A stretch of 64,000 nucleotides of DNA, taken from positions 58,117,233 to 58,181,232 of the forward strand of contig CM046853.1 of the NCBI GenBank assembly GCA_025617745.1. The letters are read 5' to 3'. Below are positions 1 through 64,000 of this stretch, piece by piece; within the stretch, counting starts at the first letter, position 1, and every line of letters begins with the position of its first letter. Origin of the DNA: Heliocidaris erythrogramma. Its lineage: Eukaryota > Echinodermata > Echinoidea > Camarodonta > Echinometridae. The notes under the pieces were generated by a model. It worked only from the letters and a program-made list of their open reading frames with translations. It did no database searches and had not been told where the DNA came from. A program made the translations under genes and the position numbers.

Positions 1-685
1 TTTAGGCATTAAAAACAAAATATTGAAGGCTTTTGAATGTTCCTGACATATTATTATTAAGTAACCTTGTTTTGCTTTCCATCCTGCACTCTTAACTAAA
101 ATGTGAATTTAAGGGTAATGCGTCGTAATTCAGAAAAGATAGGGGAAAAAGAACATTTGGTATTGCTTTCAATATAAATTGCAAAATTGCAATAATAAAT
201 TGTAAAAAGCAACTCTATTTCAATTTCATTTAATCATCTTTGTAGAAATTGTCGGGGGTTATTTTAGTCGAAATATCCGCAGGCATCTTGAAGAATTGAT
301 GTCATTAAATATTTTCTTTTTGCTTACTCTGTATAAGCCCAACGACAAGTCGTATAATTTCTAAAATTTATAAAATGTAAAGTTATATTAAAAGAATTAT
401 AGACTTTCAATTGTTACATTATTTATGGCATCTTTGTTTGAAAATTATTTTTATTAAAGAACCCATATAAATCATTTTCTAGTGTCTGTACCCTGCATAA
501 TTCATATTTGAGCAGGATTATTCAATTTAATGAAACTACAGAAACATATTCACAATGGCAGGTTGAGATTATATTTGAGTTTCAATATTTTTTTTTTTAA
601 TTGTTTGTGCTAAACTATCGTATATTCAATGAAATCGTAAATTTGTATTGTAATTTTGCATGCTTTTTGTTGGTAAAACTATCAC
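1..685. other. AT-rich non-coding stretch upstream of the transporter gene
   Basis: No convincing coding sequence, RNA gene or repeat boundary was recognised. The stretch is AT-rich with short homopolymers. It lies upstream of the first coding exon and could hold regulatory sequence or an untranslated first exon, but nothing in it can be named. Confidence 0.4.
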
Positions 686-924
686 AATAGACCGCTTCTG
701 TAATGTATACAAATTTATGCGCACAAATTTATGCACATATATTCTCTGACCACCTAGTGACGAGCTATTCCATTAACCTGCTTTTTATAAATGAGCCTCA
801 ATGCTTGGAATCCAGTTTGCATACATTATTTGTTGCTATGCCCGGCAAGCTTTCAGGTTGTCAAGAACAACCTTTGTTTGAAAGGTATGTATAAAATTTG
901 CATACATTACCGAAGCGGTCTATT
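686..924. mobile_element. MITE with ~25-bp TIRs, copy 1 of an inverted pair
   Basis: The left end begins AATAGACCGCTTC and the right end is its reverse complement with about two mismatches over 25 bases. A TA dinucleotide sits just inside each visible end, so the true element may be flanked by a TA duplication, as in Tc1/mariner-like elements. There is no coding capacity. An internal block (CAAGCTTTCAGGTTGTC and onward) recurs in opposite orientation in the neighbour at 968-1195, so both belong to one family. Confidence 0.8.
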
Positions 925-967
925 CAGCCATCCGGCTGCAAAGATATGTTCTAATATACCTTGAATT

Positions 968-1195
968 CAATAGACCTATTCACAAATATATTCAAATTTT
1001 ATTCGTACTTTAAAAACAAAGGTTGTTCTTGACAACCTGAAAGCTTGTCAGAGGCTTATCAGACAGAGCAACAAGTAATGTGATTCCAAGTATTGTAGTT
1101 CATTCATTAATAACAGGTTAAGGGAAAACCTCGTTACTAAGTCCCCATGAAAGAAACATCCATAAATTTGAATAACTTTGTGAACAGGTCTATTG
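968..1195. mobile_element. MITE of the same family, opposite orientation
   Basis: The ends CAATAGACCTATTCACAAA and TTTGTGAACAGGTCTATTG are reverse complements, and similarity continues inward through TTCAAATTT. The internal GACAACCTGAAAGCTTG block is the reverse complement of the block in the element at 686-924. The two copies therefore form a head-to-head pair separated by 43 bases, about 210 bases upstream of the transporter start codon. Confidence 0.8.
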
Positions 1196-1339
1196 AAATG
1201 AATCAGTGATCCGTGGTCCGGCGATTTGCCAAGGCGATTCTGATAGGCTTAGTCGTGTCCTGTTGTGTTCTGTGTGCTGTTATTCAAATAATTCAATCGT
1301 GTCAATGGCTCTTAAATAATTTGTAATCTCTGCTGTTTG

Positions 1340-1412
1340 TATCTTTTTTTTACTTTTTTCTACAGAACAAACTACCGTTCTACTTTCGAAGCGTAAACGG
1401 TGACTGACTAAA
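1340..1412 (+). promoter_or_regulatory. Likely splice acceptor and 5' UTR of the transporter gene
   Basis: A pyrimidine-rich tract ends in TACAG at 1365, resembling a splice acceptor, 47 bases before the start codon. An in-frame TGA at 1401-1403 lies four codons upstream of ATG 1413, which supports that ATG as the start. A non-coding first exon upstream is inferred; no promoter was recognised. Confidence 0.5.
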
Positions 1413-1596
1413 ATGGGAAGTCATGATCGAGGTGGAGAAGGAGGACGGATGCGCCTGTGGTTTCGTGTTCGATGGGGTTGGGTGGTGACAGCAGCCGGAT
1501 TTGTCATCAATCTCGTAATCTACAACATGCTCTACTGCTATGGACTGCTCCTGGTTACCTTCCAGAAGGAGTTCAACGCCAGTAACGTGACGACAA
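1413..1596 (+). CDS. Transporter exon 1: N-terminus and TM1
   Basis: Encodes residues 1-61 plus the first base of Ser62. It has a basic, Arg/Gly-rich cytoplasmic start, then TM1 beginning with WGWVVTAAGF. The donor GTGGGT at 1597 is used because the split codon A|GT restores the family's TSWVGS junction with exon 2. Reading on past the donor gives sequence with no family resemblance and then a stop. Confidence 0.9.
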
Positions 1597-4500
1597 GTGG
1601 GTTCTTTAAAACACGTAAAAGCTCATTAACCTTTCGTCCAAGTTTAAAACCTGAATAAGTTGGTCCACTGATTGGTGAAATGTAAGTGCCGACCTCTTCA
1701 TCCCTTAAACACTTCCACCATGGCCATAATTCTTTAAGTAAATCATTCAACAAAAATCATGTTATTATTAAATCAGTTTTACATTTTCATTTCATGGCTT
1801 AAATAATTTTATTATTAAAGAATTGCAGTCATTGTACGGAATTGAATCCTACCATTCTATCATTATTGATGAAGTAAAGCAATCCGATCACTGCTCTTTT
1901 GTGTCCTATTCCTAAACTCTCAGGTTGGGTGGGCTCACTAGCCATCGGGATATCCTGCCTCTCTTCACCCATTGCCAACCCTCTCATTGAGAGATTCGGC
2001 AACCGAGTCGTCACTATAGCCGGTATCATCTTGTCTTTCAGCGCCCTCATCTTGACCTCCTTCATGCCCATCCTCGAGGTCATGTACTTGACGTTCAGCG
2101 TCTTCTACGGGTTTGGCGCGGGATTTCAACTCATGAGTAGTGTTAACCTAGCCCTTCAATACTTCCCTACCAACAACTCCACTCGATCTGTCTGCATCAT
2201 CATGGCTGGTGCCAACATTGGTAAGCCGGATGGGCATTATCGTGGATGTCGATGAAGAAAAAAGGGTTGTTACTTAAAACAGTTTTATGTTTGGATTTCG
2301 GGACGTCACGACGTCATAATATTTGGAACAATTTTTCTACAGTCATTGTATTATAAAATCTGCCTGCAATGAAGAAAAATGGGTCCTCAATTACAATAAA
2401 AAGATCAAACATGTGTTAAACAAGTCCATACAGTTCCGAACTTGCCAAAATATTGCCATCAGGAATTGTTGATATAAGGGCATCAAACCATTCCACACAC
2501 CGATGTTCATGTGGGCTTCTCCAGGTGATTAAAGTAAGCAATATTGAGTTCCTGGCTTTTAATATCTTCTATTTCATCTTTAGAAAGAAAATTCATTCGG
2601 ACACCGACAAGTGAGATTGAATATTTCAGGAGAGATATATTGAAGAAAATAAACGAAATTATGGAGCCTAAGCTATTTCTTAACCCTTAAACAGCCAAAT
2701 TCATAACCCTTAAACAGCCAAATTCATCCATTCCTATCTGATAGCACTGGAGCACTGTGGTATATTGGTGAATGCTCTTGGCTCTCATATGAGAGGTTTA
2801 GGGTTCGATCCTTGCTCGGTACTTATCCTTGGACAAGGTGTTTTACCCACATGTTCCTCTCGACCCAGCTGTAGTAAATGGGTACCTAAATTAAGCAATG
2901 CTGGGGTAAAGATAATAATACCAGGGCCTTCAGGAAAAGCGGTATAAATACTGATGAGGCTACCCTTGGGAAATAAGACCATATTACTATTGTGGCGGGA
3001 AATGGGGTTTGGGGGGTTTGTGTGAGATGGTGGGGTGTAGGTGTTGATTTGTAACATGAGGGGGGGGGGGGCACTCAGTATATAGTGTGCGGTGGGTATG
3101 TGCCGCCCAGAAGACCACCATTTTTAGCTCACCTGAGCCTAAGGCTCGAGTGAGCTATTGCGATGGAAATTTGTCCGTCGTCCGTCGTGCGTCGTGCGTC
3201 GTCCGTTAACTTTTTACATTTTCATCTTCTCCAAAACCCATGATCGGAATTCAACCAAACTTGGTAGGAATCATCCTTAGGGGTAGGGGACCCAAAGTTG
3301 CTAAAATGGTACATGTGGCCCCCAGGGGGGCCCAGGGGGAAGGCCCCCAATTGTAAAAGCTATGTAAATTTCAAATATCTTCTTCTCCAGAACCAGGCAT
3401 AGCTCAGACTTGGTATTGTGTATGGAGATACCTCTATAGATGAAGAATGAATGTTGTTCATGAAATTTCTCTGAGTGGCCCTATAGGGGCCCTGTGGGGG
3501 TAACATACTGGGGGGGGGGCGCTGCCAGGCAAAATGTACATTCTGATCTTCTTTTCCAAAACACATGATCGGAATTCAACCAAACTTGGTAGGAATCATC
3601 CTTAGGGGTAGGGGACCCAAAGTTGCTAAAATGGTACATGTGGCCCCCAGGGAGGCCCAGGGGGAAGGCCCCCAATTGTAAAAGCTATGTAAATTTCAAA
3701 CATCATCTTCTCCAGAACCAGGCACAGCTCAGACTTGGTATTGTGTATGGAGATACCTCTATAGATGAAGAATGAATGTTGTTCATGAAATTTCTCTGAG
3801 TGGCCCTATAGGGGCCCCGTGGGGGTAACATACTGGAGGGGGGGGGGGGGGCGCTGCCAGGCAAAATGTACATTCTGATCTTATAATCCAAAACACATGA
3901 TCGGAATTCAACCAAACTTGGTAGGAATCATCCTTAGGGGTATGGGGATCCAAAGTTGCTAAAATGGTACATGTGGCCCCCAGGGGGGCCCAGGGGGAGG
4001 GTCCCCAATTGTAAAAGCTATGTAAATTTCAAATATCTTCTCCAGAACCAGGCATAGCTCAGACTTGGTATTGTGTATGGAGATACCTCTATAGATGAAG
4101 AATGAATGTTGTTCATGAAATTTCTCTGAGTGGCCCTATAGGGGCCCTGTGGGGGTAACATACTGGGGGGGGGGGGGGGCGCTGCCAGGCAAAATGTACA
4201 TTCTGATCTTCTTCTCCAAAACACATGATCGGAATTCAACCAAACTTGGTAGGAATCATCCTTAGGGGTAGGGGATCCAAAGTTGCTAAAATGGTACATG
4301 TGGCCCCCAGGGGGGCCCAGGGGGAGGGTCCCCAATTGTAAAAGCTATGTAAATTTCAAATATCTTCTCCAGAACCAGGCATAGCTCAGACTTGGTATTG
4401 TGTATGGAGATACCTCTATAGATGAAGAATGAATGTTGTTCATGAAATTTCTCTGAGTGGCCCTATAGGGGCCCTGTGGGGGTAACATACTGGGGGGGGG

Positions 4501-7500
4501 GGGCGCTGCCAGGCAAAATGTACATTCTGATCTTCTTCTCCAAAACACATAATCGGAATTCAACCAAACTTGGTAGGAATCATCCTTAGGGGTAGGGGAC
4601 CCAAAGTTGCTAAAATGGTACATGTGGCCCCAGGGGGGCCCAGGGGGAAGGCCCCCAATTGTAAAAGCTATGTAAATTTCAAATATCTTCTTCTCCAGAA
4701 CCAGGCATAGATCAGACTTGGTATTGTGTATGGAGATACCTCTATAGATGAAGAATGAATGTTGTTCATGAAATTTCTCTGAGTGGCCCTATAGGGGCCC
4801 TGTGGGGGTAACATACTGGAGGGGGGGGGCGCTGCCAGGCAAAATGTACATTCTGATCTTCTTCTCCAAAACACATAATCGGAATTCAACCAAACTTGGT
4901 TGGAATCATCCTTAGGGGTAGGGGACCCAAAGTTGCTAAAATGGTACATGTGGCCCCAGGGGGGCCCAGGGGGAGGGCCCCCAAGTGTAAAAGCTATGTA
5001 AATTTCAAACATCTTCTTCTCCAGAACCAGGAATAGCTCAGACTTGGTATTGTGTATGGAGATACCTCTATAGACGAAAAATGAAAGTTGTTCATGAATT
5101 TTTTCTGGGTGGCCCTATAGGGGGTCTGTGGGGGTAACATACTGGAGGGGGGGGGGGGTGGGGCAAGTTGTCCGCCATCAATACACTTTTTACATTTGCA
5201 GCTTCTTCTCCAAAACCCATGATTGGAATTTAACCGAACTTGGTAGGAAGCTCAGACTGGGGGGGGGGGGGGGAGGGGGATTATGTTAATTTCTAACATC
5301 ATCTCATGTACATCCTCCTAGTTGTTTCAATTTCTAACATATCTCCTGGTGGTGCTAGAGAGAACATGCACCAGATGTGAATTGATCCACCTCAGGTGAG
5401 CGTCGTGCCCCCTGGGGCTCTTGTTACTAAATTAGCATACCATTTTTTTCTTGTTGAGAAAAAGAAGAGAAAACCGTTCCAAAGCACCGCTGTCTTTTTT
5501 TTTTCATTCCGTCGTTCCGGCCGTTCTGCTCCCCCCAGAGACAATGGGGTACCAAGATGGCTGCCATTTTGCATGGGTGGCTTTAGTTGTACAATAGCTA
5601 TCATTATGCAACATCTTATCCATTGTGTACAGGTAAATGGACATGTACCGCAATGACATCACATTTTTTTTCAAAATGGCAGCGCCCATTGGATAATATC
5701 TAGCAAGAAATCTGCAAACTTTAGAGAGACTGTTCTCCTTACTGAGTAATCAAATCAGAGTATTTTCAAGATATTTTGAACAGGCTGACAATTTTCCACA
5801 TTATTATCAGCTAATATATGTTGAGTTTCATTCTCCTTTAATCATACGACTTTATATTACTCTACATTGAAGCTAATGAGAGCCCGGTTTACGGTGCATA
5901 TACATTGAAGCTCTGAAGCTTCCTTTTTATTGTTCATAGTGCCTTTTATGTTAGATTCCTTAATCAGAAAGCTGCTATAAAAAAAACCTTGGAGAACTGG
6001 GGTACAGTATAAATCCACAGCCCGTGCGTAAATGAGCCAAAATGCTAGTTATGACGCAGATTTCCTGGATATTGAGTCTCTCGACACGAGATTTCCTGAG
6101 ATTTGGCGAGATATTTGCAAGGGGTTAGGATTCTTAGGAAGGTATCTCTCAATCGAAAGCAATGCAGTAGATGATCGGCAATTGCAATGGGGGTTCACTG
6201 TGACATTTTGCTTGTTATTTTGGTATATAACATGACTATTTCGTTGAGATTGTTATACTTTTTACCCTTTCTGTAAACAACGGGGCTGGAAGTAGCCCTG
6301 CAGGTGTAATTAAGCCTGATCATCGTCAACAGTCTCCCTTGTCTTTAAAGTAGCTATCCAAAGAAAATCACAAATATGGCAATTAATGTATCACTAGAAA
6401 CTGGGAAGTTTACAGATGGCAATCGTATAAGTTTTATGTCAACTGCGTATTCGATTATAAAAACAACATAAATAAAAGCTTTTCTCAGCATCTGGAATAT
6501 CCGAGGATTCGTCAGAAATATAGCGATGTTTTGATGTCGTCACATTGCAAAGCAATTATTTATCAAATTATAAAGAGTTTTGTATATTTAAACATGACCT
6601 TATTTCACACCATTCTAAAAGGGAAAGTGAAACTGATTCTGATAACTAAAACCGTTTGATTGTAAATACACAGGAGAAGGGTCAATGATCAATGAAATAA
6701 ACCCCACTTTCAAATTGAAAAGCCCTCCGAATAATAGCAGGATGGTATTCGTTCCCTCTTGAAACGCCGAACATGCCCCGGTGCAAGCAGCTGAAAATAC
6801 AATGGCTTATTTTGTTTACAAGTGACTGATTCCTTTATTTTTTTAACGCTGCATTTTTCATCAAAATAATACCATACACGAAGTTAAGAGTGAGGCAACA
6901 GACTAACAGTAAGACTGACGCTAGTCAAGTAAGAGAAATAAGTGAAGAGGAGATGACAAAACAGTCACTGAAAAATGTGCAAGATGTTAATGGACATCGT
7001 CTGCTTACACAGGACTGGTCCCTGGTGTGTCGTCACACATCTCAGCAGCGTTCGAGGAGCTCTTCAGCTGCTATATCGGGGGCTGTATTTTACCGTTTTA
7101 TAATTGATAATCATTACTTCAAATGTTTCCTAGCGTTGAATTTGGATAACCTTGTTTAATTTATGAAATCTATGCAATAATAAGTATTAAGCCAATATTT
7201 ATTTTGATGGAATTTTCTTGTAATGTGATCTTTAAGCCTCTTTGAGTATAATTATCTGTTTAAGCCAGTCTCTCTCTCTCTCTCTTATATTACGACATTG
7301 AATTAAACTGTGCTGGGAACAGGGCTGTGTGGTATTGAAGGGGTTACTGATAATATGCACAAGCTTCCATTGTCTAAGATTTAGTAATCAAATATAAGGA
7401 GGTTAAATTCTTTCGCTTTTGGGCTCGTGTCAACTAGGGACATGGGTATGCAGAGCTGAAGTCTGATCTGAGAGTAAAGGGTTGAACCAAAGAGAGTTGT

Positions 7501-8424
7501 AGCTGTCCTTCTGCTCTCGAAAGAGGGCTTCCTGCTTGAAGTGGCATTTTGTCACATTTGTTATTATTATACATGTGCTTTATAAAACAGGTATGTTGTG
7601 TACGGGACCTTTCCTCCTTTATCTGGTGAAGACCATCAACTGGCGGAACTCTCTCCGTGTGATGGGCGCGATCACGCTCGGTGTAGGGCTACCTCTGACG
7701 TACGTGTACGACCAGCCCAAAACGTGTCTACAAAGTCGTCATCCCATCCACTGGCAAGACAAGGACATAGCAAGCCAAGGTGTGGCACTACAAAAAGAAA
7801 AATTTCTTCCGCCAAACGATTTGGAAATCGAGCTGGAAATTCCTTCCTCCGACCAGGGTTCGGTGGAAGAAATTGGACCTCAGAAACACAGGGATGCAGA
7901 TCTCCATGGAGACAAATATAATTCTTTAGCGGATGGAGGAAACGGGGGAACGAATCAAAAGAAAAACTTATTTCGGCGAATCCTGGTGGCCTTAACCTTT
8001 CCAGATCTGTGGTTGTTTTGTATAGCGTGCTTTGGTTACGGCTCCTGTTCTTCTTTTGTCTATGTGCACTTAGTAAGTAGATCCGGTAGGGTCGTTCGCC
8101 AAAACATTTGAAATCGGGTTGGGGAGGGGATGATAGTGTACTGGACCAAATTACGAAAAGTTTCGCCTCCAGGCCTCATCAAAAATTAAGATCCATTAGA
8201 TTAGCCATGCTTTTCATGAAAGCTAGAGTTTTCTTTTGGTTGCTCTAAATTTAATAAAGTCAAATGTTCTCAACCTGAAAGGCAACTCTATCTGCATAAT
8301 GATCACAGGAGAAAATGAAATGAGAGAGTGTGAGAGAGAAAGCATTCTGGATAGTCAATGTTCTATTCCGTAGAATTACAATAAAGTCTTAGTGTGCTTT
8401 GGAAAACGGGAGTAAAGTTAAGAC

Positions 8425-8458
<34 letters not shown>

Positions 8459-11400
8459 GAGCAGGGGGGTCGATCCTAATTAAACTGACCAAGAGTTTGT
8501 AGCAAGGAAGGCATATATTCAGGGGCAATGGTATGGGTTCATTCATAGACAATGCAATTTTGTACATTTTTTTTCAACTGGTAGCCAAAGGAGGCTCCGG
8601 CTGCCTTTAGTGCAGGGAAGTCTTTAAGATAAAATAACCGCTCATAAACGTTTCCGTATGACCTGTAACAACAGGGTCTTTGCAGGCTTCTGTGGTCTTG
8701 CTAAAGAAAAAAAAAACATTAATCCTAGGAAGTGGTCACTGAAGTATATTTTGTGACCAATAATCACATGTTACACTTTTCTGCAGGAAGGGGTTCATTT
8801 ATGACAAGCAATTATAAATATCCCTTTATATGGAGGTTATTATTCGTAAAAATATAAAGGAGTCAATCCAGTCTTTATGTAATTTTTTTGAATTTGTAAA
8901 TGTATAATTGCACGAGAAGTAGTTAAAGTAGTAGTAGTAATAGTAGTAGTAGTAGCAGTAGTAGTGTTGTTGCTAGCAGTAGTAGTTGTTGTTGCTAGCA
9001 GTAGTAGTTGTTGTAGTAGAGGTAAATGCGTGTTTTACATAATTCAAGGAATGATGCAGACTCTTTAGATTTTTTTTTCTTCTTGCATTTTAAAATGTTA
9101 ATGAATGATAAAAATGTCTTGTTTGGCAGGTACCCTACGTCTTGTCCTTAGGTTTCACAAAGGAGAACGGCGCGCAGGCGATCATGGCTATCGGTATCTC
9201 TACGCTCATTGGAAAATTCCTTCTGTCGTTTGCTGGTGACCTTGTCCCTTTCCCGAAGATCTTCCTTTTCTTGGTAGCCACTGCAGTTGGGATCTCACTT
9301 TCTGTCTACCTCTTCTTCGTCTCTAGTATGCTCGAAATATTTGCCATAATCATTAGTAAGTAACCTATCAATGGATAGAAGTTCATTGAACTTTATACTT
9401 TAAATGGCTTCTGCCACTGTTTGTTTCAGTTGAAATGCTTAATTCTGTAAAGCGATTATATTTTCAGCTTGATAAATTCTAAATACCTTCTCATTATGTA
9501 GAAGAAGTGACACAAAAGTAAATTCAATCACGGTTGTTTCTTTCCCCCTTTTCTGTCTATTTCATCAATACACATATTAAAAGGGGAAGAAACAGACTGT
9601 CGGAATGAATTGATAATCATCAAATTAAATTATGAATTCAATCACAGACGCTTCCCTTTCATTTTCTTTAGCGATGGGGCTGATTGTTAGCAGTATTTGT
9701 GACACATTGCCTTACTCTGTGTGTAATCAAGTTTTCGGAATCGAGAAGGGTATGGAAACTTGGACCATAGTCACCTGTTTTCATGGTGTTGGTTACCTCG
9801 TGTCCTCGTTGTTTGGTAAGTGAACTGACAATAGATTCCCCGTATTGATCTAATTGCATATGAAAATGGCGTCATTAAGCATTTCATTCACCTACAGTGA
9901 AACATTCAGTTGATTGTATTGTGCTAATCATTTCCGCCCAAATAACTTGAATATCAAAATAGTAAGGGCAGGAGCGTATTGAACATTGATTAACCCGAGG
10001 GGGCGAAATCCTCTCCAGGAGGTGGGAGGTGAGGTCGTTCAAGAGAAGGATGTTTAGGCCGGTGGAACGTATCTTCTCCACGTCGCGTGCTCTAGACCTA
10101 ATAAAATTTGTATCAATAATTTTCTGTATCTTCAGGTGACGGGAGGACATCTACCCCCCCCCCCCCCCCCCAACTTAAACGTATATTTAGACACTTTGTC
10201 GGCACCTGGAACATTCTCTTGGCCAATGAAAACCAGTTATCCGGTTGATTTTGTTGGCACATTAGCTTCTGCAATGTCACTTTATTACAATGCCTATTTT
10301 CACTGCTTGCTAAGCTTGCATTATTTCAAAGTTATTATTTCCTTGTTATTTGCAGCAAGAGATGGGAAAACATGTTTTGCCTTTTACTCAACCTTCTTTT
10401 TCTGCCAATAAATCGTCAATGTAAAGCATTTGTATAAATCAAATTGTTTACACGCCATATAAAAGCAGCAACCGCAGAGGAAAGAGGCTTGGTAACCAGG
10501 TTACGAGTCACGTGACCAGCTGGGAGGATGGTAGCTCCACCAAGCAATTAGTACTTCCATTTGTGTGGGATTCTTGATTCCCCTACAAAATAAGTGGCAG
10601 TCCCCGGCCTATCTCGGCGACTGGCTTTTAGAGCTCTTGGCCCATCCTCTGCAGGGCCGTAGAAAAGCGTGTATCTCTAGCAGAAATTGAGATATGAGCT
10701 CCGTTTTAACTTTTGCTACAAAGCGGGGAAAGTGAAGAAAGCTTATTGAGCAGTGTACTATTTTTCAAAATAAATTTCAAAACAAAATTATGCGAGCAAT
10801 GCGTATAGCGGCCGTAGCGCGTCGCATCTATCAATCCTTCACTTTTTGTGACCTGATCCGAACTTTCTTATATCCTGTCTACAAACGGTTATACGATATT
10901 CCCATTACCATTTTCATCATGCTTTTACATTCTTCTCTTTTGAAACTCTGCTTAATAAGAAACCTCCTTTTAGAAGGAAAGGTGTCCATTAATTTTGAAA
11001 ACTCTACAATAACTTTGAAAATTTGTAATTAGAATAAATATTGGTACCATAAACGCACACCTAGAGGAGGCTATACTGTGCCTGCCTGACCCTTTCCTCA
11101 TATTATCCGAAATGTTTCATGGATAACGTTATTTGTCTTATGGTTTTAGTCACTTTTTCAATAGCACCTTAGTTAAATGTGATATATAATAGATAAAGTG
11201 TGTTACAGTTATTGTCTGTCTAATGTCATGGTCCGTCCTTGCAGGAAAGAGCGTTGACCAGACGGGGTCGTATAATGGCGCTATTTGGGCTACAATTATC
11301 ATCTACGCAGTCTCGGCTCTAATCTGTTTACTGGTACCGGTCTACCAAAAGCTGTTTGCAAGAGAGAGGTTCGTCATGATGGAATCTTACCAGGACAAGT

Positions 11401-11552
11401 GCTGTTTCAGGAAATGCCGTAGAACAGAGACGGAAGTGAAAAAAGAGACCAATGGAGATTCTGCAGAGGTTTGGGTAAAGGGTGTGTCTTGGAAACAAGT
11501 CGATGGACAGACGGAGAGGGCGCCCTTGCCAGGCGAAATGTCAAGTGTTTAA
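1413..11552 (+). CDS. Monocarboxylate-transporter-like MFS protein (SLC16 family), six coding exons
   Basis: Spliced coding exons are 1413-1596, 1924-2220, 7591-8072, 9130-9355, 9672-9815 and 11245-11552 (1641 nt, 546 residues plus stop). All introns are GT-AG and the frame is maintained throughout. The product has twelve predicted membrane segments in the 6+6 MFS layout: TM1 about residues 21-47, TM2-TM6 to about 200, a charged cytoplasmic loop of about 85 residues, TM7-TM12 from about 290 to 470, then a charged tail. Family signs are the WGW of TM1, the TTSWVGS junction before TM2, YF before TM5, and an IG..TLIGK....GD pattern in TM8. The second SLC16 signature between TM4 and TM5 is diverged, and TM8 has Lys350 where many family members carry Arg. 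SLC16 proteins move monocarboxylates or related small molecules across the plasma membrane, often with protons. The substrate here cannot be told, and an orphan SLC16-like carrier is possible. Confidence 0.93.
1924..2220 (+). CDS. Transporter exon 2: TM2-TM4 and start of TM5
   Basis: The acceptor follows CTCTCAG at 1923; the donor GTAAGC is at 2221. It covers about residues 62-160 and ends in phase 1 after MAGANI. The short basic stretch IERFGNR between TM2 and TM3 is the usual MFS loop between those helices. Confidence 0.92.
2745..2990 (+). repeat. tRNA-derived SINE
   Basis: The head resembles a tRNA gene with an A-box-like TGGTATATTGG and a B box GGGTTCGATCC. A body beginning CTTATCCTTGGACAAGG follows, a sequence style common in SINEs of marine animals. 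The SINE at 12258 shares the CTTAT...TTG.GCAA word after its head. Exact ends and a target-site duplication could not be fixed. Confidence 0.65.
3127..5401. mobile_element. Non-autonomous TIR element with internal tandem array
   Basis: The ends GCTCACCTGAG (3127-3137) and CTCAGGTGAGC (5391-5401) are perfect 11-base inverted repeats. The left end also folds as a hairpin (GCTCAC, GAGCC, GGCTC, GTGAGC in order to 3155). A short CGTCC/CGTCG minisatellite follows, then the ~325-bp array. No transposase is encoded. Minus-strand open frames across the array repeat the same peptide with each unit and are not genes. No clear target-site duplication was seen, so the superfamily is unassigned. Confidence 0.7.
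3241..5240 (+). repeat. Tandem array of about six ~325-bp units
   Basis: The landmark GATCGGAATTCAACCAAACT, with minor variants, begins near 3241, 3566, 3898, 4226, 4550, 4876 and 5220, giving spacings of 325, 332, 328, 324, 326 and 344. Units are nearly identical apart from one G-run per unit that ranges from about 9 to 14 and accounts for much of the length variation. The last unit is the most diverged. The array is the bulk of the TIR element around it. Confidence 0.93.
6347..7201 (+). repeat. Dispersed repeat, copy 1 (intronic)
   Basis: This segment matches 43191-44104 almost base for base in the same orientation, from AAAGTAG to AAGCCAATATTT. The other copy carries about 50 extra bases near its 43390-43445. 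No terminal inverted repeats or coding domain were recognised. A short open frame at 6890-7159 is not preserved in the other copy and is unlikely to be a gene. Confidence 0.9.
7591..8072 (+). CDS. Transporter exon 3: TM5-TM6, central loop, TM7
   Basis: The acceptor AAAACAG ends at 7590 and the donor GTAAGT is at 8073. The exon encodes the end of TM5, TM6, the long hydrophilic loop rich in Glu, Asp, Gln and Lys, and TM7 from about FPDLWLFCIACF. The intron before it (2221-7590) is by far the largest and has been expanded by repeats. Confidence 0.92.
8424..8458 (+). repeat. (TAG)n microsatellite in intron 3-4 of the transporter gene
   Basis: About eleven TAG units with one interruption. A second, more degenerate tract rich in the same triplet lies in the same intron at about 8927-9024, with GTTGTTGCTAGCAG interruptions repeated twice. 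Confidence 0.9.
8927..9024 (+). repeat. Degenerate TAG/TTG triplet repeat
   Basis: Triplet-rich tract with a secondary direct repeat containing GTTGTTGCTAGCAGTAGTAG. It lies about 100 bases upstream of exon 4. Confidence 0.85.
9130..9355 (+). CDS. Transporter exon 4: TM8-TM9 and start of TM10
   Basis: The acceptor TTGGCAG ends at 9129 and the donor GTAAGT is at 9356. It encodes the end of the TM7 region, TM8 with the SLC16-like IGISTLIGK stretch and a trailing Gly-Asp, TM9, and the first part of TM10. It enters in phase 0 and leaves in phase 1. Confidence 0.92.
9672..9815 (+). CDS. Transporter exon 5: end of TM10 and TM11
   Basis: The acceptor TTCTTTAG ends at 9671 and the donor GTAAGT is at 9816. 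This 144-base exon carries the rest of TM10, a short loop (NQVFGIEKGMETW) and TM11. Frame continuity with exons 4 and 6 supports both boundaries. Confidence 0.9.
11245..11552 (+). CDS. Transporter exon 6: TM12 and cytoplasmic tail
   Basis: The acceptor CCTTGCAG ends at 11244. The split codon completes GKSVDQTGSYNGAIW, a typical loop before TM12 in SLC16 carriers. TM12 is followed by a tail with a Cys/Arg/Lys-rich stretch and a Glu/Lys-rich end. The stop is TAA at 11550-11552. Confidence 0.92.
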
Positions 11553-12257
11553 AACTGCCTACTAACTATGACATCTCAGATCAAGCATGAATTGTGTAGG
11601 CATATTTTTCTCATGATATTGATGATTAAAATGTTGCGACGTTCTCTGACAATGCGCTACCACATAAATTTGATCAGTGAATCTAAACACGCAAGAAAAG
11701 ATAAATGTCACGTTTGTATTGGCACACCCTACCTCTCAACCAATATTGCCTAATGCCTTTTTAAAAATATCTTTCATTCGTGACAAACAAGAGGTATTGT
11801 CTGCGCTAGTAAAGACAAAAACAAGTTTACTAAAATTCATATGCTTTGAGAACATTGATATTTGTGAAGAATAATATTTTATTTAAAAAACGACAAGAAT
11901 ATGAAAAAATGCGAAATATATCGGCTTTATTTTGCCTAGAATATATTCTTGCCTCTAATTAAGAATATAATATAGAGATATAAAGGGAATACATATGTAT
12001 AGATATATTACAATTCAACGCAGAAAAAAATGATTTTTTTTTTAACGAAATATGAAATGAAGTGAAATACAAATGTGAAAGATGTGAATGCAGATGATTA
12101 CTCATAGCATATCAAATAATGAGAAACGTTCAAGCTTGTTTGTAGAGTATGTATGTGTGTGTGGGGGGGGGGGGGGGGTGTGCGCACGCGCGCGTGGGGT
12201 GTGTGTTTGTGTGTAAATAGCATAGACAAATTATAATAGGTGAATGCATGCGTGCGT
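11553..12257 (+). other. 3' UTR and downstream flank of the transporter gene
   Basis: No AATAAA was found in the first ~600 bases after the stop; only AT-rich variants occur, so the polyadenylation site is not placed. A GT/G-rich low-complexity tract with a long G-run lies at about 12148-12215. Confidence 0.4.
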
Positions 12258-12351
12258 AAGGGTGTCGTAGCCGAGTGGATAAACACTAGACTGGAAATGA
12301 GAGGCTCGTGGGTTCAACCCCCGCTGTGGCACTTATGCCCTTGAGCAAAGT
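12258..12351 (+). repeat. tRNA-Ser-like SINE head (truncated)
   Basis: The sequence reads as a decayed serine tRNA: A-box TAGCCGAGTGG, an anticodon-loop region CTGGAAA (anticodon GGA), B-box GGTTCAACCCC, and acceptor arms GTGTCG and TGGCAC that pair with wobbles. The anticodon stem is poor and the sequence runs on into a SINE-like CTTATGCCCTTGAGCAAAG body, so this is a SINE rather than a working tRNA gene. It abuts the inverted Penelope-like fragment. Confidence 0.7.
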
Positions 12352-12733
12352 ATTGTTCAGCAAATGGAGACCAATCGCTGAATCGCATTTGGCTATCTTT
12401 GGTCTGTTAGCGTGCATTTCAGATTTGCAGGCACGGACGGGCTGCGTGCGCTGATTGGTTGTACGGTTCCGAATAGTCGAGGGGACGTGTTGTTTAATGC
12501 GATCAGTCAACCGCCGAGAAGTACGGCCCACGTACCTGGCATCACACCGGCACTGAAATTGGTAAATAACATTACTCAAGGGGGGGGGGGGGGTAGTACA
12601 TCCTTGCTAGTTGACGGTAGCATCCTGTTTGTAGAAAGCACAATGCGTGTCGAAACCGCGTAATAGCAACGTGACACTGCGTGTTTGATTTGACTGGCGT
12701 ATTTGTCAGATACCTTACCCCTCCAGGGTAGTT
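12352..12733 (-). mobile_element. Inverted fragment of a Penelope-like element (endonuclease region)
   Basis: This stretch is the reverse complement of about 13908-14290, at roughly 95% identity by eye, including the coding part of the GIY-YIG endonuclease and the end of the reverse transcriptase region. A long G-run near 12580 marks a length-variable site. Inverted partial copies near a main copy are a known arrangement of Penelope-like elements. The fragment is broken and non-functional. Confidence 0.88.
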
Positions 12734-12907
12734 ATTCGTTTACGTTTGCTAAACTCGTCCCTGATCGGTAAGCACTATATAGGCACCACTGAGCTCATGA
12801 ATATTCATATCAGAAACCCCTTTTTGAAGACTTTGAAAGATACTAAAAGTTTCAGACTTGTATTTTCTTACTCAGTAACCTTATTTTTAAATCAGCAAAA
12901 GAAAATT

Positions 12908-12990
12908 TCGTAATATAAACCTCTGCCGAGGTTCGAACTCGTGGTCCTTTCACCAAGAGGACTGGATTATCCGATTGCGCCACACAGAAC
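12908..12990 (-). repeat. tRNA-like sequence, probable SINE
   Basis: On the minus strand an A-box-like TGGCGCAATCGG and a B-box GAGTTCGAACCTCG are correctly spaced, with an anticodon stem GTCCT/AGGAC around an over-long loop. The acceptor arms do not pair well, so a functional tRNA is unlikely. Copies of TCATGAATATTCAT at about 12795 and 13040 bracket the segment and could be a target-site duplication, although the word is palindromic. Confidence 0.5.
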
Positions 12991-13133
12991 AGCTGCTCGA
13001 TGCTCTTGCTCGTTTTATTATATCCTACAATTCGTTTTCATGAATATTCATGCCGACTAGTTTTGACGGAATAAACCGTATTATTTCCTAAGATGAGCAA
13101 TTTGACGCGATCCAAATCTGACACCAGATTTAT

Positions 13134-14069
13134 GTGTTCATTGTTCATTCGATGTGTTCATTCGATATCTCTAGCCTATTTACCAACGTGCCACTGAAAG
13201 AAGCTATTGACATCTGTGCTTCTTATCTCTATCATGGTGACTTAGACTCACCACCTGTTCCTGAGCCCGTATTCATTGATCTCATGAACTTTGCCACTCG
13301 CGCGGTTGAGTTTAGTTTCAATGATACGATGTATTCACAGATAGATGGTGTGGCTATGGGATCCCCATTAGGCCCCGCGCTTGCTAACATCTTTGTTGGC
13401 TTTCATGAAATGCGCCTGCTACAGAACGCCACCGATCTTAATATAGTCCCACATGTGTATTGTCGGTATGTTGATGATACGTTTGCAATTTTTGATAACC
13501 GCGCAGCGTGTGAGGTTTTCCTTACACAACTGAACCGGCTCCATCCCGCGCTAAAATTCACATGTGAAATTGAACTGTCCAATGCGCTCCCATTTCTCGA
13601 CGTTCTCGTTGAGAGAAGTGATGGGAAATTCATCACTTCCGTCTACCGCAAGCCCACATTCACCGGGCAATACACGAGATGGGACTCGTACAGTGCAACT
13701 TCATACAAGATTGGGCTCATTAGAAACTTAGTGTGCCGCGCCCATAGGATTTGCTCTGCGTGCAAATTAGCTCCCGAAATCGCGAAAATCAAAACTATCC
13801 TCCTTGACAATGGTTACCCTGAGCATGTTATATCTCGCACCATAACACGGACGCTGGAGGCACAATCCAAATCTGACACCAGATTTGGACCTGCCAAATG
13901 CCCCGTGTATCTCAAACTACCCTGGAGGGGTAAGGTATCTGACAAATACGCCAGTCAGATCAAACACGCAGTGTCACGTTGCTATTACGCGGTTTCGACA
14001 CGCATTGTGTTTTCTACACACAGGATGCTACCGTCAACTAGCAAGGATGTACTACCCACCCCCACTTGA
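13134..14069 (+). pseudogene. Penelope-type reverse transcriptase core
   Basis: Visible motifs in order are FDISSLFTNVPL (motif A), GVAMGSPLGPALANIF (motif B), YVDDTFAIF (catalytic Asp pair), LPFLDVLV and VYRKPTFTGQY. This set is diagnostic of Penelope-like elements rather than LINEs or LTR elements. The N-terminal region expected before motif A is absent. In the family the enzyme copies element RNA into DNA at a nick made by the attached endonuclease. Confidence 0.9.
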
Positions 14070-14452
14070 GTAATGTTATTTACCAATTTCAGTGCCGGTG
14101 CGATGCCAGGTACGTGGGCCGTACTTCTCAGCGGTTGGCTGATCGCATTAAACAACACATTCCCTCGATTATTCGGAACCGTACAACCAATCAGCGCACG
14201 CAGCCCGTCCGTGCCTGCAAATCTGAAATGCACGCTAACAGACCAAAGATAGCCAAATGCGATTCAGCGATTGGTCTCCACTTGCTGAACAATCCAGCTT
14301 GCGCACAAAGCTATGCCGACGATCAATTCTCAATTATGTCCCGGGCCAGAAGCTCAGCGCATTTACGCTTTCTGGAAGCTGCTTATATCCAATCGCAAGA
14401 ACCTCTTCTGTGCAGACAAAAGGAGTTCGTCCAAGCTTTGCGATTGTTCTGA
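14066..14452 (+). pseudogene. GIY-YIG endonuclease domain of the Penelope-like element
   Basis: Begins with a Y.F.C.CDARYVGRTS stretch, the PLE form of the GIY-YIG motif with paired cysteines, followed by a conserved R..QH segment and a His-rich, Arg-rich tail ending about 45 residues after LEAAYI. In intact family members this domain is the C-terminus of the reverse transcriptase polyprotein. It is part of the broken copy described above. Confidence 0.88.
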
Positions 14453-14530
14453 AATTACGGCGTCTAGGTTGCGTCCGGGTTCACCGAGTATAATATAGTT
14501 GATTTCAAGTAATTTGTTTTATACCTGCGT

Positions 14531-14568
14531 GATAACCTGATGAGTGCAGGTCGAAAAGCTTCGTTATC
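14531..14568 (+). ncRNA. Hammerhead ribozyme motif (Penelope-associated)
   Basis: Stem I is GATAAC (14531-14536) with GTTATC (14563-14568), flush with CTGATGA (14537-14543) and with the cleavage-site C at 14562. GAAA is at 14553-14556, and the minimal palindromic stem III is AAGCTT. Stem II (14544-14552) pairs poorly, and ACCTGC just upstream (14523-14528) could instead pair with GCAGGT inside it. Type I hammerheads with minimal stem III are known in Penelope-like elements, and the position 80 bases after the endonuclease stop fits. Activity is uncertain. Confidence 0.65.
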
Positions 14569-14599
14569 ATGTCTCTTTTTCGTGCCATATTGAAATTTT

Positions 14600-15522
14600 G
14601 CAGTACCAAGAAATTATTTATATATGTGTGTGTGTGCGTGTATATGAGGGACTTATGGGGTAATCTTGATAAATATTTGAGGAGGTTCATCTTGGGTGGT
14701 TTTCTGTAACTAATGTTGGCTATTAAATGGCTTTCATGTAAAGGGAGGTCATATTTATGGTTACATGTTTTTTGTTTTTTTATATTTGTGTTTATGGTTA
14801 CATGTTTCCTGAACTTTCATATTCCGAAGGTTCGTTACTCCAACGTTTCTTATTTCGTTTACATTCGAAGTTTCGCTATGACTTAGGTTCGTAATTCCGA
14901 AATTTGGGCTTTTCTCCAATGATTTATTCGTTCACAACGTGTTTTACATTGTAAAATTGGAAGGTACAGGTATATTCCTGAAATACGACTTTTGTGTGAT
15001 ATGTGTATAAGTTTGTACCTTTTCTTTCCTTTAGAACACATTTCTGAAATTAATTTAATTTGAATGCCATTAATAAAGAGCATATCTTATATATACAGTG
15101 TATATATATATTATATTGTCAACTTTTTCTGAGCAGAGCTTCACATGCACATTTCACTTTGTTCATTACCCTCAGGAAGATCCGTGAGGATCAGAAATTC
15201 GGTTAATAAAAAAAGTTGGAATTCAATGCATTACCAATGTCTTCTCTGGAATTCATTCATTGTATCTCAATATATATTATCTGTATACATATACGTGTAT
15301 CAATATCTGAATGAAAGCAATAAAATACTTTTGAAGAGTGCAAGAACTTTAAAGAAAATGTATTAGGAAAAACTGTATTATGTTTGTATCAAATATGATT
15401 GAGGGACATCGTATAGTGAGAGAAAAGGTAGCAAAATGGAGAGAGAGAGAGGGGGGGTGGTGTGTGTGTGTGTGTGCGCGCGCGCGCACGGGCTTTTTTA
15501 AAGTATACCTCACTGCCAAATA
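14600..15522. other. Non-coding stretch with low-complexity tracts
   Basis: AT-rich sequence with short (TG)n and (TA)n tracts and a GA/GT/GC low-complexity tract at about 15441-15490. No gene or element boundary was recognised. Confidence 0.4.
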
Positions 15523-15690
15523 CAGTGGAACCTCATAACAAACTCCTTGGGACTAAGGAAATTACCTCTTTATATCGAAACTTTTAAATCAGGGCTAAAA
15601 AAAACAATAGAATACAAAGAAGTGGGACTGGCAAAATTACCTTGTTATATTGAGTTTATTATAAGTGTTCTTTATCACTAGGTTCCACTG
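15523..15690. mobile_element. pogo/Tigger-like MITE
   Basis: The 168-bp element begins CAGTGGAACCT and ends AGGTTCCACTG, with a TA dinucleotide on each side (15521-15522 and 15691-15692). CAGTGGAACC-type termini with TA target duplication are typical of pogo-like Tc1/mariner elements. It has no coding capacity. Confidence 0.85.
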
Positions 15691-15925
15691 TATACAAAAT
15701 TAATATACAGTATATTATATAGAATTCAACGAAGTCGAAAATATGGCTCAACTGTATGTGTTGATACCTGAATCGCACAGTACAATATTTAAGTGTTATA
15801 TATACCCAGCACAAAAGTTAGGAAACTCCACTTTGATCGATTATATTTCTTTAAAATGAGAACAATATAGGTCGTATTGAGTATCATTTTAAAACTTGGA
15901 TAATTCCCTATCAAATGATAACATA

Positions 15926-16366
15926 CTAGGTGTTACAAAAAACATTTCCCACTTTTGATCATTAATAGTTCGAAAACTATATCAGATAACACTGTCATTG
16001 ATATGAGTAATAGCTGAATAGTGTACAATTTAGTTGGAGGTGATTTGAATATGAAAGCATAAATAAGTTTCATTAAATCCATGATTAATTTTAAAGTTAG
16101 GTTCCAGATTTTGGTCGAATTTTAACCCTCTGTACAAAACCAATGATGTGTATGTGAGTGTGTGCTTACAATGACCCTGAACAATGGACATGAATACCAC
16201 CTTTTCAGAGCTCTGTTGACCAGGCTTCTGGTCTCTTGCTCCAAGGCACATGAATGCTTTATTAATAATTCATGATGGATTGCCCTGGGCACTGCTAGTC
16301 TGAATTCATGGTAAAGGGTAAAATGCATGCACATGAAAAAAGTAAGCACATGTTTCCATGTGTTTG

Positions 16367-16398
<32 letters not shown>

Positions 16399-17101
16399 CC
16401 ATCATCATCACTATCATCATCACCATCAATATTATCAATGTCGTCGTTATCATCATTATCATCATCATCATCACTGTCACTATCATGATCATCATTATTA
16501 GCAGCAGCAGCATTATCATCACCATCATAATAATCATCATCATCATCATCATCATCATTGTTATCATCATAATCGTTATCATCATCATAACCATGACTAT
16601 CATTGTCATCATTATCATCATCATCATCATCATCAAGGACAACATCAATATTCCTATCATTTGAATGACTTAAATCAATTCGCATTACTTTGATTGCTTC
16701 AAAACCATTAAAATGACATCTCAATGAAATGACTTTACACAGTTAATGCCAGAGGATGATTAAAGACTAGCTGTGATAGTGGAATTCCTCATGAATAAAT
16801 AATAAAGCATTCAAACCCTGTCCAGGACCATTGTCTGGGTGTTAACCACACACTCCCATACACACCAATTGACCCCTGTGCAAAGTTAAAGTTTTGTACA
16901 GAGGGTTGAAAATAGAGCAAAATCTTAACCCTAACTTAAAAATTGAATTTAATGAAACTGATTTATGCTTTCATTTTTAAATTGCCTCCACCAAAATTGT
17001 ACATTATTCAGCTATTTCTCATATCAATGTCAGTGTTATCTGATATATAGTTTTTGAACTATTGAGGATCAAAAGTGGGAAATGTTTTTTGTAACACCTA
17101 G
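15926..17101. mobile_element. 1.18-kb palindromic TIR element with a triplet-repeat loop
   Basis: The termini CTAGGTGTTAC and GTAACACCTAG are flanked by TA (15924-15925, 17102-17103). The arms match closely for ~215 bases (15926-16140 against 16889-17101), and weaker inverted similarity continues inward to about 16300 and 16740. Nearly the whole element is therefore a hairpin whose loop is the CAT/ATC microsatellite. TA flanks suggest a Tc1/mariner relative mobilised in trans. The poly-Asp and poly-Ile open frames inside are microsatellite artefacts. Confidence 0.85.
16368..16640 (+). repeat. (CAT)n/(ATC)n microsatellite
   Basis: About 270 bases of imperfect CAT-type triplets with GTT, CAC and GCAGCAGCAG interruptions. 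It forms the loop of the surrounding palindromic element. Confidence 0.95.
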
Positions 17102-17201
17102 TACATGTACTTGATATGATTTGCCGAATGGGACTTGTGCGGGCGGCGTAAATGAGGGGAAGGGTCAAAAGTGAAATGTTCCAAAATGAGCATACAATAA
17201 T

Positions 17202-17624
17202 AGGGAGCTTACGAAACGGGACGGGAGATTAACAGGACGGGAGAATCTTGTTTTCAAATCATTACGTAAAAGTGGACGGCAACGCACTGCACAGTGTTCA
17301 CGCCCTTAATCGTCAGTTATACAACAACAATACGGCTTCCCGTCCCCTCTGTAGACCGGACGTTATTTCGCAAGAGAACCGTCCTGAAATTAAACAGGAC
17401 GGAGAGATATTCGAACTGGCGCAGGCGCACACCGATTTTTCGCCCGTCTTCAAAGGCTCCCGTCCTGAAATCGTAAGCTCGTTATTGTGGGCGTGAACAC
17501 TGCAATGCGTCGCCGTCTACTTTTTCCTAACTTGATAGAAAAACAGACAGGAGAGTGCGAGGACAGTCACGGTGGTTAACTCTCCCCGTCTTGTTGCTCT
17601 CCCGTCCCGTTTCGTAAGCTCCCT
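17202..17624. mobile_element. Hairpin-type MITE with long TIRs
   Basis: The first 26 bases (AGGGAGCTTACGAAACGGGA and onward) are the exact reverse complement of the last 26. A second block around GTGTTCACGCCC (17296-17311) pairs with GGGCGTGAACAC (17489-17500), so most of the element folds on itself. It is GC-richer than its surroundings and repeats CCGTCCTG-type words. TA lies at each border. The open frames at 17248-17496 are not supported as genes. Confidence 0.88.
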
Positions 17625-18123
17625 AATGACTAGTTCGGGACAGGCTCCCAGATTACTAGCGTCTCGTCTTACACGTTAGTAAACGGGCCTTATATGCCTA
17701 ATATTGTCAGGTTGGACAAACATTTTGGCCTACCCAACCTAGGCACATTAAATGTATGCAATCTGCATTCTGACTATTGAAATACCACGAATTGTAACAG
17801 GTGGATATGATAGTTCATTACTCGGAGTTTGATAAAGAGGTGAGCATTAAATGTGAATGAATTACGAAAATGGCCTATTTGGTAATGTTTAGTTTTGGTA
17901 CTCCCATCAAAAACTTTTCCTCAGATTTCTTGGATTTTGTTGATAAATAGCAAGATACTAGCAATACTAAGCTGATGTGAAGACTTCACCTCCCAAAGTA
18001 AAATATTTTACAACAGAGAGGTAAAAATTAATTCATATACCGGGCCAGGGATATAAACTAACAAAGACAGCGTGCACTGTACACTATAACGTCACGCGAA
18101 CCCCCGAGACTTGCATGGGGTGG

Positions 18124-18156
18124 CTGATGACGGACAGTCAACCTGTCCGAAACGTC
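18124..18156 (+). ncRNA. Hammerhead-like core
   Basis: CTGATGA (18124-18130) is followed by a perfect hairpin CGGACAG / CTGTCCG with loop TCAAC (18131-18149), then GAAACGTC (18149-18156), giving a palindromic ACGT stem III and a GTC cleavage triplet. The conserved order is that of the hammerheads in Penelope-like elements. One extra base sits at the stem II junction and no matching stem I is visible, so self-cleavage is doubtful. No reverse transcriptase lies nearby, so this may be an isolated element end. Confidence 0.55.
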
Positions 18157-18197
18157 GAGTCTTCTCCACTCTCAGCCTTCTCATCTGGTTTATGTAC

Positions 18198-18233
18198 AGT
18201 CCTTTTCAGGACTTCACACTTGTTCAAGAAAGA
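18198..18233 (+). promoter_or_regulatory. Histone-type mRNA 3'-end signal: stem-loop plus downstream element
   Basis: AGTCCT (18198-18203), loop TTTC, AGGACT (18208-18213) make a 6-bp stem with a 4-base loop, the geometry of replication-dependent histone mRNA ends. Eleven bases later comes CAAGAAAGA (18225-18233), the purine-rich element that pairs with U7 snRNA in sea urchin histone pre-mRNA. No histone reading frame is present nearby. It lies 42 bases after the hammerhead-like core and may belong to that mobile element. Confidence 0.7.
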
Positions 18234-18313
18234 TTAATTTTACATTGTCTTACTTTCTCGCCTTTCCATTTCTTCTCCTCTCAACTTTCTCCATTTTCAT
18301 CTTCTTACTCAAC

Positions 18314-18329
18314 AGTCCTTTTCAGGACT
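18314..18329 (+). promoter_or_regulatory. Second histone-type stem-loop
   Basis: The same 16-base stem-loop (AGTCCT, TTTC, AGGACT) as at 18198, preceded by CAAC and followed by AACCACA, flanks also seen around histone stem-loops. No CAAGAAAGA element follows this copy. Confidence 0.65.
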
Positions 18330-18410
18330 AACCACATGGTGAACCGTAAGCCTCCTCAACGTTATCAGTACCACCATGCAGCCCTCTACCTTCAAAGATC
18401 ATAAGACCCA

Positions 18411-20432
18411 TGTCGTGTTCACTTTAGAGAAAATAATTAAATTAAATTTTATGACCCAATGTTTATTTTTTTTATTTAAAAGAAATACATATACTATAAT
18501 TTACCTCAAAGCATAGTGTGAAAAGGGAAAATTATAGGGAAAATACATACAAGATAAATTGTCGTTCATACATGTCATATGGGTCTGTAGATACAGACTG
18601 TTCCGTCTCCGACGCTGCTTCTATAGTTGGCGAATGTGAGGACAAAATTAATGATATTAATTTCATTTACTTGTTAGGGGGGTCAAGAAGCCATATAAAC
18701 ATATTGTCCGTCGGTACACTATAACAGTTATTACAAACTATTTGATAAAGGAATGTGCTTTTAGATTAGGAAGTAGATTTTCTCTAAATTTACATTTTTC
18801 ATTTTTCGCAGGCCATGGACTAACTAAAAGCTGGCTTGTGATGGCATCCTATAAGATATTACAGGTTTGGAGAACTGACCATTCACTTGCTGGGGAAGTT
18901 GTCGCTGATCTTGGCAAAGACGGCTTTGTGAAACAGCGGAAATTTTGAGCAACAGCATCGAAATGTCGCTGATGTTGTCGTTATGACGGTTTGATGAAAC
19001 GACCCCCAGCATGGCAGCCACATAGCCCAGATACTTATCAAGCTCCCAACAGATTCATTACTTTCTTATTTCTTGTCGGATTTTGCTCAAACTTTCACTA
19101 ATCTGTTTTCTCTCATTTTTCGGTTTATATTGAAATAAACTGAATTCCAGGGTGGACTTCCCATTTCAATGACTACGCTGTCGCATATACAAAGGTTTCC
19201 TGGTCTATGTCCTACATCGGGAAAATACAAGTATATGGAGGGAGAAAACTTAACTAAAATGATTGCAAGATCAGTAGAGCGCCATCTACAACTTGTCGAT
19301 ATGACCAAAACGGCCATCCAAAATGGCCTAATCTTGCTGTTAGAAAGCATTCCACAACTATATTAATTAATCATAACGACGGATGACCTTCTCTCATTCT
19401 CTCCCATCCTTACTATAACTTACCCATCTTCCTTTTCTTCTTCTTCTGTCGTCATCTTTTCGCCTTTTTCATCTTTTTTCGTCTTTTACTATTATTCTGT
19501 TTCTTGTCACTCATTTCATATTCTTTTCTTTTGTTCTCCTTTGTCATCACCATCATCATTAATTTGCTCCGTTTCTAAGTCATCAATACTAATAATTTAG
19601 ATACAAGTTTGAATTTAAACCTGGCCGAACGAATGTCCTCCGAATAAGTCTCTGGTGAGAGTACAATAAGTGATCCTTGAAACGGAAGTGCGTCAAAGAC
19701 AAAATTGAAAATTGATATTACGTTCTGTACTTTGCCCCGACGATGGAAACTATGAGTATCTAAGGTTTGTCTCTGTCATTACCCCCAAGAAAGGCAATAC
19801 TTGCCTAGCGAAAGCTACTTCTTCATAATTAGGGTAATCATATATTGTCATTGCCTCGATTCGATGATTGCTCGGCTAACTTCATTATGTCAATAGGATT
19901 ATGCTCCGTAGAAAGTAATCAATCATCTTCTATTATTATCGACTCTTACTCTATCGTATGAGGTGCTGAAAATAGCACTCAGCATCGATTCTTTTAAAAT
20001 TACATCAAATCAATAATCATATACATTCTGATCCTTTTTCTTGGTCTCAGATCAGCAATGTTATTTTTTTAACTAGGTTTTCATTTTTCGATCATTTTAG
20101 GTTATTTTCACATGATTAGTTCTTTTGAAATAAAACTTCCCAAGAGCTTTGTATGTTACATTCCCAATTGCAAGGACTGAAAAGAAAATAATTCAATATT
20201 TCGTATTATCAAGAATTCTCTCTTTCTATCCAATTACATGTGAATCGTGTATGATCTGAGCTCTTGCTAGTATTTGTGGGACATGACTTCTAATTGAATA
20301 AATTAATCAAGCGATTGAGCGATTTTGCATGAAAAGTATTTAAAGATGTCATTACACGATGCAATACACTTAACCCTTTCATGACAGGAATTATGTAAGG
20401 GCTAATGTGATCACATTTTGTTCTTCAAATTG

Positions 20433-20463
<31 letters not shown>

Positions 20464-20759
20464 TTTTTTTAGCGCTACCAGTGGTTCTTATTACGATGTT
20501 ATGTCTTTGAAAATAATATACATGGTGAGGAACTTTGACGAGAAGTTGAAAAAATTGCCAATTTCTATTTAAAAAAAAAAAAGATTTAGAACCTCTAAAT
20601 ATGTTGCCAATTTAAGGATTTAAAGCTTATTCTTCTTTTAAAAATTCCAGGCGTCAAACGCAATATGGTCATGCAACAAAAATGGACACATTGTGTGCAG
20701 ACATTTTTGCTCTTACTACTCATCCATCTGGTATATATTTTAGAGCTCTGAATCAAAAG
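18411..20759. other. Non-coding stretch
   Basis: No gene was recognised. A ~45-base word around 19005-19050 (GCAGCCACATAGCCCAGATACTT region) recurs in diverged form at about 48545-48590, so it is a fragment of a dispersed repeat. A (TA)n tract lies at about 20443-20462. Confidence 0.45.
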
Positions 20760-20814
20760 TTAATGAGCCACACCACAAAATGTGGTCAATTGTCTCCAAA
20801 GGGTTAATGGAAAA

Positions 20815-21090
20815 GTTTGATAAGTAAGAAGGAAATAGAAAGAACTTGATATGAGGAGGGAGAGAAATACGAAAGAAAAGGGAAAGGTATGAAGACAGTG
20901 AAAATTAGGAAGGGGGTGTAGGGTAGGAGAAAGAGAGGAAGAGCGAAGGAAAGAGACAGAGGAAGAGAGAAAGAGAGAGAGAGAGAACGAAATAAGGAAA
21001 AGCAAAAGGGGCAGACAGAGAGAGTGAGAGATAAATAAATTTGGCAGAGAGACACTGAGGGAGCACGGTGTATAGAGCGAAAGGTGATAG
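20815..21090 (+). repeat. Polypurine (GA-rich) tract
   Basis: A long G/A-biased stretch with AGAGAG and AAGAGG units. The Ser/Leu/Phe-rich minus-strand frames across it reflect the polypyrimidine complement rather than genes. Confidence 0.85.
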
Positions 21091-21140
21091 AGAAAAGGTT
21101 TGAATACTAAACAATGAGTAAACTTAGAATGCACTCGCAT

Positions 21141-24100
21141 ATAAGATATATCACAAAATGAAAATTAAGGTAAAATTAAACCTACGTCAGTTGGTGGATG
21201 CACCGGTCGGCTTGCAACTCTGAAAGGAAAACACTCTATCTATACAAATCTATGAAATTTCATTGCATCTGCTCTTCCCCAAAATTGGATTATGGTAGAT
21301 TTACAAGACCTGTAGCACCTGGTGTCTGGTAATTATTTTGACCACTCTCATCCGGACCAGGATGTAAAGCTGACCGTTGTCTGGACAGTCGGGTCAATGA
21401 TGGAGTGAAATTCTAAGCAAATTGCATGCAGTTGACGATGTTTTGATGCTAATAAGCTCTATGAAATTAAGGCAAAATTAATTAGCTGACCCAATTTTGC
21501 GGAAATTTTTGGAACCCCTATTTACGATCACGTTATATTCATTATCACTTTTTTTTCACCTTCATCCACTGTGACATAATATTAGAAAGAACGTAAAACG
21601 CTTCATGAATAGGCAAGTACTTTTCTCTAGTAAATGAATACCATGTACTACAGTCGTTGAATTCCATTAAGGCATTTTTCCAATATGCATATATATATAT
21701 ATATATATACATATATACGGGGGTTTTAAATCATGTAATACTTTACACTGCATAGACATACGGTACCAGTGGGATGGCTTATATGTTCTAATATAATGGG
21801 GTGGTTTTTTTAACATACTCTTAATATATATATATATTTCTTTGCATACATATCGAAATAGAGCAATGCATAAAGGTATTTGTAAACCTTAGTCATTAGT
21901 ACACGAATCCTTTAATATCTAATTGTTTCAAAACTTTCAACCATGCCCGGCCTTGTAGTATATCTAACCACTAACCGGTCATTACGTCACCAAATTATGA
22001 GAAATGAGACATTTGAAAATCGTTCATTGATACCTAACATCTTCTGGCAAAACAACCTGTTCCGCTTAAAATATTGTTGAGACCTAAAACAACCTACGCT
22101 GTCATTTATCATCTGTATTATTACATATTATACATATAATGGCTATTTTATTTGCGTGTATGGCAAAATGACTCCGTTGCCCATAGGTCATTTATGTTTA
22201 CAATGTAGATAAAAACAATTAAGTGATTAAGAGAGAATCGATTACATGCAAGATATAACGTCGTTAAAGAGTTGCATTATTTTAAAACACTACGCATCAT
22301 CGAAGAGAGACGAGGCTCTAATGATTTATTCCGAAGGGCGATCGTCTTCACTTTGAGTAAACTCTGACGTTCAACAATCGATTTTTGTCCTCTTTGTGAT
22401 GTACATTATCGATAGACTAGCCTAATTTAGACCATTCACGTCTTTTAGACGATTTTCCGGAAGAAAAAAGGCAGGAAGACGATTCATTCATGACACCAAT
22501 GTAAATGAAAACAAATTAGTTAACGGTACATAGATTCTGCATCGTCTGTCTGATTTTTATCCCCGGAAGATCAGTGATATATAAAAAAAATTAAGTCATT
22601 TGTCTTCACGTTGTAGCAAAAGAGAAATGTATTTGAATACATAAAACGGACCATTCATCGGTCCCTACTTAGGGACTTCAGATATATCAATTATTTTTTA
22701 AATTTCAACTTCAGTATAAAATATGTCATATTATATCTACGGAAGACATTTTCGTTTTCAAGCCAGTCTGCTTGGTAAAGACTCTTCTCAACTCTTATAA
22801 GGTGTTTAAAGTTTAATTGAGTTAGATAAGTTTTTGGTGAAAATTTTCTCTGCTGTTTTATAATTGTTTTTTTTTCTATAACAAGACAATGAGTTTGTTT
22901 CTGACAAGAAAGGGAAAAATTGTTTAAAGTCCAATTAAAGATCCACTCAAAACTTTTCAGCGTTTGGAAGATGAGGAATTTTGAAATTAGTAGTTATATT
23001 AAAACATTATAGCCATAACAGAGGGAATGAATTTGCTATTTCTAAATGTGGCTATTTATGAGGCATTAAGCATTTTGAATGATTAAAAGTGCATTTTCAC
23101 AAACACTGCAGAAATATTGAGTATGATATTCATTATGAAGAAATTACACAGCAATTTAAAACATCACATAAATGAACGATTACACCAAGGAGGTACTAGA
23201 CAAGCTTGAGTAGTACCTACTTGATTCAACCACTTTCCTGTGAAATATCAAAATTAAAAATAGTAGCTTTTAACTGTAATTTACTTTTGCGCATCATTTT
23301 CTTCCTCATAATTCTTTCAGCGTTAGATTAAAAGAACATATTATTTAAAAAAACACCATTGTTATACTATTGTTGTTATTGAATTTATTTCATGTTATGC
23401 ATTGCACTATTATATTAAAATAATTTATTGAAACAGTGAATAAACTGGATCTAAACTCAATTAAAAATAACAAAATTATCCCTGTAAATGTCTCCATGAA
23501 GTTTTATGAACGTATGAATGCATGAGTTTCGCCCCATTCGAAAAATGTCAAATTGTCTAAGACTTTGTTGCTTTAATAAATGTGCATGCTTAAAAAGAGC
23601 GATCGCAACATAAAAATAGTTTAAACGAAAGACCAGACATGAATGTTACCCCAAACCCAGCACTAATATATGGGTAAAAGAATACTTAGAATGTCGGCAG
23701 AGCTAGTTAAGAAGGACTCAAGTGGCTTTCCGAGTAGTAAGATCTAGATCAGCCCTTGGGCTTACAGCCACAACGAATCTCGAGCTACCTGAAGTCTACT
23801 GTTATCAGGTTCTGACAAAACATGTAGCTATCGCGGGGTATACGTATGTATGGTTCGGTGCATTGTAAAATAAAAATTCGTTGAAATTACTCAAAAAAAG
23901 TTCGTCAACGGATTGCCTTGATTATTTTAAGTATTTGTAACAGGGAATAGTAAGTAGAATTTACTTATTTTGCTTAATAAACTTTTACTCAGATAAATTG
24001 AGTTACATTAACGTAAATAATAAATAGTATTGTAATCATGATAGATAACAATAAAAAAAAAAAAACTTATGACATGATTATACTTGTATCCATCTAACAT

Positions 24101-24236
24101 TCACTGACACTCTTTCAATTTAGGATTTATTTAATTAAATTATCTACCACCATCCCCAACAAATACTATTACATACGCTTTAAGTTGACAACTATTGAAA
24201 GGGCTCCGAATTTTATAAATACTTGATTGTAGCATC
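21141..24236. other. AT-rich intergenic stretch
   Basis: No coding exon, RNA gene or element boundary was recognised. A short (TA)n tract lies at about 21688-21712. Confidence 0.45.
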
Positions 24237-24323
24237 TTCCCCTTCCCCACTTTTGATTTGACGCCAAGAGCAGATATGAATGACGCTACTAGACTCTTTT
24301 TACCATCATTTCATGGTCTAAAT
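24237..24323 (+). repeat. Left arm of an 87-bp perfect inverted repeat
   Basis: Runs from TTCCCCTTCCCCAC to ATGGTCTAAAT and is the exact reverse complement of 26150-26236. The arms lie 1.83 kb apart with outer ends C-rich and G-rich. They could be the TIRs of a ~2.0-kb non-autonomous transposon or the scar of an inverted duplication. No target-site duplication was seen. Confidence 0.92.
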
Positions 24324-26149
24324 AAAAAATGGTTGACAATTTTCCTGAAAAGCTGTGATTTGTTTTGAATCGAGTGACAATTAAAAATTGTCTTATCTTT
24401 TTATTTTTGCTTAAATGAATTAGGAAATATTTTAAGCTCCTTAAATTCTCATTCAACCACAAAAAAAGAATTGTTTAATTCTAAAAAAGAGATTAACTTG
24501 GTCTTAATGAATATTCATGATTATGCTAATTCCTATATTACGCACTGCACCAGTCCTTACGTATAAAAATAAGTACAATCAACATAAATTGTTTGAGTAA
24601 TACGTCTACTTTCTTACTTTGAGTTAACAATACTAAATTAATACAAATTACTTCAATGTTCTTTTGTATTTAATTTTACTTAAAATTTACACGTATATTC
24701 TACTAAATTGAAAATTTGAGTTATTATGACTTAAATCGAGTGCGTAAGGGGCAAAACTTATGATTTGAAGTAAATTCTACATGGGAAATATAAGTAAAAG
24801 TTACTAATGGGCATATTATATATTACAGTGTATGGAAACGAAAATTAAACCAATCAAAAGCGTACTCAAATGCTTGAGAACCAAAAGAAACGATATATTA
24901 AACACCTAGTCACCTACTCACAACAATACATCCGTACGCATTAAATCGAAGGATAAGTAACTACTTGGTAATAACACCAATAGGCAAATGTACTTTGAAA
25001 AAGTATGATGTTAGGAAAGAAATAAAAGACAATTCAGGAGAAATTAGTCAGGGGCGTAGGATAAAAGAATGACATGGAAGGGGTAGACAGTTGATGTGAC
25101 AAATAGGGAAATAGAGTGTTACAAATGCAAACAGGATATGGGACAAAAGTGGAACGGATTTTGGGACAAGATGACAAGTACGGTGTGTGCGCGTTGTATG
25201 TGTGGGTGTGGGTTAATATGTGTAGAGTGTGTTGAGTACCCTAGAGAAGATGAAGTGGGTGTGTGGGAACACTACCTAAGATTCGAACGACGCATGACGA
25301 CATCAAGTTGCGTCTTTTCAATGATTTTAGCATTAAGTAAAGTGTCTGAATGAAATTAGATTCTTCTTCTTCTTCTTTTTTTTTTTTTTTTTTGCTTTCA
25401 AAAAGAAAAACAGCTCCATTCTCCTATAGGCCTATAAAGGGCACTTGTTTTGAAGGGTCTTTAACATTTTAACATAATTAAAGTTTAATTCACCAAATTG
25501 TTAGAAGTATATTAGTTTTTGCGAAGTGTAATTTGTAATTTATGAAACGATTCCATCATATTTTCCTTCATCCATCAGCTTGGTAGAAGACATCTTAATA
25601 AGTCTACATCAAGCCGCCAGAAAGTTTTAACCAGTTTGCTATTACGATACTTCCTTTCTGGGTGCTCTTTTTGTTAAAGCTTTCTACGAAAACATGATGA
25701 AACATGGACAATAACCCATCATACGTAATAGCAAAATGACGCCGAATATGGTGATCAAAGTTCCTCTTTTACCACTTATTTCCATTTTCCATTTTAAGCC
25801 TGGATTAAGTTGCTGACAGGATATTAATACTACCTTGACAAAGAAAAATAATGTATGTTTTATAGCTTTCCTATAACGTCACAAAAATCTTTTCTCTCAA
25901 CTGAAATTAACTCGTTATTACTTAGTAGGTTCATCCCTCCATTGAAAGACATGTTAGCATAACTATGGCAGCAAAATTCCTTCCCCTGATTATTCTTTTT
26001 ATAGAAATATCATTTCACTTCTCGTCTTCTCCGATTAATTAGCATGATAAAATTTTACAGACATTTTGTGTGCTCACACACGACCCTTTGCGGAAATGGA
26101 CCAGTAATTAAGCAAACATTCCATTAATGCGATTATTCATGCGAACTAT
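24324..26149. other. Interior between the 87-bp inverted repeats
   Basis: AT-rich and without a supported gene. A Cys-rich open frame at 25096-25353 follows a GT-rich low-complexity tract and shows no domain. A T-run preceded by TTC repeats lies at about 25361-25394. Confidence 0.5.
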
Positions 26150-26236
26150 ATTTAGACCATGAAATGATGGTAAAAAGAGTCTAGTAGCGTCATTCATATC
26201 TGCTCTTGGCGTCAAATCAAAAGTGGGGAAGGGGAA
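26150..26236 (-). repeat. Right arm of the 87-bp perfect inverted repeat
   Basis: Exact reverse complement of 24237-24323. It ends about 430 bases upstream of the TATA-like box of the gene starting at 26844. Confidence 0.92.
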
Positions 26237-26666
26237 AAGAAAAAATTACGTACGCACTAACTATACACACAAGAACACACACTCACCCTCGCCCACACTC
26301 GGTACACGCATACCGGGTCGTGCGCACGGGCAGCATTTTTGGTTCTCAAGCGCCTCCATTTCAAACGTGGCCGATTCGACCAATTGATGTTAACGCCATT
26401 TAAAAAGTGAGAACTGATGAGAGACGATACAATTTGGCAGCGAACACACGCGAACTCAGGCGTAGTACAACGAAATAATAAAAAGTCCACAATCACTTGA
26501 TTCTAGTGCGCAGCCGTGGATGCGAGGATATCTAATTCTTTGATTACCAGGTAGCCAAGGCTTACCTTTTCTCTTTTCTGCTTCGTGCGAGGCTGTTCTT
26601 AACAAGAATTAGCTGCTGGTTTCTCAATTTGAAACTGAAAATAAAAATTGTCGAGGGAGTGCACTG

Positions 26667-26674
26667 CATAAAAG
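26667..26674 (+). promoter_or_regulatory. TATA-like box upstream of the signal-peptide exon
   Basis: CATAAAAG at 26667-26674 would place transcription start near 26700, leaving a 5' UTR of about 140 bases before ATG 26844. This is inferred from position and motif only. Confidence 0.35.
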
Positions 26675-26843
26675 GAGACGGGAATTTGCTCGGATTTTCA
26701 TTTCCATATCGTCTAAAATTTTGATCTATATTTGCTTTTAAAACGTTGAGATAGTGAAGAGTTAGCAGGAAGAACAGAAGGAGGGAAACCAAAAAGTAGA
26801 GACGGCAGGGCAAGAGCGGTTGCTGTTCGGTGGGATACGTATC

Positions 26844-26910
26844 ATGGCCAAGTTATACCCAACCATTTATGCCTCTTTACTTTGTTTGGCGCTAATCTTC
26901 GTACACACAG
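26844..26910 (+). CDS. First coding exon of a secreted or membrane protein
   Basis: ATG in good context (ATCATGG) opens 22 codons that read as a signal peptide: a short Lys-containing start, then a hydrophobic core (IYASLLCLALIFV) and a small-residue end (HTG). A strong donor CAG|GTAAGACT follows at 26911, leaving phase 1. Reading past the donor gives an ordinary AT-rich open frame ending at 27020. The later exons were not identified, so the protein family is unknown; they may lie far downstream or beyond the window. Confidence 0.6.
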
Positions 26911-27019
26911 GTAAGACTTATACCATTTACTTCCAGTTTCTTTCAAATGGTTTAGAACAATTCGAGAATAAGAGTAATGATGAGTCAAATATAGCTAACG
27001 ATGTAGGTATAGTACACTG

Positions 27020-27039
27020 AGGGGGGGGGGGGGGGGGGG

Positions 27040-27086
<47 letters not shown>
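27020..27086 (+). repeat. G-run and (ATT)n microsatellite
   Basis: A run of about 19 G followed by about fifteen ATT units, just after the signal-peptide exon. Confidence 0.95.
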
Positions 27087-27599
27087 GCCTAAGAAGTGCT
27101 TTTATTCATGATACATCTGGGGAGAAACTCGACGTGATAAACAATAGATATAAAACATACATCATTCAACATTTACAAATACAATATTGTAAATAAAAAA
27201 ATCGATCAACAATTAAAAAAAACATGATTGTAAACTGTAACAAGCGACATGCACAGGAAAGATAATTATCGACAAGTTTTCTATTCGTACATTTGTAGAA
27301 ATTAAAATCCTGTTCTTATTTACTGGATTAATGTAGATAATAGTCTTCATTTAACATTTATGAATTAAAACATTTTATGCATCATAAAATTTTCAGATGA
27401 AGAGCCATTTCATTTAGGTTTATTATCAATGAATGAAAATCGAATTCAGACGCGCTAAGCCACCTTCTTGCATGATAACAAGAAAGCGAGAGATGAATAT
27501 AACGAATGGAAATGTCCACGGCGTATCAGCAAATGAATAAAAGAGCATACCAGTGAGACCTACCCACCCATAAAAGAGGCCCTTTACTTTTCTATAAAC

Positions 27600-27607
27600 C
27601 TTGTAAT

Positions 27608-27639
<32 letters not shown>

Positions 27640-27800
27640 TGAGAGAGACAGAGAGATAGAGAGAACGAGAAATTGAAAGAAAAGAGTGAAATGAGAAAAT
27701 GAGAGGAGAGAGGGAGATTCAAAGTACGTGGAATCATTAAAGAGTGTAATCTTGTAAAAGAGAGAGAGAAAGAGAGAAAGAGAAAGAAGAACAAAATAAG
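27600..27800 (+). repeat. GA-rich microsatellite region
   Basis: (GA)n tracts at about 27608-27662 and 27758-27790. Segments around AATCATTAAAGAGTGTAATCT (27730) and its near copy at 27840 are direct repeats, so the region has duplicated in part. Confidence 0.85.
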
Positions 27801-28935
27801 ATTTTTAAAAAGGGCGAGAGGGAGAGATTAAAACTATGTCGAATCATTATAGAGTGTAATCTAACTGGGTATCGCTCTAGTTTCAGAGTGGGATATTAAA
27901 TCGCGGTCGGGCTTACTGAACCCGTGTGTCTTGAATGAAGACCCTATTCTGTCATGATGTATTGAGGAAAACCCCTCTTGAAGCGGAGTTCATTTCCCTT
28001 TTCCCGGGTTATGAAAACTGGATTGTTATCTTCTCCGAGCGTTAATGAAAATGATGTCATCAAAATTCACCTGAGATTAAAGGTATTGAATAGCTTTTGG
28101 AAGAAAAACATTTCAGATTACTTTTTATCAGTATTAGTGTTGATGTATGGTTATCTCCCTCACTTGACTACATAAGGATGCCTATAATTCTCGATGATTT
28201 AGTTATATTGTCATGACGCTGTAAACTGAAGATGTTTCTAAGGTACTTCTCGTCTGGATGTAGGTAAAATTTATTATGCATTTTAATACATTCAATTAAG
28301 AAGCAACCTAAGGCGACCTTGAATCGGGGAGTAGAAAGATGTCCCACTTCCTTGTAATTTGTTCTAAAAAAAATCACTAAATTACAGTCATGATGAAATA
28401 TTACAAGACGATATATGGGTGACTAATTGGTTAGTCAGAGCTCTGTGACAAGGCAGTAATGAATTTATGAGAGAATGGCTTCGTAACAGTCTAGAAATGT
28501 TGGTAATCCCATGTTTTGCCCTTTAAATGAAAAACAAATACTTGCATGTCAAAATATCATCAAACTTGACAGATAATATACAATCAGCGGAAGCATTTAT
28601 GAATGACTCTGTACTAAAATATGCGTTATTAAGAAATCTTGCTCGAGACAGAGTGATATGAGTACTGGCTAAATGGTAAAATTGGTAACTAGTCACCAAA
28701 TTCTGAAACCAAAATTGTTAATTAATGTATAAAGTTTTGGAGGCCAAAATGGCAGTTCCTCAACATTTGAAGAATAATTTTTACTTGTAGGTCACAAATA
28801 TTAATAATCCATCTGTCATAAATAATGTAGTAGGTTTTCGCTGAAAAATGTCATATTTTTCAAGGAAACATGAAGCAGTTATGGATTTCAATACTACATC
28901 AACCATCAAAGCGAGTACTGGAACGATTTCACTAC

Positions 28936-29740
28936 TATAACATTACGCCTTCAGCTGTAGGCAATCAGTTTAATTACCGCGCATCATGTTTTATCTCCGA
29001 AGTAGGGCATCCGTTTTGATTGAGACATTTTCCCATTATAATAACAGATCAATATTCAAGATCAGTTATCCGTCCCTTCCACCTAATACATAATTAAAAG
29101 AAAAAAATAGTCAATATTATCAAACATGAGAAAACACCCATCTGGCCTATATTTTTTGTCATTGTTACCTCCATTAGAGTTTGGGGACTTGATATATCAT
29201 CATCATTATTAACAGTTATTGGCTTGAAAGACGACAACACCAAGCTACTATGGCTACTACTGAAGACTCATATGTAATATAAAATAAAGAAAGCGAGGGA
29301 GAACAAGGGTATTTCATAATAAAATAAATTATTTTTTAACTAGTTACCATATAACATTACGCCTTAAGCTGTTGGCAATCAGTTTAATTACCACGCAGCA
29401 TCACGTTTTGTCTCCGAAGTTGCCACAAGGGCATCATTATGTTTTGATGGAGACATTTTCCCATTATGGCAATAGATCAATTCAAGAGCAGTTACCTTTC
29501 CTTTCCTCCAAATTATTGTTTTAAAGAAAATTCAGTTATCAAACATGAGAAAAAGCGCCTCTAGCTGATGTTTTCTCATTGTTAGCTCCATTAGAGTTTT
29601 GGGACTAGATATATCATCATCATTAACAGTTATTGGCTTGAATGACGACAGCAACAAGTTAATATACCTACTACGAAAGCCTACTATCGAATACAAGCAC
29701 AATGAGGACAAGGGTGATTGAGGATAAAACACATAATTTT
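28936..29740 (+). repeat. Diverged tandem duplication, unit about 409 bp
   Basis: The first copy begins TATAACATTACGCCTTCAG near 28938 and the second TATAACATTACGCCTTAAG near 29347. Matching blocks follow in the same order: GGCAATCAGTTTAATTACC, GAGACATTTTCCCATTAT, ATCAAACATGAGAAAA, TCCATTAGAGTTT, ACAGTTATTGGCTTGAA. Identity looks like about 80%. No gene was seen in it. Confidence 0.88.
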
Positions 29741-32700
29741 ACTAGTCAGTCCCCCAATAAAAGCATGAGATAACGTTTTTCAGGGCTTCATGGCACTCTC
29801 TGGAACGTTTATATAAAACGTATATTGCTTATATTATATATGATTTGGGGCTTTCTATTCTTGATGAAACCTATTAAATCATTCCTATTAATGGAGACAT
29901 GGTATCGATTATTAGCCGAAAGTTCCGGCTAATAAGCCTTTGTTCTTTCAGATAGGCCCAAGATTACCCTTCGGGGCCGGAAGGATAACCCGAGGTACAC
30001 AATTGAAATAATCTTCTTGTATGTAAAGTAAACTTTTGTCTTTGAACATTAAGTTTTGTCTCTAAGTTAACGAGTGCCATATACGTAAGTAAATTTGTTA
30101 TTGTTGAACATATTGCCTGGTCGAGAGTAAGCAGGGAAAAGAGACAGGACGCATAAAAATTGACAAAAGTTTATGAATACCTAGAACTCTTTCCTAATTA
30201 ATTAATTTGATTCTATTTCCCATAAACGAAGAGCTCAATCCCACGATGAAGTACAGATTAACGGTGCAATAATTGATTTTCAGCACTTTTTTTTTAAATA
30301 TGATTAAAATATTTTCATATTGACCCACCTTTCCTACAGTAATACCGAATTTGCGAGAATTGGTGATACTTCTCGACTACCAATAACTTTCACTCCTAAT
30401 AATTTCCGTCATTTTCTCATCAAACGCTGTATTTCCCCTTTAATGTCGTGTACCTTAACGCTACGACCCTCGGTCCAGTCTAATAACCTTGGTGGCTCTG
30501 AGCCGACAATATTGTCATATCAACGCTCGTGGCATGACGAAAGCAGTCATGGGTGGAAAAGGCCATACATCTACTTTTAACCAACACACGCACCCACACT
30601 CACCCCTCCCTCATTCAACCTTGGACTTGGTTGATTCGAATATGATTAAAATGGTCCCCGAGAATCGCTTTTCCCTACTTGGACACGTATTTACTGGAAA
30701 CTCTACAGCTTTCACAAACGTTCCTGTGAGACTTGTCGCTGTATTCAATCATGTTGAATTAAAAAATAACGCTGAACCACAAAATGGCTTAAGAATAATG
30801 AAAAAGAAAATAGAAATTAAAATGTTGTAATGCAATAAAGTTGAAAAAGTAAATACGTACAGTTCTCACAGAACCCCCCCCCCCTCATATTTCTGTGTTA
30901 TAATTCTATCCCCAAATAACTGTAATAGTCCGCAGGTAAGTCGATGTTATGAAATTCTGATTTATAGTGTATATGAATAGATAATATTTTAAGTTGCTTT
31001 GTAGAAAAGCATATTGTATCCGAAGAGAATCTAAAAGTAAATATTTCATGTACAATTTTGTAATAAAGCTTGTGAAACATAAATATTTTACCCAGAGTAC
31101 GACTTATATCCATGCATTTTATAAAATGTCAAAAAGCATTACTTGCAAATGTTCCAGTAATGCATAAAATTGATGTGATAATTTTCATCTGTTGGATATA
31201 TACAACTTAACATAAAAAATTATTAGAAAGTCATGTACTCATCATGTTAATACTTCGAGGTTGTGCTAACATTTTAGCACCATTTTTTTGCTGGAACATT
31301 TCTTTTTTCTTTTTTGCAAAACCTGGCTTAGTAAAACATGAAAAATAAAAGAGAAAAAATCTCGCCACCCGAAATGTTTCCCTATGTTCCTTTATTTTTC
31401 TCAGAACATAAGGCTGGGTGACATTAGACTAAAGCAAAAGACCGGATGTGACGGGGAAAGCGAGACACAGAGACAGAGGGGAAAACTATGGTAGAATTCT
31501 CTACCGGGGAATTTGCTCAATTTGGAAGCATTTTCACTTCAAATGGAGAAAAGTGCTGAATGCCCATGAACTTTCGATTAGAAGATGGCTCTTTGGGTGA
31601 AGTGGACCTTTAGCTTGGCAGCGTAAAGTGGGCTATCAGGTTTCCGTCCCATCCACTCCCTGCCTGTCAGGGATCCAAATCCACCATACCATATGCGTCT
31701 CTAATTTGGGGGAATATCATCATATTTCAGCAAATGTATGGTAAATTTCGAAACTCGCGAATGCATTTGGGAATATAGAAGATTGAAACCCACAAGCCTG
31801 AATTTCAAGAGAGATCCAGGGATTGTCTGACTGTTTGACGGGTATAGATTTCATTGCATGCACAATACCCTTTTTTTTCTAAATATACCGGTATCACTAA
31901 CTATACTTCGAAAGATAGGGTGGTAAACAACATTCTGTATGCTTCACTGAAAGGGTAAACTGGACAGTCTGGGGTATACAAGATGTTATGTTGACTATAG
32001 TTATCAAAGATTAAAATAAAGAGACCACATACCTCGGGAAAATCCGTAATTCAATCAAAGTGCAATAGAAATGGAGATATAGAAAGCAACATTCAGAGAT
32101 ATGTAGGAAGGGAAAGGGGGATGAACGGTGAAGAAAGATAATGGGGAGAGAAATGGGGAGGGGGATAATGATACCTCTACAAAGAGTTCCCTATGATTGC
32201 AAGGTTTAGACTTTGCAATATAGTTATCCTACTTTTTTATAGTTATTGTTTGCGCCTAACATATAGACATTCCTGGACGTGGTTTAAGAATCTTATCCAC
32301 TTGGCTAAATCGTAATTGAGACACCCCCAAACCAACCCATGGGGATTATCTTAATCCCTGCCGGCCTATTGAGCCATTAGCTGATGACTTTTCAGAACAC
32401 ATTACCATCTAGAGTAGATTCTGGGCTTGTGAAGATGTTGCTATGCTATACTGTAGGGTCAGATGCCGTGTGTATTATGGCTTTTCGATCGGTTACGAAA
32501 ATTATTAGTCCCTTTTAAGAGTCTTCTTGTTATTACATTGTGCAAATATTCCAAGCAAGAGATTATTTTGTAATGTGTGAAATAATGTTGGACTTAGATG
32601 TTTATATAATCATTATGATTACATTGTAATTACACACACATGAATCTCTGTGAAGGATTGTGAGCGGATAACGTTCATTTTTATCTCCACATCCCTCCCC

Positions 32701-35700
32701 CCCCCCCCCCGTAATTTTAATTTTTCATCAAAACTCTCGCGAACATTATTAAATATTATCAAGTGTACATGTATTTAGAATTTTCTTTGATTGATACATT
32801 TGGGGTGGTTAATAAAGATGCGATTAGGAACAAGTTCTAATATTCACGTCTACGCCGGGACAAAGTGTGCTAAATTTTGCATCTTTTACGACATTCTGAC
32901 AATTCGTTATATCATAATCGTTGCACATGCATGTGTACATGCATGCGATATCTATACGCATATCAGGAAGTTGCATCTCTTCCCCCCAAAACGGCATTTC
33001 CAATAAACGCAGTTATCTCAGATTGTGCTCCACAGATATCTCTTGATGTATCGTCTTCTGTATTGCAATAGTAGGGTAACCCACGGCAACCAAATGGAGG
33101 TGTGGCGTGTTGTGTGCGTGGGATGGATAGCTTTGACCAATTGGAGCTGACTTAATACTTCGTAGAACCCCACTCAGCTTCCCGCCAGACGGAAACGATG
33201 TCGACATTGTTTCATGTCGGATGATTTCATACTGATGTCGGAAAGGGAGTGGGAGGTTTACCTCTATCCCAAGTACATCCTTGAAAAAGAAGTACATGAT
33301 AAAATCGATTTCAAAGTTTGGAAATGACTTTCGTGCAGGTTTGGTATGTTGTATTTTTTATTTCTTTGTTACAAAGGAAAGTAAAACCCAAATGATGTTC
33401 GAACGATTTTTCAGAGTTAAGATATACGCGCATATAGTATGGAATGAAGGTCCTAGATTTAGTGGTTATGATGAGGTCTCTGTTCCGATCTCGAATGATT
33501 TGGCAATCGTGAAGTAATCGTGAAAACTGTCTGTTTGCATAATTGTACGTTAATCGGTTAAAGAGTTACATCTGCGTTACACGTGTACCCTATAACGTTC
33601 GATTTTTTGTATCTGTGAACACCGTCCCAGGGTGTTTTTGCCATCTTCTATTAAGACGCCTGGTAATTAACCCAGTTAGGTTATTACTTTATTCAATTAC
33701 TTAAATCGTGATACAACGATACATCAAGAAGGTAATTCAGTACACATAAGACTATTTCCTTATGAGACTACTGGTGATTGTTTTTAATTTTCTCAATAAA
33801 AATTCTCACCATATACAAAAACAAAAATGTGGAAGATCTATGCTCCCGTAGTTATAAAGGTGGCGGGTAAATCCAACAACCACAAAGTACGTAAGGGAAA
33901 TAAATTTATTTTTTAAAGTAGTGTAAGTTTATCCTCACCAGCAAAATATCGCTCTTCTGTTCACTTCAAAGCGACTTAACGTCACGCGGTTGTTTTTACA
34001 AATAATACACTATTCTTTCAATAAAACCGATGCTCGATCAGTTGGTAAGAGATGACGTATCTAAAATATTTGCTTCTTACGCAAGGTCTAAATCCCTTTA
34101 TAGAAATATAAAAATAATGGAATATCATGTAATTACGTTAACCTTCGGGGCTTTCTTGTTGCAATTCTTCTGACGAATCAATTTGAGTAATACTTCATTT
34201 GTCATGTTTTCTGCCTACACTGTTTTCATACTGCTTTATAATAGTACCTTTTCTACGATGTGTTACAAACAATCATACACTATCGTTAACTGAATTATTC
34301 TCAAAGATTTCTTTGTAATAAATCTTCTGAAATCACCGTTTCATTTTTTTATGTTAAGAAAGTGACAATTCTTATATGAATTAAGTCTTTATGAATTATC
34401 TTAAGACATATATATTCGTATAATTGTATAAAAAAGACGCAATACAATATTCAACCGGATATCATTATGACAGGAAAGTGGGTAACATGAGGTTAAAACC
34501 AAATATGATCTTTACATTATGTGTAATATAATAAGGGCCAAAGAAAACCGTAAACATATTTGTGCATTAAAAATTATATTACAATTATGATTTGTCTTTG
34601 ATCAATAGAGGATATTAATTTTCTTTCATAAAAAAATCGAGAAAATCTATGTGAAAGAATGACGTAGGAAATATCACTTCTTCGCTTCATACATTTACGC
34701 ACGTATTCAATCCAATTTTTCCAGGGCATTCATTGCACTATCACAGAATTCTTTTTTTAATCTGATATAAAAATTTTCAATACAACGTCGACCATATTAT
34801 GTATATAATCACGTGATTTGGTAGGCGCTGAATGAATGTGTTTATAAAACACGAAATCAAATAAACAGAGCCGTTGTTTAAAAGAAAAATGTCCTCCAAT
34901 ACCCTTGTTCTGTCGTTGAACTGGTCAACTACCCTCTCAAATTAAAACATCAAATAAAAAATAGCTCACACGTTACACAAACAAACAATTTCACCAATTA
35001 AATGGAATGTTTTCTTAACGAAACAGATCATGACATTATCATAGGCACAGCTATTCAATAATCGACCTGGCGCTTTATTACATTGTCGACCCTCGTCAGG
35101 TTTCTTTTGATCTAGACTTTGCTAATTAAACGAAAATAAATTCAAGAGCAAACCAATCAATAAGTTATCGACACCAGCCCACGTCATGAATTCAATGACA
35201 AATTTAATAAATTTACATATTCGATAGACATAAATAATAAATGTACTTGGTAATGGTTACAGTAGTCATAAGCACAAGTGTTTCAATTTCATACGTTACT
35301 GTTTCGCATCATTGTGTTAAGTTAACTAAACCTTTTCAGATGAAAGAGATGCGGTTCGATAGTGACTATTCGGACAGTGCTGTAATATCATATGAATATT
35401 TACAGTCCAACATATTGTATGTAGCTTATAACAATGAACGGAGAGGAGTGTTCAGTATAATTAAATATATGTGTAAATATCCACTCTGTGATTTTGAGCG
35501 ATGGGGGTGAGGCACACAACCCCACCACCATGTTGTCTTTTAAGTTTAGGGTGTCATGCTTTCAAATGACCTTAGAAGAGGAGAGAACAAGGTTTTCATG
35601 AGTTATTACCAACAAATCGATTTAATTCAGCTAATTTACTTCTACTGTAAGCTAGTCTTCTTTGCGAATCATAATTTCTTGCCAAGCAAGGGTGTCGATC

Positions 35701-36540
35701 CGTGTTCATGAGGGGGGGGGGGGGGGGATGACCTGCTAGGGAGCGAAGTCGTTGGCGTATATATGGATTATAGCGTCCGGGGCAAACAATGAAATTACGC
35801 CCCCCCCCCCCCACCCCCGAGTGCCCTAACTTATCTACAAGCAATGGAGCAAGGCGACTGAGCGGCAAATTTTTCAATTTTTAACCCTAAAAACGCAATT
35901 TCTTGTGCATTTTACGCAGGAAATTTTGCAATTGTCCACAGCAATTGAGCGGGAGAGAAGCTTTATACATTTTATACATTGATAAACGGTTTTCTATTCA
36001 CTCACTTTTATCAATCGGGAGTAAAACTAACGAGAAACCCGATATGCTTGAGAAAGAGTCGGGACATTAAGCAAGGCTACCTGAAGTTGAGATTTCTTTC
36101 AAAAGTTGAACCTTTGCAAACGCTGTTTTATGCAATTTATCCTATATTGGGGGCATAATATTTAACAGGAGTCATATGAAACTTACATGATATACCGAGC
36201 AAAGCAATTACATCTTTATTTTTCCAATTTAGAACCCTTTATACTATATACTGGGGGCGCGAAATTACGAGATCCTGAAAGAAAATAATTATGCGAGAGA
36301 GCATAGCGACCGACCTTTGGAAAATGTTCGCAATTTAAACCTTGACCCCTTTTCCCGACTATTAGGCTTACTGTTCCCTAAAATGCATACCTTATTTGAT
36401 ACGGAAATTTGCGACCTTATTCAAGAATAATCATCATTCTGAAATTCCATATCTAATCATATAGTCGTAGTCAGGTCACAAGTTGGGCGGTTGCCTTAAG
36501 ATATCACGCTACACTTGAATTCTACTTGAGAATTACATTT
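29741..36540. other. Intergenic stretch without recognised genes
   Basis: AT-rich with long C-runs near 30880 and 32695, a G-run near 35711 and a C-run near 35801. The short open frames (for example 30489-30830 and 35241-35510) show no domain, no splice support and ordinary AT-rich composition. Confidence 0.45.
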
Positions 36541-36632
36541 ACACTACATTTAACTGTCTGTTTGAATATATATATATATATCAATTGAATTGGATGAGAG
36601 AGTAATTGGAAATAACTGCATGGGTTGCATAT

Positions 36633-36678
36633 ACTCCGTTAGACACAAGAAGTAAAAGAAGTTTTTGTCTAACGGAGT
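36633..36678. repeat. 46-bp hairpin element, copy 1
   Basis: ACTCCGTTAGACA and TGTCTAACGGAGT are perfect 13-base inverted repeats around a 20-base A/G-rich loop. The reverse complement of the unit at 38250-38299 matches it across loop and arms, so these are two copies of one very small element, both within TA-rich surroundings. Confidence 0.8.
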
Positions 36679-36760
36679 GATATATATATATAGAGAGAGA
36701 GAGAGAGAGGGAGAGAGAGAGCTACGTCTCGTGTCATCATTCGCTTTTGCACGTCTTACA

Positions 36761-36763
<3 letters not shown>

Positions 36764-36809
<46 letters not shown>
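36764..36809 (+). repeat. (TA)n microsatellite
   Basis: About 23 TA units. Further (TA)n tracts at about 36567-36582, 37184-37200, 37400-37415, 37460-37492, 37676-37704 and 38336-38352 separate the small palindromes of this region. Confidence 0.95.
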
Positions 36810-36812
<3 letters not shown>

Positions 36813-36961
36813 GACTAATGGGTACATTAGGAGGACAGTTTTTGTTCTTTTTCTTTGTTCAACTGTCGACCTAATGTACCAACTGTCTACCTAATGTAGG
36901 GGTCGCTATTATGACGGAATAAACTGCATTGTTAGGTGTCGACTTAATGTACCCGTTAGTC
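36813..36961. mobile_element. Short TIR element with a reiterated CCTAATGTACC word (scaffold locus A)
   Basis: The ends GACTAATGGGTACATTAGG and the reverse complement of TTAATGTACCCGTTAGTC pair with few mismatches. The word CCTAATGTACC or its complement occurs four times. The scaffold words GACGGAATAA (36913-36922), GCATTGTT and TTGTTCTTTTTCTTTGTTC are shared with the loci near 57.4 and 61.9 kb. It has no coding capacity. Confidence 0.7.
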
Positions 36962-37022
36962 AAATATATATATAAGAATAACAAATTATAAGTTCCAATT
37001 CGGAATTATAAATGTAGAGATG

Positions 37023-37185
37023 AGTAGTAAACAAGTTAATAAAAATTCCGCTAAACTCTGAAATTTTCAAATTTTCGGCCATAGGCCTTCATCAGGGTAA
37101 AAAAATCTTTCCTGCTGAAGGCCTATGGCCGAAAATGTTAAAATTTCTGAGTTTAAAGGAAGTTTTATTTTACTTGTTTACTACT
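37023..37185. repeat. Palindrome with two head-to-head hammerhead-like cores
   Basis: The arms run inward from AGTAGTAAACAAGT and its complement. At the centre are a minus-strand core CCTGATGAAGGCC / TATGGCCGAAAAT (37071-37096) and a plus-strand CTGCTGAAGGCC / TATGGCCGAAAAT (37111-37136), separated by 14 bases. The core has the hammerhead order (CTGATGA, stem II, GAAA) with one extra base before stem II, and resembles ends of Penelope-like elements. Confidence 0.75.
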
Positions 37186-37494
37186 GATATATATATATAT
37201 AGAGTGTGTGTGAGAAATCATTTGAATTGAATAAGAGAAATAATTTGCGTAGCTAAATTCATTGTTCCTCTTTACCGACTTCCTTTTTTGTGGAAATAAC
37301 TGGATGGTTTGCAAAAACTGTCTCCGCCGCCCACATTATGTAAATTTACCCACGAGAGCTGCCGATGCTATAGTATTAGAACAGATTTCTCACAAATTAT
37401 ATATATATATATATGTGTGTGTGTGGGTGTGTGTGGGTGTGTGTCTGTGTGTGTATATCTATATATATATAGTTATATATATATATATATATAA

Positions 37495-37668
37495 ATATAG
37501 TTCTGCTTCGGACTTGTAAAGTTATAAACAAAATAGGAATGAAAATTTTCGGCCATAGGCCTTCATCAGGAAAACCTGATAAAGGCCTATGGCCGAAAAT
37601 TCGAATTTTTTCATCGTATACGGACTTTTCATTCCTATTTTGTCTATAAGTCCGAAGCAGAACTATAT
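37495..37668. repeat. Second palindrome with the same head-to-head cores, different arms
   Basis: The outer arms (ATATAGTTCTGCTTCGGACTT and complement, then CAAAATAGGAATGAAAA) are unrelated to the arms at 37023-37185. The centre carries the same ~26-base core twice, minus strand at 37545-37570 and plus strand at 37575-37600. Confidence 0.8.
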
Positions 37669-37751
37669 TTTTTTATATATTTATATATATATATATATAT
37701 ATATCGTAAAGTGTTTATAGGAACAAAGTTCCGACAAAGTGCAGTGTTAAA

Positions 37752-38186
37752 ATATGTAGAAAAATAAAGATGGGTATTTGTAAATACATGTATGTGTTTT
37801 ACAAATACCCATCCTCGCTTACTATTATCATGTGTAGGCCTCGTGAATCATTATACAATGATCTTTGTGTGACTTTACAAAGTTTTGGATTGTACGGATT
37901 ACAGGATTCTCTGAGAATCCTAACATTTTAGAGTTCTCACCGTACAACGCTTAGTCTAAGATTTAAACAAAGACTTATTAAGCCGTCAAAAAAACTACTG
38001 GACAATGCCACACACATTGTCCATTTGCATATTACTGTACTATACGTGTATATAAAAGCATGTCAAAACTATCAATGGCTCATTCACCTGAAGAGATTAA
38101 ATCGAAAGCGCTTGTGAATTTTTATAAAAACATGCTTCTTGTGTGTGTATTCTATATGATGTTGTGAACTTTATTTTTCTACATAT
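37752..38186. mobile_element. Hammerhead-bearing unit bounded by inverted repeats
   Basis: ATATGTAGAAAAATAAAG (37752-37769) and its complement (38169-38186) bound a 435-bp unit. Inside are a hairpin GATGGGTATTTGTAAA / TTTACAAATACCCATC (37769-37784, 37798-37813) and, near the right end, a hammerhead motif. No coding sequence is present. It looks like the terminal repeat of a Penelope-like element without its body. Confidence 0.6.
38082..38119 (+). ncRNA. Type I hammerhead ribozyme motif, well formed
   Basis: Stem I is ATTCAC (38082-38087) with GTGAAT (38114-38119). The core is CTGAAGA (38088-38094), stem II GAT / ATC with loop TAA (38095-38103), and GAAA (38104-38107). The minimal stem III centres on GCGC, with the cleavage-site T at 38113. 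Every required element is present and flush. Minimal stem III hammerheads of this kind are known from Penelope-like elements and usually work as dimers. Confidence 0.75.
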
Positions 38187-38249
38187 ATATATATAATTCA
38201 AAAAGTTCTGCGACGGAGATCAATTATAGAGAGAGACACAGAATAAATC

Positions 38250-38299
38250 ACTCCGTTAGACATTAAAAAAGTTCTTTTACTTTTTGTGTCTAACGGAGT
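38250..38299. repeat. 50-bp hairpin element, copy 2
   Basis: The same ACTCCGTTAGACA inverted repeats as at 36633-36678, in the opposite orientation, with a slightly longer loop. Confidence 0.8.
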
Positions 38300-38361
38300 A
38301 TATGTATAACATGTACATGTATATATCTACATATATATTATATATATATATATCCCAGTTT

Positions 38362-41150
38362 TAAAGTTGACTTAGTGTCTTTTACTAAAATTCTTGAGAG
38401 AAAGGACAATATTGTGAAAAAATCACGAACAGATAGATGTGTCTATCACGAAAAGATGGGTATATGCATATAAATGAAGCTTCGTGATCTGTAAGCACCA
38501 TATAAATATGTGAAAGAGGTACATGTATATGCTTGTAGCTCTGTTGCATAGTGTTATCGAGGATATAACAGGATTAGAGTCTTGTCGAATATGAGATATT
38601 GATGGGATTATGGGATATAATATTGCAGAAAGCAATTTAAAATAAGGGCTATACCCGGCCCGGTCGGGACTAAAGTCTCATATGAAGATCATCCTTTCGT
38701 TTCTATAATTACTTTGTATAGACTGAATGATAATCTGTCAAAAATGGGAGCAGCAATTTACTTTTGGAAGCAACCCTCTTTTGACTTCAAACTATAAGTA
38801 ATTCTGAGAACTGAAAAATAATATATGTTGACACATTATTCACTAGAAACTGAAAAAGGGATCAATTTATTAAAGACGACGCGGAGGAATGTGTACAAAT
38901 GCGTTCCTTCACTAAACAACCCTATCATGATCAAATCCCCTCAACCTTGATAAGTCATAAAGAATAGTGTTTTCTTTCGTTGTCAAATATGAAATTAATT
39001 GAGCTGCGTGTGGTATTGATGGTTAACCATGACTTATTACGTTCTCCTATTAGAGGCAATCTGTATCACTAGATTGTAGAAAATTAGTACGCGATAATTA
39101 CACGATGCATCATTTGTCAATAGGCTCCAGCGGATAATAGTGATTACTCTAAACCTAACGCAATATATGCTCTATATGCTATCAATGTTTACTCGTGCTT
39201 GAATCAATTCTTCTTCTTCCTCATAGGTCTATATAGACCACTGTTTGCACTTCATAATTTCCCTCTGCATTTATGACAAGGGTGGCCCGTACTTTTTTGT
39301 GGCTGAAAATGAACCTAAAAATATTGGGGGGGGGGGGGAATGTTCATGTATTTTTTTCAAATGTTTGCCTGGACGAAATCATATTAGCCGTTTGATTTAT
39401 TTGATTCACGTAGGGAAAGTAAGTTCTTGGGCGAATGCTATCAAGGAAACCTACGAAATTTGACGAAATAAAACTTGAACAACCAGCCCCATCCACATTG
39501 TGATCACACACGCATCCCGAATATACCAAATTTCATATCCATAGCGACGAAGGCAAAGTATATATGCCATTGTAAACCAACGAAGCGTGCAGGTCGTATT
39601 TCCTCTGCAATATTAATCAGATTATTTTTTATGAATGCTCACCTGTCATAGATACAGTGCTTCAGCATGATGAAGGCTCATTGTAAAACACTTAATAGTA
39701 TGTAATTGGGCTACATTATTCAACAGGGAGGGTTGCACGGTATCTTCGTGTTCCGGACAGGAAAAAGTTGAACAGGAAGGTTAAACGCTCATAAAATGTT
39801 ATTGGTGGATTCAAAACCATAACAAAGTAATGAAATGCAGATATTGTTTCAATATTAAAAAATTGTCTTACTCTCATTGAAATAAAAAGATTGTATCAAC
39901 ATGAGAATGAGAATGTGTGTGTGTGGGGTGTGTGTGTGTGTGTGTAAAAAGACATTAGATAGTACAGATACATGTAATGAAGAAAGTTTCCTTTGTTTTA
40001 TCCTTGGAAATTACAGTTGCCACTTCAACAAGCGATTTCAACGAAGCGTGCATTTTTTAAATCAACAAGTAAATGGAATTTCATTTCAAAAGCTTCTAGC
40101 GAGGACTTATACAAGTATCGCAGACGTGGTATCGAAAAATGACTTTACTAGGAATCTCTACCTCACAAAGTTTTTAGGGAAATATTTATTGAATCAAACT
40201 ATCGCTTTGATTCACAAACAAATTCAATTGGTTATGTAGATACTTTTGATGCATTCAAGGTAGCACTTGACACAACTTACTACATCTTACAAACTAGATA
40301 AAATTGAAATGCAATCATGAAACTCAGCATTTCCAGCTTGACTGTTGAAAGGTCCGCAGAGTGTCTATCACAAGTCAAGTGGTTCAATTATACGGCAATA
40401 ACCTTATACCCTTCAGCTCTTGTGAGTTGCCCCCTTTTGTGCGTCTTTCGAGGACAATGACAGACCTTAATTTAGTAATGATAAACCATGCAAGAAAACA
40501 GTCTTTGAGAACTACTGATGCTAGAATCGTCCCCCGTTTTCCGGCGTCCTCCTGGCGCCTTCCCGCCATGAGTAGATTGATTTCTGCTTTGTACTGGATT
40601 CAGCAACCAAGACATGCCAGACGATCTGTTTGACACTCAAGTGGTCGATAGACTCGATACCAAGCGATAATAATGCATATGATCCTTTCAAAAAGGAGGA
40701 AGCCAATCGTGTGTTATTTCAGCATGTTCTGAAAACGATATTAATTGTTATTGTTCGAGGATGACATGCTTCTCAGAACATCATTCCCAAAATGAATGAC
40801 TATGACGAGGCGTTTGTTGAAGTGGCTGGTCGCTTTCTAACTTCATGTAAGCTTGTAGTTAAGGCGCATTATTAAACATCTTGTAAACATGCGCCTTCCT
40901 TCAAATACTTTTTCAATGATGTGAATTACATGGTCTTTCTTAGATGTTCTGTAGACGTAATGGTGTATTCATAAAGAAAACTTGTAGGTAAAATACTTTA
41001 GCATTGTGTAGGAAGATTGGTTTAAGTGATGATTAGAGATCTTACATGGCCCTTTTTATTCAATAATCAAATTTTTTATCATATTGACATCATGGGAGGG
41101 GTGTAAAATTACAGGATAAGACTGATTAAATATATACCCTGACTAGAATC
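38362..41150. other. Intergenic stretch without recognised genes
   Basis: Contains a G-run near 39329 and a (TG)n tract near 39914-39943. The open frames at 39901-40239 and 40361-40633 show no domain and were not accepted. Confidence 0.4.
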
Positions 41151-41164
41151 TACACCGCTGCTCT

Positions 41165-41415
41165 CTAAATTTGAAAGTCTTATATTTAAATCTTAAAGAC
41201 TTACTTTTAAATCTAACAGAGACTAATATTAGTGACGAAACCTTTGGGATTTAAAATAAGTCTTTATTAAGACTTAAAATGTTAAAACCACAAAAGACTT
41301 AAAACATAAGTCTTTTAGATTTAAAATTTAAATCTTTTCAGTTTTACCTTTAAATCTTTTTAAGGTTTATTAACAGATAAATCTTTTTGAGATTTAAATT
41401 TTCAGAGGAAGTGGG
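41165..41415. repeat. AT-rich block of AAGTCTTT / TTTAAATCTT words in both orientations
   Basis: The words AAGTCTT, AAATCTTTT and TTTAAATC recur about a dozen times on both strands. The borders (CTCTCTAAATTTGAAA and TTTAAATTTTCAGAG) are partly inverted. It may be a decayed hairpin MITE; family unknown. Confidence 0.45.
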
Positions 41416-41650
41416 ACTGGAGAAAAACAACAACATAGACTCAAAATGTGCAATTTATTCCGGCAAACATTAATTTATTTGAGTGCAGCTCCATAACAAA
41501 CACATTAAATGACATTCAAACATAATATCATAATAATTGCAAGTGTCAAATGCAGAAATAGAGACCGGCCTTATTAAGGTGTATGGTTGATCCCAACGAA
41601 AAGTGTATTCACGGCAATGTCGATCCGACTTATCTGAAAAACAGTAATCA

Positions 41651-41945
41651 CACTATGAACATGGCGAACAAAGAAGCGGACAAAATATACAGCTCCTCAT
41701 TGTACCTTCCACAATTGCCCTGGTAGACAAAAGAACATCCTTTCATTGCTATTATGTAAAAATATGTAGAACAGGTGTCACATGCATATTCACCTGTTCT
41801 GCTTATTTTACATAATAGTAATGAAGGGATGTTCTTTTGTCTACCAGAGCAATTGTGGAGGGTACAATGAGGAGCTGTATACACTATGAACACAATGACA
41901 AAGGGAGCGGACAAAATATACAGCTCCTCATTGTACCCTCCACAA
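41651..41945. repeat. Palindrome plus direct partial copy
   Basis: ACAGCTCCTCATTGTACC at 41689 opens an arm that is repeated inverted and ends at 41878, with the centre near 41785 (CACATGCATATTCACC). A direct copy of the left outer segment (ACACTATGAAC to CCTCCACAA) follows at 41881-41945. The 102-residue minus-strand frame over it is repetitive for this reason and is not supported as a gene. Confidence 0.85.
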
Positions 41946-41956
41946 AAGTCTTTCAA

Positions 41957-43190
41957 TAAGTCTGTGATTAATAAAAGTACTTTACGTCAAGCACCTTTTC
42001 CTTTCTTACATTTCTGATTTTCTTTTAAAAAGCACGGTTTCCATCATTCAGCTTTCGTAACTATTTTCGTTTCTGAGTGTTAAAAGGATTTAACGAAACG
42101 CAAAATGCACGGCAAAGGAAGAAGCAAATCGACAGTTTTTAATTCATAGAAAATGCAAAATTTAATTCATCATTGCCTCAGCACTACTTAATGATGATCC
42201 CTGATACTCAACAATCAAAATTACAGGAGGCATAGTAAAGATGAAACGTAATGTTGGTAAGATGCTCATTTTTGCCATGCTCATGTTATGCCAAATGAAC
42301 GCAGAAAATATGAACACGAATTTGTTTACAAGCACTAAGTTTTAACATATAATTTGTATAAACTCTCAGAAACTGAAATTTGTATATTGTTAAAAATAAT
42401 CAAAAAAGAATGTGATTTCAACATTGATGATAATGTCATTAAGGTGGTTACATAAACAATGGATTAAAATAAATTATTTTGAATGGTCAATATATAAGGG
42501 TTTTCCAAAACTAAATATGCCGGAATTTTAGCAAAAGTTGATTGAATATTGGTCAGATTTTTACCAGATTTTTACAGGAGGACTTTTGACTGAATGCAAC
42601 CAATATGTGATGTGATATGAGAATTTGACGAGCATTCTGAATTATTCTTAATGAATCCCAGCCAACTGCAATTTCAAATATGTTTTGATAGTATTCTCAA
42701 TTTATTCGGAAAGCTCATTAGATTTTAGACCGCTAAACTATATTTGCTGAGACATCTGTTTTAGTCTATATATTTGCGTCCATATTTTGTTTTCTATTCA
42801 TAAAAAATATAACAGAGGAGGGAATGTAAGTCCTTATTCAGGTAGATGCCATGCTTTAATATTATTTTGCATTTTATTGTATACATTTTATATACACTAA
42901 GCTTCACCTAGAATATAAAACTTTAATTAAGAAATGCTAAAATTAATAGTTTCCGATTTCCTTCAAGTTTCAATTAAATATACATGCACTACGTTTACAA
43001 ACAAGACCGTGAACATTAAGTTTAATAAGTAATCCATTCACACTTTTCTTGCACAATGCCCTCATATGATACGGAAAATTAGAGATCAAAATGTATTTTT
43101 GATAAATTTAGAAAGATTATGATATTCTGTAACGAGAATTAAAATTGAACTCAAATTAATTTAGACCTTGTTTTTCACATTATTTGGATT
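41957..43190. other. AT-rich intergenic stretch
   Basis: Nothing recognised. Confidence 0.4.
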
Positions 43191-44104
43191 AAAGTAGATA
43201 TTCAAAGAAAATCACAAATATGGCAATTAATGCATCACTAGAAACTGGGAAGCTTACAGATGGCAGTCGTATAAGTTTTATGTCAACTGCGTATCTGATA
43301 ATTATAAAAACAACACAAATAAAAGCTCTTCTCGGCATCTGGAATATCCGAGGATTCGCCAGAAATATAGCGATGTTTTGATGTCGTCACACTCGGGATC
43401 GATCCTGCTTAAGCAGACGACGTCCTATAATGAATGAACGTAATTGCAATGCAATTATTTATCAAATTATAAAGAGTTTGGTGTATTTAAATATGACCTT
43501 ATTTCACACCATTATAAAGGGAAAGTGAAACTGATTCTGATAGCTAAAACCGTTTGATTGTAAATACACAGGAGAAGGGTCAATGATCAATGAAATAAAC
43601 CCCACTTTCAAATTGAAAAGCCCTCCGAATAATAGCAGGATGGTATTCGTTCCCTCTTGAAACGCCGAACATGCCCCGGTGCAAGCAGCTGAAAATACAA
43701 TGGCGTCTTATTTTGTTTACAAGTGACTGATTCCTTTATTTTTTTAATGTTGCATTTTTCATCAAAATAATACCATACACGAAGTTAAGAGTGAGGCAAC
43801 AGACTAACATTAATACTGACGCTAGTGAAGGAAGAGAAATAAGTGAAGAGGGGATGACAAAATAGGCTCTGAAAAATGTGTAAGATGTTATGGGACATCG
43901 TCTGCTTAGACAGGACTGGTCCATGGTGTGTCGTCACATATCTCAGCAGCGTTCGAGGAGCTCTTCAGCTGCTATATCGGGGCTGTATTTTACCGTTTTA
44001 TAATTGATAATAATCATTACTTCAAATGTTTCCAAGCGTTGAATTTGGATAACCTTGTTTAATTTATGCCATCTATGCAATAATAAGTGTTAAGCCAATA
44101 TTTA
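43191..44104 (+). repeat. Dispersed repeat, copy 2 (intergenic)
   Basis: Near-identical to the intronic copy at 6347-7201 in the same orientation, with about 50 additional bases near 43390-43445. ATTAAAGT occurs just outside both ends (about 43189 and 44109) and could be an 8-bp target-site duplication, but the intronic copy does not show a clear equivalent. Confidence 0.9.
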
Positions 44105-44991
44105 AAATCATTAAAGTTCTACTTTAAGGTGGAAGATATTTGCCTTCATATAGTTACTTGCACCAAAGAATCAGACAATATTTTATTAACTGTTAAGTCC
44201 CAAAATACTCCCCAACTTTTAGTAAATGGTGAACTAAAAATAAAATACCAACAACATCAATAGAATGGATATGAGACTTGGGGGAATATTTAGCCTCAAG
44301 CAATTCATCGTAGGCAACAATTATTGCCTTTTCTCATCGCTTTTCGTCTACATAGTCACTGTAACCTAGCTAGAGTTAAGTGCGGTGGATATCGTTTTAT
44401 CCGATGTGAAATAATATTTGTCGGCCAATATAAACGTTTGATTAAAAGCTATCACACCTAATTTATCACCCATAATGGCGAGGAGAGGCGAACGTGTGGA
44501 TTTTATTTGTTTCATTTTTACCTCTGCATTGCCACTCTGTCGGGAGAAGTAAAACCATTTTTCGTAAGAAATCGAGCAGTAAAAAATGCCCTGTTATATT
44601 TTCCAGGCCTCTCGTGCTTAGTTTGTCGTTTTGTATATGCAGTTTACAGTATTCCATGAAGAATTTCAGAATACTTTTGACAGCGAAATATACATCCGTC
44701 ATTTATACAGCTTTATTGATAAAACACTTGTTTTTTCTTGTTGCTTTATATGGTTGAAAACTGGAAACAAATATGTTTTCGAAACAAAAACAAATATTGG
44801 TACATGCAAATGCATTTAACATCATGAAAATCTCATTTGCAGTATTTTCCAGTATCTCAATATAACTGTTCACCATTAATATTATGATGTGATGTACGAA
44901 ACTCTTTAAAACCTTGAAAAACTTATTCAGATCACATGTTGACTCTTTATTGTTTTGTGTGTTATTTATGTGGAGCCCATGTCAAATCTAT
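44105..44991. other. Intergenic stretch
   Basis: Overlapping open frames on both strands at 44466-44757 have no recognisable domain and were not accepted. Confidence 0.4.
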
Positions 44992-46524
44992 CCCCCTGTT
45001 CAGACAAAAAACATTTATACCGAAACTTGATAAAGAACGTCGTGTAAAATTTTCATCGTATGGCCTACGGACCGTTCAGACACATATCTCTACCGATTAG
45101 AAAAAACATCGTATAGATGCCCAGTTTTCCACTGCGCATGTTGTTATGGTCGCCGCCAGCCCTTGCCTGGCCCTCATCCATGGAGCGCGCGCAATTTGAC
45201 ATTCGACGAGCAAGTCAAGCCTACGAAAACGATCTTCGTATCTAGTTGCTGACTTCATTTTCTTCGTTTTTCATAGAAATTGTCTGAAAATTATTTTAAT
45301 CGTATTTTAAACACATATGCCATTTATTCTGACTTATATTGAATGTGCCTGAAATCTCAGACTCAGACTCAGTATATCTATAGACTAGTCAAGAAACGGA
45401 AGCGGAAATGAGAGGTAAGGTCACCTTTCTCGCGCGCTCACGTTAAGTCCCGCCCAGTTATACCGTTCTGTGGTCGCCATACGTTCAGACACACACGGAA
45501 AAGTGATTCGTTATCGAGTTCTAGTTCGAAACTATGCTCTGACCCTAGTTTCGATATACGACGTTTCGTTAGTCAACGTTCAGACACATAAATCCGTCGT
45601 ATAGCTGTACCTTTTTGGTATAATTTTTTTTGTGTGTCTGAACACCGTGGTAGTTATTTACTGATATCTCTCATACAGGGTGTTCAGACAAAAAAATTAT
45701 ACCAAAACGGTATAGCTATACGATGGATTTATGTGTCTGAACGCTGACTAACGAAACGTCGTATAACGAAACTAGGGTCAAAGCATCCTTTCGAACCAGA
45801 ACTCGATAACGAATCACCTTTCGTGTGTGTATCCCCCTGTTCAGACGCTATTCAGTTTATACCAAAACTCGATAAAGAAACGACGTATAAAGAATCATCG
45901 TATAGCTAACGGGTCGTTCAGACGCATATTGCGACCGTCGTGAAAAAGGTGGTATAGATGCGCAGTTTCCCACTGCGCGTGTTGTTATGATCACGAGGTA
46001 TCCGCTAGCCCCCCTGCCTGGATTTCCTCTTCCAACTTTCACGCGCGCTCCCGTTAAGCCCCGCCCAGTTATACCGTTCTATGGTCGCCATACGTTCAGA
46101 CGGACACGGAACAGTGATTCTTTATCGAGTTCTAGTTCGAAACGATGCTCTGACCCTCGTTTCGCTATACGTCGTTTCGCTATACGTCGTTTCGTTAGTC
46201 AGCGTTCAGACGCAAAATTTCATCGTATAGCTATACCGTTCTAGTATAGCTATACCGTTTTGGTATAGATTTTTAGCGTCTGAACACCCTGTCTGACGTA
46301 TGGCAACCATATATTGGTATAAATGGGCGGGGTTAACGTGAGCGGGCGCGAAAGGTGACCGTACCTCTCATTTCCGCCAGGCAAGGGCTAGCGGCCATCT
46401 ACACGATGTTTTTTCTAATCGGTCGAGATATGTGTCTGAACGGTCCGCAGGCTATAAGATGAACATTTTATAAGACGTTTCTTTATCGAGTTTCGGTATA
46501 AACGTTTTGTATCTGAACAGGGGG
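44992..46524. mobile_element. Nest of TIR elements with GTTCAGAC termini
   Basis: The outermost ends CCCCCTGTTCAGA and its complement (ending 46524) pair for about 130 bases. Inside are further termini of the same family: CTGAACACC near 45646, GGTGTTCAGAC near 45681, CCCCCTGTTCAGACGC near 45832 and GCGTCTGAACACCCTG near 46268. A palindrome is centred near 45662. The pieces share CGTTTCG, GTCGTATA and TATCGAGTTCTAGTTCGAA phrases. It encodes no transposase. A related element appears to have landed in, or duplicated within, an older copy. Confidence 0.8.
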
Positions 46525-47134
46525 TTAATGGAAGTTGCCCAAATCCAAAGATAATCAAGGGCAGATTGTATTATATATCACCATGGCACTAGCGATTTTT
46601 ACGCTTGCCCTTTAAAATGGTCAGTGAGAAAGCTCCGAAAAGGACATTGGAATAATTACATTCGAAATTTGGGTACAATTTGCTCGAAATCAATACATGC
46701 ATAGATATCAGGCAAACGTTTCTTTTTTATTTTTATTTGTTGGTGCCTGAGATCAAGTCTTCAGGCCACAATCAATGACCAACTGTCTAAGATGGATCTA
46801 TCTTTGACAATCTGGCATAGTAGAATTTGTGTCAGCAAAAACAAAAATTAGGATAATTTGAGTTTATTCCCCACATTTCAACACAAATTCAATCCAAGTT
46901 AGGAAACAAACAATACGTGAAATATATTCCTCTAAAAGATAATATTTGTGGAGGATTACGACCAATGTTTATCTATACGTTTGTAACCCATACTTTGAAG
47001 TCAGAGAAGCAAATAAGAACTACATTTCTCTGAATGACACTAAAAGATGACAATTTTTATCTGAAAAAAGGTAAAAGTATTTTAATTTGCAAGATAACAT
47101 TAATTCATAACTAAAGTATTTGTTTTCCTAAATT

Positions 47135-47174
<40 letters not shown>

Positions 47175-47876
47175 TGTAAAAATACTTTTTTAAGGATGAT
47201 TGTGCTTGTGACACCCTAAAGAAAGTTATCCACCTGATGAGAATTAGTGTTATCATTTTTATGCTTCACTTTTTAAAGGGAGAGTGGCTTTGCTTTCAAA
47301 AGTTCCATTTTCGCTGACGTCTTCAAGGTATTAGAGCTGTATTTGGCTCAACCGGTTGACCAAGGTATCATATGTGTGTTCTTGCACTTGTCCCTCGCTT
47401 GAGTATTTCATCGTATCGAAGAGTTGGCAAGGTACTTTTAGGAGCGAGGGTATGAAATCTGATATAATCACTTGATATGGGATCCCTTGCCTTTTAGTTT
47501 AGTGATGGTAACAACAATTGATTGATATAGGAATTTAACGTTACAATATGAAATAAAAAACATGATCGACGGGAAGGGGCTGGTAACCATAGAAGATTAT
47601 GATGAGAGCACAAAAGTCGTTTACACCTTACTGGGAAAGAATATGTAGGTTACGTGATGGAACATCATTCATCCCTCGCTGAAATAGGCAAGCCATACGT
47701 ATTTAGTATTTTAGGTGGTTCCTCCAATAAAGCAAATACCCAGATGAATGAAGGGAAACAGCAAATCTGCAGTCAAAATTATCACTTGGATACGTGCGCT
47801 GTTGCTTGCCAGTGATGATACTATTAAGAGCAATCCTCTCTTTATCATCAGAGATGCTGTTGTCTTCGATTGTTTT
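46525..47876. other. Intergenic stretch with a (TA)n tract
   Basis: A (TA)n tract of about 15 units lies at about 47143-47172. No gene was recognised. Confidence 0.45.
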
Positions 47877-48143
47877 TTAATTGATCACGGCATTTATTAC
47901 ACTTTCTTGCTTCATTGACATCACTGGCACGCCAAGGGTTCCATCCTCGTCACCCGAAGGCACCATCTTGTGACAATAGGTTACGGATATACCGAGTTGC
48001 TCAACATGACCTGAGGTGAGGACTGTCTGGTCTGTTACATTAATCAATATGGCTTCCAGATCTTGACTTGGGGAACTAACAAACCTGATGATCCAGGCAA
48101 TAACCTCGTCGTGCTTATAATAACCCACTAACCTTAGGCACAT
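47877..48143 (-). CDS. Possible exon or relic of unknown function
   Basis: An 88-codon open frame with balanced composition (for example VTDQTVLTSGHVEQLG and MVPSGDEDGTLGVPVM) and a less AT-biased third position than surrounding frames. The stop is followed by A-rich sequence, and AATAAA overlaps its end. No domain was recognised. It could be the last exon of an unseen gene, a pseudogene fragment or chance. Confidence 0.2.
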   Translation of the reverse strand: MCLRLVGYYKHDEVIAWIIRFVSSPSQDLEAILINVTDQTVLTSGHVEQLGISVTYCHKMVPSGDEDGTLGVPVMSMKQESVINAVIN

Positions 48144-50238
48144 AATGACTGTTTTCGCTCTGGCCCTAGCAGGATAAATGATTAAAGGACCAAAATCAAG
48201 GCCAAAGCCATCATGGGATCACTTAATCAACATAAATGACAACACAGTGAATAGTCTGGGAGCCTGTCCCGAAATATTCATCCCAATTTACATATGAGAT
48301 TTGACCCCCAAAAGTTAGACCATCCATGTCATTCATAAAAAGATTGTCAGCTTTAAAGAAGCCCGAGGACAAAATTTTGTCAAAAGGAAAAAAAAATTAA
48401 AATAGATAAAAATTAAAAATAGGGAAAATTTGACAAAAATTTCGATCGGGAAGTGGGTGTAACACGCCCCTGAAAAAAACACCAAAGGCATAATAGAGAG
48501 CTGGCAAGGTAATGTGTAATTAACCCATGAATGGTAGATTTCAGCATGGGAGCCACATGGCCCAAATACTTAGCAAGCTTCTCGATTGTGTCGTGTCAAA
48601 CAGGTGCAGATGGACACTGTGTGTGTTTACATAATCCTGACAATATCATTTGACTACTTTTGAGAGAGCAATACAATTTTCACAATTTGATATATTATTA
48701 TTGAATTGCTTCAGGCCGGTTAATTTACTTAATTTTGACAGTACATTTCACGTACGAAAATCCCCCTGGACTAAAGTAACCTATCCATGTCCTTATCCAT
48801 GTCAATGACAACATAATTGCACAGGGTGGGGGTAACGTCTATTACCAGGAATTTAAGTTAGAAGCTCTGGCAGCACATGCGAGCAAGCAAAGTGAACCTG
48901 ACAGTTTTTGAAAATTTATTAAAATGACAATGGAATTTTGTCGTAAAACAAATAGATAAAATTACAAAAGGACCATCTGGGGGTGGGCTGAAGCCCCAGC
49001 CTCCAGCTTCCTTTGCATGCACTGACTTAGAAGTGTCAATTATATCAGTAGGTTGGAAAGGATTGATTTGTTTATGAACTCAGATGGTTCACTCTTTTCG
49101 TGTGTTTTTTTTAATTTGTGTCATGTGAGTTGATATCAACAGTGAATTTGAAAAGATAATTGTCATGTTTATTTCACATTCATGTATACAAGGCGTCTGC
49201 CTTTCAAAGAAAAGATTGGGCAGATTGCCAAAACCTACTGAAAACTTGATCCACCTTTGAAGAAAAAGAAACACCATTTAATAGAGGAAATATCAGGAAC
49301 ACGGTATACCTCAAGTAGGCCATTGAATGGAAATCCCTTGTGGAGCTTGTGAATCAAATCCCGTGTCCTATACCCCTTTAGTGACTGCATAATATGTCAT
49401 AAAGTGAAAGGGAAATTCCCGTTTTCATATTAGTACACTTGCACAGGTAAAGTATTTTTACAGGGAGAAGAGGCCCGAGCGTTTAATAAACGAATATACA
49501 CACCCATGTACATACGCACATCACCCACCCGCCCACCTACGCGCGCACCCTAGTCGACAACTTTACCCGGTCTTGTTTGGTATTTAATGCTTTATTACTT
49601 TCATAGCACAAAATAACTGGCTCACTGCAAATGAGGACCACAAAGTGGGTGTCAGTTTTCTAGACAGTGAGTAAAGTGTCCCTCTGAGAAATGTCATTGA
49701 ATTCGATGGGTCTAAAGATACACTTCAGGAGCAGCGAACATGCGAGTGTTTGATTTACAGCAAAGGAAACGGACGCTGAAATTACATCGAAGAATTCGCA
49801 GCCTTTGCACGAGCTTAAATTTCAAAGAATTAAACGTTACCCTCGTTGCAAAGACTAAATGGCTCGCGCCTAAAGTGACTGAAGTAGAGTGCACTGGAAA
49901 CAAGGATTCCTTAAATGGATATTTTTGTTCAGATATTTTTTCTAAAAGGAAATACTTTAATCGCTGCTACTGGCAGCATCTCGTAAACGATATTCAACTT
50001 AGATCCGTCCTGATACTAAAGTCCCATGCTTTATGTCAACTTAAATAACCATTTCTGTAGAATCTAAATCTGCAATGAATAAGGGTGTCCTCCATTTTTC
50101 TAAAGCATCTTAAGAAGAAGTTTTTGTACAGAGTTCCTCACCGACACAAATGTCTTATAAGTTGCCCTCGATTGCCTTGTTATAATTTGTTAACAGCATG
50201 AACAGTGCCGGGTAAAGATATTCACAATTTTGTAGAAG
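48144..50238. other. Intergenic stretch
   Basis: The fragment at about 48545-48590 is related to 19005-19050. A 102-codon frame at 49740-50048 shows no known domain. Nothing else was recognised. Confidence 0.4.
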
Positions 50239-50421
50239 GTATTTACAATTTTATGAATTCCAAGTTCTACGTTAAACTTTCCAAAGTGAATGCAAATGAA
50301 ATATATAAAGATTAATGCCTCGGAGAAAGGTATATACAATCTTATGAATTCCAAAATCTACATTAAACTTTCAAAAGTGAATGCAACTACAATATAAAAA
50401 AATTATGCCTTGGAGAAAGCA
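50239..50421 (+). repeat. Tandem duplication, unit about 92 bp
   Basis: GGTATTTACAATTTTATGAATTCC (in part) at about 50239 recurs as GGTATATACAATCTTATGAA at about 50329, followed in both by TTAAACTTTC..AAGTGAATGCAA and ATGCCT(C/T)GGAGAAAG. Identity is about 85-90% by eye. Confidence 0.85.
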
Positions 50422-52340
50422 ATTATCTACCGTAATTCAAGTAAGCCTATCATCCATTCTTTAGGGACTTCTTTCCTTGGAGAAATGGAACTATAAGCAG
50501 AAAAAATCAGGTCTTCAAACAAATATGTCGCAAAAGTGTTTAACTTTGAATCAAAATTATGCGTGAAACAATATTTTAATGCATTTTCCAAAATTTAGAA
50601 ATATGGAACTAACATCATGTCATAGGGTCATAAGAACATTATACGGGAAAACACGATGGGATGCATAGAGAGTTTGAACAAATATATGACGAACTCTTCA
50701 TTTAAACTTCTTGTTTTGCCAGTTGTTAGTGGTTTTGTTGCTGCATACTTTTTTTCATCTCTAATGTAATATCACTGAAATCAAACCAATCTTGTAATGT
50801 AACAATTCTTCTTAATCTATATCAGCGCAAGTTATACATTGTCAAAAGCTATTGTTTCATTTACACCCGTTCATTCAGTCGCTCATTTAATAAGCACATA
50901 AATGCAGCTATCCAAACACATACGATTTCCTTTTCAGTCAGTAATTAAGGATATTAATCTTGTTTTAAATCAAAATTTTAAAAATGTGAAATTGAATTGC
51001 AAATTGCTATATTTTATGAAAATTCAACCTGGAGTCTCTTAGTTTTGTACTTTATACGTAGGCAAACAATAAAGCAGCTTTAAGGTTTTATGAAATTATC
51101 AACAGCAAAAAAATTATTTTCCCGATAAAGGGCGACTCTTTATGTCATTCCTAAGTTGCTAGGTCTAACGAAAGTGACCAGTTAGCATGATCTCAATATT
51201 GGTAGTTATTTTGAGCCTTTCAAAAGGTGATAAATTCGTGAATGGCAGCATCGAAGTCCTTCACCAACACGCGAAATAGCTCATATCAAATTGATACTCG
51301 TGGGGGAAATTGTCACGATCCGTCGACACAATAAATAACACGCTCTTCTGGAAATCAAACAAACTTAACGGCTACCCAGTTTCTGGGCTACCCCTACTAA
51401 TATGATTGTTTCATGCATGTAACACGAATGTTGCTCATATCTAATTAAGACCCCTCGGCCTTTTATGGTCTTGATACTCTGCAATTAACTAACGGGATGA
51501 CGGCAGGCACTCGAGTATGAGAAGCTCTCAAGCAGGCAATTGAAAGACCTAATCGCCATGAATATAATATACGAGAGAGGAGAATTCTGCTTCAGGTGTT
51601 TTGAAGTTTTCCGAACCACGTGGTGAGATACATTTAATGATTCATAGCATTTTGGAATGCATAGGGGAACTTTATAGGTTGAAAAGGAGATTGTTATATG
51701 CTCCAATAGATATGACACGTTTTACCTGTCATATTTATTCATCCTAACACATTTTCAAGAAAGTTCTTCATCGCATTTTTACTTAATTTCATATAGGCTG
51801 ATATATAAAGCAACTCTACAACGCTTTCCCTAACATGCTTACTGAAATGCTTACTAAAATTTATCATGGAGTAGAGTATCATTTTTATATTTATTTTAAT
51901 GACAAATATTTGATAGTCCTCCTATCTGAAATGCAACACTTTCAATTTGTGATATCCTGTCACATTGCTAACAATTAATATGCTTGTATGATATAGCTTA
52001 TGTATTTCTCTTTAATATGATATGCAAAATATCCAAATCTGATAATATCTGATTCTTTGGTTTCATCTTGAATTACGAGATATCGTGTTAACATTTTAAA
52101 AAATATATACATAAAAAGAATACAATCGGACCCCAAAATGGACCTTGCGGCACAAGCACCTGAGTGTACAATAATTTTGTAACTGTTGTTATTTTGTAAG
52201 CACACGGAATATTGTAGATTTACGTGTGATCAATTGGGTAGTGTTCTTCATTTTCGATTCATTCATCCAGATCTGGTAGAAGACAGTCTCCATCTCACAT
52301 TTCATGCTCTATCTCTTTTCCATTCACCTTCTCCCCCTCC

Positions 52341-52378
<38 letters not shown>

Positions 52379-55300
52379 GGATGTAGAATTTTACTTTTCA
52401 GTTTCATGAAAATGGACAAATGAAAGAAGAGCTCATTCCAGGCTGCCGTATTATCACGGAGCAATTTATCAAGGTTTGGAGTTTACCACTTGTTATCATA
52501 TACATTCCTACATCAAGTAATTCACCGATTTAGTAGTTGAGCTCCATTCTAAAGAGACCTTCACATAAAATATATAGGAATTTTTAATTAGGAAAGAAGA
52601 TATTCGTTATCAGTAATTATTACTCTTAATGATGAGCGACAGATCTGGGGTATTCGATGCTGACGGGGAAATTGTGATACTGATTGTGTACATGGAAACC
52701 TTATAGCTTGCTAGCTTTGTACTTTTACATAATGACCATTTGGTTAATCTTTTGAGGCGCTTTGTCGTTGGAACACCGATGAATCTGAATTACTTTCTGA
52801 CGTATGGTAATGCACATTTCGAAATGATGACTGGGAACTAGTAGGAAAAATGATGAAAAAATATTTGATCAGTAAGTTTTCACATGTGGAATGCAGTTTT
52901 ATTTCATTATTAGTGGTCGGTGTGAAATACAATCGTTTACTGAGTTACTCATCACTTTATTTCAAATCATTTGAACAAAACAATAAATAAGCCGTAGTAA
53001 TAAATGATCAAGTTAGGTTTTCGATTTTGCATTGATGCAAGTTTGTATGTTTTAATGCCGTCGGGAGCACTTCTTTCAAGCGTGATTATATTAAGCATAT
53101 GATATGTGGACCGCCCTTGAAGTGGAACAAAAAAAGACGGACTCTTCCTTCCTGATGAAGAATCATTTCTTAAAGAGAAAACCTTTGGGGAAATCATTGC
53201 AGGAATTCAAGAAATTAATGGATATCCAATATCATGTTAGTAGAAATGGGCTTCCAGTCATCAAATGACCAACACTCCTAAGTTTTTTTTAAAGTACATA
53301 CCGGAAACGAGTGGTTATTGCCTTTCCTTTACTTCTCCAAGTTAAGGGGCAAGAAAAACAAGGGTAACCATATTTCTTCTAAACTTCCGCTGTAGCCTGA
53401 TGGCATAGTTTATGTAATTTTTTTATTTTTATTAAGTTTATTATTTTTGTAGTGAGGTGAGTGGTAGAAGAATTTGGAAAAAAATAAAGCTTGAAAGCAA
53501 AAGGCGATTGTTTTTTTAATTCGTTTTACGATTTTTCAAGGACAGTGATTTTATGTCAGCGCAATTCTGACCGAAAACACAAAAGTTCACCTATATTATT
53601 TCAGATTTCATTTTTGTTCGAGGCTTGCTCGAAAAAAATCCAAATAATCACGAAATTTCAAGCAATATAACACGGATTTTCCCTGAATATTACGATGAAT
53701 TTAAAATTTAAAAAATTGGGATTGAAATAAATGTATCTAAGCTTGATTGAAAGCCTTCTCCACTAGCAAGGTTAAATCACAACGTCCCTCGGAATTTACC
53801 CTTCATAGAAATTGCTAATTTATGAGGATGTGTACAAAATAAAAAGCACAAGCAAATGAAAACAAGTGACATATAAAAAGGGGGGCAGGTACAAGACATA
53901 AGGTGAGGAAGGAAAAGTAGAAAGGAGAAGATAGTCGGTCAGAAACCACTTTGACCAGGAGCTCCCTGATTTAATGGCGGTCCAAGTGGGGAGAGACAGA
54001 TATCATAAATCGCAAGTGCGTGCTTCGCCTTTTTATCGATAAACAAAAAACAGCGCATACAGCAATCGTTCAAGGAAAATAATGCTATGCATCGATTATT
54101 CAAAGGTGAAAATGGGTTGGGGAAAATTACACAGAGAATAACAAAAAAAAAAACACATAGTATAAAAAAAACATCTCTTTTTGGCACTTCAAACTAATGT
54201 CCTTCAACCATCAACGTGTCAAGAGACAATAAGACATATAATATCAAAATCAAATATTTCTAGATTTATCCTAGTGTACAATTACATTTATATTTCAGAA
54301 GATATAAGCGGAAAAATATCCCTTCCATTTGTGAATGATAATGTAGGCCTATGTGTTATATGAAATAAATGAACGGATAAAGCGCCATATCTTCCTTAAG
54401 TTATGAACAAATAAATGACTGGAAAATAAGTATAGAAGAGAAGACACTTAGATTAGTAAAGAAATATTTATTAAAGGGGTCCTTGATAATGTCACGGCAA
54501 GGATGTTGCCTCAGAGGTTTAGTGATTCACGAATGAACCTGCTTTTCTCTTGCTGTCATTCCACCCATTTGTATTGTCCCATAAAGATTTATTATCCCAT
54601 TCATGCAAGAAAATCCATGTGTTCCAAGCTTCCATTCAAATGCCTTTGCTGAAATATAGGATCAGCTCTGAAAAACTTTTAGTTCCTTCGGAAATGCCAC
54701 TTCTACTGAGAAATAAAGATCTGAAGGGGCAGGTCAACCAAGGATAGTCAACCTTGTAATTTATCGTTGTTTACAATACAATAGAGAATTGTCGGTGGAG
54801 TTCGGAAACAGTTCGAAATGGTGGAAACGTCCATATTTCATCATGATATCACATAATTCTTTTCTTTCAGAAGTTATTTGTCATTTTCTTTAGATGCTTA
54901 TTTCGCCACTTACATGTTCTTGGAGATGAGATCATTAATACTTTGGTTTCGTTGATTATAAAGTTACATCTTATTACAATCTACTGTTGTTTTAATGCGA
55001 TATAATAAACGGTGAAATGGAGAGTTTTATAGTTGTTTCTTTTCCCTGTCTTTTACGCCATGCTTGTTTCCATTTGAGTATGTCGAACTCGTAAATTTGA
55101 TTCTCACTCGGTCGGGAAAGATTTAGTTACAATTTACGCGTGCTGTTCCTCGCCTTTTCTCCGCTCGCCCCGTGACTTTATCAACCTAAAATAATTGCGT
55201 TTTACGACAGGTTTTCTTTAGCGACCCAAAGAATGCCTTTTCGCGTCAATTCTGCACCTCGAATGTTTATCCGGGGAAAGAATTCGACATTATAAATGTT

Positions 55301-55744
55301 TAGTTATCCCATTACCACCCCATCTTTCGTCCTATACTGTCTTAGAGATTGCTCTGGAAACGTATTACCTGGATGAACAATACTGAATGACCGTATCATT
55401 CACATCAATTATATAAATTAGAGAGCACTCGATACTTTCCTCCCATAAAAAAGAACATGGATACTTCACATTAAATCGTTAAGAATTGGTGCATGGATTT
55501 CAAGCTCACACCCTCCATCTTGATAATAAATAAGTATTGACGACAATGATTTATCTAGGACTTAGTCCATTGATTTTTACCTTCAAAATATTTGATCTCG
55601 TTAAGTAATCGATGGTAAATGTATTTGTTTGATACCTTATATGAGGCAGGAGATAACTTTCGTTGGTAGATGCTTGTACGCAGAGACTTTCCTTCTGTGA
55701 AATTTGGGGCATATGGGACAACTACCCTCCCAATAATTTAGAAA
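50422..55744. other. Intergenic stretch without recognised genes
   Basis: Contains a (CT)n tract at about 52345-52376 and AT-rich sequence. The short open frames have no domain or splice support. Confidence 0.4.
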
Positions 55745-56690
55745 TTACCTGTGTGTCATATGCAGCTTAAAGGGTTCGAATACAACATTCCCCCTTAATC
55801 CTGTAGACTGATAGACGTCCCTTCTTGTAAAATGCAATCGTACAATTCGGTCACACTGAATCAACTCGAAATTTGCAAATGCCTTTTGATCAATTCTTTG
55901 TGGTATTTTCTTTTCGAAGATTGAAATTCCACAATTAGATTTTATGGCCAATGTTTTAAATCCTGGTGGTTTTGCTTTGGCCAGAAACTGGTTCTCGATT
56001 ACAACCAAGAAAAAACTTGGTACAAAAGTAATCAACAGGGCATATTCTCTATCTGGTGTTCCATCTTTCACCAAATAGAAAACACCTTGTAATCAATCTA
56101 TTTTTCATTGCTGGACAGTTGATTGAGTGAAGCCTCAATATTTCATTCCCATCGACTTTCCAAATCTCGAATTCTTCTTCGATTACAGCATTAGCTCCTA
56201 GCCCTTTGAGTGCCTGGGATCCCTTAAGAGATTTTTGTTACCGATTTGGTTCTCAATCAGCGGGCAAATGAAATAGTCCAATCTTCTGGAGGTTTATCAT
56301 ACCTCCACACGGGGTTATACTCATGAAGACATCTATCCCTGTACTTAGAGGTCTCAGTGAAAGGTGAGGGCAACTGCTCTTCAGAGGGGTGATTAGCACA
56401 CGCCTCCCGTATCCCACTTGGATTACACCATTTCCCCCAATCTCAAAGGCCTGATATTGGGCGACTAAAGAGAAATTGGAAGGGAAAATAACACGCCAGT
56501 CAGCTCATGACTCTCACATTTTGGGTCACGGGCCCAATTCAAAATCCCATCATCAGACACAGTCCCACTGGCGGTAATTTTGAGATCCGTTTTTCTTTCT
56601 ACATTACTCCAGTTCATATTGTATTACTTTGCTGGTTGACTCTTTTACCTGGTCATGTGCAGCTTCTTTCTATCTAGTGGTGTTATTATT
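55745..56690 (-). pseudogene. Decayed coding relic of unknown family
   Basis: On the minus strand several stretches read as ordinary protein, with mixed composition, Cys residues and few AT-biased codons. They lie in different frames over about 950 bases, with several interruptions. The longest open piece (55745-56074) contains PGFKTLAIKSNCGISIFE. I do not recognise the family. The simplest reading is an old, broken gene copy; small introns could explain some frame changes, but obvious splice sites were not seen. Confidence 0.45.
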
Positions 56691-57278
56691 ATGGAAAAAA
56701 CTTTGGTAAGCCTCCTCTATTTTGCCTGACAAAATGAGAAACAATAAGGTCGGACTAGCGTCATTCAATGCTTATCGTATTGTATAGGAAATAACCTCTT
56801 GTGTTTATACCTCCGCTATACACGTGGTAATATCATATTTGGCCAATAAAGCAAGGTCATTAGCAATTTAATGAACGTTAGACAAAGCCAGCTCAGAGTA
56901 TTACAGAATATGATGTGCAACGATACGTACACGGCACGACTGAGTTGTTTGTTTAACAATTTGGGTATTGTTCAATGCTCGCGCTTTCTAAATTGGCGTG
57001 GCGACCAGAGCATAGAGCTGAGACGGTGTATTTTCCCACATTTGTTACAACCTTTTCTTTCCTTTTCAAACTACTTATACTCTATCGTTTGCTGCTCTGA
57101 AAAGTTGAAACTACAATCACATGTAACTATTCAATGCATGCTTCATTAACCAGAACTCATTAAGCAATGGTGGTTGATTACGGATGAAGGGGGCGTTTAT
57201 TTAAAGTGCATTTGGACTGCTTCGCAATACAAGTAATTACATATATTGTATATACGTGTAATATTTGGTCACTTAAAC
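56691..57278. other. Intergenic stretch
   Basis: Nothing recognised apart from a short open frame at 56871-57149 without a domain. Confidence 0.35.
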
Positions 57279-57281
57279 CAT

Positions 57282-57309
<28 letters not shown>
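57279..57309 (+). repeat. (CA)n microsatellite
   Basis: About 14 CA units. A second CA-rich tract lies at about 57510-57549, on the other side of scaffold locus B. Confidence 0.95.
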
Positions 57310-57312
<3 letters not shown>

Positions 57313-57317
57313 CTTGT

Positions 57318-57495
57318 ATTGCTTTATTTCCGAGGACAAGTATTGTTCCTCTATTGTTCCTCCGTCCTCGGACAGTCGACGGAATAAGGCATAAATTCAT
57401 TGTTCGACGTTTGAGGACTATTGTCCGGCTTCCGAGGACCATTGTTCTCATGTTTTTTCTTTTTGTTCTCTGTCCGAAAATGTCCTCGGACATAC
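57318..57495. repeat. Scaffold element with a reiterated TCCGAGGAC word (locus B)
   Basis: TCCGAGGAC or its complement (with one TTTGAGGAC variant) occurs five times. Between the copies lie ATTGTTC (four times), GACGGAATAA (57378-57387) and TTTTTGTTCTC, the same scaffold as at 36813-36961 and 61685-62015. It is flanked by CA tracts and has no coding capacity. Confidence 0.65.
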
Positions 57496-57549
57496 TGCTA
57501 AACACGCCCACACCCTCCCACACAACCACACGCACACACACACACACAC

Positions 57550-58447
57550 TCAAAAGTGTCAAGTTTCATCAATTGTTTATCAGCTCTCCAATTCATTCTA
57601 GAACATGTAGAGGGTAAGTGATTTTCTCAGGTATGTTTGTACTTTTTTTATTCTCTCACATTCCTCTAATACTTTGAAATATACCCGAAAAGTTTCCAAC
57701 TATGAATAGTTTATAAAATGCAATAACACTGTTTGAATTCAGGTTATCACTAAATTATGATACTACGTTTGTATCATGCATTCCCAGCAGTGATCGAAAG
57801 GGATTAGGAATTTCTCTTCGGGGTTTGCATTATAACCAATGAAGTGAGATTTTAATAGCACCATGGCCACACAAACACACCCTCACACTCCACCGTACAC
57901 CACATCGGTGCATGTTGCCTAGAAGGGTTAGAGATGAGAAGGTATTCCTGATGAGAACCTGTTCTCGTGCAATGGTGGAGGTTGCTTAGTTGCACAAATG
58001 TGTTTGTAAGCGCTCCCCAGTGAGATGACTGACGCAGAATCCTTAATCACCAATAATCGAGAACAAATTAAAACTCCCGCCTCTTCATCAAAAACACATT
58101 AATGCAAACGGGGATCAGTCATCCATGGGAGTCAGTTCCAACGTTACCTGCGTTAAACATGTCCTGCCCTTTCCGTTCCAGTGGTCACAAATACATAGGC
58201 ACTACTTTAATACTACGTATCACTCTCTGCGCCTAGAAAATAGAGACCCGTCACACTTCTGTGATCATGATGCAATCGCACTTTGGAAATTGGCATATCA
58301 TAGCAATTGCTTATCTTTTTCATTGTTAAAGAAAATCTATGAGATGACTTTTTATTTAAAATTTGTAATGGATTTTTATTTTGTTTAATATTCTAAGTAG
58401 TAAAGACACAGCTACACTTTTGATAACGTGTAATGGAAGTGTAGAAA
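57550..58447. other. Intergenic stretch
   Basis: Nothing recognised. CTGATGAGAACCTGTTCTC near 57948 forms a hairpin but lacks the GAAA of a hammerhead. Confidence 0.35.
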
Positions 58448-58749
58448 TTAAAGGGATACGCCACCGGGCGGCCGTGGGGAAAGTCAGGATTGCGTAAGCC
58501 CCATTCACTCGTACACAAAGTTTGTGCGTCGAACGCGTCCGTTGGACTAAGTGGGATTACATTTCGACTGCACGAAGCCGACCGAATCTCGCACGAGAGC
58601 TCGAGCTCAGGCGGAGCGTGCATATTTGTGCGGCGACCAGACTATCCGAGGTTTGCGGCCCTCGGGGCAACGGCATGATCAGGTAACGATCACGGTGCCC
58701 TCTCGCGGCATTAAAACGTCCACAATCTGCGGTTGAGTATCCCTTTAAC
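58448..58749. mobile_element. GC-rich MITE with TTAA ends
   Basis: TTAAAGGGATAC (58448-58459) and GTATCCCTTTAA (58738-58749) are perfect inverted repeats. TTAA at each border suggests TTAA target-site duplications, as in piggyBac-like and Kolobok elements. The interior is markedly GC-richer than its surroundings. The short open frames inside on both strands are by-products of that composition. Confidence 0.85.
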
Positions 58750-59474
58750 ATGTAGTATATAATTGCCTATTGCCTCCATCGTCAAAATTTTGTTGTAAAA
58801 AATTATAGAACAAAAAAGACACTACGTCCTCACCTAAATCTTTTATGGATCTGCACACAAGCAAAAGCAACTTCTGTATGGTAAATGTATGGTCTGACGT
58901 TTTGATGAGGAAAACTAGGCCTGTCAATCTGCATTGTACAATTGTCCCTTATTCAATCAAGTGTTCAATTATTTTTTGTTTTTTTCACTAAACATTACTT
59001 GTCAGATATTCCTTTTGCCATTTATAAATGAAAGAGAGTGCCTGTTTTTCATAGAACGTGTTGAAAATCGCTAAAAATGTCAGACTTAATTTTCTATGTG
59101 TGCATGAAAACATATTGACACGAAAAAGGTATATACTATTCAATAATAATGATTATTTTTTAAAATATAAAGTCTTTCCGTTCTCAACAAAGAGATCGTG
59201 TTGATCCCGATAGAAAGACGTTTCATGTACTATCAGCGGTATCTCACTTTTCAATGAATGAAAGTGTGCTGGTAAACTTCAATCAAAATCCAAAAGTTGA
59301 TGAACAGGCAAAACAAACTACGCGGGAAACAGGTTTAAAAACAATGGAAAGTTCGTGTCAGAAAATGCGTTTTTATAGTTGTCTCGAGGTATCATCACTT
59401 TTATTTAGATACGCCCTGCCGGACTTACATATGTTTGAGACTAGAGATTGCTTGTTGTATAATAAAGCAACAAA

Positions 59475-59532
<58 letters not shown>

Positions 59533-61652
59533 TAATGAAAATAGTGTGCATTTTCACATTGATACAATCCGGAGACTGTAAAATTTTGTAAATTGTGGAT
59601 CTGAATATGTACGAGGATATCACATAACAGTCCCTAATGTAAACTGCATAATGTGGAATTCTATATAGTGTCGTGACAAAACGGAATCAATTAGCGTACA
59701 TACACTATAATGATAATGTAGAGAAATAGTTTACATAATTATTTCCTTACACATTTTAGGTAAATAATTTTCAGAACATCAGGTAAGTCCAATCTTTAAA
59801 GAGGTAAAATTGAAGTTCTTTCTGAGTAAATATTATTCAAAAGGAATGTTTGTTTTATCACTTTAATGCCTAGATGAAATATTCTTCTTTGTATGCTTTA
59901 CATACCTTATATCGAAAAAAAATTGAAGCCATCTTGTAATCTCAACCGCTAGATCGTTGTTCCATGTTCATTATTGTGTCAGCAACCAATGACAATACAC
60001 TCCCTTATTACTTAGGCCAGAAACGTGCCACTGCATTAGAAATGATTTGTGTTCCATCTTCAATCAAGTGCTTATCCTTCTCCCAACCTTAAAGCTATAA
60101 ATCTAATAGTTATTTATGAAACCATAGATATATTTTTTTGAACACCACAGACATACTCTCGCTGAAAATCCATAAAACTTTCAGAATAGTTGCTAAGAGT
60201 GCTAATATTTGTTTTCCTTAAAAATCAGTCTAATGACATATAATGTCTTATCATCATATCTATGCTTCTATCCAGTTATGGTCTAGGGTAGATTGAAATT
60301 AGCCTGACGCCTTTCAAGAAACCGATACTTCCAAATTGATACGATGACCGGGTGGGGTGATCGTATGTTATCAGCCAAGCACGTTTAATCCATGCCTCTC
60401 GTCGCCAACCCGTTTTCGTTGTTAGATTGAACGTTCTTAAATGATTGCTTCGTTACAGCATAGTGGCTGTTATCCATGTGGAATTTAATTCATTCCTCCA
60501 CATGGGTTTAGATGACTTGAAATGGATTGAGACTCTGAACTGTAGATTTCTCGGTGGATGAACCCTGTGTGACGTTACATCCTAAATTGCTTCATCTATC
60601 ACCAACTCACTTCCCGAAATGTGTAAACAAAAGAAACCCAGCGGTCAGATGCAAAATATTTTAGCGGGATAATCTGGCAAAAAAGACAAACAGAAAGAGA
60701 AACAAAGCTATGTAGAAATAACCTTTTACTTGCTTTCGGTATTAACTGATTTATTATCGGAGGAAATGCTAAAGGCGCATTTACTCTTGACATCAGAAGT
60801 TCGGTGTGTGATGGGATATGCAGAAACTTGCACTGACGGAAAACAATTATCTGTGTCCCTTTTTAAGGAGGTAATCACATTTGAAAAAGACGAGTGGACG
60901 CGATTCATTGAATTCTAACTCCCCACCGGCGTATAATTTCTCATATGTCTCCATCCATCACAGGCATACATATCCACATACATATGCGCTTCTGTATTCA
61001 TTCGTTGCTAGACTTCAAGGAGCGTGACTCACCTGAGACAGAGGAACGAAACACCATACTTTAATTGACCACTTGTAAAGTGGGAAGGTTTCACATGAGA
61101 TGCCAGAAAAGGTCAGGCAGGTTGGAATGTTTTGACTTCAGGAAGATCGCCTGGTTGCGCCGTATAAACATTTGTCAACAGTGATTTGACCGGATATTAG
61201 TTCGAAAATATGATTTAATAGCATAGAGTCATAAATATCCCGGAGCTCTAATAAGATGACCACAAATTTAGGAAATTTGAATCAATGTTATGTATTCCAA
61301 ATGTTCATAACAGCGATTTATAACTATAATAATGGAAACAAAAACAAAATAATGAAAAACAGAAAGTCTTTACAAGAAAAATACTTTATGAAAATATGCA
61401 TAATCATTATTTTAAGACTGAAGGAAATATTCTAGAAGAATTTAATTTCGGTTTTGTTTGTTTTTTTTCTTTTGATGATAAAAACAGTTTAAAAACATTA
61501 TTTTTGTCTTGAAAAAAGGCATTTTCCACTAATCATTTTTTGTTTCGTGATACATTTAATAAACTCCGAAAAGAAATAAGTATAACGGTGTAAAACAAAA
61601 TATATATTGCCTACCTGAAACTTTTCATATATATATACATGTATATATGAAA

Positions 61653-61655
<3 letters not shown>
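58750..61655. other. Intergenic stretch
   Basis: A (CA)n tract lies at about 59484-59520, flanked by TA units. No gene was recognised; the frame at 60730-60918 has no domain. Confidence 0.4.

Positions 61656-61656
<1 letters not shown>

Positions 61657-61684
<28 letters not shown>
61657..61684 (+). repeat. (TG)n microsatellite
   Basis: About 14 TG units immediately left of scaffold locus C; a shorter TG tract lies inside that locus at about 61840-61852. Confidence 0.95.
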
Positions 61685-61687
<3 letters not shown>

Positions 61688-62015
61688 ATGTACCAACAGA
61701 GGTGTACTTGTGTGACTAATTGGACAGTCAAACACAATAGATGCCTTTATTCCGTCAGGCTTGTGTGGCTTTTTTCGCTGCTTGTGTGGCTATTTGAACA
61801 ATAGAGAGAACAAAGGGAAAGACACACAAGTATACCTGCGTGTGTGTGTGTGTATACGCATTCAAACCGATGACATCGAACAAAGAGAACAATGGGTCAT
61901 CGGTAGTAATTCAATAGGTCATCGGTTGTGAACAATTGGTGAGGTTTATTCCGTCAATGAATTTTGTGACGCAATTCAATAGTGGAGTCATCGGTTGAAA
62001 TTCGAACAATAGAAA
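61685..62015. repeat. Scaffold element with reiterated GTCATCGGT and TTGTGTGGC words (locus C)
   Basis: GTCATCGGT or its complement occurs four times (about 61866, 61897, 61918, 61987), and TTGTGTGGC twice plus a variant on the left side. The scaffold words TTATTCCGTC (61748-61757, 61947-61956), GAACAAT (61796, 61888, 61930, 62003) and GAACAAAG are the complements of those at 57318-57495 and 36813-36961. Confidence 0.65.
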
Positions 62016-62955
62016 ACATAGATGGATGTGTGTGTGGGCGCGCATGTGCGTGTCCATACACGCACTTTAAGATGGTTTTATGCACCATGCAGTTTCGTTA
62101 AATTTACTGAAAAGTTGGATTGTACATTGTGTGTGCAAAGACTTTCGGAGAGTTCCAAAGGCATCATGCATGTTTGTCTGTTTAGGATAACCACGTGTCC
62201 TTTCTTGAGTATCACCATCCATTTGTTCTAACATGTCACGTATAGGCCAATATCGGAATGGAAATCATCTGTGTTGACGGACACTCAAAGCTATTATCCG
62301 CACGCTCTAAATAAATACTCTGACTCTTGAAGATGGAGTGGTCTGAAAGGGTGTGAAACGCTACAAGATTGATTTCCTAGGGTTAGTACCGCAGGCTCCT
62401 CAGTGATATGATACATACACCAGACCTACAGTGCGACATCAAAATGACGCTGAAGGTAGAAATTATTGATTCCATTCATGTGAGAAAGTTGGCCGTGGTT
62501 TGGCCAATACCAAATGAAAACAGTCAAGTATTAGCATCTCAGCATGAAGCAATTCGGATGAAGTATATTTCGTTCTGGCGAAGGATGGTCTCAGCCCACA
62601 AACTAATATTAGGGTGTGAGGGGTGCACAGCATGTTTAATGTTATGGATCGTACTACCTCGACTGTATTGCATGATGTTCCCAAGCCATCATGTAGATGA
62701 GGTCTTTGCTTTAAAAGAGTTCCGTGCGATGAAAGTTATCACGCATCGCCTCATTAGGTCCGTTCATGCTGATCAGTGTCGTCGTATCTTTTCTTGGTGT
62801 ACAGTGGCTAAATGTGGACACGTTGAATTAAAGAAAAATATATTGGTAAATTTATCGCTGATAGACGTAGGTATCATGGGAAGCATGATCACACCGTCTA
62901 TCGTATTTTCCTGGGAATTAGATTTCCTAAAACTAATTATTTATTAATGATGGTT
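62016..62955. other. Flank containing a 179-codon unassigned open frame
   Basis: A plus-strand open frame at 62408-62947 is the longest in the right half of the window that is not repeat-derived. It has Cys, His and hydrophobic stretches but no recognised domain, no clear start context and no splice evidence. It may be chance or an unknown gene. Confidence 0.15.
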
Positions 62956-63246
62956 TCATAATTTTGGTTCTTGGAAATTTGAAGCTTGCAAAATATTTCG
63001 GATGATTTCCAAATGATTGCACGATGAGAACAGCATTTTGGTATAGGTGAACTCACGAATGGCCTGATTCAGCCACGGTCTAAGCTTGTATACTCGGTGG
63101 TTGGCATTATACTCCACTTCAGGGTATAAACATCGATATATCTGAGGATGAAGAGATCTAACATCGATTCTTGCCGGCTGATTCCAGCTGATACTTGATC
63201 TTAATCCTCCGGGAATCAATCTGTCATATGAAGTCAAGTTTTGCAC
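62956..63246 (-). pseudogene. Possible piggyBac-like transposase fragment
   Basis: A 96-codon frame contains HRVYKLRPWLNQAIREF, which resembles the segment before the catalytic core in piggyBac-family transposases (a basic residue, then K.RP and L....F). The catalytic Asp region was not found downstream on the minus strand. The resemblance rests on one short stretch, so this is tentative. Confidence 0.25.
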
Positions 63247-64000
63247 CCACTTCTACCTCAGCAGAATGCCTTCCGGTGAGGATCGTATATAGTCCGTTAT
63301 ATTGTGTTTATAGGAAATGAATAATACTATTTTACTTTTCTTGACAGCGGAATGAATCACTTTGTTTTACATATTGAATGCAATGAATTAATATTAACAA
63401 TTTTGATCAACGTACCAGCATGCTCGGCTATTTTTAGATATTGTATAAAAACACAAGTTGAAAAATGCCAACAAGAACTTTTTAAAATCTTATATACTTC
63501 CCCTTAGCACACATACATTAAGTTTCTGTTATTTAATAAAGACCGTAAATGGTTACCGTTATGAAATCCACCTTTCAAAGCGGACGCTATATACGAGAAG
63601 GTAACCATGAATAACTAATGACGTGAACAACATATTTCACGTTATTGATGAACAGTTTTCTTGAAAACATAACTCTGGGAAGTTCAAACCACTCTTTTAA
63701 GGGTTGACTGCGGTTATAAAGAAAGCTTTGGTTACATCTGAAAGAGATTCCTACCAAATTCCATGAGGTTGTAACGAAGAACGCTTTAATCCCTGTCTGG
63801 ATGTAATGATAAATACACCTTTGGGGAAAGGAGATTAAATCTTAGCTGCTCTTTTTCATCCCAAGAAAGGGAATGGTAAACCATTGACATTAAGATCACT
63901 AACGGTGGAATATGCGAACTCCCTGTCATGCATTTCATTTCATATTGATGAGACTGTAAAATGTACATCTTAGATAGCTTTAAGAGTACAAACATCATAT
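63247..64000. other. Intergenic stretch at the window end
   Basis: Nothing recognised. Confidence 0.35.

What the first reader, a model, noticed from the sequence alone, without database searches (positions are those of the whole stretch)
18124..18329. Hammerhead-like core followed by histone-type mRNA 3'-end signals
Seen: a CTGATGA / stem / GAAACGTC core, then 42 bases later a stem-loop AGTCCT-TTTC-AGGACT with CAAGAAAGA 11 bases downstream, and a second identical stem-loop 100 bases on. Known: that stem-loop geometry plus CAAGAAAGA is the U7-dependent 3'-end signal of sea urchin histone genes, and hammerheads occur in Penelope-like elements. Inference: a Penelope-type element may have captured histone 3' ends so that its RNA ends without a poly(A) tail, or the signals come from an old histone locus. 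I know of no description of this pairing.
Basis: partly seen in the sequence, partly recalled or inferred. Interest (0 to 1): 0.75.

Follow-up and report, generated by a model that had tools for sequence, protein, structure and literature searches.

The report
Jumping gene carrying histone mRNA signals
The spot is one of many copies of the end repeat of a Penelope-type jumping gene that carries, besides its usual small ribozyme, hairpin signals of the kind that end histone messages, and two unrelated jumping genes in the same animal genome carry such signals too, which suggests mobile DNA has borrowed the histone route for finishing its messages.

Summary
Window 18124-18402 is a short dispersed copy of the pseudo-LTR (pLTR) of a Penelope-like element (PLE): hammerhead, histone-type stem-loop SL1, purine element CAAGAAAGA, second stem-loop SL2, then the start of the PLE reading frame. 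The first look gave about 1,900 candidate places, of which 40 were scored. Fetching PLEs by the C-terminal end of their protein, not by the stem-loop, recovered the same order in subfamilies A and C; B lacks SL2; D keeps one stem-loop with a compensatory pair change but no purine element after it. The hammerhead is ordinary for PLEs; I found no report of the histone part.

Two unrelated DNA transposons here (Merlin-type and Harbinger-type) carry histone stem-loops just behind their transposase frames, also in relatives 48% and 58% identical. Host histone genes carry the same kind of signal, and an SLBP gene is present.

Most likely SL1 in the 3' pLTR lets SLBP/U7-type cleavage give the PLE a poly(A)-free, S-phase-linked mRNA, while read-through RNA serves as template. 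The anatomy is shown; processing is inferred. Against it: the copies read run past SL1, SL1 lacks the adenine flanks known for SLBP binding, D lacks the arrangement, and U7 was not found.

The parts
18124..18402 (+). Short dispersed copy of a PLE pLTR (subfamily A) ending in the start of the PLE reading frame
   Evidence: Own-genome searches: 62 and 61 match rows, 40 places scored of 1927 and 1891 first-look candidates
18124..18160 (+). Hammerhead core CTGATGA / stem II / GAAA / palindromic ACGT, predicted cut after C18156 (GUC|GAGU); stem I 5' strand lost in this copy
   Evidence: stem I ACTC/GAGT in longer copies L007, L049, L059 and in L072; stem II changes compensated in subfamilies C and D
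18198..18213 (+). SL1, histone-type stem-loop AGTCCTTTTCAGGACT
   Evidence: RF00032 18.4 bits; exact in 19 of 30 A copies; fully paired in 11 of 14 PLE loci that keep this region, of 21 fetched
18225..18233 (+). CAAGAAAGA, purine block like the histone downstream element (HDE)
   Evidence: Exact in 27 of 30 A copies; CACGAAAGA in B and C; both words also behind host histone stem-loops
18314..18329 (+). SL2, second stem-loop of the same sequence
   Evidence: RF00032 18.0 bits; exact in 26 of 30 A copies; AGTCCTTATCAGGACT in C; absent in B
18335..18378 (+). Block CATGGTG...CACCATG, conserved between subfamilies; the shorter 3' end seen in inverted head copies falls inside it (about 18364)
   Evidence: two 3' ends 38 nt (A) and 35 nt (D) apart; compare the two RT start sites and 30-40 bp tail in PMC11167929
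18376..18402 (+). Start of the PLE reading frame (ATGCAGCCCTCTACCTTCAAAGATCAT), the tail of the direct copies
   Evidence: L089 reads MQTFKDHLIQLYGEQTQ... from the corresponding ATG

Best explanation
The segment is a PLE pLTR in which a histone mRNA 3'-end signal sits just inside the presumed transcription start. Shown: order TATA-like box, start-like 5' end of short copies, hammerhead, SL1, purine element, (SL2), ATG of the reading frame; the same block follows the reading frame in the 3' pLTR; a histone-geometry stem-loop is kept in four subfamilies. Inferred: RNA starts in the 5' pLTR and, after the reading frame, meets SL1 plus the purine element in the 3' pLTR, where host SLBP and a U7-type snRNP cut a few bases after SL1. 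This gives a histone-like mRNA without poly(A), translated and stabilised mainly in S phase. The same signal close to the 5' end must be passed over, as retroviruses pass their 5' poly(A) site (recalled analogy). RNA that escapes cutting in the 3' pLTR is the template, because reverse transcription of PLEs starts inside the RNA, beyond SL1/SL2.
For: PLE linkage: L072 has a GIY-YIG domain (PF01541, E 3.8e-6), then a pLTR with TATA-like box, hammerhead, SL1, purine element, SL2, ATG. L089 and L071 look like the two ends of one B element (matching target duplication AATATTTATAGT; middle not read), with SL1 and CACGAAAGA at both ends. Sampling by protein: 21 loci fetched, 14 keep the region, 11 of these 14 have a fully paired SL1, 9 of the 11 also have the purine element. 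Conservation between A, B and C: hammerhead 43/43, 39/42, 39/42 identical of aligned bases; SL1+HDE 46/49, 43/47, 43/47; RT-start block 34, 35, 32 of 40; spacer between HDE and that block 57/76, 76/101, 61/77. Subfamily loops TTTC, TCTA, TATC fit UHUH; in D the 4th stem pair changes C-G to T-A on both sides. No AATAAA/ATTAAA in the A, B and D segments tested. Host: 11 core-histone loci, CAAGAAAGA behind the stem-loop in 9, TAAGAAAGA in L010, CACGAAAGA in L034; SLBP domain in two pieces on C16. Parallels in Merlin (8 of 8 close loci and 2 of 2 relatives) and Harbinger (5 of 7 loci, 2 relatives).
Against: No RNA data. The copies read that reach this far run past SL1 and SL2, so their templates were uncut. 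SL1 lacks the flanks reported for full SLBP affinity, two adenines 5' and one 3' (PMC10388802 passage): it has TTTAC and TCAC; SL2 and D have AAC and A. D has no purine element after its stem-loop (it lies upstream) and a non-canonical SL2; B has no SL2. First stem pair is A-U, not G-C; scores are far below Rfam's cut-off. If the 3' hammerhead cut first, SL1 would be lost from the mRNA (in PAc, though, unprocessed RNA dominates). U7 was not found with RF00066 (no control genome rang) or with a recalled sea-urchin-like pattern. The SL covariation is one pair only; 27 of 500 shuffles reach the score. In the parallels AATAAA lies behind the stem-loop in Harbinger L036 (twice) and Merlin L093, so poly(A) use there is not excluded.
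Confidence: 0.48

Rival explanations
1. The stem-loops are SLBP-type hairpins that work in the 5' leader. After the hammerhead trims the cap, SL1/SL2 recruit SLBP or a similar factor for translation, stability or localisation of an uncapped RNA; there is no histone-type 3' cleavage.
For: They lie between ribozyme cut and ATG; one full-length B copy starts one base after the predicted hammerhead cut, so hammerhead-trimmed RNA may get copied; templates keep SL1/SL2; D keeps a covarying stem-loop without a purine element behind it.
Against: Does not explain the purine element 7-11 nt after SL1 in A, B and C, nor that Merlin and Harbinger carry the signal behind the coding frame.
Confidence: 0.22
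2. The hairpins are the PLE's own structure (binding site of its protein, or support for the ribozyme) and resemble histone stem-loops by convergence or chance.
For: RF00032 scores under cut-off; stem differs from host histones at the first pair; SL1 lacks the adenine flanks; PLE protein is known to act on RNA of the pLTR-ORF junction (PMC11167929).
Against: The subfamily forms stay within the histone rule (G-C second pair, pyrimidine 5' arm, U-A top pair, UHUH loop) in A to D; 0 of 200 shuffled windows gave SL plus purine element; in PAc templates starting at +20 of the ORF are still active; the window's other PLE has a hammerhead-like core but no such stem-loop.
Confidence: 0.2
3. The signals come from an old, decayed histone gene cluster next to an unrelated ribozyme.
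For: None beyond the motif itself.
Against: The whole 279-bp unit recurs on many contigs, with target duplications in some copies, next to PLE reading frames; no core histone match in 55 of 55 loci checked.
Confidence: 0.02

Closest known systems
Penelope/Poseidon-type PLE, e.g. PAc of the anole (PMC11167929: main-text section read in full, other parts as passages)
   Same: pLTRs, hammerhead, GIY-YIG reading frame, two 3' ends some 30-40 bp apart
   Different: No histone-type signal is described there ('histone' occurs 0 times). Here the ATG lies about 220 nt after the ribozyme cut and the two 3' ends at about -12 and +27 of the ATG; in PAc the cut is 26 bp after the start codon and RT starts 111-118 bp into the ORF
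Replication-dependent histone mRNA 3' end (SL plus HDE; RF00032)
   Same: 6-bp stem, 4-base UHUH loop, G-C second pair, purine block CAAGAAAGA 11 nt behind
   Different: First pair A-U; SL1 without adenine flanks; lies in a retroelement, in two copies, and also ahead of the reading frame; score under Rfam cut-off
Metazoan retrozymes with type I hammerheads (PMC7229834: passages seen)
   Same: Short, non-coding, dispersed, hammerhead-bearing
   Different: Those are short tandem repeats of 150-450 bp; here single units with an RNA start-like 5' end and PLE tail
Merlin-type (IS1595-like) and Harbinger-type DNA transposons of this same genome
   Same: Mobile genes with histone-type stem-loop behind the coding frame
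   Different: DNA transposons; stems GGCTCT (Merlin) and GGCCCT (Harbinger), the latter with an AGTCCT-type stem-loop before it in the main family

Membership tests
Penelope-like element | GIY-YIG endonuclease at the protein's C-terminal part | tested here: met
   L072:1-219 PF01541, 27.5 bits against cut-off 22.6, E 3.8e-6; the cut piece in L071 scores 14.6 bits, under cut-off
Penelope-like element | Reverse transcriptase in the same frame | not tested
The window's other PLE has RVT_1, 29.8 bits against 29.6
Penelope-like element | Optional 30-40 bp 3' tail and inverted heads | tested here: met
   Ends at q about 241 (inverted) and 279 (direct) in A; 442 and 477 in D
Penelope-like element | Minimal hammerhead lacking helix III | tested here: met
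   GAAAC-GUC with palindromic ACGU (ACGCGU in D); PLE hammerheads usually lack helix III (PMC6155905 passages)
Active hammerhead ribozyme | Self-cleavage at GUC| | not testable with these tools
   One full-length copy starts 1 base after the predicted cut, consistent only; one extra pyrimidine sits between CUGAUGA and stem II
Histone-type mRNA 3' end | RF00032 above gathering score | tested here: not met
   18.4 and 18.0 bits versus 34
Histone-type mRNA 3' end | 6-bp stem, UHUH loop, G-C second pair, purine element close behind | tested here: met
   A, B, C: element 7-11 nt behind SL1; not met for the purine element in D
Histone-type mRNA 3' end | Two adenines before and one after the stem-loop (SLBP affinity) | tested here: inconclusive
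   Not met at SL1, roughly met at SL2 and in D (AAC before, A after) (rule from PMC10388802 passage)
Histone-type mRNA 3' end | RNA ends 4-5 bases behind the stem-loop, no poly(A) | not testable with these tools
   No RNA data
Metazoan retrozyme | Head-to-tail tandem repeats | tested here: not met
   In 30 of 30 loci with about 1.5 kb flanks, extra copies of the query, where present, were inverted

The most novel reading that the evidence does not exclude
In this animal lineage the histone mRNA 3'-end pathway is a shared resource of mobile DNA: a Penelope retroelement, a Merlin and a Harbinger transposon have each acquired histone-type stem-loops, so that their transposition proteins are made from poly(A)-free, SLBP-controlled messages in S phase or from maternal stores in early embryos. 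Histone mRNAs would then not be the only animal mRNAs of this kind.
Probability: 0.45. Interest if true: 0.92.

Novelty: new variant of a known kind. Interest (0 to 1): 0.8.

Why it matters
[quoted passage not shown] Mobile elements that end their messages the same way would tie transposition to DNA replication and to the histone supply of the early embryo, would be missed by poly(A)-selected RNA-seq, and could help explain how PLE messages end, since the A, B and D pLTR segments tested hold no AATAAA/ATTAAA. Acquisition in three unrelated element types would be a striking convergence and is directly testable by 3'-end sequencing.

Tried and rejected
Rfam at gathering threshold found nothing in the window; the stem-loops appear only in a lax search. 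U7: RF00066 gave no match and no control genome rang; a pattern recalled from sea urchin U7 gave none. Old histone locus rejected. Retrozyme rejected (no tandem copies). Host identity not established: one paper search listed 8 papers, mostly genome notes, none opened; no listed abstract gives a 1.06 Gb genome. Literature on mobile elements with histone-type ends: six searches; four gave 0 papers, two gave 11 and 9 listings whose titles and abstract starts were on other subjects; none of these was opened. Only the open PMC library was searched. More distant Harbinger relatives L097-L100: no such stem-loop in 4 of 4.

Full report
What is there. In 200 dinucleotide shuffles of the window only 6 stem-loops of this consensus appeared in all and none had the purine element; the real window has three, one of them (41259) elsewhere and without the element. 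Rfam sees both SLs as Histone3 over the whole model, but at 18 bits against a cut-off of 34.

It is a repeat. Searching the window's own genome (1.06 Gb, 26 contigs, no name given) with the segment gave 62 match rows, 40 places scored of 1927 first-look candidates, and 61 rows, 40 of 1891, with 18124-18402. I took the best 30 loci. They share a unit from (ACTC)CTGATGA to CTTCAAAGATCAT(C). Likely target duplications: 10-11 bp in L004, L062, L069 and, outside an inverted head, L005; 8 bp in L058 and L070; for the other 24 of 30 I accept none. Exact words in these 30: hammerhead core 17, SL1 19, CAAGAAAGA 27, SL2 26, all four 6; many misses in the alignment are single changes. L045 (this window) and L046 are a duplicate pair, so independent loci number 29.

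It is the pLTR of a PLE. In L056 a PLE reading-frame end lies upstream of a second copy of the unit, inverted to the first. Searching with that 60-aa end gave 150 matches (150 scored of 1081 candidates). I fetched the 3' side of 21 of these loci without regard to the stem-loop (L071-L088, L090-L092). Fourteen keep the SL1 region; in 11 of the 14 SL1 is fully paired, wobble pairs allowed (L071, 072, 073, 076, 077, 078, 079, 082, 083, 087, 091), in three it is damaged (L075, 086, 088). Nine of the 11 keep the purine element (not L073, L079); SL2 is present in six loci (L072, 077, 078, 082, 083, 087). The other seven are truncated, deleted there, or of subfamily D. L076 and L078 have a CTTC loop, outside the UHUH rule; I take them as decayed copies. 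None of 55 PLE loci checked holds a core histone match, against 17 rows in the control loci L009-L038.

Anatomy. L072 reads: GIY-YIG frame (PF01541, E 3.8e-6), spacer, ACTTATACC (TATA-like), about 28 nt to TCACTC, hammerhead, SL1, purine element, pyrimidine-rich spacer, SL2, CACATGGTG...CCACGTTAT, CACCATG. Many short copies begin at or 1-3 bases before CTGATGA, where a TATA-driven start would lie (inference). The 3' end is q279 in direct copies and about q241 in inverted heads, a 38-nt difference; subfamily D shows 477 and 442. PMC11167929 (section 3 read in full) explains the 30-40 bp PLE tail by two internal reverse-transcription starts; there they lie 111-118 bp into the ORF, here at about -12 and +27 of the ATG. 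L089 shows that the tail is the start of the reading frame, MQTFKDHLIQLYGEQTQ.... L089 and L071 look like the ends of one element (middle not read): 5' end AGTAACC, the predicted hammerhead product GAGTAACC less one base, and target duplication AATATTTATAGT. This is one copy; in PAc the authors found no reads at the hammerhead cut and unprocessed RNA was the main substrate.

Ribozyme. Stem I is ACTC/GAGT in long copies, absent in the window copy. GAAACGUC has no helix III loop; ACGU is self-complementary, so two units could pair. Stem II changes are compensated: GGACAG/CTGTCC (A, B), GGGCAG/CTGCCC (C), GAACAG/CTGTTC (D). An extra pyrimidine follows CUGAUGA. Minimal hammerheads without helix III are usual in PLEs (PMC6155905 passages), so this half of the finding is known.

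Stem-loop evidence across subfamilies. A: AGTCCT-TTTC-AGGACT twice. B: once. C: AGTCCT-TCTA-AGGACT and AGTCCT-TATC-AGGACT. D: AGTTCT-TTTC-AGAACT (L101; L102 with a G-U top pair; L103 with one base lost; L092 lost it). These loops fit UHUH and the only double change in the stem is compensatory (7 distinct rows, 27 of 500 shuffles reach the score, so modest). Identity between A-B, A-C and B-C: hammerhead 43/43, 39/42, 39/42; SL1+HDE 46/49, 43/47, 43/47; reverse-transcription start block 34/40, 35/40, 32/40; spacer between HDE and that block 57/76, 76/101, 61/77; stretch between hammerhead and SL1 18 bases in A against 91 and 102, and 59/82 between B and C. Against: in D the purine word CGAAAGATTAC lies before, not after, the stem-loop, and the SL2 place has a 5-bp stem with 8-base loop; SL1 has TTTAC before and TCAC after it, not the two 5' adenines and one 3' adenine that PMC10388802 gives for full SLBP affinity, while SL2 and D have AAC and A.

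The host and two other elements. RF00032 in the whole genome gave 75 matches (75 scored of 193,525 candidates), 73 over the cut-off. Of the 30 loci read, 11 have core histone genes (L009, 010, 014, 015, 026-029, 031, 032, 034). Their stems are GGCTCT, with GGTCCT behind the H2B gene of L026; behind the stem-loop stand CAAGAAAGA in 9, TAAGAAAGA in L010 and CACGAAAGA in L034, the two main PLE words included. Eight others have a Merlin-type transposase (PF12762, E 1.3e-23) ending just before GGCTCTTTTCAGAGCC and, in most, CAAGAAAGA (L013 has CAATAAAGA). Sampling Merlin by its C-terminus gave 11 rows: 8 loci at 93% or more (one with a second row at 78%), all 8 with an over-cut-off RF00032 hit behind the frame, and two 48% relatives, L093 and L094, ending in GGCTCTTTTGAGAGCC...CAAGAAAGA (loop TTTG, outside UHUH). 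Four loci (L035-L038) hold a Harbinger-like transposon (PF13359 in L036, E 1.8e-12) with tandem stem-loops, in L036 AGTCCTTTTCTGGACT and GGCCCTTTTAAGGGCC behind the transposase, and further ones on the opposite strand in L035-L037. Its C-terminus gave 39 rows: of the 7 loci at 73% or more, 5 have RF00032 hits and two with shorter matches (C14, C18) are not in that scored list and were not read; four of the five carry stop codons in this stretch. Of the rest I read six: the 58% relatives L095 and L096 keep GGCCCTTTTAAGGGCC; L097-L100 have none in the 281-341 bases read. AATAAA lies behind the stem-loop in L036 (twice) and L093. The remaining seven RF00032 loci (L011, 012, 016, 019, 024, 025, 033) matched neither the histone nor the Merlin query. 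An SLBP RNA-binding domain is present in two pieces on C16. U7 was not found by two weak methods.

How it most likely works. I infer U7/SLBP-type cutting after SL1 in the 3' pLTR for the protein-coding message, and use of uncut RNA for reverse transcription. A leader function and a purely PLE-internal function remain open. The SLs form in the predicted minimum-energy fold of the L072 leader (z -3.7), where the ribozyme core can also pair with the reverse-transcription start (UGAUGACG/CGUUAUCA), a possible switch (speculation).

Literature. Six searches for mobile elements with histone-type ends gave nothing or listings on other subjects, within open PMC papers only. PMC7229834 was seen in passages and PMC10388802 in passages. 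PMC12803260 (abstract) reports that in C. [quoted passage not shown]

Noticed in passing
L039:7497-8950 (C7:48713.5k-48714.95k); L013, L017, L018, L020-L023, L030; relatives L093, L094: A Merlin-type (IS1595-like) DNA transposon whose transposase frame is followed at once by a host-type histone stem-loop and, in most loci, CAAGAAAGA; all 8 close loci found by its C-terminus have the stem-loop, and both 48% identical relatives keep stem-loop (loop TTTG) and purine element.
   Followed up: partly
L035-L038, L095, L096: A Harbinger-type transposon with tandem histone stem-loops behind its transposase and, in L035-L037, more on the opposite strand; a stem-loop is kept in two 58% identical relatives but absent in the four more distant ones read.
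   Followed up: partly
window 13122-14569: A second PLE (RVT_1 and GIY-YIG in Pfam) with its own hammerhead-like core at about 14531-14568 (GATAAC CTGATGA ... GAAA AGCTTC GTTATC, palindromic AAGCTT) and apparently an inverted piece of itself upstream (about 12330-12750, by eye); no histone-type stem-loop near it.
   Followed up: partly
L072:647-935: In the predicted fold the ribozyme core UGAUGACG pairs with CGUUAUCA at the reverse-transcription start, so ribozyme folding and template use could exclude each other.
   Followed up: no
L007, L047, L059 (oriented copies, about 35 bases before CTGATGA): Some short copies begin right at the TATA-like ACTTATACC instead of at CTGATGA, a second preferred 5' end that I cannot explain.
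   Followed up: no
window 18110-18410 and C1:57861287-57861587: A 100% identical copy with the same near flanks lies about 274 kb away, a local duplication; over 3,279 bases compared without gaps only 1,840 positions agree, so it is broken by insertions or ends nearby.
   Followed up: partly
window 41259-41274: A third stem-loop of histone consensus, AGTCTTTATTAAGACT, without purine element; 0.03 expected per window.
   Followed up: no
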